A DNA stretch of 64,000 bases from Chitinophagales bacterium (lineage in GTDB: Bacteria; Bacteroidota; Bacteroidia; Chitinophagales; UBA2359), in the NCBI GenBank assembly GCA_016787295.1, contig JAEUUX010000146.1, forward strand, positions 1 to 64,000, given 5' to 3'. The position numbers were made by a program, and so were the translations under genes. Of this stretch, positions 1-64,000 are shown one piece after another (position 1 is the stretch's first letter; the number at the start of each line of letters is the position of its first letter). The notes under the pieces are model-generated. The model saw only the letters and a list, made by a program, of their open reading frames with translations. It was not told where the DNA came from and made no database searches.

Positions 1-10
1 CCTTTGCCAT
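1..10 (-). CDS. First codons of a leftward gene (partial)
   Basis: The minus strand reads ATG GCA AAG (Met-Ala-Lys) from position 10 to the window edge, 32 bases downstream of a strong TAnnTTTG promoter on the same strand. Only three codons are visible, so the product cannot be named. Confidence 0.45.
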
Positions 11-41
11 ACAATTATTTTTAATCGGTTATTGTCTAGTG

Positions 42-72
42 CAAAGGTACAACTTTCAACTCATATAGGCAA
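42..72 (-). promoter_or_regulatory. Bacteroidota promoter, leftward
   Basis: On the minus strand TTG (72-70) lies 20 bases before TACCTTTG (49-42), a full match to the Bacteroidota -33/-7 pattern. It would drive the gene starting at position 10. Confidence 0.7.
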
Positions 73-287
73 GAATAAACGGTATTTATACGCTTTGACC
101 CAAACTAAGTTTATACCCGACAGTATTAAATTGAAGAACTATTTAGCAACAATTATTGTATTTTATTGGGAAATACGCCTTTCAAAAACGCAATAGCATC
201 GTTTTTCTTACAAAATGTATTAAAAAAACAGATATTTATTCAAGTTTGGTTCGTTGTTTTTGTTTTATTTATGTCCGAAAACATGGG

Positions 288-318
288 CAAAGGTACTAAA
301 TTTGATGCAAAATAACAA
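288..318 (-). promoter_or_regulatory. Second leftward Bacteroidota promoter
   Basis: On the minus strand TTG (318-316) lies 20 bases before TACCTTTG (295-288), just upstream of ftsK and pointing away from it. The only reading frame behind it is 14 codons long (Met at 282, stop at 240), so it either gives the leftward gene a long leader or makes a short RNA. Confidence 0.55.
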
Positions 319-333
319 GTAATTGTCAAAAAA

Positions 334-2946
334 ATGTCAAAAACTAAAAAAAAGCCTGCGGAATCTAACATTAATACCATCTTTCGTAGTGCCGCTAAAT
401 TTATTTTCGATATAATAACATGGTTTTTTCGCACTTTGCGCGAAGCTCATACCAAAGGCATAACAGGCTTGTTGTGTTGGGTTGTTGCTATTTATTTGGC
501 AGTAGCCTTCATTTCCTATATTATGTCGTGGGGCGAAGACCAAAGTTATGCTATCAATACGACTTTGCGACAAACCATCATCGATAGCGATACAACCACA
601 CAAAATGCTATGGGGCGCATGGGTAGCTATGTGAGCCATTGGATTTTTTATGAAGGTTTTGGGATAGCTTCTTTCATCATCGTCATCTTACTTTGGCTAA
701 CCGGAAATTATTGGCTATTTAAAAACCAAACCGTTAACTTGCCCAAAGCCTATAGACAAGGGATTTTGAGTTTGTTTTTGTTTTCGGTCATGCTCAGTTA
801 TTTTTTCACCTACAGCAGCAACGGTTTTCCATTTGGCGGCAGTGTGGGGCAATACATTAACGAATGGTTGCAGGGCTTCATAGGGAGTTTTGGTACTTTT
901 TTGGCGCTACTTTGTTTGTTTGCTATTTGGTTGGTGATGATTTTAGAAATTCCGATAGATAACTTAGTGGTATATGCTCGGGGTTTTTCATGGCAAAAAG
1001 CACAAGATTCTTTACGCCGTATTTGGCAACAAGCCATTCCTGTTCAAGAAACCAATCCGATAGAACACACCCAAACTACTCAATCACCCACACGCCAAAC
1101 CAATACTAATCGCTCAACCAACACCAACAATACAACTACCAATACTTTCAACCCACTACCACCCCTACCCGCCGAGCAAGACCTGCCCGACAAAGGCGAA
1201 CAGCAAGATTTATTTAAACCACCTATTCGCTCCATTCCCCTATCAACCAACAACAATCCACCCAAAAAATCTACTAACCAAAACGACAAAGACAATTTTC
1301 ATATCAATCAACCCTACCAAGAACCCCTCGCTACCTACGATACAGTAGAAACCGATGTAGAAGAGGAGACTTTTTATAGCGAAAACGTTGCCAATGCCAA
1401 CCCACGCGAAGACTATGACCCCACCCTCGAATTGGTGCGCTACAAAAAACCTGTCATAGACCTATTAGACCTATATGGACGCGACCTATACGAAAACAAA
1501 ACCATCGAAGTCAACCGCGAAGAATTGGAGCGCAACAAAGAGCAGATAGAAGAAACTTTGCTCAACTATGCCATCTCTATCAGTAGCATTACCGCCACTC
1601 CCGGTCCCACCGTCACGCTCTACGAAATTGTGCCTGCACCGGGCGTTCGTATTTCGCGCATCAAAAACTTAGAAGACGACATCGCTCTTAGCCTTGCTGC
1701 TTTGGGTATTCGTATCATCGCCCCCATGCCCGGCAAAGGAACCATTGGCATCGAAGTTCCCAATCAGAAAAAAGAAATCGTTTCGCTCCGAAGCATCTTG
1801 ATGTCCGACAAATTTCAGCGCTCCAAAATGGAATTGCCCATTGGTTTGGGCAAAACCATCAGCGACGAACCTTTTGTTGCCGACCTTGCCAAAATGCCAC
1901 ACCTCCTCTTAGCAGGTGCCACAGGACAAGGTAAATCGGTGTGTCTCAACGTCATTTTGATGTCGTTATTATTCAAAAAACACCCCGCCGAAATCAAATT
2001 TGTCCTTATAGACCCCAAAAAGGTAGAACTTTCTTTGTTTAGCATCATCGAAAAACACTTTTTGGCAAAACTGCCCGGCGAGCAAGAACCCATCGTCACC
2101 GACACCAAAAAAGTCATTCACACCCTCAATGCCTTGTGTATAGAGATGGACCAACGCTACGATTTGCTAAAACGTGCTTATGTCCGCAATGTCAAAGAAT
2201 ACAACGCCAAATTCAAACAACGCCAACTAAATCCCAATAAAGGGCATCGATTTTTGCCTTATATTATCCTCGTCATAGACGAATTCGCCGACCTTATTAT
2301 GACCGCAGGCAAAGAAGTTGAAATGCCCATCGCACGCCTCGCACAGTTGTCGCGCGCCGTCGGGCTACACCTCATCATCGCCACACAGCGCCCAACCGTC
2401 AACATCATCACAGGTACTATCAAAGCCAACTTCCCTGTCCGCATCGCCTTCAGGGTAACTGCCAAAGTAGACTCACGAACCATCTTAGACCAAGGCGGAG
2501 CCAACCAACTCATCGGTAGTGGCGACATGTTACTCTCCATGAGCGGCGATATTGTTCGTTTGCAGTGCGCCTTTGTAGACACCCCCGAAGTGGAGCGCGT
2601 CACCGAATTTATTGGCGAACAAATGGGCTATCCCGAACCCTTCCTGCTGCCCGAATACCGCGACGACGACACCGCCGACTCCGACAGCATAGACCCCAGC
2701 AACATGGAATTGGACGACCTTTTTGAAGAAGCCGCCCGAATCATCGTACAAAACCAACAAGGCTCCACATCACTTATCCAGCGCCGCATGAAATTGGGAT
2801 ACAACCGTGCAGGACGACTCATGGATCAGTTGGAAGCAATGGGCATAGTAGGACAAAATCTGGGCAGCAAAGCCCGCGAAGTTCTCATCTTAGACGAGTT
2901 TGAATTAGACCAACATTTGGAACGCATCAAAAAGCGAGCTGGATAA
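334..2946 (+). CDS. ftsK: FtsK/SpoIIIE family DNA translocase
   Basis: Membrane-anchored, ATP-driven double-stranded DNA pump that clears and sorts chromosome termini at the division septum. The 870 residues show the family layout. A hydrophobic N-terminal part has about four membrane segments (roughly 45-205). A Thr/Asn/Pro-rich linker follows (about 230-370). Then come the alpha domain and the RecA-like motor with Walker A GATGQGKS near residue 528 and Walker B LVIDEFADL near 646. The C-terminal winged-helix gamma domain (about 800-870) includes the RAGRLMDQLE helix. The length is normal for Bacteroidota FtsK. The ATG at 334 precedes the first membrane segment by a short basic stretch. It converges on sppA across a shared terminator. 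Confidence 0.95.
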   Translation: MSKTKKKPAESNINTIFRSAAKFIFDIITWFFRTLREAHTKGITGLLCWVVAIYLAVAFISYIMSWGEDQSYAINTTLRQTIIDSDTTTQNAMGRMGSYVSHWIFYEGFGIASFIIVILLWLTGNYWLFKNQTVNLPKAYRQGILSLFLFSVMLSYFFTYSSNGFPFGGSVGQYINEWLQGFIGSFGTFLALLCLFAIWLVMILEIPIDNLVVYARGFSWQKAQDSLRRIWQQAIPVQETNPIEHTQTTQSPTRQTNTNRSTNTNNTTTNTFNPLPPLPAEQDLPDKGEQQDLFKPPIRSIPLSTNNNPPKKSTNQNDKDNFHINQPYQEPLATYDTVETDVEEETFYSENVANANPREDYDPTLELVRYKKPVIDLLDLYGRDLYENKTIEVNREELERNKEQIEETLLNYAISISSITATPGPTVTLYEIVPAPGVRISRIKNLEDDIALSLAALGIRIIAPMPGKGTIGIEVPNQKKEIVSLRSILMSDKFQRSKMELPIGLGKTISDEPFVADLAKMPHLLLAGATGQGKSVCLNVILMSLLFKKHPAEIKFVLIDPKKVELSLFSIIEKHFLAKLPGEQEPIVTDTKKVIHTLNALCIEMDQRYDLLKRAYVRNVKEYNAKFKQRQLNPNKGHRFLPYIILVIDEFADLIMTAGKEVEMPIARLAQLSRAVGLHLIIATQRPTVNIITGTIKANFPVRIAFRVTAKVDSRTILDQGGANQLIGSGDMLLSMSGDIVRLQCAFVDTPEVERVTEFIGEQMGYPEPFLLPEYRDDDTADSDSIDPSNMELDDLFEEAARIIVQNQQGSTSLIQRRMKLGYNRAGRLMDQLEAMGIVGQNLGSKAREVLILDEFELDQHLERIKKRAG

Positions 2947-3033
2947 CAACACTTCAATGTTCAAACTTGCGACCAATTTTTCCGTACCCATAAAGAAATG
3001 TCGTAGTATCCCCAAAAAGAAAAATTATTTTTT

Positions 3034-3133
3034 GGGCGTTTCCCTGCGGGTCGGGCTTTTCGAGGCTTCGCTAACGCTTCGGTGCAAGCACCAGCCTAAC
3101 GGCTGCCTCTACAATCCCTAACGCGCTTCGCCA
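3034..3133 (+). repeat. Dispersed intergenic repeat, copy A
   Basis: About 100 bp running from GGGCGTTTCCCTGCGGGTC to CCCTAACGCGCTTCGCC, nearly identical to 26661-26762 and related in reverse orientation to 20026-20135 and 54118-54227. It contains short self-complementary words (GGTGCAAGCACC, CAGCCTAACGGCTG). It lies between the ends of ftsK and sppA and contains no gene. Confidence 0.85.
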
Positions 3134-3158
3134 TTCCAACAATAGTTGCCACAAAAAT

Positions 3159-3203
3159 AAAACACCCGCCAATAGCACAAAAAAGGCTATTAGCGGGTGT
3201 TTT
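3159..3203. terminator. Bidirectional terminator between ftsK and sppA
   Basis: AACACCCGC...AATAGC pairs with GCTATT...GCGGGTGTT around a short loop, with A-rich and T-rich flanks. It serves the two convergent genes. Confidence 0.85.
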
Positions 3204-3227
3204 GAACAATACTTTTCAGCAAAAAAA

Positions 3228-5018
3228 CTACTGCACAACCACCTCAAAAGGCATTCTCATTTGAACACCTTTCATGCGGCTAAACTGTTGTAATTGCTTA
3301 AAATAGGTATATTGGTCACCCAATTCTTTTTGCAACTGTTGCTCCAAAATTTTAGATTGAGAGGCAGAAGCACCCATTTTTTTCAAAATTTTGGTATATG
3401 TGTCTTCTTCTTGTGGAAAAGCTGCCAAACTATAGTCATCAGCAGTATTAAAACCCGCTTTTTTCGCCGCAATTTGAATAGCCTCCTCCACACCACCAAT
3501 CACATCTACCAAACCATGTTGTTTGGCTTGCGTACCTGTCCAAACACGTCCTTGTGCCACTTCGTGTACTTTTTCTTTGGGCATATTGCGTCCTTCTGCC
3601 ACACGTCCCAAAAAGTCTTGATAAATATCATCAACACCTTTTTGTACAATAGTGCGTTCAGAGTCGGTAAGTTTGCGTGACAATAAGGGCGAAGTTGGAA
3701 AATCGGAATAAGACGAAGTTTTAACCGAGTCGAAAGTCATGCCTAAGCGCGATTTATAAAAATCTTTCATTTCGGCAAACACGCCAAACACGCCAATTGA
3801 ACCCGTAATCGTATTGCTTTGTGCAACAATTGTATCTGCACCAGCACAAATATAGTAGCCACCCGATGCCGCCACATCACCCATCGAGGCAATAATAGGA
3901 ATACCTTTTTGTTTAATCAATTCGATTTCGCGCCAAATAATTTCAGATGCCAAAGCACTTCCACCACCCGAATTGACGCGCAACACCAAGGCTTTCACGT
4001 TTTTATCGTTGCGAATTTCCTGTAGGTGCTTCACAAAGTCACCCGACAAAATGTTTTCATCATCACCCGAACCGTCTTGTATATTACCTTCGGCATACAA
4101 AATAGCCACTTTGTCTTTCTTTTTGGATTTCTTTTTAGGATTTGGTGCATCGGTGTATTTCTCAATCGTCACCAATTTCAAATCATCGGCAACATCAATA
4201 CCTGTGCGTTTTTTGAGGTCGGCTTGCACTTGGTCATAGTACCACAAATCGTCTACCACGCCATTAGCTTTGGCATCTTCGGCTTGGCGCACTTTGAGAT
4301 TGTCAATAATATCTTCCATTTGTGCCGCAGACATTTTGCGAGCTTTGGAGGTTTTTTCGATAAAATTGGTATAAAAATCGTTGAGCAAGGCGCGCAACTG
4401 TGTACGGTTGTATTCACTCATTTGTGTATAGCGCAAAGGTTCTGTTGCGCTTTTAAAATTACCCGCATAAAAAACTTCGGGTTCAATGCCCAAGCGGTCT
4501 AAGGCATCTTTAAAAAAGGTGAGTTGTGTACTATAGCCCTGCAACATGACCAAACCTTTGGGATTTAGATAGATTTTATCAGCAACACTTGCCAAATAAT
4601 AACTACGTTGGGTCATCACTTCGGAATATGCCACAATAAATTTGCCGCTTTCTTTGAAAGACAAAAGTTTGTTGCGAATTTCCTCCGTGCTACCACCGCC
4701 TGCCGCAAGGTTACTCACTTCCATAAAAATCCCTTTGATGTGGTCATCATTTTTAGCTTTTTCGATATTGTCCAAAATATCGTTAAGCCCAATACTATTG
4801 TCATCAAAAGACAAGGAAGTGAGCGTTGGAAGTTTCGACTTGGTACGGTCCAAAATAGGATAGTCCAATTTGATATGAAGGATAGAGTTAGCTTCGACCT
4901 TCGTCTTGCCTTTGCCCGATGAGAACCAAGCCAAACCTGCTCCCAACAAGAACAACAGAAAAATGAAAAGGAATAAGCCAAAAACAGTGGCAAAACTGTA
5001 TTTAAAAAAACTGCCCAT
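3228..5018 (-). CDS. sppA: Signal peptide peptidase SppA, 67 kDa (long) type
   Basis: Membrane-bound S49 serine protease that degrades cleaved signal peptides and other membrane peptides. The 596-residue product has one N-terminal membrane segment (about 8-30) and the two tandem S49 domains of the long SppA form. The N-terminal half has the family lysine region ([13 protein letters not shown]). The C-terminal half has the glycine-rich [12 protein letters not shown] and the serine motif [10 protein letters not shown], expected to give the Ser/Lys dyad. It lies 90 bases after the alpha/beta hydrolase on the same strand, so the two may be co-transcribed. The ATG at 5018 directly precedes the membrane anchor. 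Confidence 0.95.
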
Positions 5019-5108
5019 ATTTAATTTTTGGTTGATAATTTCTAAAAGGTTGTGGAAAAGTATGTGGATATTTGTGCGTTTTTTTTCAAAAAAAACTAAA
5101 ACTATGTG

Positions 5109-5966
5109 CTAATGAAATAGTTTCGATAATTGTTTGTTTAGCGATTCTTTGATGAACCAATGTCCATCGTCGAGAATGGTCAACTGTGCTTTTTTGAGCT
5201 TTTTGGCAAAAAATATAGAATCTGACAATGGCACGGCTTGGTCTTTGGCACCATGCAGCAAATATACTGCCACTTGGTATTGATTTAACAACTGTTGTAT
5301 GTGACTAATCGAAATTTTGAAGTCATACAAAGACAGCCATGTGTGATACAACTTGCGGCGGCGGCTTTCTTTTTCCATAAACAAACTATACATTTTGAAT
5401 ACGCTATGCCCAATCAAACGGCGTTTGCGAGCTTGATGTAGCATTGCCATAAAGGTATGCGGACGCTCAACAAAACTCCCAATGCGATGCGCCATCCACA
5501 AAGGCACACGATATGCCATATCCGCCCAACGAATACCTGCTCCTGCCAACAAAATCAAGTCGTCTATGTGCTGTATATAAAGCGGTATGAGTCCCAAAGC
5601 CACTTTGCCGCCCATACTATAACCCATCAAGGAAAAACGCTCGATATTTTCGTTTTGTCGCAAATGATCTATCATGCCCACCACATCTGCCAACGAATAC
5701 AAATCGTTGGTATCCCACACCGTATCGCCATGATAAGGCAAGTCAATGGCATAGACAGTATAGTGCTGACTTAGGGCAGGAGCAATGGGCAAAAAAAGTT
5801 CTGCACGGTCGCCATAACCATGCAAGGCAATCATTTTTTTTGCACCATTACCAAATTGTAGATAATGGATTTGCTTGTTTTTATAGTTAAAAAAAGCAGA
5901 ACGGCTCTCAACGGTAGCAGGCTGTGTTGTCACCAAATTATTATCGATAAAGTTAAAAAAAAACAA
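5109..5966 (-). CDS. Alpha/beta-fold hydrolase
   Basis: Predicted serine hydrolase of unknown substrate. It shows an oxyanion region (ALHGYGDRAE), the nucleophile elbow GYSMG, an acid in HGAKDQAVP and a late histidine in DDGHWF, giving a complete Ser-Asp-His triad in about 285 residues. No signal peptide is evident, so it is probably cytoplasmic. No in-frame ATG precedes the fold: the frame opens with TTG at 5966, with further TTG and GTG codons at about 5936 and 5933, so the start is uncertain. A TACCTTTG box lies 29 bases upstream of 5966. sppA follows on the same strand. Confidence 0.82.
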   Translation of the reverse strand: MFFFNFIDNNLVTTQPATVESRSAFFNYKNKQIHYLQFGNGAKKMIALHGYGDRAELFLPIAPALSQHYTVYAIDLPYHGDTVWDTNDLYSLADVVGMIDHLRQNENIERFSLMGYSMGGKVALGLIPLYIQHIDDLILLAGAGIRWADMAYRVPLWMAHRIGSFVERPHTFMAMLHQARKRRLIGHSVFKMYSLFMEKESRRRKLYHTWLSLYDFKISISHIQQLLNQYQVAVYLLHGAKDQAVPLSDSIFFAKKLKKAQLTILDDGHWFIKESLNKQLSKLFH

Positions 5967-5994
5967 AGAAAAAAGAACGATGCTGTAGCGTGTG

Positions 5995-6002
5995 CAAAGG
6001 TA
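5995..6002 (-). promoter_or_regulatory. -7 box upstream of the hydrolase
   Basis: TACCTTTG on the minus strand, 29 bases before the first possible start codon of the hydrolase. No well-spaced TTG is seen at -33. Confidence 0.5.
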
Positions 6003-6470
6003 CGGTTTTTTGCGCAGACTAAAAAAACAATTATCAAATACCCATTTAATTTTGATAGAAGCGTCTCACTCCTCTCCTATCACCATCTTGGATTTATCTA
6101 ACATCTTACTATATTTAGTCTTTCCAAAAGTAATTTTTTTTTGTTTTGGCATAATTGATTTTTTTCATTTTTTTTCAACAATTTACTTTTTTTTTACTAT
6201 ATAACAAACTGAATTTCAGCATAATACAAAAATAAAAATCCATAACAACTCTATTGGACGTTCTAACAATAAAATAATTTTGCAAAAATAACGGGCAAAA
6301 GTAGACGGTATATTAAGAAGTTTTTGTAAATTTGTTTCGCCAAACGAAAACTTGGTAAAAACTGTGTGTATACCACAACAATTATTAAGCGATTTAGACA
6401 AATATAGCAATAACTAATTAGTTAATTAGCTGTATTTTCTGTTCTACCCCTTACCAAAACAAAAGTGCCA
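6003..6470. other. AT-rich intergenic region
   Basis: About 470 bases between the divergent hydrolase and glycosyltransferase genes. It is dominated by A and T runs. A 64-codon minus-strand frame (6216-6410) has no coding character. I see no RNA gene or repeat. Confidence 0.6.
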
Positions 6471-7709
6471 ATGCCGCGAATTTTACGAATCATCAACCGA
6501 CTAAATCTTGGTGGTCCGACTTTTAATGTTGCCTACCTTACCCACCATCTACAGCCCCAATTTGAGACTCTTTTGGTGTCGGGCATGATAGATGATAGCG
6601 AGGAAAGTTCTGAGTTTATCTTAGACGATTTGGGTATAAAGCCGCGCTATATTGCTAATATGTACCGCGATATTAGCCCCCTAAAAGACCTAACAGCCTA
6701 CCGCGAAATCAAACAAATCATCAAAGAATTTCGCCCCGATATTGTGCATACACACGCCGCCAAAGCAGGTACTTTGGGGCGCTTGGCTGCCTACGATACG
6801 GGTGTCCCCGTGATTCTGCATACCTTTCATGGGCATGTATTCCACTCTTATTTTGGAGCTACCAAAACGCGCTTATTTTTGGAAATAGAGCGTTTTTTGG
6901 CGCGCCTAAGTAGTCGTATTGTTGCCATTAGCGAAGCTCAAAAACAAGAATTGAGTCAGGTGTATCAGATATGTGCCGCCGATAAAATCGCTACGATTCC
7001 TTTGGGCTTCGATTTGAGCCGATTTAAGGATAACCAAGTGAATAAGCGCATCGATTTTAGGCATAAATATCACCTTGCCGACGACGAAATAGCCATCGGT
7101 ATCGTGGGACGTTTAGTGCCTATCAAAAACCATGCTTTGTTTTTGCAGGCTATCCAATTATTACAACAACAAGGCGCACAAAAATTGCGTGTGTTTGTAG
7201 TGGGTGATGGAGAGGAACGCTCCACCATCGAACAGTTGGCACAAGAGTTGCAGTTAAGCAGTTGCAATTATCAGGCAGCCATAGCAGGCAATAAAGCCAC
7301 CGTCACTTTCACCTCTTGGATACGCGAAGTTGATGAAGTGTATGCAGGTTTGGACATTGTGGCACTTTCTTCGCTGAACGAAGGAACACCCGTGAGCCTC
7401 ATCGAGGCACAAGCTGCTAACCGCCCTGTGGTAAGTACCGAAGTGGGGGGCGTGCGCGACGTGGTACAAGTGGGCAAAACAGCCTTATTGTCCCCATCGG
7501 GCGATGTCGTTGCCTTTGCCAACAACTTGCGCCGTTTGTGCAACAACAGTCATTTGCGCCGAAAAATGGGACAAGCAGGTGCCAATTTTGTAGATAACCG
7601 CTACAGCTACCGCCGCCTAACGCGCGATATGGCAGATTTATACCTCCAATTGTTGCACGAAAAAGCACCTAATTTAGTGCCTGCCTATCAGTTGGCTATG
7701 TCAAAATAA
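6471..7709 (+). CDS. Glycosyltransferase, GT4 family
   Basis: Retaining GT-B glycosyltransferase, probably transferring a nucleotide-activated sugar in surface glycan or glycolipid assembly; donor and acceptor are unknown. The 412 residues show the N-terminal donor-loop region GGPTFNVAYL, VHTHAAKAGTLGRLAA, the second-domain start VGRLVPIKNHALF, and the E-x7-E signature in LNEGTPVSLIEAQA followed by RPVVSTEVGGVRDVV. A GTG at 6465 lies two codons upstream; the ATG at 6471 is preferred. It has no sugar-pathway neighbours here and seems to be a single-gene unit. Confidence 0.9.
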   Translation: MPRILRIINRLNLGGPTFNVAYLTHHLQPQFETLLVSGMIDDSEESSEFILDDLGIKPRYIANMYRDISPLKDLTAYREIKQIIKEFRPDIVHTHAAKAGTLGRLAAYDTGVPVILHTFHGHVFHSYFGATKTRLFLEIERFLARLSSRIVAISEAQKQELSQVYQICAADKIATIPLGFDLSRFKDNQVNKRIDFRHKYHLADDEIAIGIVGRLVPIKNHALFLQAIQLLQQQGAQKLRVFVVGDGEERSTIEQLAQELQLSSCNYQAAIAGNKATVTFTSWIREVDEVYAGLDIVALSSLNEGTPVSLIEAQAANRPVVSTEVGGVRDVVQVGKTALLSPSGDVVAFANNLRRLCNNSHLRRKMGQAGANFVDNRYSYRRLTRDMADLYLQLLHEKAPNLVPAYQLAMSK

Positions 7710-7831
7710 AAAAATGGTTTTTTTTTTCATATTATTTGCATTATGAGGTAACACATCTCATAATGCTTGGTATATAGATGATACATCTCCTTTTTGAGAA
7801 TAATTTCATTTACCTAATAACATTGATAGCC

Positions 7832-8374
7832 ATGAAAAAAAAATTACTTTTTTGCTTGTTTACATTATTTGCTTGTTTATCACCCATAACCATTTTTGCC
7901 CAAAATAACACCCAAGCCCCTACACAAAACATATATACACTTGCTCCTTCGGTCGTTATTAATCGTCCCGATTTAGTGGTCACCTCTTTTACAAAAGGTT
8001 CCACCATATTTACCAATGTTACGGTAAATAACAAACCTTACAAACGATATACAATATCTTATAAAGCGGTTGTAAAAAATCAAGGCAACGCAGCTACTAT
8101 GCGTTCATGTGACTTGGGCGACCCTGTTGAAGGTATAGATGGTTGTGCCAAAATTCCAATACTTCAACCCGGACAAAGCGCTACCATAGAAGGCTCTTTA
8201 ACAGGCGAGTTTGCTGCTTCGTTAGTTGCTATATCACCTTATATGAACATACGCGTCCAAGCCGACCTACCCAACTGTAGTTACGAAGATCTACCTGACG
8301 CAACATACGGCGACATCAATGAATCCAATGAAACTAATAATAAATCACAAACCATTACTATTCATGTGCCTTAA
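7832..8374 (+). CDS. Small secreted protein, CARDB-like fold suggested
   Basis: About 180 residues with a clear signal peptide (MKKKLLFCLFTLFACL, cleavage after IFAQ). The mature part has the spacing of a CARDB-type beta-sandwich: RPDLVVTSF, a strand with YTISYKAVVKNQGNAAT, LQPGQSATIEG, and a closing NESNETNNKS segment. That domain is usually an extracellular structural or adhesion module. No sorting tail is present. The frame opens upstream at 7778, but the ATG at 7832 begins the signal peptide. The domain call is from pattern only. Confidence 0.65.
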   Translation: MKKKLLFCLFTLFACLSPITIFAQNNTQAPTQNIYTLAPSVVINRPDLVVTSFTKGSTIFTNVTVNNKPYKRYTISYKAVVKNQGNAATMRSCDLGDPVEGIDGCAKIPILQPGQSATIEGSLTGEFAASLVAISPYMNIRVQADLPNCSYEDLPDATYGDINESNETNNKSQTITIHVP

Positions 8375-8460
8375 ATTGCTGGGGCAAAGCTCAAAAGTTC
8401 TAGTATTCACTTATTTTTGTTGTTCTCAATAGTATTATATTAATCATGCTACCTAAAATT

Positions 8461-8498
8461 ATTGCCCGCTGAGGATACTATTCTTGGCGGGCAATTTA
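8461..8498 (+). terminator. Hairpin terminator after the secreted protein
   Basis: ATTGCCCGC pairs with GCGGGCAAT across a 17-base loop, followed by TTT. It lies 87 bases after the stop codon at 8374. Confidence 0.7.
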
Positions 8499-8796
8499 TG
8501 CGCATTTTTTTTATATGAAAACAAAATGTACAACAAAAAACGGTTCATAATCGAGCCAAACTCACCTTTTTATCGTATAACAAATTAGCGTAGCTTCGGC
8601 AAGTATCTGCCATTAAGCACCCAAATATAACATTACTTTTCACACACGGCGTTTCTTTTTGTGGACAAAAAACGACTGGCAGATTGCACTCCATAAGCAA
8701 GCACTACCGTTAAACTTTGTTAAGACATTTGGGTATGTCACAAAAAAGCCGCAATTTTGTTGCCCAATAAGCGTTTGTGTGTCGCAATAAAAAATT
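8499..8796. other. Intergenic region upstream of the S41 pair
   Basis: About 300 bases with no credible gene, RNA or repeat. It must hold the promoter of the first S41 protease, but I see no clean TAnnTTTG box. Confidence 0.5.
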
Positions 8797-10464
8797 ATGT
8801 CATATATGCCATTAAAAAAACACTGGCAGTGGTCAATTGCTTTGTGCTTGACCGCAGCAATCGGATTTAGTTTCAAAGATGACCAATTTGAAATCATCAA
8901 AAATTTAGAGATTTTTACCAACATTATGAAGGAACTCAACGCTTCGTATGTTGACCCCATTTCGCCCAGCAAGCTCATTCGAACAGGCATCGATGGCATG
9001 ACCGGCTCGCTTGACCCCTATACCGATTTCATAGACGAAGAAAACATAGAAAGCTACAAAATGACCACCACAGGTCGCTATGGCGGCGTTGGGGCGCTCA
9101 TCAAACAAGTAGGTGACTACGTAATGATTGATGAACCTTATGAGGGTTTTCCTGCCGACAAAGCTGGCTTACGAGCAGGTGACAAAATCCTTGAGATAGA
9201 TGGCACATCTGTCAAAAAGAAAAATACCGAAGAGGTGAGCAAACTGCTCAAGGGCAGACCTAATACCGAAGTAACATTGCTCATCGAAAGGCTCGGCGAA
9301 ACAAAACCTTTGACCAAAATAGTCAAAAGACAAGAAATCCATATTAAAAGCGTGCCTTATTATGGTTTGTTGGACAACAAAACAGGCTATATCCGCCTCA
9401 ATAGTTTTACCGAAAACTGTAGTAAGGAGGTTGGCAATGCTCTCAAAGAACTCAAAGACCAATACCATATAGAATCATTGGTGTTTGACTTGCGCGGCAA
9501 TCCCGGCGGTTTGTTGGACGAAGCAGTCAATACTGCCAACATCTTTATTCCTCAAGGTAAAGAAGTTGTTAGCACACGTGGCAGAAATAATTCCCACAGC
9601 CAAAGCTACAAAACAACTAATTCACCCGTCGATACCAATATACCTTTGGTGGTGTTGATAGATGATGGGTCTGCCTCTGCTGCCGAAATCGTAGCAGGCA
9701 CTATCCAAGATTTGGACAGAGGCGTGATTGTTGGTAGAAGAAGTTTTGGTAAGGGTTTGGTACAAAGCACACGAGCAATTAACTACAACACCAAAGTAAA
9801 ATTGACTACCGCTAAGTATTACCTTCCAAGTGGACGCTGCATACAAGAAATTGACTACTCCAAAGGTTTTAATCCCGAAAAAATGTTTGAAGAGATGGTC
9901 GACAAGCCAGACTCTTTGCACAAAGCCTTCAAAACATCAGACGGCAGAACGGTCTATGACGCAGGTGGTATTCGTCCCGATTTTGAGGTAGATGAACCCA
10001 TTCCTGCTAATGTAACGATTAGTTTGTTGAGCAAACAATTGGTGTTTGATTATGCAACACAATATCGCATGAAACACGACCAAATTCCTCCACCAGAACA
10101 ATTTGAACTCTCTGATGCCGAATACAGTGATTTTGTGAATTTTTTGGCAGGCAAAGAAAACGACTATACTACCCGAAGCGAAGAACTATTAAAAACGCTC
10201 CAAGAAACGGCACAAAAAGAAAAATATGATGCCGCTTTGAGTAGTCAAATCAATGCCATTAAAGTTCAAATGAGCAACGACAAAGGCAACGACCTCGATA
10301 AGTTTAAAGCCGAAATCAAAAAATGGTTGGAGTACGAAATCGTGAAACGTTATTTCTACCAAGTGGGCGAAATCAAAGAATCCTTAGAAGATGATTTGGT
10401 GCTGAAAAAAGCTACCAGTATATTGAACGATAAAAATACCTATTCGCGCTCACTCCAAAAATAA
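8797..10464 (+). CDS. S41 family C-terminal processing peptidase (copy 1)
   Basis: Envelope serine protease of the CtpA/Prc type, which cuts unstructured C-terminal tails of exported proteins. An N-terminal hydrophobic segment (about 10-25) is followed by a helical domain, a PDZ domain (about 95-180, with ADKAGLRAGDKILEIDG) and the S41 catalytic domain. The nucleophile is Ser294 in GSASAAEI and the general-base lysine is in RRSFGKGLVQ. The C-terminal extension (about 400-555) is charged and helical. The length, 555 residues, is the same as the next gene. An ATG at 8806 is an alternative start. The next gene begins 33 bases downstream. Confidence 0.93.
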   Translation: MSYMPLKKHWQWSIALCLTAAIGFSFKDDQFEIIKNLEIFTNIMKELNASYVDPISPSKLIRTGIDGMTGSLDPYTDFIDEENIESYKMTTTGRYGGVGALIKQVGDYVMIDEPYEGFPADKAGLRAGDKILEIDGTSVKKKNTEEVSKLLKGRPNTEVTLLIERLGETKPLTKIVKRQEIHIKSVPYYGLLDNKTGYIRLNSFTENCSKEVGNALKELKDQYHIESLVFDLRGNPGGLLDEAVNTANIFIPQGKEVVSTRGRNNSHSQSYKTTNSPVDTNIPLVVLIDDGSASAAEIVAGTIQDLDRGVIVGRRSFGKGLVQSTRAINYNTKVKLTTAKYYLPSGRCIQEIDYSKGFNPEKMFEEMVDKPDSLHKAFKTSDGRTVYDAGGIRPDFEVDEPIPANVTISLLSKQLVFDYATQYRMKHDQIPPPEQFELSDAEYSDFVNFLAGKENDYTTRSEELLKTLQETAQKEKYDAALSSQINAIKVQMSNDKGNDLDKFKAEIKKWLEYEIVKRYFYQVGEIKESLEDDLVLKKATSILNDKNTYSRSLQK

Positions 10465-10496
10465 AAAAACACCCAACAAACTTTACAAATAGCAAC

Positions 10497-12164
10497 ATGT
10501 TCCAAAAATATATTCGCAACATTGCTCTGGCGATGTGCCTTTTTGCAGTAGCAAGTCTGACGACTGCCTTCAGCGATAATAGCCGTTATTTTGAACTTAT
10601 CAAAAACATAGAGGTCTATGCCGCTGTCTACCAAACCCTCAACGAATACTATGTTGACCAAATAGAACCTGCCGCCACCATGCGAAAAGGTATTGAGTCA
10701 ATGCTCAAATCCTTAGACCCTTATACCAACTACATTACCGCCGCCGACATAGAATCGTATCGCCTCGAACAAAACGAAACAATGGGCTTCATCGGTGCAA
10801 CTATTCTTAACTATAACGATAAAATGTATATTGGCGACGTGTCTGAAGATTTGCCTGCCTTCAAGGCTGGTTTGCGCGCAGGCGACCAAATCACAGCTAT
10901 CAATGGCAGCCCCATAGACAAACGCACCGTCGACGAATTGAAAAAAGCTTTGCAAGGACAAGTCGATACCGAAGTAAAAATCACTTATCTGCCCAATGGC
11001 GAAACCGCTCCCAAAACGGTGAGTGTGAGCCGCACACGTGAAGAAACCAAAGCCGTGCCACACTTCGAAATGGTTGATGAACACACAGGCTATGTCAAAC
11101 TCACGACTTTTATGCGTCCCGACTGCTCCCAAGAAGTATACGATGCCATAGAAGAACTAAAAAGCAAACACGACCTCAAAGCGCTTATCTTGGATTTGCG
11201 CGGCAATGGTGGCGGTTTGCTCACCGAATCGGTTGATTTGGTGAATATATTCGTTCCCAAAAACCAACTCATCGTGCAGATGAAAGGAAGAGTCGATGAA
11301 TATAACAAAGACTATTCTACACAACACGAACCGCTCATTACCGACCTTCCTGTGGCTGTTTTGGTTAATGACCGTTCAGCTTCTGCCTCCGAAATCACAG
11401 CAGGTTCGCTGCAAGACTTAGACCGCGCCATCATCGTCGGACAACGAAGTTTTGGCAAAGGTTTGGTGCAGCAAACGCGCGATATTGGCTATGGCAACCA
11501 ATTTAAACTCACCGTAGCACGCTACCTCACGCCCAGCGGACGTTGTGTACAGGCAATTAACTATGCCAAACGCTATACCGATGAAGGAGCTGCTAAAGTA
11601 CCCGATTCGTTGCGAACCGCATTCAAAACCAAAGGCGGACGAACAGTCTATGACGGTAGCGGCGTTGACCCCGACCTAAAAGTCGAGAAAAAAAGTAGCA
11701 GTACCTTAGCTAAAACCTTAGCTGAAAAACACCTCTACTTTGATTTTGCTAACCAATATCAACGTCAACACCCAAGCATTACCGAAGCCAAAAACTTTGC
11801 TCTCACCGATACAGAATATAACGATTTCGTGAAGTTTGTCGAAAGCAAAAACTTCGAATATCCCACACAAACCGAAACAAGCATAGATAAACTCAAAAAA
11901 ATGGCTACACGCGAACAGTATGACAAAAAAGTACAAGACCTGATAGCCCAATTGAGCGAAAAGGTGAAAGCTGAAAAGAAAAGAGAACTTTATACCAATA
12001 AAGAGGAAATTAAACAACAATTGACCCAAGAAATTATTGGGCGTTATTATTTCCAAAAAGGTAAAGTAGAAGCCAGCTTAAGCACCGACCCCGAAGTAGC
12101 CGAAGCCATTAAAGTCTGCAAAGATGAAACACGCTATAAAAGCATCTTGAGTGCTAAAAAATAA
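10497..12164 (+). CDS. S41 family C-terminal processing peptidase (copy 2)
   Basis: Paralogue of the preceding gene, also 555 residues, with the same order: hydrophobic N-terminus (about 5-25), PDZ domain (FKAGLRAGDQITAINGS) and S41 core with Ser296 in RSASASEI and the lysine in QRSFGKGLVQ. Both copies keep the dyad, so both should be active. The sequences agree mainly in the catalytic core and differ in the PDZ binding region and C-terminal tail, suggesting an old duplication with different substrates. The pair probably forms one transcript ending at the hairpin at 12205. Confidence 0.93.
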   Translation: MFQKYIRNIALAMCLFAVASLTTAFSDNSRYFELIKNIEVYAAVYQTLNEYYVDQIEPAATMRKGIESMLKSLDPYTNYITAADIESYRLEQNETMGFIGATILNYNDKMYIGDVSEDLPAFKAGLRAGDQITAINGSPIDKRTVDELKKALQGQVDTEVKITYLPNGETAPKTVSVSRTREETKAVPHFEMVDEHTGYVKLTTFMRPDCSQEVYDAIEELKSKHDLKALILDLRGNGGGLLTESVDLVNIFVPKNQLIVQMKGRVDEYNKDYSTQHEPLITDLPVAVLVNDRSASASEITAGSLQDLDRAIIVGQRSFGKGLVQQTRDIGYGNQFKLTVARYLTPSGRCVQAINYAKRYTDEGAAKVPDSLRTAFKTKGGRTVYDGSGVDPDLKVEKKSSSTLAKTLAEKHLYFDFANQYQRQHPSITEAKNFALTDTEYNDFVKFVESKNFEYPTQTETSIDKLKKMATREQYDKKVQDLIAQLSEKVKAEKKRELYTNKEEIKQQLTQEIIGRYYFQKGKVEASLSTDPEVAEAIKVCKDETRYKSILSAKK

Positions 12165-12204
12165 AACAAATACCGTCAATTATAAAACAAAATGACAACA
12201 ACAT

Positions 12205-12249
12205 AAAAAAAGGTTAATAGCGAAAAAATGCGGCTATTGACCTTTTTTT
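12205..12249 (+). terminator. Terminator after the S41 pair
   Basis: AGGTTAATAGC pairs with GCTATTGACCT and is followed by a run of seven T. Confidence 0.85.
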
Positions 12250-12306
12250 ATATCTACATATCACCACAATTCATGCCAATTTTATTCAACAAACACTATA
12301 CAACTA

Positions 12307-12319
12307 CCTGATTATCAGG
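12307..12319. repeat. Small palindrome CCTGATTATCAGG, copy 1
   Basis: Thirteen-base palindrome in TACCTGATTATCAGGCACTT. Similar cores occur after the tRNA gene (24144) and after the Gly-rich surface protein gene (54054, opposite strand). Confidence 0.6.
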
Positions 12320-12472
12320 CACTTATGTCTTACAATATTTTTAACATTGGTATTGTTTATTTTTGTGACACATAGCGGAGAACAAAGTAATTTATTGTTT
12401 CAAAATTTTACTAACTACGCTATGAGTATGAGTGCTAATTTCGCAGATATAGACTTCAACAATTTGCAAAAT

Positions 12473-12503
12473 TTTGTTTTATGCCACAAATATCGTACCT
12501 TTG
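12473..12503 (+). promoter_or_regulatory. Promoter of the def unit
   Basis: TTTG (12473-12476), 19 bases, then TACCTTTG (12496-12503): a perfect Bacteroidota promoter. Transcription should start near 12510. Confidence 0.75.
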
Positions 12504-12517
12504 CACCGCTGAAAAAG

Positions 12518-12613
12518 ATGCCATTTCCCAAAGCAATTTCACTGTATCAAAGTATTCATGTTTTTTTTCCTAATGCCAAGTATTTGGTATGCTTATTCCT
12601 AATTCTACTATAA
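12518..12613 (+). CDS. Possible 31-residue leader peptide before def
   Basis: An ATG about 8 bases after the predicted transcription start opens a 31-codon frame whose TAA ends three bases before the def start codon. The product begins MPFPKAISLYQ and ends with a hydrophobic stretch YLVCLFLILL. I do not recognise it. It could be a small membrane peptide, a translation-coupling leader for def, or chance. Confidence 0.3.
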   Translation: MPFPKAISLYQSIHVFFPNAKYLVCLFLILL

Positions 12614-12616
12614 ACT

Positions 12617-13204
12617 ATGATTTTACCTATAGTTGCCTACGGGTCTCCTGTACTTATCAAAAAAGCCGTCACCATTCCTGCTGATTATCCCGGACTTTCG
12701 CTCCTTATCAATGATATGTTCGAGACAATGTACAATGCTCGGGGCGTAGGTTTGGCTGCACCCCAAGTCGATTTATCCATTCGTTTGTTTATTGTCGATA
12801 CCGCCCAGCTCGAACACGACGAAGGCGATGATGATAGCGATTTGCCCGCCGAAAATGGTATTAAACAAGTGTTTATCAATCCTGAAATGATAGACAAAAC
12901 AGGCAAAAAATATGCTTACAACGAAGGTTGTTTGAGTATCCCACACATTCGCGAAGATGTGACTCGTCCCGAAAGCATTAAAATTCGCTATCAGGACGAA
13001 AACTTCCAAATCCACGAAGCCGAATTTAGCGGCTTTGCTGCCCGAGTCATACAACACGAATACGACCATATAGAAGGTATTTTGTTTACCGACCATCTGT
13101 CGGCATTGAAAAAACAGCTTATCAAAAAGAAATTAGAACGAATTAGCAAAGGCGAAGTCCGAACCGATTACCGAATGAAGTTTTTTAACTTAAAACGTCG
13201 CTAA
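12617..13204 (+). CDS. def: Peptide deformylase
   Basis: Metal-dependent enzyme that removes the formyl group from the initiator methionine of nascent proteins in the cytoplasm. All three family motifs are present: GVGLAAPQ, EGCLS (metal-ligand cysteine) and QHEYDH (two histidine ligands and the catalytic glutamate). At 195 residues it is of normal size, with an acidic insertion (EHDEGDDDSDL) between the first two motifs that is common in Bacteroidota copies. It is followed by its own terminator, so it appears to be a single-gene unit apart from the possible leader peptide. Confidence 0.96.
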   Translation: MILPIVAYGSPVLIKKAVTIPADYPGLSLLINDMFETMYNARGVGLAAPQVDLSIRLFIVDTAQLEHDEGDDDSDLPAENGIKQVFINPEMIDKTGKKYAYNEGCLSIPHIREDVTRPESIKIRYQDENFQIHEAEFSGFAARVIQHEYDHIEGILFTDHLSALKKQLIKKKLERISKGEVRTDYRMKFFNLKRR

Positions 13205-13230
13205 AAATACCTATTGGTCTAAGCAACGAA

Positions 13231-13273
13231 AACTGCTTTTTGTGTAGTAAAAAACACAAAAAGCAGTTTTTTT
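13231..13273 (+). terminator. Terminator after def
   Basis: A perfect 15-base stem, AACTGCTTTTTGTGT with its complement, followed by a T run. Confidence 0.88.
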
Positions 13274-13507
13274 GTTTTGGGACGAAAACCCACAAATAAC
13301 TGACGAAAAGCCCAAATTAGGCACCAAGTGGCAAATGATAATTGACGAAAACCCACTAAAGCAAGATGAAATAGCTGATGACAACTTGCGATGCCAACAC
13401 TATATACTAATAAAACAGTTACAAAATGTGACCATATTGAAACCTATCGTTTTTATGTTACAAACGAACTCCAAACTATATTGTTTATCTAATTTAAATA
13501 CGCTCTT
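13274..13507. other. Intergenic region, nothing recognised
   Basis: A frame running 13272-13511 starts inside the def terminator and has no recognisable features; I see no gene or RNA here. Confidence 0.5.
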
Positions 13508-14908
13508 ATGAAAAATTCCATTTTACTTTACTTATTCTTATCCTACAATTTTCTTTTTTCGTATCACAACTTAATGGCTCAAGGCAGTTGTGTTGATGAC
13601 AATACCGTAATTGTCGACAATTTAGAACATCAAACAGCTTTCGAAACATTGATCTACAAAACAACCATCGTTACAAACGTTTTGGGTATTCCCACTACCG
13701 TCAATATACCTTTACAAGTCTATTATCCTACCGATTTAGCACCTGACGAAAAACGTCCTTTGGTGGTATATATCCATGGTGGTTTTTTTATTGGCGGAAG
13801 TTTGACAGATTTTTCGGCTTTGGCACAAGAAACCGCACAAGCAGGTTTCATTGCAGCTACTGTGGACTATAGATTATGCGTTACCTCAGATTGTCTATTT
13901 GCAGGGGCAACATCTTATCCTTGCTCTGTGGAATGGGGCAACTTGTTGTTTAGGGCTTATACTGCCATGATAGACGTTTCTGATGCTATCCGTTTCCTGC
14001 AAAATAAAGAAGACGATTATCATATAGATTCCCAAAACATCATTGTAGGAGGACATAGCGCGGGAGCATTAACAGCCTTGAATTTGGCATATACCGATGC
14101 TGATGAGATAGCTTCCGTATGCCCCACCTGCCCTCTTGCTGAACCATACGTACCTGCTAATGGCATTCGCGCCTGCATGCCTTTATCAGGTGCCATTTAC
14201 TACACCGATTGGATAGATCCCGATGAAAGCAATGTCTCAACAATATTAGTACATGGCACGCACGACGGTGTTGTGCCATACGATCATGATTATATAGCAG
14301 AATGCTGTTCAGGTGAGCCTTTTCCTCGAATGTATGGAGCCTGTCCTATTGTCGAACGTTTAGAGTCTATTGGCGCTAATTATGAACTAATAACAGGCGA
14401 AAATTGTTCGCACGATGTTTTTATAGGTGGTTTTTTGGAGGCTGCCAAACCCGAACTATTGGCATTTATTATCAAGACAACGCTGTGTAATGAAAACAAT
14501 GTTCAACGACATCTCATCTACACACCACCTACACCCCAAGCCCTTTGCCCTCCTGAAGCCATATTCTCTGCCATTCCCGCAACCACCTGCAACCTACCCA
14601 CCAATGACCCTTATAACTTACAAGTAGGCATCGATACTCCTATCACTCCCACTGCCATGGGCTGGCAAGTCCGCCCAACCCTCGTCGACCAATTTCTTCT
14701 TATCTCACCACTTCTCAACTCAAGCAACATGCCATATACCATACAAATTAGCAACACCATAGGACAAATCGTCTACCAACAATACCTCTCAAACGCCACC
14801 GAACTCAACATTGCTACTTCCAATTGGACAAAGGGTTGCTATTGGGTAACTATTATCAACCACCAAACAGGCACAAGAGCCGTCCAAAAAATAATCAAAG
14901 CCTCATAA
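13508..14908 (+). CDS. Secreted esterase/lipase-like hydrolase with T9SS sorting tail
   Basis: Extracellular alpha/beta hydrolase of the carboxylesterase/BD-FAE-like group. A signal peptide (about 1-25, ending LMAQ) is followed by the oxyanion motif VVYIHGGFFIGGS, the nucleophile elbow GGHSAGAL, an acid in ILVHGTHDGVVP and a histidine in NCSHDVF, a full triad. The last ~80 residues (from about MGWQVRPTLV to the end) form a T9SS type A-like sorting domain with IGQIVYQQYL and GCYWVTIINH...VQKII, so the enzyme should be exported by the T9SS and released or anchored at the surface. Many cysteines suggest disulfides. The substrate is unknown. Confidence 0.85.
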   Translation: MKNSILLYLFLSYNFLFSYHNLMAQGSCVDDNTVIVDNLEHQTAFETLIYKTTIVTNVLGIPTTVNIPLQVYYPTDLAPDEKRPLVVYIHGGFFIGGSLTDFSALAQETAQAGFIAATVDYRLCVTSDCLFAGATSYPCSVEWGNLLFRAYTAMIDVSDAIRFLQNKEDDYHIDSQNIIVGGHSAGALTALNLAYTDADEIASVCPTCPLAEPYVPANGIRACMPLSGAIYYTDWIDPDESNVSTILVHGTHDGVVPYDHDYIAECCSGEPFPRMYGACPIVERLESIGANYELITGENCSHDVFIGGFLEAAKPELLAFIIKTTLCNENNVQRHLIYTPPTPQALCPPEAIFSAIPATTCNLPTNDPYNLQVGIDTPITPTAMGWQVRPTLVDQFLLISPLLNSSNMPYTIQISNTIGQIVYQQYLSNATELNIATSNWTKGCYWVTIINHQTGTRAVQKIIKAS

Positions 14909-14931
14909 ACTCAGCCATATATAACAAAAAA

Positions 14932-14973
14932 ATCCCTTCACAGGCATTTTGCTTGCGAAGGGATAATTTTTTT
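14932..14973 (+). terminator. Terminator after the secreted esterase
   Basis: ATCCCTTC pairs with GAAGGGAT across an 18-base loop and is followed by AATTTTTTT. Confidence 0.75.
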
Positions 14974-15039
14974 GGCTTTACTAGCATTTTCTCCGTACCA
15001 ACAAAAAATGTCTTGTAGCACTATAAAATACCTTATTCC

Positions 15040-15408
15040 TTATGGTTGTCGACGAATTTCAATAGTTATTTGTTGTGGCGGCTCACCATTTTGTGCCACC
15101 ACCGTATAACTACCTTCATAGAGCGTTTGCACATCAAAAAAAACAATGGTGCTACCCTGATAAATAGTTTTATTTTGCAAAACATTTTTTTGTGCATCAA
15201 GCAATTGGATAGGTAAATTGTTCCGTACCAATCCCTTTGCCTGCACCACCACAATATCATTCAAAGGTTCATAGAACGCTTTGATAACATTGCTCACCTT
15301 GCTTCGGCTGTGGATTTGGTGTTGGTCTAAGGTTTGAGCTTGTGTGGGTAGTGCATACATCACCAGCACACACATTGCCAATATTCCCAAATAACTATTT
15401 ATTTTCAT
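15040..15408 (-). CDS. Small secreted protein resembling a stand-alone T9SS sorting domain
   Basis: 122 residues with a signal peptide ending PTQAQ (about residue 25). The rest (DIVVVQAKGL, IQLLDAQKNVLQNKTI, LYEGSYTVVAQNG, TIEIR) follows the strand pattern of T9SS C-terminal sorting domains, yet there is no cargo domain in front. Its ATG lies three bases after the TAA of the YHYH gene, so translation is probably coupled. Possible roles are an accessory surface protein or the separated tail of a formerly longer YHYH protein. The domain resemblance is by eye. Confidence 0.6.
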   Translation of the reverse strand: MKINSYLGILAMCVLVMYALPTQAQTLDQHQIHSRSKVSNVIKAFYEPLNDIVVVQAKGLVRNNLPIQLLDAQKNVLQNKTIYQGSTIVFFDVQTLYEGSYTVVAQNGEPPQQITIEIRRQP

Positions 15409-15411
15409 TAA

Positions 15412-16719
15412 TTAAGGATTTGTTTGTTGTAGAGAAATGTTGCCCACACTACCATTCCAGATAATTGTACAAGTATTGTCACACAAAGTACAACCGTCTA
15501 CAACGGTGTAGTCACCTGTGATGTTCCATTGATAGGCAGTCCCTGTCGGACCTGCTGCCACCGAATAAGTTTGCGAAGTTCCCACACAAGCTGTTGTATT
15601 GCCACTGATACTCGGATTAGGCGTAGTACAAGCTACTGGTGTATAGGTGGTGGTGGTTTCAGTGATACTTGTCACTTTTTGCGCATTTTTCACACCATAA
15701 AAAGTTGGTCCAACTGCATAAGGATAGGCAGAATTGTGGTTAGCATCAACCGTACAGAAATAGGCATAAGTACCACAAGGATATTCGGGCGTATAACAAT
15801 ATCTGCCATTATGCTCGTCCAAATAGCTGGCATCATCAGGGTGTGAAACAAACTCATAGTCCTCGCGGAAATATCCCAATGGGTAAGTCGTACTCACATT
15901 AGGTCCGTTTGGCACATCAGTACCATCTGCCCAATGGGTGCGTGTGGTGATGTTGCGCAATTGATAACCCGATTTTATACGTACAATTCCTCCTGTTCCA
16001 TCTGCATTCTGATAAGCATAAGCGCCATATATAGGAAAGCCATCATAAGCAAAACCCAACAAAGGCGAATGCTCCGTATTATCTATAGTATACAAAGCAT
16101 CGGAATCATACAAAGTACATATAGTTGAAATGACCGTCAAATCCATATCAAAAGCACTCGGGTTTTGATGGTGGTGATAGTTGCCCATAGCAGGGTGTCC
16201 TTTGGCACAGTCAAAACCGCTTCGTTCTGCAACAATGGCATCGCGATTCCAATAGGTTGTGCCACTACAAGGAGTGTTACCAGGACCACCACAAAGCGCA
16301 TTGGTCGTTGTGTTCCACGCCACACCGTCGCGATAGTCAAACAATGCCACACCATTAATAAACAAGCCGATATTACCGCCTGTCGTTGCTGTTGCCGTGC
16401 CTGTGTTTTGTTGTGGGTTAAGTGGAAGTTTAAAAATTCCGTTTTGGTCACTTGCTTGCGAAGGATTACCGTCCAAAAATGGTCCCGTAGGATAAGCTGG
16501 GACACCACGCGTTGCTATATAAGCCCAAGAAGAAGAGTACCGCACCGATTGACAATTAACCAAAATGTTGTTGCCCACCGGTGTGGAGTTGCCCTGTGTA
16601 TAATAGCTACCTGTTGTGGTATTGTTGAGCAACCAAGATGTGATAACAGGGTTTGTTTGTGCCAATACCTGTCCCGTAAACAAGGCAGCAAGCCCAAAAA
16701 TCATTACAAAATGTCTCAT
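15412..16719 (-). CDS. Secreted YHYH-domain protein
   Basis: 435 residues with a signal peptide (cleavage near VLAQ, about 21). The body matches the YHYH family: GIFKLP, an internal DYRDGVAWN segment, a DCAKGHPAMGNYHHHQNP motif (YHHH here instead of the family's usual YHYH), HSPLLGFAYDGFPIYG, and the late GTYAYFCTVD. The His cluster and conserved acids suggest metal binding, but no enzymatic activity is established. The last ~75 residues (from ISGNTTACVG) look like a PKD-like domain. No sorting tail is fused, but a stand-alone tail-like protein follows three bases later. It lies 230 bases downstream of the MbnH-like gene, so co-transcription with the copper module is possible. Confidence 0.8.
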   Translation of the reverse strand: MRHFVMIFGLAALFTGQVLAQTNPVITSWLLNNTTTGSYYTQGNSTPVGNNILVNCQSVRYSSSWAYIATRGVPAYPTGPFLDGNPSQASDQNGIFKLPLNPQQNTGTATATTGGNIGLFINGVALFDYRDGVAWNTTTNALCGGPGNTPCSGTTYWNRDAIVAERSGFDCAKGHPAMGNYHHHQNPSAFDMDLTVISTICTLYDSDALYTIDNTEHSPLLGFAYDGFPIYGAYAYQNADGTGGIVRIKSGYQLRNITTRTHWADGTDVPNGPNVSTTYPLGYFREDYEFVSHPDDASYLDEHNGRYCYTPEYPCGTYAYFCTVDANHNSAYPYAVGPTFYGVKNAQKVTSITETTTTYTPVACTTPNPSISGNTTACVGTSQTYSVAAGPTGTAYQWNITGDYTVVDGCTLCDNTCTIIWNGSVGNISLQQTNP

Positions 16720-16830
16720 AGTTTATCTGTTTTTTACAATATGACTGTGTTTATGATGGATATATCCCAAGTACCTCGCGTAACGTAGGGGTTTGCTCGC
16801 AAAATGTAGGGGAAACCTATGCTTTCTTCT

Positions 16831-16856
16831 TAGTGTAGGGTTTAAACCCTACGCTA
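16831..16856. repeat. 26-base inverted repeat between the MbnH-like and YHYH genes
   Basis: TAGTGTAGGGTTT faces AAACCCTACGCTA with one mismatch and no spacer. Two further GTAGGGG words lie just upstream (about 16785-16812). There is no T run, so it looks more like an operator or dispersed palindrome than a terminator. Confidence 0.6.
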
Positions 16857-16949
16857 ATAAAAAATTAAGCACCGAATAGTATCTCAAGAAAACCGTTTAC
16901 TCTATGTGGTTCTATACATCAATTTTTACAAAATACTCCAATAATCTTC

Positions 16950-18005
16950 CTACTGCACTTCGCCATTCGAAGATGAGCTATTTTTTTTATCCAACAAATA
17001 CGTTTTGGGAAAAGCAACAGCAGGATTAAACACAAAATGGCGGTCGTTAAGCGTAAGCAAAAAAGCAATAAGGTCAATTTTTTCGTTGGCAGAAAGCACC
17101 ACACCATTTTGCAGTTCCTTGCTCAAAGTGGCACTTTTTTGTATATTTTTGGTATAATGTTGCAATACTTGTTGGATTTTTTGGAAACGACCATCATGCA
17201 TATAAGGTGCAGTATATTCCCAATTTCGGAGCGTAGGGATTTTAAACAACAACGAATCGGCATGGTTTTGCGTGATTTTCATTTTGCCATAATCTTTCAA
17301 AACCGTATCGAGCGGCAATCCGTTATTAGCAAATTGGTAGGTAGAAAACAAAGGCGGCGGGTGACACGTTGAACAATGTTGGTCAAACAAAACATAACCA
17401 TGTTGTTCTTGTTCTGTAAAATGGCTTTGTTTTCGCATCACGCTGTCAAACTTTGCTTGGTTACTCACCAATGTCAATTGAAATTGTGCCAAGGCTTTGA
17501 GCAAATTTTCTCCTGTCACGGTGCTGTCACCAAAAGCTTTTTTGAACAAAGGTGGATACAAAGCCTCTTTCTCCAATTTTTTGACGACGTTTGGCATACT
17601 CTCTGCCATCTCCAAAGGGTGTGTAATCGGAGCAAGGGCTTGCATGTCTAAATGATGAATAGCTCCGTCCCACATAAAACGTTCGTGCCATGCCAAATTC
17701 AGCAAAGCGGGCGCGTTGCGTGTCCCAATTTTGTCGCCAATACCATGACTTAGCGCGTGGTCGGTGTGGGCAAAGCTGTTGTAGGGCGAATGGCACGAAG
17801 CACACGAAATTGTGTTATCTTGTGACAAAATAGGGTCATAAAACAAAATTCTGCCCAAAAGTACTTTATCTTTGTCCAATGGGTTTTGCTTAAAATCGTA
17901 GTGCGGCGGCGGAAAGTAGGAAGGCGGACTAAATAGGTGTGACATGGTGCGACAGGCTACTGCAAACACCATGCAGCAACACATCATAGCCATTTTTTTG
18001 TTCAT
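16950..18005 (-). CDS. MbnH-like di-haem cytochrome c peroxidase family enzyme
   Basis: Periplasmic c-type cytochrome of the MauG/CcpA superfamily, 351 residues. Two haem motifs are visible: C68-A-S-C71-H72 and C211-S-T-C214-H215. Family landmarks include LGRILFYDPILSQDNTISC, TRNAPALLNLAW, FMWDGAIHHLDMQA and YMHDGRF. In the MbnH group the partner is MbnP, on which a tryptophan is oxidised to kynurenine to build a copper site. The immediately upstream overlapping gene is an MbnP homologue, which favours MbnH over ordinary peroxidase. The N-terminus (VFAVAC, Cys18) could be a lipoprotein signal. It is the last gene of the overlapping operon. Confidence 0.85.
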   Translation of the reverse strand: MNKKMAMMCCCMVFAVACRTMSHLFSPPSYFPPPHYDFKQNPLDKDKVLLGRILFYDPILSQDNTISCASCHSPYNSFAHTDHALSHGIGDKIGTRNAPALLNLAWHERFMWDGAIHHLDMQALAPITHPLEMAESMPNVVKKLEKEALYPPLFKKAFGDSTVTGENLLKALAQFQLTLVSNQAKFDSVMRKQSHFTEQEQHGYVLFDQHCSTCHPPPLFSTYQFANNGLPLDTVLKDYGKMKITQNHADSLLFKIPTLRNWEYTAPYMHDGRFQKIQQVLQHYTKNIQKSATLSKELQNGVVLSANEKIDLIAFLLTLNDRHFVFNPAVAFPKTYLLDKKNSSSSNGEVQ

Positions 18006-18688
18006 GGTTTGGTAGAAAAAAGTTGTGCCACTATGTGTGCCAAGCGCACGGCTTCAGCTTGTGGTGACATGATTTCGGGCAGGCGAACAAGGTCTGTTTG
18101 TTCCAAAAAACGCGCTATATCGAAATACAATATCCATTGGTCTTGTTGGCTATTGAGGAGCAAAGTGCAGGTTTTTTGAGTGCTAAAAGGCGCTTGATAA
18201 CCGCCCAAATGGTATTGAAAAAAATGGTTTCGGGTGGTACAATGGGAACTATATCCTTCTATTTTGCAGTTGATATAACCGCTTTGCCATGTCCAATACA
18301 TGCCATTAACGGGGTCTAAATCTTTGCCCATTGCGCCGGCTACTTGGGTTGTCGAATCTATGCCCAAAGTATAGCGAAATTGGTTAAAAACAAGCTTTTT
18401 TTTGTTTGATAGGTCAATAGAAAGGGAGTTGGGTTGGCTAATATCTATCAAAAAATGTTTTTTTGTGGGACGAAACACCACTTCGCCATCTTGCAACAAT
18501 TCTATGTTTGACAAATAAAATTTACAAGTACTGATTTGTATGCTATCTTGTTTTTGTGCTATCCAATAACTGCTATCCAATACCAATTTTTGTCCCTGAA
18601 ACAACAACTGTATGTCCAAAGCGCGGTTTTTTTGTGCAATTGCCACATTGCTACACAACAATAAAAAAAATAAACAACGAATTATCAT
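18002..18688 (-). CDS. MbnP-like copper-binding protein
   Basis: 228 residues with a signal peptide ending AIAQ (about 19). It matches the MbnP family in CKFYLSNIELL (about 55-65), DPVNGMYWTWQSGYINCKIEG (motif core 129-138, with Trp132 and Trp134) and FFQYHLGGY (His160). Established knowledge: MbnP proteins bind copper at a site that depends on a kynurenine made from tryptophan by MbnH. Which tryptophan would be modified here cannot be decided by eye. The start overlaps the end of the CpxP-like gene, and its stop overlaps the MbnH-like start, so the two should be made together. Confidence 0.83.
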   Translation of the reverse strand: MIIRCLFFLLLCSNVAIAQKNRALDIQLLFQGQKLVLDSSYWIAQKQDSIQISTCKFYLSNIELLQDGEVVFRPTKKHFLIDISQPNSLSIDLSNKKKLVFNQFRYTLGIDSTTQVAGAMGKDLDPVNGMYWTWQSGYINCKIEGYSSHCTTRNHFFQYHLGGYQAPFSTQKTCTLLLNSQQDQWILYFDIARFLEQTDLVRLPEIMSPQAEAVRLAHIVAQLFSTKP

Positions 18689-19140
18689 TTTTTGGGAGGG
18701 TGATGGGGTGCAAAAATGGAGCTTAGGTCTTTTGTCAACTGCTCAAAACGCGGGAGTTGTTGCGGCTGACAAAGGGTGCGAATGTCCGTGAAATGTTGGT
18801 AGTGAATGATTTCTATTGCTTTTTGTTGTTCGCCAATAAGAGTGGTCAAAGAGTCGACGGTTGTTTGTTTGGGAGGTGTAATGGTTGTTAAAGCGTATAG
18901 CTGGTTTTTGAGGGAGCGAATGGTGCTGTCTTTTATTCTTATTTTTTGGCGATGCTGCTGTATCAACACATCATATTGTTTGATTTGTTGGTCATTGAAC
19001 TGTAGGCGTTCGATGACAATTTGGCGTGGGCGGTCGTGTGGCGAATGTGGTGGGCGACGAAGGTAGGCTCCCACCCAAAGTAGTCCATTGAGCAACAACA
19101 ACATGCCCACCAATAACTGATAAAAACGGATTTTATTCAT
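18685..19140 (-). CDS. CpxP/Spy-like periplasmic sensor protein
   Basis: 151 residues: one N-terminal membrane segment (about 7-25) and a periplasmic all-helical, charged domain (FNDQQIKQYDVLIQQHRQKI, SLTTLIGEQQKAIEIIHYQH, TLCQPQQLPRFEQL) with the helix-hairpin pattern of the CpxP/Spy/ZraP group. Such proteins sense metal or misfolded protein in the periplasm. It overlaps the mini anti-sigma gene by eight bases and the MbnP-like gene by four. In this position it may present an envelope signal to the membrane protein upstream (inference). Confidence 0.75.
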   Translation of the reverse strand: MNKIRFYQLLVGMLLLLNGLLWVGAYLRRPPHSPHDRPRQIVIERLQFNDQQIKQYDVLIQQHRQKIRIKDSTIRSLKNQLYALTTITPPKQTTVDSLTTLIGEQQKAIEIIHYQHFTDIRTLCQPQQLPRFEQLTKDLSSIFAPHHPPKK

Positions 19141-19390
19141 AGTACAAATTGTTGGTAGGATATAGGTTGAAAGTGTCGGAATCGGCGGCGGCAGTGACGG
19201 CAGTGGGCTGTAGTAACAACCAAAAGGTAGCTCCCCACAAAAAAAATAGGATTATTGCTGCAATACGGACATAGCGGACAGGTAGGCGGTCGGCTTCTTG
19301 TTGCGCTACTTTGTCCATAATTTTTTGGTACAAATCGGCGGGAGGTGCTATTGGACGAAAGTGCGATAAATCTTGGAATGGGTCTTTCAT
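19133..19390 (-). CDS. Small single-pass membrane protein, probable anti-sigma factor
   Basis: 85 residues: a cytoplasmic N-terminal part of about 42 residues (ADLYQKIMDKVAQQEADR resembles the juxtamembrane helix of anti-sigma proteins), one membrane segment (about 44-62, IAAIILFFLWGATFWLLL) and a short periplasmic tail. It lies 25 bases after the sigma factor gene and overlaps the CpxP-like gene, the usual place for a cognate anti-sigma factor. No zinc-finger cysteines are present. The role rests on context. Confidence 0.6.
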   Translation of the reverse strand: MKDPFQDLSHFRPIAPPADLYQKIMDKVAQQEADRLPVRYVRIAAIILFFLWGATFWLLLQPTAVTAAADSDTFNLYPTNNLYYE

Positions 19391-19415
19391 GTTGTATTAG
19401 ACGACAAAAAAAAAT

Positions 19416-19943
19416 TTATCCTTCGCGAGGTGGCAATTTTTCGAGCAACTTTTTTTTGGCGCGTTGCAAAAGGCTCTCCACAGCTTTGGGACTTAATTGC
19501 ATAATTTCGGCAGTTTCGGCGGTGGTTTTTTGTTCTATTTTGAGCAAAATAACTGCTGTTTTTTGTTGTTCGGGCAAATCGTTAATACATTGTAGCAGTG
19601 TTGTTAGGCTTTCTTTTTGCTCCAAAGCAATGCCAGGGTGTTGCTGGTCGGGGAGGTCTATGGCGGGTGTGGTGCCGTTGGGGCGATACCATGAGAGGAA
19701 CAAAGCAAAGCGTTTCTGGCGTTTTTGGGCTTTGAGAAAATCTAAACAATGGTTGATGGTAATGCGATAAATCCATGTCTTGAGGCTGGCATGTCCTTGA
19801 AAAGTGGCATATTTTTGGTGAACTACTACAAACACATCTTGCGCAATTTCTTCGGCATCTTCGGGGCGCTGAACATAATGCAAACACAAATTGAACACCA
19901 TGTTGCGATAGGTCATAAAAATTTCTTCGAAGGACAAATTCAT
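19416..19943 (-). CDS. ECF-type RNA polymerase sigma factor
   Basis: 175 residues with sigma region 2 (LSFEEIFMTYRNMVFNLCLHY, PEDAEEIAQDVFVVV, SLKTWIYRITINHCLDFL) and region 4 with its DNA-reading helix (LPEQQKTAVILLKIEQKTTAETAEIMQLSPKAVESLLQRAKKKL, seen as about 110-170). It should direct polymerase to a small stress regulon and most likely its own operon. The ATG at 19943 starts just before region 2; an ATG at 19982 would add 13 residues. It heads the tightly packed set of sigma, anti-sigma-like, CpxP-like, MbnP-like and MbnH-like genes. Confidence 0.92.
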   Translation of the reverse strand: MNLSFEEIFMTYRNMVFNLCLHYVQRPEDAEEIAQDVFVVVHQKYATFQGHASLKTWIYRITINHCLDFLKAQKRQKRFALFLSWYRPNGTTPAIDLPDQQHPGIALEQKESLTTLLQCINDLPEQQKTAVILLKIEQKTTAETAEIMQLSPKAVESLLQRAKKKLLEKLPPREG

Positions 19944-20025
19944 GTTCGTTGTGTGGAAAAAAATGGACGAAATGTTTTGCATGAGGCATTAGCCGCCGCA
20001 AAAAAAGAATCATGACAAAGCGCTC

Positions 20026-20135
20026 GAATGGCGAAGCGCGTTAGGGATGCGGAGGGTGGCGTTAGCCAGTGCGGAGAGCAACGCAGCACCAAGCATAGCG
20101 AAGCCCATAGCAGCCCGACCCGCAGGGAAACGCCC
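20026..20135 (-). repeat. Dispersed intergenic repeat, copy B
   Basis: Reverse-oriented member of the ~105 bp family, sharing GGCGAAGCGCGTTAGGGAT and GACCCGCAGGGAAACGCCC with the other copies. The middle (GGTGGCGTTAGCCAGTGCGG) matches copy D rather than A and C. It lies between the divergent sigma and batB genes. Confidence 0.85.
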
Positions 20136-20303
20136 AAATAAATTATCTTTTTATCGGACATTGTTGTTTTATTTGATTTCTTATAGACATTGTTGAGCTT
20201 GTTTTTATTCTCTTTGGGCAACAAAGATGGTTTATTTTTTGCAAGATATAGAAATTTAGTTCTCAAAAAGGTGGGGTTGTTTTTTTTGTACGACAAAATA
20301 TAC

Positions 20304-20311
20304 TAACTTTG
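20304..20311 (+). promoter_or_regulatory. -7 box of the VWA/BatB-like gene
   Basis: TAACTTTG, 29 bases before the ATG at 20340; TTTG at 20285 is a possible but close (15-base) -33 element. Confidence 0.5.
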
Positions 20312-20339
20312 CCCCCCATTTATCCCATACCTACTTTTG

Positions 20340-21359
20340 ATGTTTCGGTTCGAAAATCCGCATTATCTATATCTATTGTTGCTGCTACCTGTGTTGGTGG
20401 TCTTGTTTGTGCTGGCGATGCGCTGGCGCAAAGGGGCGCTACAGCGGTTGGGTTCGGAACATGGCTGGACGCACCTATTGTTGGGCTTTTCGGAGCGTGC
20501 TTTGTGGTGGCGTTTGGTGTGTTTGCTGGGGTGTTTTGCGGCGGCTATTGTTGCTTTGTCAAATCCTCAACTTGGCACAAAAATGCAAAACGTAGAGCAA
20601 TCGGGCATTGATATTATGATAGCGGTTGATGTGTCGCGCAGTATGTTGGCAAAAGATGTGCAGCCCAACCGATTGGAGCGGGCGCAGCAGTTGGTGCAAC
20701 GAATCATAGACACACGCGCTAATGACCGCATTGGTTTGATTGTTTTTGCGGGCAATGCTTATCTGCAAATGCCGCTAACGAATGACTATAGCGCTGCCAA
20801 ATTGTTGCTCAAAACGCTCTCGCCCGATATGGTAGCCACACAAGGCACGGCTATTGCTGATGCCATCGATTTGAGCCTGCAAATCTTTGAGGAAACAGAA
20901 AAACAAACCAACGCCACACCACACCAAAAGGCTTTGTTCATTTTGTCGGACGGCGAAGACCATGCCCAAGAAATCGCCGCCGCCGCTCAAGCCGCACAAA
21001 AAGCCAATTTGCTTATTTTTTCGCTGGGTATCGGAACGAAACAAGGTGCTACGATTCCTGTGTATGCCAACGGTCAATATGTGGGCGAAAAACATGATGC
21101 CAACGGCAATACCATTATGACACAACTCAACGAGTCGGCGTTGCAAGAGGTGGCACAAATAACAGGTGGTGAATACCTTCGGATAGAAGGCAAACGCAAC
21201 GAATTGGCAGATCTTAACACACGCCTTAATCGCATAGAAAAACAAAGTTTTGCGAGCCGCAGCTTTAGCGACTATGAATCTTATTTCCAATATCCATTAT
21301 TAGTAGCTTTGTTGTTTTTGTTACTATATATTTTTGTTCCTGAACGTCGGACGGTTTAA
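20340..21359 (+). CDS. BatB-like von Willebrand factor A membrane protein
   Basis: 339 residues: two N-terminal membrane segments (about 10-28 and 57-77), a VWA domain (about 88-300) with the metal-site motif DVSRSM, the LIVFAGNAYLQMPLTND and FILSDGEDH segments, and a C-terminal membrane segment (about 315-333). This is the architecture of BatA/BatB proteins, associated in Bacteroidota with stress tolerance and MoxR-type ATPases. No moxR, batA, batC or batD gene is adjacent, so the gene stands alone here. A TTG lies one codon upstream of the chosen ATG. Confidence 0.85.
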   Translation: MFRFENPHYLYLLLLLPVLVVLFVLAMRWRKGALQRLGSEHGWTHLLLGFSERALWWRLVCLLGCFAAAIVALSNPQLGTKMQNVEQSGIDIMIAVDVSRSMLAKDVQPNRLERAQQLVQRIIDTRANDRIGLIVFAGNAYLQMPLTNDYSAAKLLLKTLSPDMVATQGTAIADAIDLSLQIFEETEKQTNATPHQKALFILSDGEDHAQEIAAAAQAAQKANLLIFSLGIGTKQGATIPVYANGQYVGEKHDANGNTIMTQLNESALQEVAQITGGEYLRIEGKRNELADLNTRLNRIEKQSFASRSFSDYESYFQYPLLVALLFLLLYIFVPERRTV

Positions 21360-21528
21360 AACGCCTTTGGGTGGTTGTTTGTGGACGAAAGTGCGCTCGA
21401 CCACCGTTTTCTGCTATTTTGCTACTTTCTTTATGTCTACTAAGTTTCCGTAATTTTGTGTTTTTGTCACCATTCTGCTTGTCGATGTATCATTTTTGTT
21501 GTTCACCTTTCCTAAAATTTGAAAAGAT

Positions 21529-22197
21529 ATGGCAAAACATGCACCTATTATAGCTCCTTCTATGTTATCGGCAGACTTCGCTAACTTGCAACGCGACACC
21601 GAAATGATTAACGAAAGTGCAGCCGATTGGTTGCATGTAGATATTATGGACGGTGTGTTTGTTCCGAACATATCATTTGGCTTGCCTGTGGTGAGGGCAA
21701 TGGCACAACACGCCCAAAAGCCCTTGGACGTGCATTTGATGATTGTGCAACCCGAAAAATACTTGTCTGCTTTTCGCGATGCGGGTGCTGCACACATTAT
21801 TGTGCATTATGAAGCCTGCACGCATTTGCACCGCACTTTACAACAAATCCAACAGTTGGGTATGAAAGCAGGTGTGGCACTCAACCCACACACGCCCATA
21901 CAAGTGTTGGAAGACATCATTTTTGAAACAGATATTGTTTGCCTTATGTCGGTTAATCCAGGATTTGGCGGTCAGGCATTTATTCCACAAACAATAGAAA
22001 AAATCAAAAAACTAAAACATCTTATTGTGGAAAGCGAAACATCTTGCCTTATTACCATTGACGGGGGAGTGAGTCTGCAAAACGCTCGCACACTTTTGCA
22101 AGCAGGTGCCAATGTGTTGGTGGCGGGCAGTAGTGTGTTCAATGCACCCGACCCAGTACAAACAATCTATCAACTTAAACATTTATACAACCATTAG
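21529..22197 (+). CDS. rpe: Ribulose-phosphate 3-epimerase
   Basis: Interconverts ribulose 5-phosphate and xylulose 5-phosphate in the pentose phosphate pathway (cytoplasm). The 222-residue TIM barrel shows the family signatures PSMLSADFANLQ, LHVDIMDGVFVPNISFG (His and Asp metal/catalytic residues), LMSVNPGFGGQ and the phosphate-binding DGGVS...LVAGSSVF. The length is normal. The RidA-family gene starts 13 bases after its stop, implying one transcript. Confidence 0.96.
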   Translation: MAKHAPIIAPSMLSADFANLQRDTEMINESAADWLHVDIMDGVFVPNISFGLPVVRAMAQHAQKPLDVHLMIVQPEKYLSAFRDAGAAHIIVHYEACTHLHRTLQQIQQLGMKAGVALNPHTPIQVLEDIIFETDIVCLMSVNPGFGGQAFIPQTIEKIKKLKHLIVESETSCLITIDGGVSLQNARTLLQAGANVLVAGSSVFNAPDPVQTIYQLKHLYNH

Positions 22198-22210
22198 CAC
22201 CATTTCTATT

Positions 22211-22633
22211 ATGGAAAATACGCATGAGCAAACACCACAAGCTCCACAGCCGGTGGGGTTATATCCCTATACGCGACGCGTGGGTAATCTGTTATTTTTA
22301 TCGGGCATTGGACCGCGCGACCCCAAAGATAGCACCTCTATTCCGGGGGTGACTTTTGACAAGTGGGGCAATTTTGTGGTATTTGACTTTGAGGCACAGT
22401 GCCATTCTGTTTTTCAGAACGTTCGGGCTGTGTTGGAAAGTGCGGGCGCTCGCTGGGAAAATCTGGTAGATGTCACCGTTTTTTTGGTCAATATGCAGCG
22501 CGACTTTGCCACCTATAACCGCCTCTATGCCGAATACTTTAAGGACAATCAACCTTGCCGCACAACAGTAGGCATCACCTCCCTGCCCACTCCTATCGCC
22601 ATTGAGCTGAAGTGTATTGCAGTGATAGAATAA
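22211..22633 (+). CDS. RidA/YjgF family protein
   Basis: 140-residue member of the RidA family, whose founding members hydrolyse reactive enamine/imine intermediates. It keeps the trimer-core pattern (GNLLFLSGIGPRDP, QCHSVFQNVRAVLESAGA, LVDVTVFLVNM, YNRLYAEYF) and the arginine in PCRTTVGI used for substrate carboxylate binding in active members. It has a slightly extended N-terminus. The frame is open further upstream inside rpe, but the ATG at 22211 fits the family start. Its place after rpe suggests co-expression, with no evident pathway link. Confidence 0.88.
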   Translation: MENTHEQTPQAPQPVGLYPYTRRVGNLLFLSGIGPRDPKDSTSIPGVTFDKWGNFVVFDFEAQCHSVFQNVRAVLESAGARWENLVDVTVFLVNMQRDFATYNRLYAEYFKDNQPCRTTVGITSLPTPIAIELKCIAVIE

Positions 22634-22684
22634 GCGGAAGGTTGTTTGTGATAAAAACTTTGTCCTCCGAGAATGTATGGGCGC

Positions 22685-22723
22685 AAAAAAAACACGGCTA
22701 AATCATCGTGATTCAGCCGTGTT
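22685..22723 (-). terminator. Terminator of the Spy-like gene
   Basis: AACACGGCTAAATCA pairs with TGATTCAGCCGTGTT; on the minus strand the stem is followed by a run of T. It can also end the rpe transcript as a hairpin on the plus strand, but without a T run. Confidence 0.8.
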
Positions 22724-22777
22724 GTGGATACACACAAAAAAAGAAAGGTGTAATACTATGATAAGCGTTTTTGATGC

Positions 22778-23260
22778 CTATCTTTGTCCGCCTTTACCTT
22801 TGCCTTTACCTTTACCTTTGCCTTTAGCATTGTTTTTAAATACCTTTGAGTCGTATTTAATGCGTTGGTCGTCGGTGAGCAGTTTGCGAATTTCTTGGTG
22901 CATACTTGCCTCTTTTTTCTCGATATTAGCTTTGATAACCACCATATCGTCAATCATTTTGTAGACAGCAGTCATATCAGGACGAGCGGCGGTTTGTGCT
23001 GTATTTAGTTTGGCATCTTTTTCGCGCAATTCGGCACGAAGCGGTTGTACGGATTTTTCAAAATCAGCTTTGATGTTTTTGATTTTATCCAATTGATCTT
23101 GGGTAACACCCAAGTCCTCCAAAGTGGCTTGTTTTTTCTCTAAAGCAGCTTCTTTTTTCTCAGCTTTATTAGCTTGAGCAACTGCATCATGATTAACAAA
23201 GACAACACCTGACAATACCATAAAGGCAACTAAGACAGAACGAAAAGACTTTTTTAACAT
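22778..23260 (-). CDS. Spy/CpxP-like periplasmic protein with Gly-Lys tail
   Basis: 160 residues with a signal peptide (MLKKSFRSVLVAFMVLSGV, cleavage near AVAQ). The mature part is a charged helical domain: LGVTQDQLDKIKNI, then paired helices, and LLTDDQRIKYDS, an LTxxQ-type motif of the Spy/CpxP family, which binds unfolded proteins or metals. The C-terminus is a run of alternating Gly-Lys pairs (about 148-157) encoded by an 18-base-scale simple repeat, unusual for the family. The frame is open upstream to 23311, but the ATG at 23260 begins the signal peptide. Single-gene unit with its own terminator. Confidence 0.78.
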   Translation of the reverse strand: MLKKSFRSVLVAFMVLSGVVFVNHDAVAQANKAEKKEAALEKKQATLEDLGVTQDQLDKIKNIKADFEKSVQPLRAELREKDAKLNTAQTAARPDMTAVYKMIDDMVVIKANIEKKEASMHQEIRKLLTDDQRIKYDSKVFKNNAKGKGKGKGKGKGGQR

Positions 23261-23364
23261 TGCAAATGGGATTATTTTTGTGAAACAATAACAAATCGTA
23301 TAGTAAGACAAGGGTGCAGTATCATTGGTTTAACGCACTTTTTTTTGTTATCTCACTAATTTTG

Positions 23365-23396
23365 TTGCAAAGTTACGCCAATATTCCTTAACTTTG
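23365..23396 (+). promoter_or_regulatory. Promoter of coaE
   Basis: TTG (23365-23367), 21 bases, then TAACTTTG (23389-23396), 18 bases before the coaE ATG. On the other strand TAACTTTG (23375-23368) overlaps and could serve the Spy-like gene. Confidence 0.65.
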
Positions 23397-23414
23397 CGCT
23401 TAATTTTTGTTAAA

Positions 23415-24023
23415 ATGCTTAAAGTAGGTTTAACAGGCGGTATAGGAAGCGGAAAAACAACCGTTGCCCGCCTATTTGAGACGTGTGGCATTGCTGTTTA
23501 TTATGCAGATGAGTGGGCAAAATGGCTGATGGAACACGACCCCTTATTAGTCGAACAAATTCGCACAACTTTTGGGCAAGACATCTATGACCCACAAGGA
23601 CACCTGCAACGACCAGCATTGGCAAAAATAATTTTTGCCGACCCACAAGCTCGGCGGGCTTTGGAAAGTTGGGTACACCCTGCCGTGTTGCTCCACACAG
23701 AAGAATGGATACAACAACATCAGGCATCACCCTATATCCTCAAAGAAGCCGCTTTGCTGTTCGAATCGGGTAGTTATCAATATGTCGACAAAATCATTAC
23801 TGTCACCGCTCCCGTCGAATTGCGTATCGCCCGCACTATGACACGCGACCAAGCAAGTGCCGAACAAGTCCAACAACGCATCGCCGCCCAATTGCCCGAC
23901 GAAACCAAAATACAACGTTCAGATTTTGTGATCTATAATGATGAACAACACTTGCTTATCCCACAAGTACAACAGATTCATCAACAACTGTTGCAGATAG
24001 CGCCTACTTATCCGCAAGCGTGA
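23415..24023 (+). CDS. coaE: Dephospho-CoA kinase
   Basis: Last enzyme of coenzyme A synthesis: phosphorylates the ribose 3'-hydroxyl of dephospho-CoA with ATP. About 202 residues with the P-loop GLTGGIGSGKTTVARLF at the N-terminus, the ADEWAKWLMEH substrate segment, HPAVLLHTEEW and the lid region RTMTRDQASAEQVQQRIAAQ. Normal length. The ATG at 23415 sits directly before the first strand; an upstream TTG at 23394 falls within the promoter and is rejected. Confidence 0.95.
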   Translation: MLKVGLTGGIGSGKTTVARLFETCGIAVYYADEWAKWLMEHDPLLVEQIRTTFGQDIYDPQGHLQRPALAKIIFADPQARRALESWVHPAVLLHTEEWIQQHQASPYILKEAALLFESGSYQYVDKIITVTAPVELRIARTMTRDQASAEQVQQRIAAQLPDETKIQRSDFVIYNDEQHLLIPQVQQIHQQLLQIAPTYPQA

Positions 24024-24041
24024 CTGCCAAAACATCTCAAA

Positions 24042-24132
24042 GGAAAAGTGCCAGAGCGGTTGAATGGTCCTGACTCGAAATCAGGTGTACTGCATTGCGG
24101 TACCGGGGGTTCGAATCCCTCCTTTTCCGCCA
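24042..24132 (+). tRNA. tRNA-Ser (anticodon CGA)
   Basis: A 91-base class II tRNA. The acceptor stem GGAAAAG pairs with CTTTTCC, and the anticodon arm CCTGA/TCAGG encloses CTCGAAA with CGA at 24076-24078. A long variable arm, GGTTCGAATCC in the T arm, and an encoded CCA end (24130-24132) are present. It decodes UCG. Confidence 0.96.
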
Positions 24133-24136
24133 ACAC

Positions 24137-24163
24137 ATAACTCCCTGATTGTCAGGCAGTTAT
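24137..24163 (+). terminator. Palindromic hairpin after tRNA-Ser (copy 2 of CCTGATTRTCAGG)
   Basis: ATAACT...CCTGATTGTCAGG...AGTTAT forms a stem with two symmetrical mismatches, followed by TTTT. It begins five bases after the tRNA and is likely its terminator. Its core matches the palindromes at 12307 and 54054. Confidence 0.65.
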
Positions 24164-24281
24164 TTTGCCTGAATTTATATCTTTTTGCCTCACTTCGAAA
24201 GATAAAGCAAAACTTGCCCATACCTTACTGTTAACTTTGTACGAAAAAAGTGCAAATTAACACCATATCACAAAAAAACCG

Positions 24282-24289
24282 TACCTTTG
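24282..24289 (+). promoter_or_regulatory. -7 box of the large VWA-like gene
   Basis: TACCTTTG. A second box, TAACTTTG, lies at 24232-24239. Transcription from either would begin well before the proposed TTG start at 24431. Confidence 0.5.
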
Positions 24290-24430
24290 CACCTCAATTT
24301 GCTTTTTGGGGCAGATGGGCGGTTTATTTGCGCAAATACCTGCCCAAAAAGCATTTTAACTCCTTCTTTTGTTCAAGAAAACACACTCGATTGCTGTCTT
24401 TTTTTTATTCTCTTTCAAACAACAATAGCC

Positions 24431-26545
24431 TTGAGCCAAATCATTTTTGAAGAATATCCTGCCTGGTTTATCGGTCTATGTGCCTTAACGGGTTTGTTAT
24501 ATGCAGGTTTTTTGTACTACAGGGATACTTCTCTGAGTGACAATTCGCCCAACGCACGCCGATGGACTCTACCTTTGGCTTTTTTTCGTTTTTTGGTGGT
24601 TAGCATCATTGCCTTGTTGCTATTAGCTCCTGTCATTCGCTCCAAATTTGTAGAGGTCATCAAACCCTACATCGTTATTTTGCAGGACAATTCCGAGTCC
24701 ATGCAACAAGCCTTTCGCCAAACCGATGCCAACCAATATGCCCAAAATATTGAACAACTCACCAATACCTTGAAACAAGACTACCAAGTACAAAACTATA
24801 CCTTTGGTAGCCAAGTCAAAGAGGCAATGTTGGGGCGTTATGACGAAAAAATAACCAATATCTCCGAAGCCTTAGACCTTGTATATAATACCTATACTAA
24901 CCAAAACTTGGGAGCTGTCATCATGGCAACCGACGGCGTATATAATCAAGGTAGCAACCCTGTTTATTTCACCTCCAAATTGGGCGTGCCGGTCTATAGC
25001 ATCGCTTTAGGCGACACCACTCCCAAGCGCGACTTGTTGATAGAAAAAGTACTGCACAACCGCATTGCCTATTTGGGCGACAAATTTACTGCTCGCGTCG
25101 ACCTCTCTGCCCGCAACTGCCGCAACGAAACGGCTGTCTTGAATATCTATAAAGGCAAAGGCACTGCCAACAAAGTCTTTAGCAAATCTGTTGCCATTAA
25201 CAAAGACGAATGGGTAGCAGGCGAAGACATCACGCTACTTGCCGAGCCTGCGGGCGTACAGCAATATACCGCCGTCCTCACTACTCTCAAAGATGAGGTA
25301 AATCTGACCAACAACCAACAGACTTTCTATGTCGAAGTGGTCGACAACCGCCAAAAGATATTGATACTGGGAGCAAGTCCACACCCCGACATCAGCGCCA
25401 TTCGCCAAGCATTGGAGGTCAATAAGAACTACGAAATCACGACCGACTACATTAGCACTTTCAAAGGCAATGTGCGCGACTTCAATGTGGCAGTCCTGCA
25501 CGGCTTGCCCGCCAAAGGTGGCAATACCGAAACCCTCATCAACCAACTCAAAAGCGCTAACATTCCCATTTTCTTTGTCCTTAGCGAGCAAACAGACATT
25601 GTAGCTTTTAATAGAGCGCAAAGTTTGCTACAAATCAATAATTCAGGCAGCGCCAAACCCAACGACGTTCGTGCCAAAATTGATAATAGCAAATTCAATA
25701 TCTTTACCATCGACAACAAAACCCTAAGCACCATTGAGCAATTACCGCCCCTCAAAGCCCCCTTTGGGACCTACCAAATGGGTGTGGGTGCGCAAATGTT
25801 GTTTAGTCAAAAGGTAGGCAATACACCCACCAACTATCCCTTATTGGTCTATTCGCCTGCTGCCGATTTCAAAGTCGCCGTATTGTGTGGCGAAGGCTTG
25901 TTTCGTTGGAAGTTCTATGAATACAAAGCTACCCAAAACGCCGAATCCATCAACGACCTTGTCACCAAATCGGTGCAATACCTCTCTGCCAAAAGCGACA
26001 AACGCAAATTTAAGGTATCGATGCCCAAAAGTGTGTTCAACGAAAACGAAAACATTACTTTCGATGCCGAACTCTATAATGATAGCTACCAACTCATCAA
26101 TACGCCCGATGTTTCGCTCAGTATCTACAACGAAGCAGGCAAAGCCTTTCCATTTTTGTTCAACAAAACCGCTAATGCCTATCAACTCAACGCCAAATTT
26201 TTCCCTGTTGGCAACTATACCTACACCGCCAAAGTCGTATACAATGGCGTAGAACACAAAGCCAACGGCAATTTTAGCGTATTGGCACTGCAATTAGAAA
26301 GCCAACAAACCGTAGCCAACCATCGTTTATTGTATGGCATGGCACAGCAATCGGGTGGCGAAGTGGTGGCAACAGATAGCATAGCAACACTTATCAACAA
26401 AATCAAAGCCCAACAAAGCATCAAACCCATGCAATATAGCAGTTTTAAATCTCAATCTATCATCAATCTTCGCTGGATTTTTGGTTTATTGGCACTCCTC
26501 TTGGCTATTGAATGGTTTATGCGAAAATACTTAGGCGGCTACTAA
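24431..26545 (+). CDS. Large membrane protein with a VWA-like domain
   Basis: About 704 residues: two N-terminal membrane segments (YPAWFIGLCALTGLLYAG and FFRFLVVSIIALLLLAPV), then a VWA-like domain opening with VILQDNSESM (a degenerate metal-site motif) and VIMATDGVYNQGSNP, beta-rich middle domains, a glutamine amidotransferase-like segment (ILGASPHPDISAIRQAL), and a C-terminal membrane segment (WIFGLLALLLAIEWFM). This is a recognised Bacteroidota family of unknown function related to the Bat/aerotolerance proteins. There is no ATG before residue 138 of the open frame; the frame opens at a TTG inside the promoter (24287), so I place the start at the TTG at 24431, just before the first membrane segment. 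Confidence 0.78.
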   Translation: MSQIIFEEYPAWFIGLCALTGLLYAGFLYYRDTSLSDNSPNARRWTLPLAFFRFLVVSIIALLLLAPVIRSKFVEVIKPYIVILQDNSESMQQAFRQTDANQYAQNIEQLTNTLKQDYQVQNYTFGSQVKEAMLGRYDEKITNISEALDLVYNTYTNQNLGAVIMATDGVYNQGSNPVYFTSKLGVPVYSIALGDTTPKRDLLIEKVLHNRIAYLGDKFTARVDLSARNCRNETAVLNIYKGKGTANKVFSKSVAINKDEWVAGEDITLLAEPAGVQQYTAVLTTLKDEVNLTNNQQTFYVEVVDNRQKILILGASPHPDISAIRQALEVNKNYEITTDYISTFKGNVRDFNVAVLHGLPAKGGNTETLINQLKSANIPIFFVLSEQTDIVAFNRAQSLLQINNSGSAKPNDVRAKIDNSKFNIFTIDNKTLSTIEQLPPLKAPFGTYQMGVGAQMLFSQKVGNTPTNYPLLVYSPAADFKVAVLCGEGLFRWKFYEYKATQNAESINDLVTKSVQYLSAKSDKRKFKVSMPKSVFNENENITFDAELYNDSYQLINTPDVSLSIYNEAGKAFPFLFNKTANAYQLNAKFFPVGNYTYTAKVVYNGVEHKANGNFSVLALQLESQQTVANHRLLYGMAQQSGGEVVATDSIATLINKIKAQQSIKPMQYSSFKSQSIINLRWIFGLLALLLAIEWFMRKYLGGY

Positions 26546-26562
26546 TGCCCTCCCTAATAGGC

Positions 26563-26605
26563 AAAAATCCCTCCCGTTATCCCATAGATAGCAGGAGGGA
26601 TTTTT
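26563..26605 (+). terminator. Terminator after the VWA-like gene
   Basis: AAAAATCCCTCC pairs perfectly with GGAGGGATTTTT across a 19-base loop, 18 bases after the stop codon. Confidence 0.88.
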
Positions 26606-26660
26606 GCGCAATAATATCTCTATCACCACACCTTGCTCCGATGTTTTAAAGTATTTTTTT

Positions 26661-26762
26661 GGGCGTTTCCCTGCGGGTCGGGCTTTACAGGGCTTCGCTA
26701 ACGCTACGGTGCAAGCACCAGCCTAACGGCTGCCCTTACAATCCCTAACGCGCTTCGCCACC
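26661..26762 (+). repeat. Dispersed intergenic repeat, copy C
   Basis: Nearly identical to copy A at 3034-3133 along its whole length, again just behind a gene's 3' end. It opens the gene-free repeat block. Confidence 0.87.
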
Positions 26763-26840
26763 CGAACGTTACTGCTTTTTTGTTTATAATCCAAGCAAGC
26801 TAATGACCCTTTCTTCAAATAGTACATTATCGCAACATCT

Positions 26841-27270
26841 CACCACACATTTTCGCCCAAAAAGCAATTATGAATGCCCCAAAATCCCACAAAAACCATT
26901 TTTGTCCCATAGCTAACACTTCGTCCGAACGATGTGGTTTTCCGAACGAAAAAAATCGCAGCACCGCACCACACATTTTCGCCCAAAAAGCAATTATGAA
27001 TGCCCCAAAAACCCACAAAACCCATTTTTGTCCCATAGCTAACACTTCGTCCGAACGATGTGGTTTTACGAACGAAAGAAATCGCAGCACCGCACCACAC
27101 ATTTTCGCCCAAAAAGCAATTATGAATGCCCCAAAATCCCACAAAAACCATTTTTGTCCCATAGCTAACACTTCGTCCGAAAAAACAATTATCAAAAAAA
27201 CAACCGAAAATACCCCAAAATCCCACAAAACCAATTTTTGCCTCATAGCTAACACTTCGTCCGAAAAAAT
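26841..27270. repeat. 126-bp tandem repeat array
   Basis: Units starting at 26841, 26967 and 27093 are almost identical (CACCACACATTTTCGCCC ... AATGCCCCAAAA ... AACACTTCGTCCGAACGA). A shortened, diverged fourth unit runs to about 27270. Because 126 is a multiple of three, long frames stay open on both strands, but none has coding character. Confidence 0.88.
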
Positions 27271-27329
27271 GATTTGGCAACAATATGGTTTAATGGTACG
27301 GAAAAAGGGTAATGGTAAAAATGCTATGA

Positions 27330-27420
27330 AAATTTGGGCAAACAAAGTCCAAAGGGCTGCAATGGTAATACAAAAGAGGGACTAAGAGTAGAAACAAAGC
27401 CCGAAGGACTGAAATTATGC
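27330..27420. repeat. REP-like segment
   Basis: Contains AAGTCCAAAGGGCTGCAATG and AAGCCCGAAGGACTGAAATT, two related short hairpin-forming words of the AGCCC-n-GGGCT type often seen in intergenic repeats. Confidence 0.45.
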
Positions 27421-27440
27421 CCTATTTTGTGGGATAATAT

Positions 27441-27566
27441 CACTCCGTTGGGGTTTTTGCTAATGGTTCTATTGCCGTGTGGCTATAAATTTGTCACCCC
27501 ATTGGGGTTTTTGTTAATGGTTTTGTTGTCGTTAGGCTATAAACTTGCCATTCCATCGGGTCTGTT
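27441..27566. repeat. 54-bp tandem repeat
   Basis: Two full units and part of a third with a 54-base step (GGGGTTTTTGCTAATGGTT at 27450, GGGGTTTTTGTTAATGGTT at 27504). Between them CACCCCATTGGGG forms a short palindrome. Confidence 0.7.
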
Positions 27567-27637
27567 TTGATAATAACAAATAAGAGGTTTTTAATGCCTT
27601 TATCAGAATTACAAACAACACCATCTACACCATATCC

Positions 27638-27905
27638 TACGTCCGAATCGTGGCAAATAACGTCATTTGTGCCATGTCCTACGTCCGAATCATGGCAAAT
27701 AACGTCATTTGTGCCATGTCCTACCTCCGAATCGTGGCAAATAACGTCATTTGTGCCATGTCCTACGTCCGAATCATGGCAAATAACGTCATTTGTGCCA
27801 TGTCCTACGTCCGAATCATGGCAAATAACGTCATTTGTGCCATGTTGTACGTCCGAATCGTGGCAAATAACGTCATTTGTGCCATGTTGTACGTCCGTAT
27901 TTACG
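27638..27905. repeat. 42-bp tandem repeat array, hairpin-forming
   Basis: Six full units and one partial unit step by exactly 42 bases (27638, 27680, 27722, 27764, 27806, 27848, 27890). Each holds TCCGAATCRTGG, and CATGGC...AAAT facing ATTTGTGCCATG, an imperfect hairpin around AACGTC. Units differ only at single bases and there are no unique spacers. Confidence 0.9.
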
Positions 27906-28316
27906 TGAAATGCAGTATACGGAGCATAAATATACTTTTCCTATATACATAAAACACTATTTTTGCCTCTTTTGGGTCTCAAGAATAGCAACAAAAGCAT
28001 TTTGAGAGTTTGGTGTTTATTGGTTTGGGTATTAGTTCGCAAAATCATCTTTAGGACGGACACAAAAGGCTTTAGCAGTCGTTCTAAACAAGTATTTTCT
28101 TCTGTTAGAGGCTTCTGAATGGTCTTTGGGTTTATTTTTTTTAGGGAGCTATAGGCAACAAAATTGTTGTTTTATACGTTAGTTACATAAATCGCTATCT
28201 GTCGCAAAAAAAGCCTTATTTTCCTCTTTTTCCTCCCATCACATTGTTTGTTTGCAACCCAAACACGGCTTTTTGCGTCATTATGATAGTAGAAAAAGTT
28301 TTTTTGTTAAAAACCC
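27906..28316. other. Intergenic region, nothing recognised
   Basis: About 410 AT-rich bases between the 42-bp array and the promoter of the PorP/SprF gene. I see no gene, RNA or repeat. Confidence 0.5.
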
Positions 28317-28346
28317 TTGTTTTTTGCTCAAGAAACCTTATCTTTG
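28317..28346 (+). promoter_or_regulatory. Promoter of the first PorP/SprF gene
   Basis: TTG (28317-28319), 19 bases, then TATCTTTG (28339-28346), 18 bases before the ATG at 28364. Confidence 0.7.
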
Positions 28347-28363
28347 TACCTCTAAAACCTTCT

Positions 28364-29404
28364 ATGAATATGAAACACTACTGCCAAATGTTGGTATCTT
28401 TTGTAGCCTTTTGGTGTGTTATAAGCACTACTGTTTGGGCGCAAGATATTCATTACACCCAATTTTATGCCGATGTGTTGCGTTTGAACCCTGCCAACAC
28501 GGGTAATTTTGGGGCAGATTACCGTTTTGGTGCCAATGCACGAACACAATGGAATGCTGTTCCTGTTCCGTACCAAACTTTGTCGGCTTATGCCGATTTG
28601 GCATGGCTTCGCAACCGTCGTACAGCCACTAGTAATTGGATTGGCAGCGGCATTCGCCTTTTGGCAGACCAAGCAGGCACAGGACGTTTGTCGACCTACG
28701 AGGCAGCAGCAAGTGCGGCAGGTCATCTCAATTTGGGCAATGTGGGCTACCTTTCGTTGGGTGCCAACTTGACTTTTGTACAAAAGCAAGTAGACTTTGG
28801 GCGGCTCTATTTTAGTAGCCAATGGAACGAAGTTGACTTTGACCCTGATAAAAGTAGCCAAGAAAACATCATCGGCAACCGTTTGAGTTATATAGACATT
28901 GGAACGGGTATGGTGGCGAATGTTCGCATAGCCGACAATATTCTGTGGCATCTTGGCGCAGCGGGTTTGCATGTCAATCGTCCCAAGATTAGTTTCTTGA
29001 ATGGTAGCGAAAATCGTTTGGGAACGCGTCTACTGTTTCACACCAGCGGTACTATCGTGCTGAACAATTGGAGCATCGAACCCGCAACCTATTATACCAC
29101 CCAAAAGAAAGCCGCCGAATGGGTAATCGGCAGCAATGTAGGTATAAAAATCGGAGATAGTGGTTCGTTGCATAAGCCGCAACCCATCAAAACCTATTTC
29201 GGTTTGTGGTATCGCCACAAAGATGCCATAGCGCCGCTCGTGGGCATGGAAATGGCAGATTATCGCTTTTTGTTGTCCTACGATGTCAATATTTCGTCTC
29301 TTGCCGATGCTACGCGTGGTCGTGGTGGTTTGGAAATTTCGTTGGTGCATGTCGGCACGTTCAACAAATTGACCAATAGTACCATCTATTGCCCGCGCTT
29401 CTAA
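28364..29404 (+). CDS. PorP/SprF family outer membrane protein (first copy)
   Basis: 346 residues with a signal peptide (about 1-26, ending TVWAQ) and the family opening DIHYTQFYADVLRLNPANTG, followed by alternating amphipathic strands typical of a PorP/SprF outer membrane barrel. Such proteins assist T9SS export or surface attachment of particular adhesins. The end lacks a clear CTD. No adhesin gene is adjacent, so the partner must be elsewhere. A frame open from 28244 is rejected because the promoter lies inside it; an ATG two codons later (28370) is an alternative start. Confidence 0.88.
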   Translation: MNMKHYCQMLVSFVAFWCVISTTVWAQDIHYTQFYADVLRLNPANTGNFGADYRFGANARTQWNAVPVPYQTLSAYADLAWLRNRRTATSNWIGSGIRLLADQAGTGRLSTYEAAASAAGHLNLGNVGYLSLGANLTFVQKQVDFGRLYFSSQWNEVDFDPDKSSQENIIGNRLSYIDIGTGMVANVRIADNILWHLGAAGLHVNRPKISFLNGSENRLGTRLLFHTSGTIVLNNWSIEPATYYTTQKKAAEWVIGSNVGIKIGDSGSLHKPQPIKTYFGLWYRHKDAIAPLVGMEMADYRFLLSYDVNISSLADATRGRGGLEISLVHVGTFNKLTNSTIYCPRF

Positions 29405-29610
29405 CAAGTGTCTTTCTATAAAAACCTCCAACATATTGCTTTGTGGTCAAATGTACCTTATGATGTTGTTGTTACCTATAAGTCGTATTCGGAGCTATAT
29501 TTCGTGGCTTATTTGTCGGGCAATAACAAGACAATAACTCTACAATTCTGTGATAACTTTTGTATTGGGCATGAAAATAATACCTCAAGAAAAATTAGAT
29601 TTCCACCCCA

Positions 29611-29645
29611 AAACCGCTTATTATCCACAATAAGCGGTTTTTTTA
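29611..29645 (+). terminator. Terminator between the PorP/SprF gene and recG
   Basis: AAACCGCTTATT pairs perfectly with AATAAGCGGTTT across a 6-base loop and is followed by TTTT. It separates the PorP/SprF transcript from recG and rules out the long upstream extension of the recG frame. Confidence 0.9.
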
Positions 29646-29731
29646 AGTTTTGGGAGCTAATTATTGGCGAAAAAATTGTTTTTTTACCAAAAAAATTAGA
29701 ACTTTGCAACGCAATAACCATACAATATATC

Positions 29732-31885
29732 ATGACGAAGCCCAACGATACAAGCAACCCCAAACATATCTTAGACACGCCCATCGAATACCTAAAAGGT
29801 GTGGGACCCAAACGGGCGGAGTTGCTACAGAAAGAATTACAGATTTTTACTTGGGGCGATTTGTTGAACCATTTTCCTTTTCGCTACGAAGACCGTACCA
29901 AAGTGTATTTGGTGCGCGACATCAATCCCGAATCTCCAAACATACAAATCAAAGGAAGACTCGCCAATATGCAGATTCTGGGCGAAGGTAAAACACAGCG
30001 CTTGGCTGCCAACTTGATTGACGATGTGGGTGGGTCGGTGGAGTTGGTGTGGTTTAGGAATGTGCATGGCATCAAAGCCTATTTGCGTCCAAATGCCACT
30101 TATTTGGTGTTTGGCAAACCTACTTTGTTCAAAAATAAGTATAACATTTCGCATCCCGAAATGGAACTGATTGAGGACGAAGAAGAGGTTTTGATGTCGT
30201 TGGATAGCCGCATTATCCCCATCTATCATACCACCGAAAAGATGAAACTGCGCGGTTTTGATAGCAAAACTTTGCACCGAAGCATCAAATCCCTCTTGGA
30301 AAAAATCGACATTAACAAAGATATTGCCGAAAACTTGCCTTCGAGCATATTGGAAGAAGAGAATCTGCTGCCGCGAAGCGAAGCCTATCAACAAATTCAT
30401 ACACCCCAAAACGAAAAATGGATAGCTATGGCACAAAAGCGCATTAAGTTCGAGGAATTGTTTTTTGTGCAGTTGCGTTTGTGCAAAATCAAAACCGACC
30501 GACACCACAAATTAGAAGGTTTGCGTTTTGAGCAGATAGGTCACTATTTCAATAAATTTTATGCTGAACAATTGCCTTTTGAACTCACCAACGCACAAAA
30601 AAGGGTGCTGAAAGAGATACGGCGCGACACGGCTACGGGTTATCAAATGAACCGTTTGGTGCAAGGTGATGTGGGTAGCGGTAAAACAATCGTTGCGCTA
30701 ATGGCGATGCTTATGGCAATAGACAACGGTTTTCAGGCGTGTATGATGGCTCCCACCGAAATCCTCGCCCAACAACACTACGAAAAGTTAGCGCCAATGG
30801 TGGAGGCTTTAGATTTGCGAATGGAACTGCTAACAGGCTCGATGAAAAGCAAAAAAACGCGCCGCCGCATTGCCGAGGGTTTGCTTTTGGGAACGATTCA
30901 TATCCTCGTCGGGACACATGCTTTGATTGAAGACACCGTGCAGTTTAGGGATTTGGGCTTGGTGGTGGTTGATGAACAACACCGTTTTGGGGTGGAACAA
31001 CGGGCGCGCCTTTGGAAGAAAAATACCACCGCTCCGCCACATATTTTGGTGATGACCGCAACGCCTATCCCCCGCACGCTGGCAATGACGCTCTATGGCG
31101 ATTTAGATGTTTCGGTGATCGACGAACTGCCACCCGGTCGCAAACCCATTCAGACTGTCCATTATTTTGAACCCAAACGACTGCAAGTATATGGTTTTAT
31201 GCGGGAACAAATAGCCAAAGGTAGACAAATCTATATGGTATTTCCGCTTATCAACGAGTCGGAAACCATGTCCTACAAAAACCTCATGGAAGGCTACGAA
31301 AATGTGGCAAATATTTTTCCTGCTCCCGAATACCAGATTAGTGTGGTGCATGGACAAATGCACACCATCGATAAGGACTTCGAGATGCAACGGTTTAAAC
31401 AAGGTGAAACGCATATCATGGTGGCTACAACAGTTATTGAGGTGGGCGTTGATGTGCCAAATGCGTCGGTGATGGTGATTGAAAGTGCCGAAAGGTTTGG
31501 CTTGGCACAGTTGCACCAATTGCGCGGGCGCGTCGGGCGCGGTGCCGAGCAGTCTTATTGTATCTTGATGACAGGCGAAAAGTTGTCCGCCGACGGACGT
31601 TTGCGCATGAAAACAATGACCGAAACCAACGACGGCTTTAAAATTTCGGAGGTAGATATGAACCTCCGGGGACCGGGTGACATTGCAGGCACACAACAAA
31701 GCGGGATAGTGAACATGAAGTTGGCAGATTTGGTGAAAGACCAACAATTGTTGCATCGAGCGCGCAACGTGGCGCAGGATTTGTTAGCCGCCGACCCGCG
31801 CCTCGAACAAGCCGAAAACCTGCCGACACAGCGCTATTTGGCTAATATGGATTTTAATCGCAGCGTTTGGAGCAGGATTTCTTAG
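29732..31885 (+). CDS. recG: ATP-dependent DNA helicase RecG
   Basis: Branched-DNA translocase that remodels stalled replication forks and Holliday junctions. 717 residues: an N-terminal wedge/OB domain (YLKGVGPKRAELLQKEL, IQIKGRLANMQI), helicase motif I GDVGSGKTIVAL, motif II VVVDEQHRFGVEQR, motif III ILVMTATPIPRTLA, and C-terminal motifs ATTVIEVGVDVPNA and QLRGRVGRG, then NLRGPGDIAGTQQSG. The frame is open 108 codons upstream through a terminator; the ATG at 29732 matches the family start. Single gene on its strand; aqpZ converges from the other side. Confidence 0.96.
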   Translation: MTKPNDTSNPKHILDTPIEYLKGVGPKRAELLQKELQIFTWGDLLNHFPFRYEDRTKVYLVRDINPESPNIQIKGRLANMQILGEGKTQRLAANLIDDVGGSVELVWFRNVHGIKAYLRPNATYLVFGKPTLFKNKYNISHPEMELIEDEEEVLMSLDSRIIPIYHTTEKMKLRGFDSKTLHRSIKSLLEKIDINKDIAENLPSSILEEENLLPRSEAYQQIHTPQNEKWIAMAQKRIKFEELFFVQLRLCKIKTDRHHKLEGLRFEQIGHYFNKFYAEQLPFELTNAQKRVLKEIRRDTATGYQMNRLVQGDVGSGKTIVALMAMLMAIDNGFQACMMAPTEILAQQHYEKLAPMVEALDLRMELLTGSMKSKKTRRRIAEGLLLGTIHILVGTHALIEDTVQFRDLGLVVVDEQHRFGVEQRARLWKKNTTAPPHILVMTATPIPRTLAMTLYGDLDVSVIDELPPGRKPIQTVHYFEPKRLQVYGFMREQIAKGRQIYMVFPLINESETMSYKNLMEGYENVANIFPAPEYQISVVHGQMHTIDKDFEMQRFKQGETHIMVATTVIEVGVDVPNASVMVIESAERFGLAQLHQLRGRVGRGAEQSYCILMTGEKLSADGRLRMKTMTETNDGFKISEVDMNLRGPGDIAGTQQSGIVNMKLADLVKDQQLLHRARNVAQDLLAADPRLEQAENLPTQRYLANMDFNRSVWSRIS

Positions 31886-31954
31886 CCAACATAATATTGG
31901 GTGCGAGCAAACATCATTCGGATAATCGGTAAAAACCAAAGACCTTTTGCCAAA

Positions 31955-32605
31955 TTACTCAGGTTGGTTTAGCATTTTCCACACACCAACAGCCAACAAT
32001 GCGCCTATAATGGGTGCGGTCATGTAAATCCACACATCAGCCATATTGCCCGAAACAACAGCAGGCGACAGACTTCGAGCAGGGTTCATCGAGGCACCGC
32101 AAATCGGACCTGCAAACATCGCCTCTAAAAGCACCGTTCCTCCTATGGCTATTCCTGCAAAAGGTTTTATTTCTTTTGAACCTTGTGATACCATTAGTAT
32201 GACCATCATCAAAATAAAAGTTAGTATCAACTCCAATACAAACGATTGCATTGATGAACCTGCTGGAAGGCTCGCTCCCAAATTTTGGTTGATAGGAAAA
32301 AGAAATTTTAGGATCAATGAGGCTAAAAACGCACCAGCTATTTGGCTACCAATATAAGGCAAAGCGTCTTTTTTGTCAAATCTGCCCGATAATGCAAAAC
32401 CTACTGTTACAGCAGGATTAAATTGGGCACCAGATATACTCCCAAATGCGTATATCATGCACATTACTATCAACCCAAATGTTATTGCTACGCCTGCATG
32501 AGTGATAGAACCTTGTGTTTCTTGGTTAATAATAATGGCACCTGTTCCACAAAAAACGAGTGCAAACGTGCCAATAAACTCTGCTAAGTATTTTTTCATA
32601 CCCAT
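31955..32605 (-). CDS. Aquaporin (MIP family channel)
   Basis: 216 residues with six membrane segments and the two half-helix NPA boxes QFNPAVTVG (about 64) and MNPARS (about 176). GTFALVFCGTGA in the first segment and the arginine directly after the second NPA are the usual selectivity features. The sequence is closer to AqpZ-type water channels than to long glycerol facilitators (no large extracellular insertions), so water transport is most likely. The ATG at 32599 would drop two residues. The 3' end faces recG. Confidence 0.9.
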   Translation of the reverse strand: MGMKKYLAEFIGTFALVFCGTGAIIINQETQGSITHAGVAITFGLIVMCMIYAFGSISGAQFNPAVTVGFALSGRFDKKDALPYIGSQIAGAFLASLILKFLFPINQNLGASLPAGSSMQSFVLELILTFILMMVILMVSQGSKEIKPFAGIAIGGTVLLEAMFAGPICGASMNPARSLSPAVVSGNMADVWIYMTAPIIGALLAVGVWKMLNQPE

Positions 32606-32695
32606 TTAAGGTGTTTTTACTAATTTTTGAACGCTGTCGGTTATTAATTTTGTGATGACGCTTTGTCTATTATTTTTGTGCAAAATGTTATTGAG

Positions 32696-34060
32696 CTACT
32701 GTTGTCTATTAGCTGTATTTTCATTTTTTTGTACCGACACTTGGTACACTGTTTGGGTTTTATCGGTGATTTTGAAACGCTCATCAATGCGGTGTCCAAC
32801 TATCCACACGATTTTTTGTTCGTTGTCTTCGAGCAGCCATGTATGTTTTTTTTCGTTTCGATTCAGCTTTTGGTCAGAGAAAAAACGGCTCACTTTTTTC
32901 TTCTTTTTGTTCATACCCAAAGGATAAAAATAATCTCCCTCCTGCCACAACCTTAACCGCAACGGGAAAACGAGTTTGCTATAGTCCAAAGCTGCAATAT
33001 GGCGGTCGGTGGGTGTTGTGTATTGAGTAGTGGTGTGCTGTGTGATCAATAGTTCAAAAATAGTCCCTGCGATGTGGTTGGTATCAGGCTCAATGATATA
33101 AAAGGTAGCTTGTTCGGTGCTTCGGGGGCTGATGATGAGGTGTTTGCGGTCTTTGAGGAGTTGGTGGGTGTTGGAAAGAAAAATTTTGCCAGACTCAGCG
33201 TTGAGGGCGTGGATAATGTCGTTGAGTTGCGTATTGTGGAAGCCAAAATCTTTTAGCAGCTCATACAAAATGGTGCGCAAAGCAGGCAGTTGTTGCAAGC
33301 GAGCAATGGGCATCGTATAGGTTTGCTGGTCGTTGGCGGTCAGCAACTTTTTTTTGTATTGTTCGATAGCTTGTTGATAAATAATTTCTGTTTCAGCAAA
33401 TCGCAGGGCGTTGTGGTAAAACGTTTGCGTCAAATTGGGATTGATTTCTTGCAAAGTGGGTATGACCAAATGACGGATTTTGTTGCGGGTATATTTGGTT
33501 TCATTGTTACTCGAGTCCTGACGGTATTCGATTTGGTGCTGTTCCGCAAAAGCGCTGATACTTTCTTTGTCAGTAAACAAGAGCGGACGTATGACTTTGC
33601 CTTGTCGGGGCAAAATGCCATGCAAACCTGCAATGCCTGTGCCTTTGGTGAGGTTGTATAGCATCGTTTCGACAAGGTCGTTTTGGTGATGTGCTGTAGC
33701 AATGGCGGCGTATTGGTATTCTTGTCTGATGTGTTCGAGCCATTGGTAGCGCAACTCGCGTGCTGCCATTTGTATGGAAATACCTTGCATGTTGGCATGT
33801 TGTTGCGTATCGAAACGAATGGTGTGAAAAGGAACACCATATTTCGTTTCGGCAAGTTGTTGTACCCATTGCTGTTCGTCATCGGATTCTTTGTGGCGCA
33901 AGCCGAAATTACAGTGAGCAATAGCAAAGTCGTATTGCAATTGGTGCAACAATTCGCACAAAACTGTGGAGTCTATGCCTCCACTAACAGCAACCAAAAG
34001 CCTTGTATGAGGTGGGATAAGTTGTTGGTCTTGTATGTATTTTTGAAACAGTTGTAACAT
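32696..34060 (-). CDS. tilS: tRNA(Ile)-lysidine synthase
   Basis: Attaches lysine to C34 of tRNA-Ile(CAU) using ATP, so that it reads AUA; essential in most bacteria. 454 residues with the PP-loop SGGIDSTVL (about 27-35), the substrate segment AHCNFGLRHKESDDE, ATAHHQNDLVETML and GLHGILPRQGKVIRPLL, and the C-terminal TilS domain (LRLWQEGDYFYPLGMN, KKVSRFFSDQKL). Normal for Bacteroidota. A strong promoter lies 97 bases upstream. Confidence 0.95.
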   Translation of the reverse strand: MLQLFQKYIQDQQLIPPHTRLLVAVSGGIDSTVLCELLHQLQYDFAIAHCNFGLRHKESDDEQQWVQQLAETKYGVPFHTIRFDTQQHANMQGISIQMAARELRYQWLEHIRQEYQYAAIATAHHQNDLVETMLYNLTKGTGIAGLHGILPRQGKVIRPLLFTDKESISAFAEQHQIEYRQDSSNNETKYTRNKIRHLVIPTLQEINPNLTQTFYHNALRFAETEIIYQQAIEQYKKKLLTANDQQTYTMPIARLQQLPALRTILYELLKDFGFHNTQLNDIIHALNAESGKIFLSNTHQLLKDRKHLIISPRSTEQATFYIIEPDTNHIAGTIFELLITQHTTTQYTTPTDRHIAALDYSKLVFPLRLRLWQEGDYFYPLGMNKKKKKVSRFFSDQKLNRNEKKHTWLLEDNEQKIVWIVGHRIDERFKITDKTQTVYQVSVQKNENTANRQQ

Positions 34061-34156
34061 GATGTTTTTAGGTAGAAAGTAAAAAAGAAATGGTGTTCAT
34101 TCTTTTTTGGATTGATAAAAAGTAAGTGGTTTTGGGGTTTGAATGAATGTAGCCTG

Positions 34157-34187
34157 CAAAGGTAATCAACAATACGGAAACTGCCAA
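34157..34187 (-). promoter_or_regulatory. Promoter of tilS
   Basis: On the minus strand TTG (34187-34185), 20 bases, then TACCTTTG (34164-34157), 97 bases before the tilS ATG. Confidence 0.7.
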
Positions 34188-34247
34188 GTTTTATGAGGTA
34201 TTTAAAGTTTTTTTCAAGCTTTCATGTCATTTCAAATCCGTATGTAC

Positions 34248-34294
34248 AAAAAAATCCCGCTCTATGGTTTTGGGCTATAGGGCGGGATTTTTTT
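34248..34294. terminator. Terminator after the adhesin-PorP operon
   Basis: AAAAATCCCGC pairs with GCGGGATTTTT, with additional pairs toward the loop and T runs on both sides. It follows the PorP/SprF stop codon on the minus strand by about 50 bases. Confidence 0.88.
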
Positions 34295-34345
34295 ATTACT
34301 TATTTTGTAATCATACAATTCTGAGTGGGGTATTATCCACAATGT

Positions 34346-35290
34346 TTAGAAATAACGCGGCGATTTGTAGCGGTTTTTGGTGCCACCAATATCTATGCCC
34401 AGCGTAATTTCGTGTGAGCCAGAGGTATATGACTGTAATTGACTAATCGTAAAGTCATAAGCATACCCAATACGGTATTTGTCTTTGTAGTGGAACAATG
34501 CAATAAGGTTGGCAGATTCGGGAACAAATTGGCTATCAAAACGGAACGACCCACCCATCTCGAACATTTTTCGGAAGATGAAATTGAGGTTCAAATCGGT
34601 TTGAATAGGCGCGTTGCCCGGTACCATTTTCACCAAAGCAGAAGGTTTAAGTGCAAAGTCTTCCATTGGTTGTATTACGCCGCCTACGGTAAAGAAATAG
34701 TTGCGAAACTCTTTGGCATTGCCTACTGTTCCGTCGGCATATAATTGGTTTTGCAACAAACGCGGACATGAAGCCCCCAAATAAAAGGCTTGGGTATTGA
34801 AATAAAGTCCCAACCCAAAGTTAGGTAGCCATGCCGTTTGGTTGCCTTGGAACAAAGGGTCATCGTTGTTGCCTTCGGGATTGACCTGTACATCGTTCCA
34901 GTTGGAACGCAAATGCAGGATATTGGCTTCGACACCCATGCTTAGGGTGCCAGGACCCACTTGTAGGCGATAGGAATAGGCACCGCCCAAGGTGAAGCGT
35001 TGATGCACGCCAATTTGGTCATATTCCAAATAACCACCGACCCCAAAGCGGCTTTTTTTTGTTAAAGCGGTGTGTCCGCTAATGGCAATTTCTTTGGGTG
35101 CGCCATCAATTTTCACCCATTGATTGCGATAATAAGCATCTATGCTCAAGCGTTCGGAGCGCCCTGCATACGCGGGGTTGTGTAGCAAACCGTTGTACAT
35201 ATACATAGTATAGCGCGGCTCTTGTTGTGCTACTAAGGTTTGTATGGCTGTGCATACTATTAGGAGACTAAAAAATAGACTTTTTTTCAT
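34346..35290 (-). CDS. PorP/SprF family outer membrane protein (adhesin partner)
   Basis: 314 residues with a signal peptide (ending TLVAQ, about 21) and the family opening QEPRYTMYMYNGLLHNPAYAG, followed by barrel-like strands (FGVGGYLEYDQIGVH, AGAYSYRLQVGPGTLSMG pattern) to YDFTISQLQSYTSGSHEITLGI. Established knowledge: adhesins with CHU_C (type B) sorting tails need an SprF-type partner, usually encoded next to them. This gene lies 111 bases after the giant adhesin gene on the same strand, so it is the likely dedicated export or anchoring partner. The leader TTAATTAATCTCC is shared with the adhesin gene. Confidence 0.9.
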   Translation of the reverse strand: MKKSLFFSLLIVCTAIQTLVAQQEPRYTMYMYNGLLHNPAYAGRSERLSIDAYYRNQWVKIDGAPKEIAISGHTALTKKSRFGVGGYLEYDQIGVHQRFTLGGAYSYRLQVGPGTLSMGVEANILHLRSNWNDVQVNPEGNNDDPLFQGNQTAWLPNFGLGLYFNTQAFYLGASCPRLLQNQLYADGTVGNAKEFRNYFFTVGGVIQPMEDFALKPSALVKMVPGNAPIQTDLNLNFIFRKMFEMGGSFRFDSQFVPESANLIALFHYKDKYRIGYAYDFTISQLQSYTSGSHEITLGIDIGGTKNRYKSPRYF

Positions 35291-35401
35291 GGGAAAGGAG
35301 ATTAATTAAAGCTAATGAAAATACTACCCTTTGAGCAGCGCGCCGTTCTTCTTGCTAAGGATAGAGACCCGCGCTGCTCGGATAGAAACATAGATAGGTT
35401 T

Positions 35402-38400
35402 TTATCGTTTGAGTTCTATAAAACCATTGATTTGTTTTTCGCTATCAGGCGTTAGTTTAACGATGTAGAAATAAGTGCCATCGGGCAAATCATTGCCGTT
35501 TTGTTGCCATTTTCCGTTCCATTCGTTCAAACCGTCACCATATCCGCTTTGACGGAACACAATGTCACCCCAACGGTTAAAAATAATAACTTCATTTTCG
35601 GGATAACAAGCATAGAGGTTAAATACTTCCCATATTTCGTATTTGCCGTCTCCATTGGGCGAAAAACCGTTAGGATAGAACAATGGCAAGTTACAATCGG
35701 GTTCAACGACTATCAACACTTGCGCCGTATCACACAAATTATTGACACATACCACATAACTAAACGTATCTACACCTGTAAAGAACGGATCAGGTAGGTA
35801 GGTAATGGTGGTGTCGTTGGTGACGGTGGCTGTACCATTGGCAGGAGCGGTCAATATGGTCACAATTGGACTAAAGCCGTCTATGGTAGGAATGGTATCG
35901 TTGCCCAATACACTAATTACTATTTCGGTGGCAGCCAGCGTGGTGTCTATGTCATCAAAAGCTATAATCAAGGTGTCGTTGGTGCTGGTGCTATCTATGT
36001 TGATAAACACAAAAGCACTGTCAATATTGCCATTGGCATCGGTAATCTGGTATACTATAACATCAGACCCTAAATAAGCAGAATCAGGTGTATATAATAT
36101 GTCATTACCTACCAATTGTGCTGTACCGTGTTGTGGGTCTTGCAGAATAATGACCGTAAGTGGTTCTTCACCTGTATCATTGCCCAAAACATTTATCAAA
36201 GTATCCACTTGTCCAAAAGCCATATTAACCGTATCGTTTTCGGCATTGATGGTGATGGTTTCGGGCAATACATAGAGGCAAATATTGAGCGTATCGCACA
36301 CGCCTGTCGTATCGCAAATACCAATGCTAAAGAAGTCTGTTCCTGTATAATCTAAATCAGGTTGATAGTTAATACAAGAATCAGCGCTATTAGGGTCAAA
36401 GAAAATAGTACCGTTGCTGGCGTTGCTATATATTACAATGGTATCTATAGCAAATGGTGGTGTAATATAATCGCCAATGCAAATGGTGGTGGGCGTATTG
36501 GTGTTGGTAGTAACGCTAATGTCACAACTCAAGGAGTCGGGTACGATATTAATCACCACAAAACTGGTATCGCAATTGCCCAAGGTATCACAAATGGCGT
36601 AGTAGAAAGTATCTACACCCACATAAGCAGAGTCAGAGACATAACTCAATACGTTTTGTGGTGGAGCGAAAAATACCGTTCCGTGTAAAGCGTCGGTCAC
36701 AATACCAGTCACACTAATGGCATCGCCCAAATCGTTGTCCAATACTGGGATTTCGATAAGTTCTCCCGAAGCCGCAAATACATAGTCAGGGTTGGCTACC
36801 ACTGGCTCTGGAATGGTGTCGGTGGTAATGGTGATGATAATCCAAGCTGTGTCGCACAAAGGCGGTGTGCCGTTGTCACATACTATATATTGTATCGAAT
36901 CAATACCTGTAGCGTCTGCGTTGGCTTGGTACAAAATGCTATTGGTAGGCAATACTTGTATTACGCCTTGTTGTGGTCCTTGTACTATGCTAATGGTGCC
37001 TATTTGTGCCAATGGATTATCGGCTGCATTCGGGTCTATGTCGTTGTCCAATATTGGTATTTCTACAAAAGCACCTGCTTCCACCGTTGCTTGGTCGTCT
37101 TGTGCAATAGGTGCTAAATTGATGCTATCGGGCGTGATATTGATGAAAACTATTGCTGTATCACACAAAACAGAATCGGCATTGTCACACACCACATATA
37201 CCAAAGTGTCTGCTCCAACATAAGCAGAATCAGGTGTGTAGGTGATAGTGCCTGTGGCATCTATGACCGCTGTTCCATGATTAGGTTGGGTAGTAATGGC
37301 TGTAATGGTCAACATATCGCCATCGGGGTCGGTGTCGTTGTCCAAAACAGGAATTATTACGTTGCTATTTGCTTCACCATTCGCAAAATCATCGTTGGCA
37401 ATAGGTGCTTGGTTGAGTTGATAGTATTCTGTTACAGTAATGAACACAAAAGCCGTATCGCACAAAGCAGGCGTTCCATTGTCACAAACAGTATATAATA
37501 AAGTATCTGTCCCCACAAAATCGGCATTGGCGGTATAACTAATAGTATTGTTAGCTGTAACAATAGCCGTACCATGATTAGGCGCTGTAACAATGCTCAA
37601 TGTGCCGATAGTTGCCAAAGGATTGTCTTCGGGATTGGGGTCGGTGTCGTTGTCCAAAACAGGAATATCTATTGTTTGTCCGCTTTGGGTGTTGGCTATA
37701 TCGTTTTGTGCGTCGGGAGGAGTTGCTCCTTGCGTCATAATCACTACCACAAAAGTAGAAGAGCATTCTTGGTTGGTATTACAAATGGTATAGTCAAAAT
37801 AATCTGTACCGCTGGTAAATCCTGGATAAGGATTATATGACACAGTTCCATCGGGATTCAATTGGGTAGTGCCATTGCCTGCTTGAGCTACTGTACTTAC
37901 CGCAATATCATTACCAAAATCGTTGGTCAATACGTTGATAATAGTTACTTGTCCTGATTGTGCATATACCGTATCGGTAATTGCCAAAGGTGGCACGGGA
38001 ATAGTATCGCTATTGACAGTAACAATAACCATGGCATTGTCGCACAAAGGCGGTGTATCAGTATCGCAAAGATTATACACAAAAGTATCTACACCAATAA
38101 AGCCATTATTAGGCGTATATAAAATAGTACCGTTGGCATTGATAACTGCTGTACCATTGTTGGGCAATGTGCTAATTTCTGCAATATTCACCGCTCCACC
38201 ATCGGGGTCTATATCGTTTTGCAATACAGGTATTTCTATGGCGGTGTTAATGCTGGTGTTAGCGGCATCGTCGCTGGCAATAGGTGCTTGGTTGTCCGTA
38301 ATAAGATCGACGGTTACAAACACGCTGGCAGTGTCACAATCAGATTGGTCGGCATTACAGATAATATAAGAGAAGACATCAATGCCCGTGAAATCGCTAT

Positions 38401-41400
38401 TGGGTGTGAATGTTATCGTACCGTTGGCATTGATGGTCGTTGTGCCGTTGGGAGGCGTGCTGGCAGAAATAACTTGTAGCCCACCTCCTAAATCGTTGCT
38501 TAATACTGGAATATTGATAGCCTCGCCTTGGTTGGTATTGGCAAAATCGTCATTAGCTACTACATCGTCACTTGTTGGTGTTACGGTCACGGTCACTTGT
38601 GCGTTGTCGCAACCCAAAGCATTACATACCAAATAACTAAAGGTATCCGTTCCAACAAAACCTGTGTTCGGGATATAGGTCACAGTGCCGTCGTCGTTGT
38701 TTATTATCTGACCGTTGCTGGCTGACCCTACGGTCACTAAGTTGAGGTTACTACCCAAGTCGTTGTCCAAAATAGGAATGGTGACTAGGGTATTTTGCAT
38801 AGTGGTAGCCGCATCATCAATAGCATTGGCAGCACCGCTCACTACTTCATTAACCGTAATAAGTACAGTAGCACTATCACAACCTACACTATTGCAGATA
38901 GTATAGGTAAATGAATCTGTTCCTACAAAATCATTGTTGGGTGTATAGGTAATTGTGCCATTGGGATTTACCACAATTGTACCATTAGCAGGATTGTTTG
39001 TTTCGGTGATATTGATATTGTTGCCCAAATCATTGTCTAAAACAGGAATGGTAACGGATTCGTTTTGGTCGGTTGTGGTGGCATCATCTAAAGCATCGGG
39101 GCTTGTTTCTGCTGCCTCAACAACAGTCACTACTACCCATGCTGTATCACAACCTGCGGGATTACAAACTTCATAACTGAATGAATCTGTTCCTACAAAG
39201 TCGGGATTAGGTGTATAGGTAAAAATATTGTTCTCGATAGTCGTTTGTCCGTTTTGTGGAGTAGTAACATCTGTTGTTACTTCGAGATTATTACCCAAAT
39301 CGTTGTCCAATACGGCAATATTGATAGTACTATTTTCGTCAACCGTAACAGCATCATCGTTGGCAATTGGGGCTTGGTCTTCTATCACTTCCTCAACGGT
39401 AATGATTACCCAAGCCGTGTCGCAACCAATTGGGTTACAAACCACATAACTAAACGAATCTGTTCCTATAAAGTCGGGATTCGGGATATAGGTAATGATG
39501 TTGTTGGTGATGGTAGTTTGTCCATTTTGGGGAGCGTCAAAAACTGTAGTTACAGTAAGATTGTTGCCCAAATCGTTGTCCAAGACGGCTATATTGATGT
39601 TGCCATTTTCGTCAACCGTAACAGCGTCATCGTTGGCAATTGGGGCTTGGTCTTCTATCACTTCCTCAACGGTAATGATTACCCAAGCCGTGTCGCAACC
39701 TAAAACATTACAAACTGTATAGCTAATAGAATCTTGTCCTATAAAACCTGCATTGGGCGTATAGGTGAGCGTACTATTGCTCACGCCTACTTGTCCGTTA
39801 GTGGGATTTATCGTAATTTCGCCAAAAATGATATTTGTTCCACTGTCGTTCAGCAAGACATTTACGCTGATTGCTTGACTTTCGGGAGTACTTAGATAGT
39901 CATCAACCCCTACTGGTGGAATGTCGGTATTGACAGGAGTAATGGTAATGGTTACGTTGCCTGTATCGCATACAGTACCACTACATATTACATAGTCAAA
40001 ATTGGTTGTACCCACAAAATCAGTAGCAGGTGTATAAGTTATAGAGCCATTGGCATTTACAACAGCCGTACCATTTTGAGGGGGTATAACGCTCACTACC
40101 AAATCGTTACCCGTATCGTTTGCCAAGACATTGATAGTCACAACTTGATTTTGTGGTGTAGTAGCTGTGTCGTCATTGGCAGTCACTTCTACAGGTTCGT
40201 CACCGACGGTAATCGTTACTATAGCTTGGTCGCAAAGTGGTGGTGTTGCATTGTCACACACTTCATAAATAATTTGGTCGGTACCACTATAGCCAACATT
40301 AGGAATATAAGTAATGCTACCATCAGGATTAACGCTGGCAATACCATGATTAGGTTGGTCTATGATAGTAACGGTCAATGGGTCGTTATTGGGGTCGGAG
40401 TCATTTGCCAATATATTGATATTGGTCGTAGTATTGACATCGGTGGTTGCGAAATCGTCGTTGGCGTTGGGTGCTTGGTTGTCGTTATTGCCATTGTTAT
40501 TGACTGTTACGGTCACTGTGGCAGTACTACAAGCCGTTGGGTTACCACTGTCGCAAATAGTATAGGTAAATTCGTCGGTGCCTACATAGTTGTTGTTGGG
40601 TGTATAGGTAATAGTACCATTGGCGTTGATAAAGACCGTTCCATGTTGCGGTTGTGCTACATTGGTCACATAAAGTTGTCCGCCTTCGGGGTCGCTATCA
40701 TTAACTAATACATTGATAACCACAATTTCGTTTTCGGTCACTTCAGCCACATCATCAACTGCAATAGGCGCTTGGTTGATGGGTGCGTCGCCTTCCACAA
40801 TAATCACCACCACACTCTCGTCACAACCAAATTGGTTGCAAATAGTATAGGAAAAATAATCATTGCCAACAAAACCTTGATTGGGAGTGTAGACAAAGCT
40901 ATTGGTAGTACTATTAAATACAATAGTGCCATTTTGGGCAAAAGTGTATTGAGTAATGCTCAAATTGCTACCCGAATCATTATCTAAAGGGAAAATGCTA
41001 ATCGCTTGGTTTTGTTGAGTGGTTACTACATCTACTTCTGCTATGGGTGGATTGCCTATAAGGTCTGGGATATTAACCGTAATGGTAGCTGTAGAACACA
41101 AAGTAGGGTCACACACATTGCAAATTTGGTAAGATAAAATTTCGCTTTGTCCGCCGCTATTGGGTGCGGGTTCGTAGTAGAGAATACCATCTACAATAAA
41201 GGCTGCTTCGCCCAACGTGGGTTCGGTAAGCAATGTAGTAGTATAATCATAGTTGCAATTTTGAATATCGTTTTGTGCAACATTAGCGATAGAAAACTCA
41301 CTAATTTCGGCAGTCATCACATCATCCACAGCTTGAGGAGCAATGCAATCTACTGTTACCAATACAGTCATCGTTTCGCATTGTCCTGCTGCATTACAAC

Positions 41401-44400
41401 CTGTGACGGTCAATGAGTCTATACCTGTGGCATCGGGCAAAGCAATATATTGGAAACAAGTATCGCTAATTACTGCCACACTGCACATTTGTGAATGGTT
41501 AATGTCTGTAATTTCATAGTCCACCAAAGTACAAAATTCTACACAAATTTCGGTAGGAGCAATAGGTGAGGTACAAACACTAATGGCTGTTTCGCAAGGT
41601 ATGCCAATGGTGATAGTGACTGCGGCACCATCGCAATGTCCATACGGGTCACACACCACATACGCCAATACATCAGTGCCTGTATAGCCTTCGTTGGGAG
41701 TATACAATATACTGTTACCAACAATGCTTGCTGTGCCGTGTTGAGGGGCTTCGAATATATCAGAAAGGCTAAAAGCATCGTCTTGTGGGTCGACATCATT
41801 GGCAGTGACATCAATTGTAACAGTCGTATTAATAGCTGTCGTTGCCACATCGTCAATAGCTTCTAAATCGCAATTATTGGCAATTTCTACGGCATAACTT
41901 ATTGTAGAACAATAGCCTGGTGTCAATACATCACATACTTCTAATACTACTTCGGCAATTTCGCCAACAACGCTTGTATCATTCACCACAAAGTTGAAAC
42001 AATTGGGCAAGCCACTGGCAGGAAATATGCCGCCCATGCTGGCAGTTTTCGTTACCTCACCCCAAGCGTTGAGTGGTTCACAAAAATCGGGACATAACAA
42101 CAAAGCAATGTAGGGTTGCGTACAAGCAAAGTTGGTTTGTTCACATGCTGTTGCTATGGCATTAACAGTTATAGTAACAGTTCCGATGCTTGTCTGACCA
42201 AATACATCTGTGGCACTATAGGTAAAGCTATCTGTGCCTGTAAATACGGCATTCGGCATATAGATAATTTGGTTGTTGGGGTCTATATTGACCGTTCCGT
42301 TGGCGGGATAAGTGGCAATATCGGGTGAAAGTGTGCCGAAACCACCATCATTTTCCAATACATTGATAGCTATAGGCTGTCCTATAACGGTGGTTGCACT
42401 ATCAGGATTAGCATCGGGTTGGTCGGGACAGCCTACACTGACAATTACTTCGGTGTTGCCACATTCGTTGTTATCATTACAAGCTGCTACAGACAAAGTA
42501 TCTAAACCCAAAAATCCGATTTGGGCAGTATAGCGGAAGCAAGTTTCACTCAATATATTTATGCTACCAATTTCGCCCGTTACGTCTGTTATTTGTATGG
42601 CATTGCCTTCGGAGTCGGTGATAGGCAAGCAAATAGTAACAGGTTGGGTGGGTTCAAGACATTTATAGATGGTCTCGAAAGATGGAATGCTCATCAATTG
42701 CTCTTGCTGCACATTTGGCACTTGTGTGAGGTTAAGGTCGTTGGAACGGGTTTGGAAAACACCATCTTGGCGCGAACTACCATTCAACTGCACACTATAG
42801 CCTTGTTCGTTCGTATCCCAATTACCATAGCGATTACCGTCTGCTCCCACCAAAGTATAGATGCGTGGCACTTTGAAAGTCACATAGTATCGTCCCAAAG
42901 GAACATTGTCAAATACATACCAACCATCGGTATTCGTATAACTTTGTCCAACAATTTGGTGAGTAATAGCTCGACGCAAGGTAACTGCTATTTGTGGCAA
43001 GATAGGTTCGTTGGCTTCGCGCAAACCATTATTGTTCATATCCACAAAAGCCTGCCCTTCCACTGATGCTAAACCGCCGCCTAACATCACCACCACTGTA
43101 TCGACGGCATAACAACCTTCGGGAGTGCTGGCAGTAACGCTATACACGCCACTTTGTACAACAGACAAGGTAGGTGTGGTAGCGCCCGTAGACCAAATAT
43201 AATCAGTAAATTCGGAATAATCTTGAGCGTCCAATACAGTTCCCATATTGACGGCATACAAGGTATCGGGACCCAAATCTACAAAAGGATATTGAACTTC
43301 TATGTTTATCACATCAGAATTAGTACAACCTATTGCATCGGTGGCTGTAACTGTATAGGTGCCACTTACGTATACATCTATAGTAGGCGTTGTTTCGCCC
43401 GTAGACCATATATAGCCTGGATAGTTGGGTTGACTCAAATTGAGCGTAATACTATCGCAAGTCACTTGGGTTACATCGCCCAAGTTCAAATAAGGACCAC
43501 TACCAAAATTGACTGTGATGTCGTCGGTGGCAGTACAACCACCTGCCGCTGTAACAGTAACGGTATAAGTGCCACTTTCATCAACCGAAATAGATTGTGA
43601 ATTCGCACCAGTAGACCATTGATAACCGATAAAGTTGCTCGGTGCGGGGAAAATGCTATAGTCGTCGTCGTCGCAAACATTTACCACATCTTCGCCCAAG
43701 TTTACACTCACACCGCCATTAGCAACAGTTACAGTCACTACATCGGTGGCTGTGCAGCCATGAACTTCGGTAGCAGTAACCGTATACGTCCCCGATTGTG
43801 TGACTGCGACACTTTGGGAGGTAGCTCCATTTGACCAGCTATAGGAAATAAATCCTGTGCCTGCATTAAGGACATTGCCTGCGCAAAAAGTTTGGTTGGC
43901 TGCTCCTAAGTCGACAGACGCATAAATAATATCTGCCCAAACATAGCCAATACTTTCACAACCTTGTGGGTCGGTCACAGTTACAGAATAATCGCCAGAA
44001 CTCGTGACATAGATGCTTTGGGTAGTGGCTCCTGTACTCCACAAATACGTTGCAAAACCAGCTCCCGCATCGATGGTTGTCGGACCACAAAAATCCTGCA
44101 TAAATTCGCCCAAATTGACCTGCATACCTCCACCGATATTGACTGTAATTTGGTCGGTGCCTGTGCAACCGTTATTGTCAGTTACGGTAACAGTATAAGT
44201 GCCAGAGGTGGCAATAAAAATACTTTGGGTATTGAGTAAAGTTGACCATTGGTAAGAGGCAAAACCGCTACCTGCATCCAAAGTAGTTGGACCACAAGTG
44301 GTCAATACATCAGGACCAAGGTCTACATTAACACTACCATCGCCTAAGTTAACGACCGATTGAGCCGTACCAATACAACCGTTTCCTTGAGAAACAGTAA

Positions 44401-45532
44401 CAGTATAAGTACCGCTTTGGCTTACAGTAATGTTTTGGGTAGTAGCGCCATTTGACCAAGCATAACCATCAAAACCTACACCTGCGCTTAAAGTCACACT
44501 ATTATTGCAACTATTGATGACTGGTGGCAAAAAGACATTGATAGTTGTTGGGTCGTCATAAGAGAAATTGTACGATGCCACACAACCATCACCATCTACA
44601 ACTGTGAGAGTATAGTCGCCGGGGCAGGCATCATAGACATAAATGGCATTGCCCACAGCATTGGATAAAATGCTGGGGGTGATATTATAGGTATAAGGTA
44701 TTTGGGCATTGACCAAGAAAGTGGCTGTACCAGTGCAAATACTATTGCAAAAATCAAAATTGATATCACCCATCAAAGGCTCCCCAGTGGAGAAAGGAGT
44801 GCCATCGGCGCGTGTGCCATTGAACACAAACCACACCGCTCCTCCATAGTCATAGTCATGGGCATTTGCTCCAACCCCTACCTGAAAAGCATACATTTCG
44901 TAGTGGTAGTGTTCAAGATGAATCACTGCTCCGTCAAAATAAGTGCCTTCCACACCTGTTAAGGTGCTGGCATTGGAAAGATGATAGTATATCCAATTCA
45001 GGTAATGAATATCAACGCCATATGGTTGATTGTTGGGGTCTACATAGTAGGTCGTGCCATTGGACAGTGCGTCCCACATTTCCCATTCCATTCCATTTTC
45101 TAAATAGACCTGTACTTCCCATTGTTTGTTGGGATCATTTTTGTTGATTATGATAGCCGTTAGTTGGGCAGTTCCGTCATCAAAGGTATGGAATTGCGCT
45201 GTGCCGGGGACAAAGTTGTAGATAGGTGTGCCGTCGGCGGGATTGGTGAAACCCAAGAAAAAACTATAGCCATCGGGCGAATAATCTTGCACACAATCCA
45301 AATCACCAGGGCAAGGTTGGCTGTAGGACAATAAGTCAATACTACAGGATTGGTTTTCGAAAATAGACGGTTGAAGAATATTAAGGTATGGATTTGTTGA
45401 GAATGCAGGTAGTGACTGGTTATGCAGTAAGACACCACCCAAAATCCAACATACTAACATACAACTTTTCCAAAATTCTATGGCTTTGAACCGATGAACT
45501 TTTGGGTAATTGGGGTACTTCATTTGTATCAT
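35402..45532 (-). CDS. Giant tandem-domain surface adhesin with CHU_C sorting tail
   Basis: 3376 residues. Order: a signal peptide with a long N-terminal extension (hydrophobic core about 29-42); a unique domain (about 60-260); eight or so ~62-residue PKD/SprB-like repeats (about 330-860, pattern DLG...CGPTTLDAG...YQWSTGATTQSI...SGTYTVTVTD...GC); one SdrD B-like domain (about 870-975, VEGQAFVDMNNNGLREANEP); about twenty cadherin-like ~91-residue repeats (about 1000-3270, pattern NDD...IPVLDNDLGNN...NGT...TYTPN..FVGTDSF.Y.VCN..GCD); and the gliding-motility-type C-terminal domain (about 3280-3376, FSPNGDGKYEIWEV...FNRWGDIVF...NGKWQQNGNDLPDGTYFYIV). The Asp-rich linkers suggest calcium binding. 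It should be exported by the T9SS and anchored at the surface, possibly moving with gliding machinery. The second Met (45523) is an alternative start. Confidence 0.93.
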   Translation of the reverse strand: MIQMKYPNYPKVHRFKAIEFWKSCMLVCWILGGVLLHNQSLPAFSTNPYLNILQPSIFENQSCSIDLLSYSQPCPGDLDCVQDYSPDGYSFFLGFTNPADGTPIYNFVPGTAQFHTFDDGTAQLTAIIINKNDPNKQWEVQVYLENGMEWEMWDALSNGTTYYVDPNNQPYGVDIHYLNWIYYHLSNASTLTGVEGTYFDGAVIHLEHYHYEMYAFQVGVGANAHDYDYGGAVWFVFNGTRADGTPFSTGEPLMGDINFDFCNSICTGTATFLVNAQIPYTYNITPSILSNAVGNAIYVYDACPGDYTLTVVDGDGCVASYNFSYDDPTTINVFLPPVINSCNNSVTLSAGVGFDGYAWSNGATTQNITVSQSGTYTVTVSQGNGCIGTAQSVVNLGDGSVNVDLGPDVLTTCGPTTLDAGSGFASYQWSTLLNTQSIFIATSGTYTVTVTDNNGCTGTDQITVNIGGGMQVNLGEFMQDFCGPTTIDAGAGFATYLWSTGATTQSIYVTSSGDYSVTVTDPQGCESIGYVWADIIYASVDLGAANQTFCAGNVLNAGTGFISYSWSNGATSQSVAVTQSGTYTVTATEVHGCTATDVVTVTVANGGVSVNLGEDVVNVCDDDDYSIFPAPSNFIGYQWSTGANSQSISVDESGTYTVTVTAAGGCTATDDITVNFGSGPYLNLGDVTQVTCDSITLNLSQPNYPGYIWSTGETTPTIDVYVSGTYTVTATDAIGCTNSDVINIEVQYPFVDLGPDTLYAVNMGTVLDAQDYSEFTDYIWSTGATTPTLSVVQSGVYSVTASTPEGCYAVDTVVVMLGGGLASVEGQAFVDMNNNGLREANEPILPQIAVTLRRAITHQIVGQSYTNTDGWYVFDNVPLGRYYVTFKVPRIYTLVGADGNRYGNWDTNEQGYSVQLNGSSRQDGVFQTRSNDLNLTQVPNVQQEQLMSIPSFETIYKCLEPTQPVTICLPITDSEGNAIQITDVTGEIGSINILSETCFRYTAQIGFLGLDTLSVAACNDNNECGNTEVIVSVGCPDQPDANPDSATTVIGQPIAINVLENDGGFGTLSPDIATYPANGTVNIDPNNQIIYMPNAVFTGTDSFTYSATDVFGQTSIGTVTITVNAIATACEQTNFACTQPYIALLLCPDFCEPLNAWGEVTKTASMGGIFPASGLPNCFNFVVNDTSVVGEIAEVVLEVCDVLTPGYCSTISYAVEIANNCDLEAIDDVATTAINTTVTIDVTANDVDPQDDAFSLSDIFEAPQHGTASIVGNSILYTPNEGYTGTDVLAYVVCDPYGHCDGAAVTITIGIPCETAISVCTSPIAPTEICVEFCTLVDYEITDINHSQMCSVAVISDTCFQYIALPDATGIDSLTVTGCNAAGQCETMTVLVTVDCIAPQAVDDVMTAEISEFSIANVAQNDIQNCNYDYTTTLLTEPTLGEAAFIVDGILYYEPAPNSGGQSEILSYQICNVCDPTLCSTATITVNIPDLIGNPPIAEVDVVTTQQNQAISIFPLDNDSGSNLSITQYTFAQNGTIVFNSTTNSFVYTPNQGFVGNDYFSYTICNQFGCDESVVVIIVEGDAPINQAPIAVDDVAEVTENEIVVINVLVNDSDPEGGQLYVTNVAQPQHGTVFINANGTITYTPNNNYVGTDEFTYTICDSGNPTACSTATVTVTVNNNGNNDNQAPNANDDFATTDVNTTTNINILANDSDPNNDPLTVTIIDQPNHGIASVNPDGSITYIPNVGYSGTDQIIYEVCDNATPPLCDQAIVTITVGDEPVEVTANDDTATTPQNQVVTINVLANDTGNDLVVSVIPPQNGTAVVNANGSITYTPATDFVGTTNFDYVICSGTVCDTGNVTITITPVNTDIPPVGVDDYLSTPESQAISVNVLLNDSGTNIIFGEITINPTNGQVGVSNSTLTYTPNAGFIGQDSISYTVCNVLGCDTAWVIITVEEVIEDQAPIANDDAVTVDENGNINIAVLDNDLGNNLTVTTVFDAPQNGQTTITNNIITYIPNPDFIGTDSFSYVVCNPIGCDTAWVIITVEEVIEDQAPIANDDAVTVDENSTINIAVLDNDLGNNLEVTTDVTTPQNGQTTIENNIFTYTPNPDFVGTDSFSYEVCNPAGCDTAWVVVTVVEAAETSPDALDDATTTDQNESVTIPVLDNDLGNNINITETNNPANGTIVVNPNGTITYTPNNDFVGTDSFTYTICNSVGCDSATVLITVNEVVSGAANAIDDAATTMQNTLVTIPILDNDLGSNLNLVTVGSASNGQIINNDDGTVTYIPNTGFVGTDTFSYLVCNALGCDNAQVTVTVTPTSDDVVANDDFANTNQGEAINIPVLSNDLGGGLQVISASTPPNGTTTINANGTITFTPNSDFTGIDVFSYIICNADQSDCDTASVFVTVDLITDNQAPIASDDAANTSINTAIEIPVLQNDIDPDGGAVNIAEISTLPNNGTAVINANGTILYTPNNGFIGVDTFVYNLCDTDTPPLCDNAMVIVTVNSDTIPVPPLAITDTVYAQSGQVTIINVLTNDFGNDIAVSTVAQAGNGTTQLNPDGTVSYNPYPGFTSGTDYFDYTICNTNQECSSTFVVVIMTQGATPPDAQNDIANTQSGQTIDIPVLDNDTDPNPEDNPLATIGTLSIVTAPNHGTAIVTANNTISYTANADFVGTDTLLYTVCDNGTPALCDTAFVFITVTEYYQLNQAPIANDDFANGEANSNVIIPVLDNDTDPDGDMLTITAITTQPNHGTAVIDATGTITYTPDSAYVGADTLVYVVCDNADSVLCDTAIVFINITPDSINLAPIAQDDQATVEAGAFVEIPILDNDIDPNAADNPLAQIGTISIVQGPQQGVIQVLPTNSILYQANADATGIDSIQYIVCDNGTPPLCDTAWIIITITTDTIPEPVVANPDYVFAASGELIEIPVLDNDLGDAISVTGIVTDALHGTVFFAPPQNVLSYVSDSAYVGVDTFYYAICDTLGNCDTSFVVINIVPDSLSCDISVTTNTNTPTTICIGDYITPPFAIDTIVIYSNASNGTIFFDPNSADSCINYQPDLDYTGTDFFSIGICDTTGVCDTLNICLYVLPETITINAENDTVNMAFGQVDTLINVLGNDTGEEPLTVIILQDPQHGTAQLVGNDILYTPDSAYLGSDVIVYQITDANGNIDSAFVFINIDSTSTNDTLIIAFDDIDTTLAATEIVISVLGNDTIPTIDGFSPIVTILTAPANGTATVTNDTTITYLPDPFFTGVDTFSYVVCVNNLCDTAQVLIVVEPDCNLPLFYPNGFSPNGDGKYEIWEVFNLYACYPENEVIIFNRWGDIVFRQSGYGDGLNEWNGKWQQNGNDLPDGTYFYIVKLTPDSEKQINGFIELKR
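39332..39427. repeat. Near-identical direct repeat inside the adhesin gene, unit 1
   Basis: 96 bases that recur at 39605-39700 with one difference; the offset is 273 bases, exactly one 91-residue domain. Confidence 0.88.
39605..39700. repeat. Near-identical direct repeat inside the adhesin gene, unit 2
   Basis: Partner of 39332-39427. Other domain copies in the gene are far more diverged, so this pair marks a recent domain duplication or gene conversion. Confidence 0.88.
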
Positions 45533-45639
45533 GGAGATTAATTAATTTTAGTAAAAAGGACATCAAGAAGAAAAACTATTCGAGTATAATGGTAATCAGC
45601 TATAATAACTCGCATAACATTGGTATAATAAAATAGGTT

Positions 45640-45654
45640 TGGCACGGTTTTTGT
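45640..45654 (+). promoter_or_regulatory. Sigma-54-like -24/-12 site 1
   Basis: TGGCACGGTTTTTGT: GG and GT separated by ten bases (consensus GG-N10-GC). It points to the transposase-like gene. Confidence 0.35.
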
Positions 45655-45741
45655 TTAGATAAAAACTATCTAAAAATTGCTTGCATACATTATTACAAGC
45701 GGTTTTTAATTAATTATCATAGTTTTGTCACAAAAAATTAT

Positions 45742-45756
45742 TGGCATGGTTTTTGT
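45742..45756 (+). promoter_or_regulatory. Sigma-54-like -24/-12 site 2
   Basis: TGGCATGGTTTTTGT, 102 bases after site 1 with the same spacing and the same GT at -12. Confidence 0.35.
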
Positions 45757-45983
45757 TATTAAAACAAACAAGTTATTATTATTCTTTTAAAGGACTTATA
45801 TAGCTTACATAAAACAAGCTACAGCTATTTTGTGAAATATTTATGACAATTGACTTTTTTAAGCAGGTAACTCTTTCAGGGGTCAAATTTAACTACAATG
45901 TCAGATTTTTACAAAAAAAAGCCATTATTTTTAACTAAACTTGATTAATTTTAACATTTCATATACCTAATTAACATAGTGCC

Positions 45984-46553
45984 ATGAACGGACTTAGTAA
46001 ATACTATATCAAAAAACTTATCACTTGTTTTGCTGATGAGATGACCGCTACAGAAACTGCCCGTAAGTTGAAAGTCAATCGCAATACCGTCAATAAATAC
46101 TTTCGTATTATCCGTGAAGCCATTGCCGATTATCAGCAATTGCAAGTAAGTATGCAGTTACATAGTAGTAACAAACAAATTGTGCCTTTTTATTGGCACA
46201 AAAGCACGGGTATTTCTATGCTTAACGACTCGGAAAGTGCCATATTCTATATTGTTACCATCAATAAAAATGCGTATGTAGAGCAAGAGCAAGATGCGCA
46301 TAAAAACGAGTCTTTGTTGGGAATAAATCCTCAAATTGCCACTAAATATGGCGATTTAGCTCAAAGTTTCTTTATTTACACCAAAGACAAATTAACTAAA
46401 TTTTATGGGGTAAAAGAGGAATACACCTACTTATACCTCAAGGAATTGGAGTTTCGTTTTAATAATCGCGAAAAAGAAATTGCCAAGTTGATTTGGCGTA
46501 TTTTGCCGCACCATAGTGCCGAATGGGTCAAAACTACTCGCTTCCGAAAATAG
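45984..46553 (+). CDS. IS1595-transposase-like HTH protein, probably domesticated
   Basis: 189 residues. The N-terminus (about 1-45, KKLITCFADEMTATETA, RKLKVNRNTVNKYFRIIRE) is a helix-turn-helix like that of IS1595/ISXO2 transposases. The C-terminus (LTKFYGVKEEYTYLYLKELEFRFNNR) matches the last helices of the same family (pattern RKFNG..KE..YLYLKE.E.RFNNR). The middle (about 55-125) is short and lacks the family's usual catalytic segments such as the DESYFGG-type motif. No terminal inverted repeats are evident. It reads as a transposase shorn of catalysis and kept as a DNA-binding regulator. It is divergent from the giant adhesin gene and has its own terminator, so it may regulate the adhesin (inference). 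Confidence 0.6.
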   Translation: MNGLSKYYIKKLITCFADEMTATETARKLKVNRNTVNKYFRIIREAIADYQQLQVSMQLHSSNKQIVPFYWHKSTGISMLNDSESAIFYIVTINKNAYVEQEQDAHKNESLLGINPQIATKYGDLAQSFFIYTKDKLTKFYGVKEEYTYLYLKELEFRFNNREKEIAKLIWRILPHHSAEWVKTTRFRK

Positions 46554-46653
46554 CAGTAGGGGATATTTGTTCATGGCAGTACCTACGACTTCAATAAGCT
46601 CAATATCCTATTGGATTGGTTATGTGTCTGTTTTATATAAAGTTTATTTATCT

Positions 46654-46688
46654 AAAGCTTGCCGAGAAATCTTGGCAGGCTTTTTTTT
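46654..46688 (+). terminator. Terminator after the transposase-like gene
   Basis: AAAGCTTGCCGAGA pairs with TCTTGGCAGGCTTT (one mismatch, one wobble), followed by eight T. The T run overlaps the next promoter's -33 element. Confidence 0.85.
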
Positions 46689-46715
46689 GATTTTGGAAAA
46701 AAAACAGTACTTTTG
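46686..46715 (+). promoter_or_regulatory. Promoter of the metalloprotease gene
   Basis: TTTG (46686-46689), 18 bases, then TACTTTTG (46708-46715). Confidence 0.6.
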
Positions 46716-46782
46716 TTGCCTCATACACATACTCCCTATTAGCTTACCCCAACCTATTATTAGGTTGTTTTTAGCAATAACT

Positions 46783-49700
46783 ATGAAAACATCTTTTTTT
46801 TTAATTCTTTTTTGTTTTAGCTGGCACATACAAGGAACTTTTGCCCGTACTACCCTAAAGTATACAGAAATAGACAGTAGTGTATACCAAAAACTACTAT
46901 CTCCAAAAATGGCAGATTTTTATATATTTGACATAAACTGTGTCAGTATGCTTGATTTTTTGCACAATAATCCTACTTTTGATTGGCAATTAGGCAAAAA
47001 AATGACATGGAAAACAAGCATCATAAAAAATAATTTTTTACTATCTGACACAAAAATTACTTCTGCAACCAACCAACATATCCAGTTGCCTTTTTTGCAG
47101 TTATACAATGGGCAGATTAATACAAAAGGTTACATCAATTTGTCTATCGACTCTACGGCTTTGTATGCTACCATCATAGATGAGCAACAAAACACTTGGT
47201 TGCTACAACCGCTACAGGATTGGCTGCCAAATCAAGCAACACTGTCACATTATATATTGTATAGGGTTGTTGATACGACCCCAATTATTCCTTTGGATTG
47301 TGGCAACAAAGAGCAAACAACACAAATTCCGACGACTGTTGCAAACAATTTTCTTGCACAAGATCAAGATGATAATAGTAGTGATTGTGTAGAAACTATT
47401 AGGTTGTCCTTGATAACCGAATACTCAATGTTACAAAAACACCAAACTCCTGCTCGCTTAACCAAATATCTAATTACTTTGTTGCAAAGTATGAACGTCA
47501 ATTATACGCCGCTTCATGTTCAATTTGCATTACAAGAATTATATATTATTGATTGTGAAAATTGCTCATATTTTTCATCAAGCACCAATCCCAATACTCG
47601 TTTAGATAGTTTCAGGGATTATACAAACAACAATACTATTTTATTGCCCAACTATGATGTTGCTCAACTTTGGACTAATGATGATTTGGACGGCACGGTC
47701 ATTGGCTTAAGTTATATCAATGGCATTTGTACTCCCAACAAATATAGCTTGGTGCAAGATATTTCGCCCAAATTTCAAGCGATGCGTATGTTGATGGCAC
47801 ATGAATTAGGGCATAGCTTGGGAGCTAATCATGACCCTAATAGCACAAACTACATCATGCGTCCAACTATCAGCGCTACTGCCACCGAATTTTCGCCCAC
47901 TTCTGTCAATGATATAAAACAAACCATCGTTCAACGTTCATGCCTTGCCGCCTGCACCAATTGTCATACAAGCAGCAAACCTACACTTTATAATCGCCTA
48001 ACCAATTCGTCGCAAATTACTTGGATACCTTCCGACGACACCAATCTCTATGGCATTGCTTTGTACTTTTATGGCACCACCACACGCACAGATAGTCTTG
48101 TGGTTAGTGACACAACTTGCACATTTGTTAATCTTAACCCCTGCAAACTGTACGAAGCTCGTGTCTACGGTATCTGTAATAATGACACTCATTCTGTTGC
48201 ACAAAAAATTTTAATCCCAACTGCCACAATAGCAGCCAGTTTACAAAAAATTGATGATAGCAATTACCAAATACTTGCCTATAATAATGGCTTAAGTGTC
48301 CAATTATTGTTTCGTGAAACAGGTGGTAGTAGTTTTATACTTAATCAAACAGTATCGAATTTCCCCTACAACCTCCCTCCTATTTCGCCTTGCAAAAACT
48401 ATGAAGTTATACTACAATATGGGTGTGATAGCCTTGTTGGTGGCTCAACAACCCTTAGTATTGCTGCCATAAGTAGTTATGGGCTTATTACCCAAAAACA
48501 AGATGCTACAAACATTGGTATTGCTTTCTTTAGTACTGCAACAAACTACGATTTCAGGGTGCAAATTACGAAGGTTTTGGATAATTTGGTTGTTATCGAT
48601 ACGATTTTGTTGCCAACTAGCCTACATTCCATTGGTAATTTGAAGCCTTGTACCAACTACGAAGCCGCTGTTTTTGCCACTTGTCCCGATGGCACAGTTG
48701 CTCCCAAACGTACCGCTACTTTTACCACCGCCGATATTGCCATCTTACAAATTCGGACAGATAGCTGTAATAGTCTTACACAAACCTATCAAGCTGAAGT
48801 AAGCATTGGGCATAATCACCTCACCGATTCGCAAAATAACACCTTCACTGCTTGGGTCAATAATGTGCCATATATCTACAATTATGAGACTCCGCCACAA
48901 ACCATTGTCTTGCCTCCTTTGCCCGCCAATGCTAATCAGATAGCGATACAAATCAATGATAACCATTTTTCTGACGAATGCCAAGTATCCACACAATATA
49001 CCGCACCACCAAGTCAATGTCATTGTAACGTTATTTTTTTCGAAAACTTCGAAAATTGCACACTCCCCAATGCCTGGAAAAACACTCCTTTGGGCAGCAA
49101 TTGGCAAGCAAAATGGCAAATTGGAAATGCCTCAAACAACAAGAATTTGGACGGAACTTGTATGGCTTTTTTTGATGATGATAGTCAAGATAATGACGGA
49201 GGGGAAAGCGTTCAATTGGAATCTCCCACTATCAATTTAGACAATTATACCGATATTAGTCTACAATTCGACTATAATTTTCATACTATCAATGGTGATT
49301 TTTGGATAGACATTTGGAACGGAAGTCAGTGGATTCGCCTTGCCGATGCCAATGGTGGCAATTGCGGCACGTGGGACTGTGACTATCCACGTGCAGATTT
49401 TGATATAACACCCTACAAAAATGCTAACTTTAAAATCAGGTTCATCTATACCGATGGCGATGCTTGGGATTGGTATGTAGGCATAGACAATATACAATTG
49501 TGTGGTTATCCCACCAATAATTCCTGTACTGCCAACTTCTACTATCCCAATGGCACAACTTATTGCTCTTCCAACGATTTTCCAAGTCCTGTCATAAGCG
49601 GTTCGCCCAACGGCATTTTTTCTGCTACTCCCAGTGGCTTGTCCATCAATCCACAAACAGGACTTATTAACCTAACCAATAGTGTTATAGGCAACTACAC

Positions 49701-50436
49701 CATCACCTATACCGTCAATAATACGTGTGTAACAACACAAAATATCATTATTCGCCTTAACTGCTATACCACTTTGCGTGCCAAAGTATTCCTGCAAGGC
49801 TGTTATAGTCCTCTTCTACATCAACAAACCACCACTCTGTTAAACACCCAACAACTCCCTCTCTATCAGCCTTATCATACAACAAATTTTCAATACTTTG
49901 GCACCGAAAAAGTAACAACATTTGCCGATTTCCCCTCGACAGTCGTCGATTGGGTCTTATTAGAACTTCGTAAAACTGATAATCCCACCCAAATTATTGC
50001 CACAAAAGCAGCCTTATTGCTCAACAATGGCACAATTACCGATGCAGACAACCCAAGTTCCAATAGTGTAAAATGGTATGGAATGGCAGACCAACCCCAC
50101 TTACTTACCATCAAACATCGCAACCATCTGGCAATACAAAGCAGTATTCCTATTACGTTACCCAATACCACTCCCTACAATTTTACCAACGCCGCCAGCA
50201 AAGCCATGGGTACAGACTCACAAGCCATATTAGAAAACAATACCTTTGGCATGTATGTTGGGGACTCTGATGCCAATCATCGCATACAACTTGTTGATTA
50301 CAATGCTTATATATCACAACAAAACACTACTAACACCTACACAAATACCGATTTTAATATGGACGGAACAGTCAACTTGTTGGATTATCTAAAACTCAAA
50401 CCCAATTTACAACGCATAGGGTTTGTGCGCCCTTAG
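46783..50436 (+). CDS. Secreted reprolysin-like metalloprotease with dockerin-like C-terminus
   Basis: 1217 residues. A signal peptide (MKTSFFLILFCFSW, cleavage near TFAR) and propeptide-like region precede an M12B/reprolysin-type zinc protease: HELGHSLGANHD at 340-351 supplies three His ligands and the catalytic Glu, and NYIMRPT just after is the Met-turn. Then come about four fibronectin III-like domains (about 405-740), a MAM/jelly-roll-like domain (about 745-910: IFFENFENC, DFWIDIWNGSQWIRLAD, WDWYVGIDNIQLCG), a beta domain, and a final segment with two EF-hand-like loops, DSDANHRIQLVD and DFNMDGTVNLLD, as in dockerins. No ordinary T9SS tail is seen. The frame is open 89 codons upstream through a terminator and promoter; the ATG at 46783 starts the signal peptide. 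Confidence 0.85.
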   Translation: MKTSFFLILFCFSWHIQGTFARTTLKYTEIDSSVYQKLLSPKMADFYIFDINCVSMLDFLHNNPTFDWQLGKKMTWKTSIIKNNFLLSDTKITSATNQHIQLPFLQLYNGQINTKGYINLSIDSTALYATIIDEQQNTWLLQPLQDWLPNQATLSHYILYRVVDTTPIIPLDCGNKEQTTQIPTTVANNFLAQDQDDNSSDCVETIRLSLITEYSMLQKHQTPARLTKYLITLLQSMNVNYTPLHVQFALQELYIIDCENCSYFSSSTNPNTRLDSFRDYTNNNTILLPNYDVAQLWTNDDLDGTVIGLSYINGICTPNKYSLVQDISPKFQAMRMLMAHELGHSLGANHDPNSTNYIMRPTISATATEFSPTSVNDIKQTIVQRSCLAACTNCHTSSKPTLYNRLTNSSQITWIPSDDTNLYGIALYFYGTTTRTDSLVVSDTTCTFVNLNPCKLYEARVYGICNNDTHSVAQKILIPTATIAASLQKIDDSNYQILAYNNGLSVQLLFRETGGSSFILNQTVSNFPYNLPPISPCKNYEVILQYGCDSLVGGSTTLSIAAISSYGLITQKQDATNIGIAFFSTATNYDFRVQITKVLDNLVVIDTILLPTSLHSIGNLKPCTNYEAAVFATCPDGTVAPKRTATFTTADIAILQIRTDSCNSLTQTYQAEVSIGHNHLTDSQNNTFTAWVNNVPYIYNYETPPQTIVLPPLPANANQIAIQINDNHFSDECQVSTQYTAPPSQCHCNVIFFENFENCTLPNAWKNTPLGSNWQAKWQIGNASNNKNLDGTCMAFFDDDSQDNDGGESVQLESPTINLDNYTDISLQFDYNFHTINGDFWIDIWNGSQWIRLADANGGNCGTWDCDYPRADFDITPYKNANFKIRFIYTDGDAWDWYVGIDNIQLCGYPTNNSCTANFYYPNGTTYCSSNDFPSPVISGSPNGIFSATPSGLSINPQTGLINLTNSVIGNYTITYTVNNTCVTTQNIIIRLNCYTTLRAKVFLQGCYSPLLHQQTTTLLNTQQLPLYQPYHTTNFQYFGTEKVTTFADFPSTVVDWVLLELRKTDNPTQIIATKAALLLNNGTITDADNPSSNSVKWYGMADQPHLLTIKHRNHLAIQSSIPITLPNTTPYNFTNAASKAMGTDSQAILENNTFGMYVGDSDANHRIQLVDYNAYISQQNTTNTYTNTDFNMDGTVNLLDYLKLKPNLQRIGFVRP

Positions 50437-50469
50437 CCTTATTGCCATACCTTTTCAAAACTTTTTTCT

Positions 50470-51489
50470 ATGACACATCGTTTGATAGGTTTTCTTTTTC
50501 TCTTGTCAAACCTACTGTTAATGACAATAGCCTGTTCATTAGACCCTAAAAATAATAATGAAAAAAACGTAACTAAAGGGCTTTGGACGGAATTTAGCAA
50601 TATTAGCCTGCCTTACTATATTCATAATGATCAACTAAGCCGACTCTCTCAGTATCCCCTCATCACAAATCCTGACACAAATATTTTTTCTGCCCAAAGC
50701 AAGCAAGTTCCTTTGTATGCTATTGGCAAAATAGTATTTCCTAAAGATACTATCGCATTACTGTATGCTTTTTCTCAACAAAGTAATAATTATATTCATC
50801 TGGTTTTAATCAATACACAAAACCAACAACTAATAAGCTATCCTTTGGCATACCAAAAAACTAATCAGACAAAAGTAGCCCTTATTCAACCAACAAAAAA
50901 TATCCAAACTGCTATTCATACCTATAATTATAATAACGAAACCAATCAACATATTTTCCGCGACTCTACCTTAATACAATATTTTCGATTAGGTGAACCC
51001 ATCTTTAACCTTCCTATTGATACCATACAACAGCAAGATATCAACACAGATGGAACATACGATGAGATATTCATTGTTCCTCCTATTATTAACATACCTT
51101 ATCCCGAAAATCCTAATTTTTTTGTTTGTAATCCCAATCCCTGCAAAACTTTGGTTAAATTCTCTTTGCCTAATTTACCCCCTATCGAAGTACCTACGCA
51201 TGAAAAAATAAAAATTAAAAACATTGGTGACTTAGACGAAAATCAATATACAGATTTATTAATATCAACTAATTATCAATGGCAAACCTATCAAACTGCG
51301 TATGTGTATGCCTATAACCTAAAAAATACTGCCACTTGGCAATTAATAGATAGCATACAAACTTACAATTCGCACGATAAAAATGTGCAAATAAAAAAGA
51401 TAAATTTGCACGAATTTTTGCTTATTGCCAAAAATTTTGACCATCAAAAAGGCGTATTTTACAACAACATTAAAAAAATAAATTTCTAA
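50470..51489 (+). CDS. Lipoprotein of unknown function
   Basis: 339 residues with a lipoprotein signal (FLFLLSNLLLMTIAC, Cys22), so it should be lipid-anchored. I do not recognise the body. Two segments, DTIQQQDINTDGTYDEIFIV and IKNIGDLDENQYTDLLIST, have the D-x-D/N-x-D-G-x-x-D calcium-loop pattern of FG-GAP/VCBS beta-propeller blades, so a partial propeller-like fold is possible. It begins 33 bases after the metalloprotease and is probably co-transcribed with it. AT-rich codon use like its neighbour. Confidence 0.75.
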   Translation: MTHRLIGFLFLLSNLLLMTIACSLDPKNNNEKNVTKGLWTEFSNISLPYYIHNDQLSRLSQYPLITNPDTNIFSAQSKQVPLYAIGKIVFPKDTIALLYAFSQQSNNYIHLVLINTQNQQLISYPLAYQKTNQTKVALIQPTKNIQTAIHTYNYNNETNQHIFRDSTLIQYFRLGEPIFNLPIDTIQQQDINTDGTYDEIFIVPPIINIPYPENPNFFVCNPNPCKTLVKFSLPNLPPIEVPTHEKIKIKNIGDLDENQYTDLLISTNYQWQTYQTAYVYAYNLKNTATWQLIDSIQTYNSHDKNVQIKKINLHEFLLIAKNFDHQKGVFYNNIKKINF

Positions 51490-51734
51490 CAAAACAACAT
51501 ATAGAGTTTTTAATACAATTAAAATCGCAATCTTAAAAAGCACGTAAAAATACCATTTTCATGTCCCAAACTCACAAAAAAGTTATATTTTCAGCATTTT
51601 CTAGAAAAAACGCAAAAAAACATGCACCAAAGTAGTGCAATGTGTACTAATCCCAAAATTTGTTTGTACTTTAGCGCGGAATTTTATGAAACACTGACAA
51701 GTATCATTTATACGTACATTTTTAATTTTTTTTC
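51490..51734. other. Intergenic region before the Gly-rich protein gene
   Basis: 245 AT-rich bases. TACTTTAG at 51669-51676 is an imperfect -7 box 59 bases before the ATG. Nothing else is seen. Confidence 0.45.
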
Positions 51735-53933
51735 ATGAAAAAACTATTCTTTTGCATTGCCTTAATCTTTGCTGTAAGCATGCAGATGTTTGCGCAAAGT
51801 GGTAGTACAAAGAATGTTGCTTCTCTAAGCTCCCAAGATGTAAATGCCATAGCGCAATTTGCACTTAAGGTAACAGAAAACCCGAACGATCTAGGGTTAA
51901 TGGCACCTATTGGGACAATAGCGATAGATGAAGCAACTTCTTCAGTCTACCTAAAAGAAGGAGCAGGAGTTAAGGGATGGACACAACTTCCGATTCTTAA
52001 TCTCGATTCTTCTTTCAATGCCGACACACAGTTAGCAGTAGCAGCTACTGTTATTTCTACTGGCGGCGGTGGCGGTGGCGGTGGTTCTACCGCTCCAACA
52101 GGCGGCGGCGGCGGCGGCGGCTCAACTGCTCCAACTGGCGGCGGCGGTGGTTCTACCGCTCCAACAGGTGGCGGTGGTTCAACAGCCTCAACAGCAGCAA
52201 CTGGCGGCGGTGGTTCAACAGCTTCTACAGCCTCAACAGCAGCAACTGGCGGCGGTGGTTCAACAGCTTCTACAGCCTCAACAGCAGCAACTGGCGGTGG
52301 TGGTTCAACAGCTTCTACAGCCTCAACAGCAGCAACTGGCGGCGGTGGTTCTACAGCCTCAACAGCAGCAACTGGCGGCGGCGGAACTGGCTCAACTGCT
52401 CCAACTGGTGGCGGAACTAGCTCAACAGCTTCTACAGGCTCAACCGGCGGTAGTGGTGGCGGAACTGGCTCAACAGCTTCTACAGGCTCAACTGGCGGTA
52501 GCGGTGGCGGAACTAGCTCAACTGGCTCAACAGCTTCTACAGGCTCAACTGGCGGTAGTGGTGGTGGAACTGGTTCAACTGGCTCAACAGCTTCTACAGG
52601 CTCAACTGGTGGTAGTGGCGGCGGAAGCGGCACAACTGGCGGTGGCTCAACTGGCGGTAGTGGCGGCGGAAGCGGCACAACTGGCGGTGGCTCAACTGGC
52701 GGTAGTGGTGGCGGAAGCGGCACAACTGGCGGTGGCTCAACTGGTGGTAGTGGCGGCGGAAGCGGCACAACTGGCGGTGGTACAGGTACTTCTGGTGGCG
52801 GCACAGGCACATCTGGCGGCGGCGGTGGTACAGGTACTTCTGGTGGCGGCACAGGCACAACTGGCGGCGGTGGCGGCACAACTGGTACATGTGTAAGTCC
52901 TGCTCCAAGCGTTAGTGATGCAAGCGTATGTCAAGGACAATCAGTTAATTTGGCATCATTGGCAACAGGTACTAGCTTGTTGTGGTATGATAATCCAAGT
53001 GACTTAACTGGTAGTACAACAGCTCCAACAGTGAATACTAGTGTAGCTGGAACATATATGTTCTATGTATCTCAAACAACTGCTGGCTGTTCAGAAAGTT
53101 CATTAAGCGAGATTACTGTTAACGTTATCAGTAGTGCTGGATTATTGAGCAGTGGTGTACAACAAGTGGTGCCTTCTGATGGCGGTATTAGTCCATTCAG
53201 TTACAACCAAGTAGAAATTGTAATTACTGGTGGTTCAGCACCATATAATTTCGAATGGGATATCGAAGGATATGTACGTTATGACATCGATTATACTGAA
53301 ACAGGTGCTATTGTTACTATATTCTATACTGATTCTGCTAACTGGACAGTGACTGTAAGTGACGAAAGCACACAATGTTCTTCTTCTGGTGATTTAGTAT
53401 TCTCTGATGATGCTAATGGTAACACCGAATTGAACATCGATAGCTATGATGTTACTGCTGACGATGGTACTGGTAGCGGCGGAGTAGATATTGCAGTATC
53501 TGGTGGCTGTGGTCCATACACTTATGAATGGAGTAATGGTGCTACAACTCAAGATGTTAGTGGTTTAGCTACAGGCTGGTACTATGTTGTTGTAACAGGT
53601 TGTAATGGCGAGCAGGCTGTTGGTTGGTACTGGGTACCAAGCGAACGTCGTGGTCGTAAGACAGACATGGATATTTCCATGAATGCTTATCCAAATCCGG
53701 CTAATGAGGCTACAACTATTGAGTTCATCAGTTCAGAAAGTGGTAATGCTGATGTTAGCGTGTTCGACTTGTCAGGTAAAGCTGTTGCCAATGTTTACAA
53801 AGGCGAAGTTGTTGCTGGTCAAGTATACAAAGCACCATTCAGTGTTGGTAACTTACCTGTAGGTATGTACATTGTTAAATTGACTACCGATTCTGGTATG
53901 GTACAAACTTCTAAACTTAATGTTGCTCGATAG
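51735..53933 (+). CDS. Gly/Ser/Thr-repeat surface protein with T9SS sorting tail
   Basis: 732 residues. Signal peptide (MKKLFFCIALIFAVSMQMFAQ); a short N-terminal domain (about 22-105); a very long low-complexity region (about 108-385) of Gly4-Ser-Thr-Ala/Pro and GSGTTGGGSTGGSGG units; an Ig-like domain (about 388-465, CVSPAPSVSDASVCQGQSV); two SprB/PKD-like domains (about 465-640, YTYEWSNGATTQDVSGLATG); and a type A T9SS sorting domain (about 645-732, NAYPNPANEATTIEF...GKAVANVYKG...LPVGMYIVKLTTDSG). The downstream half is rich in T-ending codons (GGT, GCT, ACT), unlike its neighbours, which suggests high expression. Likely an abundant flexible surface or matrix protein. Confidence 0.88.
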   Translation: MKKLFFCIALIFAVSMQMFAQSGSTKNVASLSSQDVNAIAQFALKVTENPNDLGLMAPIGTIAIDEATSSVYLKEGAGVKGWTQLPILNLDSSFNADTQLAVAATVISTGGGGGGGGSTAPTGGGGGGGSTAPTGGGGGSTAPTGGGGSTASTAATGGGGSTASTASTAATGGGGSTASTASTAATGGGGSTASTASTAATGGGGSTASTAATGGGGTGSTAPTGGGTSSTASTGSTGGSGGGTGSTASTGSTGGSGGGTSSTGSTASTGSTGGSGGGTGSTGSTASTGSTGGSGGGSGTTGGGSTGGSGGGSGTTGGGSTGGSGGGSGTTGGGSTGGSGGGSGTTGGGTGTSGGGTGTSGGGGGTGTSGGGTGTTGGGGGTTGTCVSPAPSVSDASVCQGQSVNLASLATGTSLLWYDNPSDLTGSTTAPTVNTSVAGTYMFYVSQTTAGCSESSLSEITVNVISSAGLLSSGVQQVVPSDGGISPFSYNQVEIVITGGSAPYNFEWDIEGYVRYDIDYTETGAIVTIFYTDSANWTVTVSDESTQCSSSGDLVFSDDANGNTELNIDSYDVTADDGTGSGGVDIAVSGGCGPYTYEWSNGATTQDVSGLATGWYYVVVTGCNGEQAVGWYWVPSERRGRKTDMDISMNAYPNPANEATTIEFISSESGNADVSVFDLSGKAVANVYKGEVVAGQVYKAPFSVGNLPVGMYIVKLTTDSGMVQTSKLNVAR
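52056..52880. repeat. Coding tandem repeats, 45-bp units
   Basis: Tandem units within the Gly-rich region. Two unit types recur with a 45-base step: one encodes STASTASTAATGGGG (about 52200-52380) and one encodes GSGTTGGGSTGGSGG (about 52615-52780). High identity between units makes length variation likely. Confidence 0.85.
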
Positions 53934-53968
53934 TAGTATTCATTGAGTAAAAAAGTAATTTAAAAAAG

Positions 53969-54003
53969 CAAACCCGCTAACTGTTATAGTTGGCGGGTTT
54001 GTT
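53969..54003 (+). terminator. Terminator after the Gly-rich protein gene
   Basis: CAAACCCGCTAACT pairs with AGTTGGCGGGTTTG (one wobble). Confidence 0.85.
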
Positions 54004-54031
54004 ATTTATATACCTCAAAAGCATTGTAAAA

Positions 54032-54088
54032 AACATAAAATCCGTCATAAATGCCTGACAATCAGGTATTTATGACGGATTTTGTTAT
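54032..54088. terminator. Second, longer bidirectional hairpin (contains palindrome copy 3)
   Basis: AAAATCCGTCATAAAT pairs with ATTTATGACGGATTTT, and CCTGA pairs with TCAGG at the tip around CAA. The tip is the reverse complement of the palindrome core at 24144. Confidence 0.8.
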
Positions 54089-54117
54089 GTATTTAGTCAA
54101 AAAATGTGCTATTTAAC

Positions 54118-54227
54118 GAGTGGCGAAGCGCGTTAGGGATGCGGAGGGTGGCGTTAGCCAGTGCGGAGAGTAACGCAGCACCAAGCGAAGCGAAGCCCGT
54201 AGCAGCCCGACCCGCAGGGAAACGCCC
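54118..54227 (-). repeat. Dispersed intergenic repeat, copy D
   Basis: Close to copy B (20026-20135) along its whole length, both carrying GGTGGCGTTAGCCAGTGCGG, and related in reverse to copies A and C. It lies between the convergent Gly-rich protein and priA genes. Confidence 0.86.
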
Positions 54228-54313
54228 AAAAGATAATTATAGGAGGGCTTTATTAGACAATTTTTTAGAGATGTTCAACAAGCAATTTTGGAGGTCAAAC
54301 TAAAATTTTTTTT

Positions 54314-56791
54314 CTAATAAGGGTCTACATCGATGACCAATTGTACGGATTTAAAATCCTTTTGTGTGGCAATTTGTTGCATACTTTGTCTCAAAATTTG
54401 TTTGCTTTGGTGCAAAGATGCTGTATTTCGGGCTATTTTTAGGATAACTTGGCGCAAAAATAGGTTGCGGATTCGGGCAATGAGCGGCACAGTAGGACCC
54501 AAAACACCTGTTTTGATATGATGCTGGAGGTGTCGCACCAACTGCACGGCGGCTTGTTGCACGATATTGCTATCTTTGTGTTTGAGTGTTATTACAATTA
54601 AACGTGTAAAAGGCGGGTAATGGTATTGTTGGCGTTCGTATAGTTCAGTTTGGTAAAATGTGGCATAGTCATTCTGGAGAACATTGTCCAAAATGCGGTG
54701 GGCGGTGTTGTGGGCTTGTATCAATACTTTGCCTTGCTGGTCACGCCTGCCCGCTCGCCCGCTGACTTGGGTCATGAGCTGAAAAGCGCGTTCGGAAGCT
54801 CTAAAATCGGGATAAGCCAGCAATTGGTCGGCACTAAGGACGACTGACAGATTAACATTGTCAAAATCTAAACCTTTGGTGACCATTTGGGTTCCTACCA
54901 AAATTTGTAGTTTGTTGTTTTCAAAATTGGTGATAATTTGCTCAAAACCGTGTTTTGTACGGGCTGTATCCAAGTCTAACCTTCCTATTTGCACGGCTTT
55001 ATCGACAAAAAATGCCTGAAGTTCATCTTCTATTTTTTCGGTTCCGAAGCCTTGTATCTGCAAACGAGTGCTTTTGCAGGAATCACAATGGGTGATGTAG
55101 GGGCGTTTATAGCCGCAATAATGGCAGCGCAATTCGTTGGAATTTTTGTGATAGGTTAGACTAACATCACACTGTACACATTGGGGAATCCATTCGCAAT
55201 CGGCACACAATAGGTAGGGTGAATAACCGCGTCGATTTTGAAATATAATAGCTTGATGTCCTTGTGCAACGGTTTGCTGGAGGGTTTCGATGAGGTATCT
55301 TGAAAAATGGGATTGCATTGCCTTGTTTTGGGTGGCTTGGCGTAGGTCTATGAGTTCGATTTTTGGCAAATCGACACCCCCAAAACGTGTCATCATGCTC
55401 ACTAAACCATACTTGTCGGTGGAGGCATTGTAGTAGCTTTCCAAAGAAGGAGTAGCAGATCCAAGAATGACTTTGGCTTTGTGTAAATTGGCTAAATAAA
55501 TGGCGGTATCACGTGCGTGGTAGTAGGGTGCGGGGTCGTGTTGCTTGAACGAAGGGTCGTGTTCTTCGTCAACAACCACTATGCCCAAATTTTGGAACGG
55601 TAAAAAAACGGCTGACCGCGCTCCCAAAACAACTTTGTATTCTTGCTGTAAGACTTTGTGCCAAATTTCGACACGTTCTTGGTCATTGAAACGTGAATGA
55701 TATACGCCAATATCGTTGCCAAAAACTTTGCGCAAACGGGCTACCATTTGAGCTGTTAGGGCGATTTCGGGAAGAAGATAAAGCGCTTGTTTGCCTGCGG
55801 CTAAGGTTTCTTGGATAAGTTCGATGTAGAGTTGTGTTTTGCCACTCGCCGTAACGCCATGTAGTAGCACTACTGTTTTGGTTTGTAGTTGTTGTTGTAA
55901 ATCTGTCAAGGCAGTTCGTTGAAAATCGGCTAAAACATAAGTAATAGGTTCTTCGGCATGTTGGGCGGAGGGTGAGTTTAAACGGCTCACGGCTTTTGGG
56001 GTTTCGATAAAAACACCTTTTTTGAGCAAAGTTTTCAGGACGGAATCGCTTACATCGACTTTTTCTAACAAATCTTTTTTGAGTATGCTATCTTTTTGAG
56101 TGGTTTTGCTCAAATGCAAAAAAGCCATGAGCAGCATGAGTTGTTTTTCAGTGTTTTTATTTTTTTGTAATTGTTCTAACAAGTCTTGGAGTTGGTCTGT
56201 TTGTTCATATAGGGGCGAAAGAGAAAGGTAGGTTTGCAGTTGTGGCTTGTAGCGTTCGACCAATTCTTCTTGAATAAACAAAACACCTTTTTCGAGCAAG
56301 GATTTGACGGTGAGCATCACATTTTTGGTTTCCAAGATAGTTTGTGCTTCTTCGAGAGTAAGTTCTTGGCGCATGGATAAGGCTTCGGCAATCAAAAATT
56401 CTTGGTCGTCGAGCAGGTCAAAATCGTTGGCATGGTCGGGATTGAGGATAAGTTTGGTTTGACTCGAAAGTTTAAAAGCAGTGGGCAAAGCGGCTTGCAT
56501 GACTTCGCCTTCGGTACATATATAATAATCTGCCACCCATTGCCACAGTCGTAGGGCATTGGGCGGCACTATGGGGCGGTCGTCAAGAATGTTGCTAATG
56601 GTTTTTAAGGTAAGATTAGCAGGTATTTCGCCGTCGTATAGGTGTTTGACGATACCTGCATATACCCTTTTGGCACCAAACTGCACCTCGACACGCATAC
56701 CGTTTTGCAAGGTATTGGCTAAATGGTCGGGAACAATATAGGTAAAATCTCCACTAAGAGACAAAGGAACTATGACTTGAGCTAGTAACAT
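54314..56791 (-). CDS. priA: Primosomal replication protein PriA (helicase)
   Basis: Restarts collapsed replication forks by loading the primosome. 825 residues: N-terminal DNA-binding domain (LAQVIVPLSLSGDFTYIVPD), Walker A HGVTASGKTQLYIELI, the DEEHDPSF Walker B box, GSATPSLESY, eight zinc-binding cysteines in CADCEWIPQCVQCDVS and CHYCGYKRPYITHCDSCKS, and the helicase C motif TQMVTKGLDFDNV and QVSGRAGRRDQQG. The frame opens at a TTG (56803); the ATG at 56791 is chosen. It is followed downstream only by repeat D and terminators. Confidence 0.96.
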   Translation of the reverse strand: MLLAQVIVPLSLSGDFTYIVPDHLANTLQNGMRVEVQFGAKRVYAGIVKHLYDGEIPANLTLKTISNILDDRPIVPPNALRLWQWVADYYICTEGEVMQAALPTAFKLSSQTKLILNPDHANDFDLLDDQEFLIAEALSMRQELTLEEAQTILETKNVMLTVKSLLEKGVLFIQEELVERYKPQLQTYLSLSPLYEQTDQLQDLLEQLQKNKNTEKQLMLLMAFLHLSKTTQKDSILKKDLLEKVDVSDSVLKTLLKKGVFIETPKAVSRLNSPSAQHAEEPITYVLADFQRTALTDLQQQLQTKTVVLLHGVTASGKTQLYIELIQETLAAGKQALYLLPEIALTAQMVARLRKVFGNDIGVYHSRFNDQERVEIWHKVLQQEYKVVLGARSAVFLPFQNLGIVVVDEEHDPSFKQHDPAPYYHARDTAIYLANLHKAKVILGSATPSLESYYNASTDKYGLVSMMTRFGGVDLPKIELIDLRQATQNKAMQSHFSRYLIETLQQTVAQGHQAIIFQNRRGYSPYLLCADCEWIPQCVQCDVSLTYHKNSNELRCHYCGYKRPYITHCDSCKSTRLQIQGFGTEKIEDELQAFFVDKAVQIGRLDLDTARTKHGFEQIITNFENNKLQILVGTQMVTKGLDFDNVNLSVVLSADQLLAYPDFRASERAFQLMTQVSGRAGRRDQQGKVLIQAHNTAHRILDNVLQNDYATFYQTELYERQQYHYPPFTRLIVITLKHKDSNIVQQAAVQLVRHLQHHIKTGVLGPTVPLIARIRNLFLRQVILKIARNTASLHQSKQILRQSMQQIATQKDFKSVQLVIDVDPY

Positions 56792-57010
56792 AGAAAAAAC
56801 CAATAGGGAAAACGGAAATGAAACAATAAGTATTTTTATTCCAGAAATTGCTACGTTTATGTAGTACTACATTTTTTGTTGCCAAAAATGACAAATGGTG
56901 ATTCTTTTTTTCGCCTTGCAACAATGCTCAACGGTATTTTTAAAAAAATCTGGACGCAGACAAAGGAGAAAGTATTGTGGTACGGAAAAATGTTATGGTT
57001 CTAATTGCCA

Positions 57011-58045
57011 TTACATCAAAATACCATTATGGGGTTTAATTGGTGGTGGCAAATCTTTTTCGCGCAACATTTCGCGCAGGTCAATTTCAATAGTTCTACA
57101 AATAGACATAGTGGGAATATCGTTTGCCATGCCTTGAAATGGATTTTCTGAATAATCACCCACTAATTCCATCATTACATAAATCCAACCAATAATTACT
57201 GTAATGGGAATAGAAAGCCATAAACCCAAATTGTTCACTTTCATCAATTCGGGAATCATACTAAATGGCAATAATATTACAAATAATCCGACAAAATAGC
57301 GACTCATATTGGCATATTGGCGCGGCAGTGGAGTCTTTTTAATTCGTTCATTTTTACCTTGATGTTCGTAAAAACTGCGCAAAATGCCTACCATTTCCAT
57401 GTGACGAAAATCTTCAATAAGACCTTGTTCGCGGATTTCGGATAGATCTCTGGATTGTTCATTGATAATTTGTGCGGCTACATTTTGACAGGCAATTAAT
57501 CGGTCATATTCATCTGGAAGTAAAAATTGTTTTAGTTCGTTTTCTGTCACCTCGTCACCAAGCAACCCTATTCCAAAGTCTTTTTGATGACGAAGAACGG
57601 TTTCAGTCAAATGTCCTCCTTGGCTAATATGTTCCCACATCGAAGGAATAAGTAGCTGGCTTCGGTGAGCATATAGCCAAGCAATATGTCGATATATTAG
57701 TCGTTGTTTGATAGCATGAATTTCGTGTTGACTTATTTTCTTTTCAGAAAAAAAATTGCTTACAAAGCCATCAACCATCATACCCCAAGTACGGCTATCA
57801 TTGACAATGCCGCCCCAATTTTTACGGGCTTCCCACATGCGGTCATACGATTGATTGTTCTTAAAACCAGCATAAAATGCAACCGCTGTACCTATCACTG
57901 ATACAGGTAGCCATGGGACATCTACTTGAATAATTTTAAAATAATAGAGTATTGTTATTGTTCCTACAAAAGCTGTTAACCAGACGACGTGATGTCCAGT
58001 CCAAGCCACCATTTTGAAGAACGAAATATTTTTTGTTACTATCAT
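57011..58045 (-). CDS. Bestrophin-like (YneE/UPF0187 family) channel protein
   Basis: 344 residues with four predicted membrane segments (about 10-30, 40-58, 235-255 and 262-282) and family landmarks FYAGFKNNQSYDRMWEARKNWGGIVNDSRTW (about 57-88) and the late NPFQGMANDIPTMSICRTIEIDLREML. Bacterial bestrophin homologues form pentameric ion channels; selectivity here is unknown. It starts 23 bases after the stop of RNase G on the same strand, so it may be part of the HU-TPR-rng run. Confidence 0.87.
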   Translation of the reverse strand: MIVTKNISFFKMVAWTGHHVVWLTAFVGTITILYYFKIIQVDVPWLPVSVIGTAVAFYAGFKNNQSYDRMWEARKNWGGIVNDSRTWGMMVDGFVSNFFSEKKISQHEIHAIKQRLIYRHIAWLYAHRSQLLIPSMWEHISQGGHLTETVLRHQKDFGIGLLGDEVTENELKQFLLPDEYDRLIACQNVAAQIINEQSRDLSEIREQGLIEDFRHMEMVGILRSFYEHQGKNERIKKTPLPRQYANMSRYFVGLFVILLPFSMIPELMKVNNLGLWLSIPITVIIGWIYVMMELVGDYSENPFQGMANDIPTMSICRTIEIDLREMLREKDLPPPIKPHNGILM

Positions 58046-58068
58046 GGTAGGTCAATAAAAAATGTATT

Positions 58069-59619
58069 CTACAACTTAATATCCTCATTATGAGAATCAT
58101 AAAAACGGTAATCGGTTAGACTTAGGTTGCTATCGGAATTAACATGAATCCACTTTTTGTATTGCCAAAACCAGTGCCATTGGCGCGATTGTATGCCTTT
58201 TTTCAAATAAGCTTCGACAAAAGGATGCACCACCAAACGCAAATTCTGGTTATCCAATTCGTTGAGCAGATAAGACAAATGACCTTCTATTTCCTCTACC
58301 AACAACATAGTAGATTTCACCTTACCCAAGCCCTTGCAAGTTGGGCAAAGTTCGCCTACATTCACATCGACAGGTTCTTTGGTGCGTTCGCGTGTAATTT
58401 GCATCACATTGAATTTGCTCAACGGCAAAATGGTGTGGCGCGAACGGTCATTTTCCATCAATTCACACATGCGGCGATACAACATTTTTTTGTTGGCTGG
58501 GTCTTTGAGGTCGATAAAATCGATGACAATGATTCCACCAATGTCGCGCAGGCGCAACTGTCGAGCAATTTCGTTAGCTGCCTCAAGGTTGATAGTTAAA
58601 GCATTGAGTTCTTGGTTGCCGGTCACGGTCATTTTGTTGCCGCTATTTACATCAATAACGTGCATGGCTTCGGTTGGCTCGATAACCAAATAAGCTCCGC
58701 TTGAGAGGCTGACATTTTTACCGAAACTTGATTTTATCTGTTTAGTGACCTTGTATTGGTCAAAAACAGGCGTATTATTGGTGTGTAGCATCACGATTTT
58801 TTCTTTTTCGGGCGCTATTTCCTTAATAAAGTTCTTGATTTCGGCATACATTTCTTTGTCATTCACCACAATGCGGTTGAAGGACTCGTTGAGCAAATCG
58901 CGCAAAATACCAACTGTTTTGCTCAATTCGCTCATTACCTTAATGGGTAAATTGGCATTGCGCAACATCTTGGTCACACCTTCCCAGCGGGCTACCTGTG
59001 CATTAATGTCTTCATGTATTTCGTTGACTTTTCTGCCTTCGGCAGCCGTGCGAACAATCACCCCAAAATTGGCGGGTTTAATGCTTTCTACAATTTTTTG
59101 GAGGCGTTTGCGCTCTGCGTCTTCTTTAATTTTCTTGGAAACAGCCACCACATTGCTAAAAGGTGTTAAGACAATATAGCGTCCTGCCAAGGTGATGTCT
59201 GATGACAAACGAGAGCCTTTAGCGCCAATAGGTTCTTTGTTGATTTGTACCAACAAAGCATCGCGCTTGCCCAAAACATCGGTTATTTTGCCATTTTTAA
59301 TGATATCTGCCTCCAATTGAAAGCCTTGTAAATTTAGTGCAGCTAACTTGCCATTAATAGCCGCTGCCACATATTTTTTGAGAGACTGCAATTGCGGACC
59401 TAAATCTGTATAATGCAGAAATGCGTCTTTGTCAGACCCAATATCGACAAAAACGGCGTTCATGCTTGGAGCAGGTTTTTTGATGCGTGCTGCAAAAACA
59501 TCGCCTACTTGAAAAGGCACGTCGGTGGCTTCATGGTGCAGTTCTACCAAAGCACCATCTTCTATTAGCGCAATATCCACGCCCGTCGAGGTGGAACTAA
59601 TTATGAGTTCGCGGTTCAA
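58069..59619 (-). CDS. rng: Ribonuclease G/E family endoribonuclease
   Basis: Single-strand endoribonuclease acting in rRNA maturation and mRNA decay. 516 residues: S1 RNA-binding domain (about 35-125, VGDVFAARIKKPAPSMNAVFVDIG), the RNase H-like/5'-sensor core, catalytic aspartates in HVIDVNSGNK and GIIVIDFIDLKD, and the zinc-link CPTCKGLGKV. The frame begins at TTG 59619; Bacteroidota homologues begin with the same NRELIIS-like residues, so TTG is the real start. The 29-residue AURKAIP1-type gene lies 354 bases upstream. Confidence 0.95.
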   Translation of the reverse strand: MNRELIISSTSTGVDIALIEDGALVELHHEATDVPFQVGDVFAARIKKPAPSMNAVFVDIGSDKDAFLHYTDLGPQLQSLKKYVAAAINGKLAALNLQGFQLEADIIKNGKITDVLGKRDALLVQINKEPIGAKGSRLSSDITLAGRYIVLTPFSNVVAVSKKIKEDAERKRLQKIVESIKPANFGVIVRTAAEGRKVNEIHEDINAQVARWEGVTKMLRNANLPIKVMSELSKTVGILRDLLNESFNRIVVNDKEMYAEIKNFIKEIAPEKEKIVMLHTNNTPVFDQYKVTKQIKSSFGKNVSLSSGAYLVIEPTEAMHVIDVNSGNKMTVTGNQELNALTINLEAANEIARQLRLRDIGGIIVIDFIDLKDPANKKMLYRRMCELMENDRSRHTILPLSKFNVMQITRERTKEPVDVNVGELCPTCKGLGKVKSTMLLVEEIEGHLSYLLNELDNQNLRLVVHPFVEAYLKKGIQSRQWHWFWQYKKWIHVNSDSNLSLTDYRFYDSHNEDIKL

Positions 59620-59767
59620 TTGATTTCCTTTTTACGTTAGTAATTAACAATACAGCGCCACTTCACATTGCTATGAGGCAATGTAAGTTCCGATGATAAA
59701 AAAAACGTCGTGGAAAGTTAAAGATAGGCTAAGAGAAATGGAGAAGCATTGTGGTAACATACAACAA

Positions 59768-59810
59768 TTTGACAAATTGCCAAAGATAGGTGTTTCAGCA
59801 ATTTGTCAAA
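59768..59810. repeat. 13-base perfect inverted repeat
   Basis: TTTGACAAATTGC at 59768-59780 and its exact reverse complement at 59798-59810, with a 17-base loop. Confidence 0.8.
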
Positions 59811-59848
59811 TGGTATTTTTTGGGAAAAACAATAATAGCAAATAAGCA

Positions 59849-59923
59849 AGTGAAAAGTAAAAAATCCAAGATAATCGTCACTCCTACAGCGACAAACAAA
59901 TGGGTTATTTTTCACTTTTCACT
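59849..59923. repeat. 75-bp element with 17-base terminal inverted repeats
   Basis: AGTGAAAAGTAAAAAAT at one end and ATTTTTCACTTTTCACT at the other, one mismatch in 17, with 41 unique bases between. It is shaped like a miniature mobile element or a large hairpin. Confidence 0.65.
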
Positions 59924-59973
59924 ACTTAGCACAAGGCACACGCCTTTGTTGCGAAAAAACCTATAGGGTCAAT

Positions 59974-60063
59974 CTATTTTTTCTTATGACGGTTTTTTCT
60001 AAGACGTTTTTTACGCTTATGCGTAGCTATTTTATGTCTTTTACGTTTTTTTCCGCAAGGCAT
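59974..60063 (-). CDS. 29-residue AURKAIP1/COX24-domain protein (probable ribosome-associated)
   Basis: A 29-codon frame, ATG at 60063 and TAG at 59974, encoding a highly basic peptide that starts MPCGKKRKRHKIATHKRKK and continues R-L-R-K-N-R-H-K-K-K. This is the conserved Bacteroidota AURKAIP1/COX24-domain miniprotein, related to the mitochondrial small-subunit protein mS38, so a ribosomal role is likely. It lies between a TPR gene and rng, as in other Bacteroidota. A TACCTTTG box (60141-60134) inside the 3' end of the TPR gene could give it its own promoter. It is too short for most gene callers. Confidence 0.85.
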   Translation of the reverse strand: MPCGKKRKRHKIATHKRKKRLRKNRHKKK

Positions 60064-60098
60064 ACTAATATCTTTTTAAATGGTAAACAAATAAAAAA

Positions 60099-60953
60099 TC
60101 ACAAGCTTTTGAGCATGTTATCGATTTCGCGTGCAAAGGTAGCGTTTTTTACTAAACTTTTACACTTTTTTAATGATTCTATTGCTTTTTCTTTATTTCC
60201 TTGGCTCAAATAGGCATTTGCAAGGTAATAATAGGCTTCGGGATTGTTGGAATCGAGCTTGGTGACGTATTCGAGGCGATTAATGGCTTTGTCGGTTTGT
60301 CCCGAAATAATTGCCATTTTGCCAAGCAACAAATTGGCGGGAATATTGGTAGTATCTTTCTGAACGATTTCGCGCAGGAGCAAAACTCCTTTCATTACGC
60401 CTGCGGGATTGTTACCTGCTGCATCAATATAAGCACCCGCTAATTTAACTTGAACATCAGTATTGTTGGGTTGAAAAGCACTAAGGTGTTCGTATGCTGT
60501 AACGGTTTGGGACAATAGCATACTTCGCAAAGTAGAGTCGCTCGATATGGTGGTGGCTAAGTCTAATTGTTCGGCGGCTTTCTGCCAATTGACTTGTGTG
60601 GAGTCATACTCGGCAATTTTTCGTTGATACAAAGCCGCAATTTCCACATACTTGGCTTTTTCCCATTCAGCAGATAACTTGCGGTATAGTTCTGCTTTTT
60701 GATGAGCGTCGGGAGTTTCGGTGATTTGTTTTTCTATGGCAACAATAGCGTTTTTGTTTTCGGGAGCTATTTTTTCTTTGAGGCGTTCAGTAAGCGCTGC
60801 AACATCAATATTGACTGGTGTTGCTGCGTCGGGAGTTTCGGTGGGCATTTGAGCTGTCGGTGGTGCGACTGGTTGATGGCGTTTGGCAAATACAAACACC
60901 ATTATTAGCGCCACAAACAGCACGAAAGTTACGCTCAATTGGTTTTTATTCAT
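60099..60953 (-). CDS. TPR-repeat protein with N-terminal membrane anchor
   Basis: 284 residues: an N-terminal membrane anchor (about 8-24, FVLFVALIMVFVFAK), an Ala/Pro-rich linker, and helical repeats of the TPR type, clearest near the end (ANLLLGKMAIISGQTDKAINRLEYV and NPEAYYYLANAYLSQGNKEKAIESL, about 200-265). Such proteins scaffold complexes; the partner here is unknown, with the domain facing the periplasm if the anchor is a signal anchor. It lies 46 bases after the HU gene and 35 before the AURKAIP1-type gene. Confidence 0.85.
   Translation of the reverse strand: MNKNQLSVTFVLFVALIMVFVFAKRHQPVAPPTAQMPTETPDAATPVNIDVAALTERLKEKIAPENKNAIVAIEKQITETPDAHQKAELYRKLSAEWEKAKYVEIAALYQRKIAEYDSTQVNWQKAAEQLDLATTISSDSTLRSMLLSQTVTAYEHLSAFQPNNTDVQVKLAGAYIDAAGNNPAGVMKGVLLLREIVQKDTTNIPANLLLGKMAIISGQTDKAINRLEYVTKLDSNNPEAYYYLANAYLSQGNKEKAIESLKKCKSLVKNATFAREIDNMLKSL
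60134..60141 (-). promoter_or_regulatory. -7 box for the AURKAIP1-type miniprotein
   Basis: TACCTTTG on the minus strand inside the last codons of the TPR gene, 71 bases before the miniprotein ATG. Confidence 0.45.
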
Positions 60954-60999
60954 ACAAAAAAAGATGTATTGGGTTTGGCAGTGGTGTCAAAAGCAACTA

Positions 61000-61368
61000 T
61001 TATTCACCGTCTTCGTCATCGGCATCAGAATCGTCGGCATTTTTTTTCTTGTTACTTTGTTTAATAATGCCTTTAGCAAGATTATCGGCGCTGGTTTCTT
61101 TGATGCTTTCTACAAAAGATTTAGCAGGGCGAAAAGCTGGAATAAGGTGTTCAGGAATAACTAGGCTGGAGTTTTGATAGATATTTCTACCTATTTTTTG
61201 CGCTCGATATTTTGTAACAAAACTACCAAATCCACGTATGTAAATATCTTCCCCTTCCGAAAGACAGTCCTTCACTTCCTTAAAAAAGGCTTCCAAAGCA
61301 ACCATAACATCTACTTTCGGAATGCCTGTTTTTTCTGCAATGCGCAGTATAACGTCAGATTTTCTCAT
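61000..61368 (-). CDS. HU/IHF family DNA-binding protein
   Basis: Small DNA-bending nucleoid protein. 122 residues; the first ~95 are the HU fold (KSDVILRIAEKTGIPKVDVM, DIYIRGFGSFVTKYR, GRNIYQ, LVIPEHLIPAFRPAKSF). The arm contains I/V-P where many HU proteins have R-N-P, and the C-terminal ~25 residues form a lysine-then-acid tail (KKKNADDSDADDEDGE) not found in standard HU. The tail could modulate DNA binding or interactions. First gene of the HU-TPR-miniprotein-rng run. Confidence 0.93.
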   Translation of the reverse strand: MRKSDVILRIAEKTGIPKVDVMVALEAFFKEVKDCLSEGEDIYIRGFGSFVTKYRAQKIGRNIYQNSSLVIPEHLIPAFRPAKSFVESIKETSADNLAKGIIKQSNKKKNADDSDADDEDGE

Positions 61369-61795
61369 AATAGGTATAGCAGGTAAAAGGATAATTAATG
61401 TTGGCAGAATGGTGCATTGTATAAGTAGTTGAGGATTAAGATTTCGCTTTATTGAACGCTATCTATGACATATCGGCATTTTCAGGGCGCAAGTTAGGCA
61501 AATTTATCGCTTTGTACAAGCACTATTGTATTTTTTCTACATTTTAGGGCAAAATTAGCTATAAAATGGGGAAAAAGGCTTTTTTAAGTTAATTTTTTCA
61601 AGGATAATATGCCCACAAACCAAGCACATTATTACAAAATTTTAAGACATCTTGCTATCCAATAAACCAATAAAGAGCAATGCAATTCAACAAATTATGG
61701 TTCGTCATGGGGATAATCGCAAATACTGTGCCATTGTTGGCAGAAAAATTGTACCTTTGCACCGTCAAGATAAGTCATTATTTTTTTATTAAAAC
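61369..61795. other. Divergent intergenic region, HU and uvrA
   Basis: 427 AT-rich bases with the uvrA -7 box. On the HU side TAAATTTG (61506-61499) and TAATTTTG (61557-61550) are possible -7 boxes without good -33 partners. No gene is seen. Confidence 0.5.
61752..61759 (+). promoter_or_regulatory. -7 box of uvrA
   Basis: TACCTTTG, 36 bases before the uvrA ATG. Confidence 0.6.
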
Positions 61796-64000
61796 ATGAA
61801 CCAATTACCTGCTATTGCTGATATAGACACAACTTATCTCAACGTCTATGGCGCGCGCGTACACAACCTCAAAAACATGGACATCGCCATTCCGCGCAAC
61901 AAAATGGTGGTTATCACGGGCATTAGTGGTAGCGGAAAATCGTCTCTGGCTTTTGATACGATTTATGCCGAAGGGCAACGTCGCTACATGGAATCTTTAT
62001 CAGCTTATGCCCGCCAATTTATCGGCAGTATGGAGCGTCCTGATGTGGAACAAATTACGGGTCTTAGTCCGGTTATTGCCATTGAGCAGAAAACAACCAA
62101 CAAAAACCCGCGTTCTACGGTGGGTACTATCACCGAAATTTATGATTTTTTGCGCCTATTATTTGCCCGTATATCCGAAGCCTATTCCTATGTGACCAAC
62201 AAAAAAATGGTGCGTTTTACCACACAACAAATCGTACACCATATATATACACACTTCTTAGACCAACGTATTGCCGTTTTGGCACCCGTAGTGCGTGGGC
62301 GCAAAGGGCATTATCGCGAACTATTTGAACAAATCCGAAAACAAGGTTATACGAAAGTGCGCATTGATGGCGACATTCAAGACATTACCGAAAAAATGCA
62401 AGTCGACCGCTACAAAGTCCATGACATAGAAGTGGTGATTGACCGAATACCAGTCAATGAAAGCTATTCGTTGCGCCTCTCCGATTCGTTGGAACAAGCC
62501 ATGAAGATGGGCAACGGCTTGGCAATGGTTATGCACTACGAAACGGGCGCTGTGCAGGTGTTTAGCAAAAGCCTGATGTGTCCCGATTCGGGCATCTCCT
62601 ACCAAGAGCCTTCACCCAACACTTTTTCGTTCAATTCGCCATATGGAGCTTGTCCTGCCTGCAAAGGTTTGGGATATGAAGTAGACATCAATCTACAGGC
62701 GGTCATTCCCGACCGCAGCAAAAGCATCGAGCAGCAAGGTATTGTGCCGCTGGGCGAGGTGCGCGACAATCACACCTTTGGCTACCTAAAAAAAATTGCG
62801 AAAAAATACCATTTCACCCTTGCCACACCCATCGAGCAACTTAGCAACGAGGCTTTGAACTATATTTTGTATGCCAACGAACAAGGCGATATAACGGACG
62901 ATATAACTACTGCCGTGCCTTCGCGCGACTACGAAGGAGTGGTCAATAGCATTCGTCGTTATTACGAAAGCAAAGATATCTCGGATTATGTGAAACAGTG
63001 GGCAGAAAGTTTTATGATGAAAACCAACTGCAATACCTGTTATGGGTCGCGCCTAAAAAAAGAATCACTATATTTTCGGGTAGCAGACAAAAATATCGCC
63101 GAATTAGTGGAGATGGACATCGACGAACTCCATGCGTGGTTTGTGGCATTGCCGCCTTTGCTCTCCGAACGTCAGCAGACCATCGCCAAAGATATTTTGA
63201 AAGAAATCAACGAACGCCTCGGGTTTTTGCTCAACGTGGGTTTGGGTTATTTAACTCTGGGCAGACAGTCGCGCAGTTTGTCGGGTGGCGAATCACAACG
63301 CATTCGTTTGGCTACCCAAATTGGGTCGCAATTGGTAGGCATCACCTATATCTTGGACGAGCCGAGCATAGGTTTGCATCAACGCGACAATCACCAACTT
63401 ATCGAAGCACTCCAACAGTTGTCCAAAGTGGGCAATACGGTGCTGGTAGTCGAGCATGACCGCGATATTATGCTGGCATCGGATTATTTGATAGATATTG
63501 GTCCCGCAGCAGGCAAACATGGCGGACAAATTGTGGGGCAAGGCACACCCGCAGAGTTTTTGCAAAACGAAACCCTCACCGCTGCCTACCTGCGCAACGA
63601 ACTACAAATACCTATCCCACTACAAAGGCGCAAAGGCAAAGAAAAATGTTTGCGTTTGGTGGGAGCTAATGGCAATAACCTAAAAAATGTGACGGTCGAC
63701 TTTCCGCTTGGCACTTTCATTGCGGTAACAGGCGTGTCGGGAAGTGGCAAAAGTACGCTTGTCAACGAGACTTTGTATCCTATTTTGAGCCAACATTTTT
63801 ATAAGTCGAGCAAAATACCTTTGCCATATCAAGCCATCGAAGGTTTGGAAAATGTAGATAAAGTGATTGACATAGACCAAGCTCCCATTGGCAGAACGCC
63901 CCGCTCAAATCCTGCTACTTATTTGGGTGTGTTTACGCCCATCAGAGAATTGTTTGCCAAACTGCCCGAAGCTCAAATACGGGGCTACAGTGCAGGACGT
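61796..64000 (+). CDS. uvrA: Excinuclease ABC subunit A (partial, runs off the window)
   Basis: Damage-sensing ATPase of nucleotide excision repair. The first 735 codons are present: Walker [21 protein letters not shown], the [15 protein letters not shown] segment, the first zinc module ([13 protein letters not shown]...[10 protein letters not shown]), the ABC signature [26 protein letters not shown] Walker B, and the second Walker [15 protein letters not shown]. In the first zinc module the second cysteine of the usual C-x-x-C pair is serine, giving three cysteines instead of four. The ATG at 61796 matches the family start. The 3' end is beyond the window. Confidence 0.95.

Follow-up and report, generated by a model that had tools for sequence, protein, structure and literature searches.

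A putative CnrYXH-like regulatory trio, MbnP/MbnH, and YHYH genes form a recurrent six-gene module in Bacteroidota

INTRODUCTION

In the metallo-mystery pair MbnP/MbnH, described in the methanotroph Methylosinus trichosporium OB3b, the di-heme enzyme MbnH oxidizes the first tryptophan of a WxW motif in its partner MbnP to kynurenine. The copper of MbnP is liganded by a histidine, a methionine, and solvent, with the kynurenine formed from the first tryptophan of WxW nearby. Some Methylosinus pairs are found near the FecIR-type regulators MbnI and MbnR (PMC3621798), and AhpC/TSA genes adjoin MbnPH in the copper operons of other bacteria (PMC9426467). The methanotroph systems CorA/CorB and MopE/SACCP likewise combine a kynurenine-containing copper protein with a cotranscribed di-heme peroxidase-like partner (PMC3912023); these systems are copper repressed, no ECF trio has been described for them, and their sequences are reported to show no marked similarity to that of MbnP (PMC3621798).

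Another metal-related system, CnrYXH of Cupriavidus metallidurans plasmid pMOL28, consists of a membrane anti-sigma factor, a sensor, and an ECF sigma factor, CnrH, that is freed on nickel or cobalt (PMC4803752). In Bacteroidota, only 6% of ECF sigma factors are found beside a class I anti-sigma factor (PMC7406223).

Here, we analyze 64,000 nucleotides of a Chitinophagales bacterium (assembly GCA_016787295.1, contig JAEUUX010000146.1, positions 1 to 64,000; referred to as the window), in which an initial annotation had proposed a self-regulated, five-gene copper module combining an ECF sigma factor with an MbnP/MbnH-like pair.

RESULTS

The five genes proposed in the initial annotation are all present on the minus strand, where they encode, in order, an ECF sigma factor (positions 19416 to 19943; 175 amino acids [aa], or 188 aa with an ATG start at 19982), an anti-sigma-like protein with a single transmembrane (TM) segment (19133 to 19390; 85 aa), a CnrX-like, membrane-anchored periplasmic sensor (18685 to 19140; 151 aa), an MbnP-family protein with a signal peptide (18002 to 18688; 228 aa), and an MbnH/MauG-type di-heme enzyme that is probably a lipoprotein (16950 to 18005; 351 aa). 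The reported overlaps are there as well, spanning 8 bases between the membrane protein and sensor genes, 4 between sensor and MbnP, and 4 between MbnP and MbnH, and 25 bases separate the sigma factor gene from that of the membrane protein. While these genes and their order stood, the span had been drawn too short: a conserved sixth gene, encoding a YHYH-family protein (15412 to 16719, minus strand; 435 aa; PF14240, 2.9e-53), follows MbnH on the same strand after a gap of 230 bases and had been missed. Within this gap, sequence and folding reveal a near-perfect inverted repeat, TAGTGTAGGGTTTAAACCCTACGCTA, at positions 16831 to 16856, assigned to neither strand and with no T-run after it on the minus strand; an Rfam search of the window returned nothing beyond a tRNA. 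A 118-base repeat, which occurs 40 or more times in the genome, is located upstream of the sigma factor gene.

Relatives of the locus were collected in a contig scan with a nine-member MbnP alignment, of which we kept the best 80 of 545, a sample that is biased toward the nearest kin and is not a census; all of their open reading frames (ORFs) were labeled by profiles, complemented by gene calling. Recovery of the gene order among relatives had been set beforehand as a test capable of refuting the module, and the order sigma factor, small ORF, sensor, MbnP, MbnH, YHYH was found in Saprospiraceae, Chitinophagaceae, Flavobacteriaceae, Weeksellaceae, and Kapaibacteria. Where more than 1.7 kb of upstream sequence was available (70 loci), a sigma factor gene precedes MbnP in 30 cases and is missing there in 40, and YHYH lies downstream of MbnH in 60 of the 68 loci with more than 2.5 kb beyond MbnH. 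All loci carrying both sigma factor and sensor (32/32) have a single-TM ORF of 83 to 129 aa between the two. Median spacings from the sigma factor through YHYH are 30, -1, 2, -4, and 66 bases, and in most trio loci the genes from the membrane protein to MbnH overlap or nearly do so. Three trio loci have a CotH-family gene of about 2.5 kb splitting the sensor from MbnP, and extra genes at some loci encode a multicopper oxidase (8 loci), a sulfatase, AhpC/TSA, or CotH. Conservation of this order across dozens of genomes takes the cluster beyond chance, and its six genes constitute a real, recurrent module. An MbnP tree built by a quick method, with a weak backbone, requires no fewer than five changes in trio presence, which suggests that the trio behaves as a separable regulatory cassette; that MbnP/MbnH are kept in the 40 loci lacking the sigma factor gene indicates that the switch is dispensable.

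The sigma factor matches Sigma70_r2 (2.1e-16) and Sigma70_r4_2 (5.9e-16) and is 25% identical to CnrH, with a profile match of 3e-20. The 85-aa protein, which matches no Pfam family, has about 40 cytoplasmic residues, a TM segment at approximately residues 43 to 61, and a short periplasmic tail, and an APPFLFTRI-like motif is frequent in the small single-TM ORFs that occupy its slot in relatives. When the trio was aligned directly with CnrYXH, using the fetched pMOL28 sequence, the 85-aa protein showed no sequence match to the class II anti-sigma factor CnrY (95 aa), which is similar in size and topology. We infer an anti-sigma role for it from size, topology, and position alone.

The sensor falls just below the cutoff for Metal_resist PF13801 (28.8 versus 29.2 bits), and its best sequence-profile match is Spy (2e-4). 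Its AlphaFold2 model (mean pLDDT, 93.5) was compared with the PDB using Foldseek, where the 12 top-ranked matches are all CnrX; NccX comes in at rank 14, with CpxP, Spy, and ZraP at ranks 19, 21, and 30, respectively. The CnrX matches have a probability of 1.00 and TM-scores of up to 0.79 by target length, with E values of only 0.02 to 0.06, which are modest because the protein is small and helical. Thus, although CpxP, Spy, and ZraP belong to the same broad helical class, they rank below CnrX and NccX in fold, and the window sensor differs from them by its membrane anchor and its sigma factor linkage; on this ranking, CpxP was rejected as the closest relative, and the former "CpxP/Spy-like" label gives way to a fold nearer to CnrX. 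Conserved residues of the sensor are N18, H63, H116, F117, C124, and Q128. In the direct alignment, H116 aligns with CnrX H119, whereas the other CnrX nickel/cobalt ligands, H42, H46, E63, and M123, have no counterpart, H63 and C124 being conserved instead.

Since the sensor folds best onto CnrX, the trio appears to resemble CnrYXH in layout and sensor fold, with no claim of membership in that family. Both systems have tightly packed genes for an ECF sigma factor, a single-TM protein of 85 to 95 aa, and a helical periplasmic sensor anchored at its N terminus, but the sigma factor gene is last in CnrYXH and first here, and an RND efflux pump lies downstream there in place of MbnP, MbnH, and YHYH. 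The initial annotation knew of no characterized system of this form; judging from the sensor fold, the regulatory half does have a characterized analog.

The MbnP-family protein matches PF20243 (4.9e-38; 131.4 bits against a cutoff of 27), while against the MbnP_like_WxW equivalog TIGR04052 it scores 28.4 bits, under the 140-bit cutoff. All 86 MbnPs share residues M130, W132, W134, and H160, with WxW present in each of the 86, and this clade has no conserved cysteine. A wider MbnP profile matches PDB entry 7l6g (1.2e-5), which we take to be the MbnP structure and whose depositors' title reads "metallo-mystery pair system four-Cys motif protein." The motif GMYWTWQSGY, present as annotated, aligns with GMAWNWQAGR of 7l6g, and H160 aligns with the histidine of its VHVG, which bears out the proposed MbnP-like identity. 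The invariance of M130, W132, and H160 is in keeping with the kynurenine and copper chemistry of MbnP, and we regard M130, W132 (a putative kynurenine), and H160 as candidate copper site residues.

The heme protein matches CCP_MauG (PF03150, 2.3e-53) and has TIGR04039 as its best NCBIfam match (204.8 bits, below the cutoff of 362.85). It contains both of the annotated CXXCH motifs (C68/C71/H72 and C211/C214/H215). In an alignment, Y284 occupies the position at which the MbnH structure 6e1c has a tyrosine ligand and the peroxidase 1iqc has a methionine, and tyrosine is found in all 81 homologs with a residue at this position. An identity as an ordinary cytochrome c peroxidase, which the annotation itself had named as the outcome that would count against it, was therefore rejected, and assignment as a MauG/MbnH-type di-heme enzyme is supported by these sequence features. 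The two proteins fit an MbnP/MbnH-type pair, in which kynurenine would be formed. With the OB3b pair they have in common their adjacency, the PF20243 and CCP_MauG families, the MxWxW and HxG motifs as aligned to 7l6g, and the tyrosine in place of the peroxidase methionine; they differ in falling below TIGR04052 (28 of 140 bits) and TIGR04039 (205 of 363 bits), in their regulator, and in belonging to a clade without the conserved cysteines of the four-Cys type. Among the genes examined, no mbnA, mbnB, or mbnC genes for methanobactin biosynthesis were recognized nearby.

YHYH proteins have an invariant His-rich motif (H175, H182, H184, and H217), and the homologs that we examined bear a type IX sorting tail, with Por_Secre_tail matched on those of loci L065 and L118. 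The window YHYH has no such tail; instead, the next gene (15040 to 15408, minus strand) encodes a separate, tail-like protein of 122 aa that has its own signal peptide and matches the C termini of YHYH homologs (best E value, 2e-19). In most relatives, YHYH is apparently exported to the surface by the type IX system. A structure model of YHYH (pLDDT, 53) was too poor for a fold search, and a PDB search with the YHYH alignment gave significant matches to the sorting tail only.

In the window, we recognized no ECF-type promoter motif. Just upstream of the sigma factor gene, TTAAACC-N16-GTCT, a candidate ECF promoter, occurs in all four Flavobacterium loci that have upstream sequence, which is partly explained by shared descent because the four are related; one further instance occurs in L143, and AAACC-N16-GTCT has a single other match in the 153 kb of strand scanned. 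A de novo search of 27 upstream regions gave no credible ECF motif, enrichment in a targeted, phylum-wide test of AACC-GTC was not significant, and family-level sampling around two carriers yielded too few loci for promoter footprinting. A TTG/TAnnTTTG promoter is present on the strand of the divergent gene, and no TAnnTTTG was found upstream of the sigma factor gene on the minus strand.

DISCUSSION

The six genes recur as a module in which parts known separately, a CnrYXH-like switch and MbnP, MbnH, and YHYH, are newly combined. On balance, we lean toward the view that these genes form an envelope module in which the switch controls production of a kynurenine-copper MbnP. At rest, the 85-aa membrane protein would tether the ECF sigma factor to the inner membrane, an arrangement stabilized from the periplasm by the CnrX-like sensor. 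A periplasmic cue would then alter the sensor, most probably at H63/H116/C124 and through copper or another transition metal or a redox change tied to it, releasing the sigma factor to transcribe the operon as one unit, its own gene presumably included. MbnH would then oxidize W132 of MbnP so that the resulting kynurenine, M130, and H160 form a Cu(I) site, and YHYH may serve as a further effector. This model draws on the conserved order and overlaps of the genes, the CnrX fold with its H119/H116 correspondence, the distant likeness to CnrH, the single-TM ORF in every sigma-plus-sensor locus, the invariant MbnP residues and their alignment to 7l6g, the MbnH tyrosine, and the linkage of YHYH. 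It also draws on the published CnrYXH mechanism, the multicopper oxidase and AhpC/TSA neighbors, the Flavobacterium AAACC-N16-GTCT, the lack of TAnnTTTG on the sigma factor strand, and the sensor loci sampled from the 86 of 247 Bacteroidota genomes that encode the sensor, 30 of 30 of which have a sigma factor gene. It is weakened by the loci without a sigma factor, the unconserved CnrX ligands, the window's lack of a recognizable ECF promoter, the hairpin in the 230-base gap, the sub-cutoff NCBIfam scores, and the existence of trios with other cargo.

These last trios bear directly on the nature of the signal. MbnP is present in 5 of the 30 sampled sensor loci, and other trios precede MscS channels, di-heme peroxidases, YHYH alone, redoxin, metallophosphoesterase, Lcl_C, or CBM9 proteins. 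H63, H116, C124, and Q128 are conserved to the same degree in 25 trios of this other kind, so that the sensor does not by itself imply copper; H63/H116/C124 was discarded as a copper-specific signature, and the earlier claim that the sensor detects copper or misfolding finds no support here, copper sensing being a possibility. The trio may instead be a general Bacteroidota envelope stress switch, responding to redox state, misfolding, or membrane tension, that has come to stand ahead of varied effector genes time and again, with MbnP/MbnH/YHYH as one such cargo and copper not the signal. The conserved cysteine would suit redox sensing, and the cargo label changes at least three times on the sensor tree, in addition to the changes of trio presence on the MbnP tree. 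Nevertheless, most MbnP-linked sensors fall into one group (31 of 32 rows, with the fork drawn open), and the recurrence of di-heme and YHYH cargo argues against random association. We consider this alternative distinctly less probable than not, though worth serious attention. Somewhat more doubtful still is the broader conjecture that a CnrX-like His/His/Cys sensor, widespread in Bacteroidota, is a general periplasmic copper or redox sensor that frees an ECF sigma factor for production of kynurenine copper proteins and of YHYH as a new class of surface metal protein.

It is improbable that the trio is a mere neighbor, with MbnP/MbnH expressed from a separate promoter while the sigma factor controls other genes. 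The 40 of 70 loci in which the pair lacks the trio would suit such independence, as would the Flavobacteriaceae locus L106, where the flanking gene is the same but no trio stands between it and MbnP, and where the -35-like block TTAAACC is kept while CTCT replaces GTCT as the -10-like block; the close packing in most trio loci and the recurrence of the arrangement over Bacteroidota families and Kapaibacteria speak against it. Least plausible of all, and very unlikely, is that the main role of MbnH is to modify or supply YHYH or some other client instead of forming kynurenine in MbnP, since YHYH, for all its invariant histidines and its tracking of MbnH (60 of 68 loci), also occurs without MbnH, while MbnP is almost always paired with MbnH, at a median spacing of -4 bases, and its WxW is invariant.

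In conclusion, the preferred model of a CnrYXH-like switch acting on MbnP/MbnH and YHYH places MbnP/MbnH proteins from outside the methanotrophs in a defined regulatory setting, with YHYH as their constant partner. It extends the CnrYXH design to Bacteroidota, with different conserved candidate ligands, and the carriers of the module include the culturable Flavobacterium swingsii and Chryseobacterium formosus.

The trio of an ECF sigma gene, a small single-TM ORF and a CnrX-like periplasmic sensor is found before cargo other than MbnP and MbnH. At eight loci it lies directly 5' of genes for MscS-type mechanosensitive channels, an assignment made by Pfam for the downstream gene of L145 only and by sequence resemblance for those of L149, L151, L154-L157 and L159. 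The trio also stands 5' of other di-haem peroxidase genes (L184, L194, L196 and L153), with a secreted protein of about 275 aa encoded between the two in L194 and L196.

The trio is missing from one Flavobacteriaceae locus (L106), where the region at 5700-6110 has the same flanking gene and MbnP on either side; of the candidate promoter motif TTAAACC-N16-GTCT, it retains TTAAACC, with CTCT in place of GTCT. In the window, the interval from the sigma gene to a divergent VWA gene holds a GC-rich repeat some 118-128 bases long (20014-20141). A genome search that returned 261 first-look candidates placed its copy number at 40 or more, with 95-98% identity, and the window itself has partial copies near 3.0, 26.6 and 54 kb.

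The same genome encodes a second, distant MbnP homologue (L002, G000:C188:108445-109005; PF20243, 1.4e-29). At 22778-23311 of the window lies the gene for a second Spy/CpxP-like protein, which carries a GKGKGK tail; no sigma gene adjoins it. A single 3376-aa ORF on the minus strand (35402-45532) is probably a giant surface protein.

On pMOL28, a 40-aa ORF annotated as a YHYH domain-containing protein (L183, 688-810; C-terminal end GIRHCH) lies upstream of, and divergent from, cnrYXH. It probably belongs to a family other than PF14240, though the coincidence is an odd one. Most homologues of the window's YHYH protein carry a type IX sorting tail in cis; in the window, a gene of its own (15040-15408) encodes a separate 122-aa secreted protein similar to that tail. 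Judging by this resemblance, the gene looks as if it were the sorting tail split off from YHYH.
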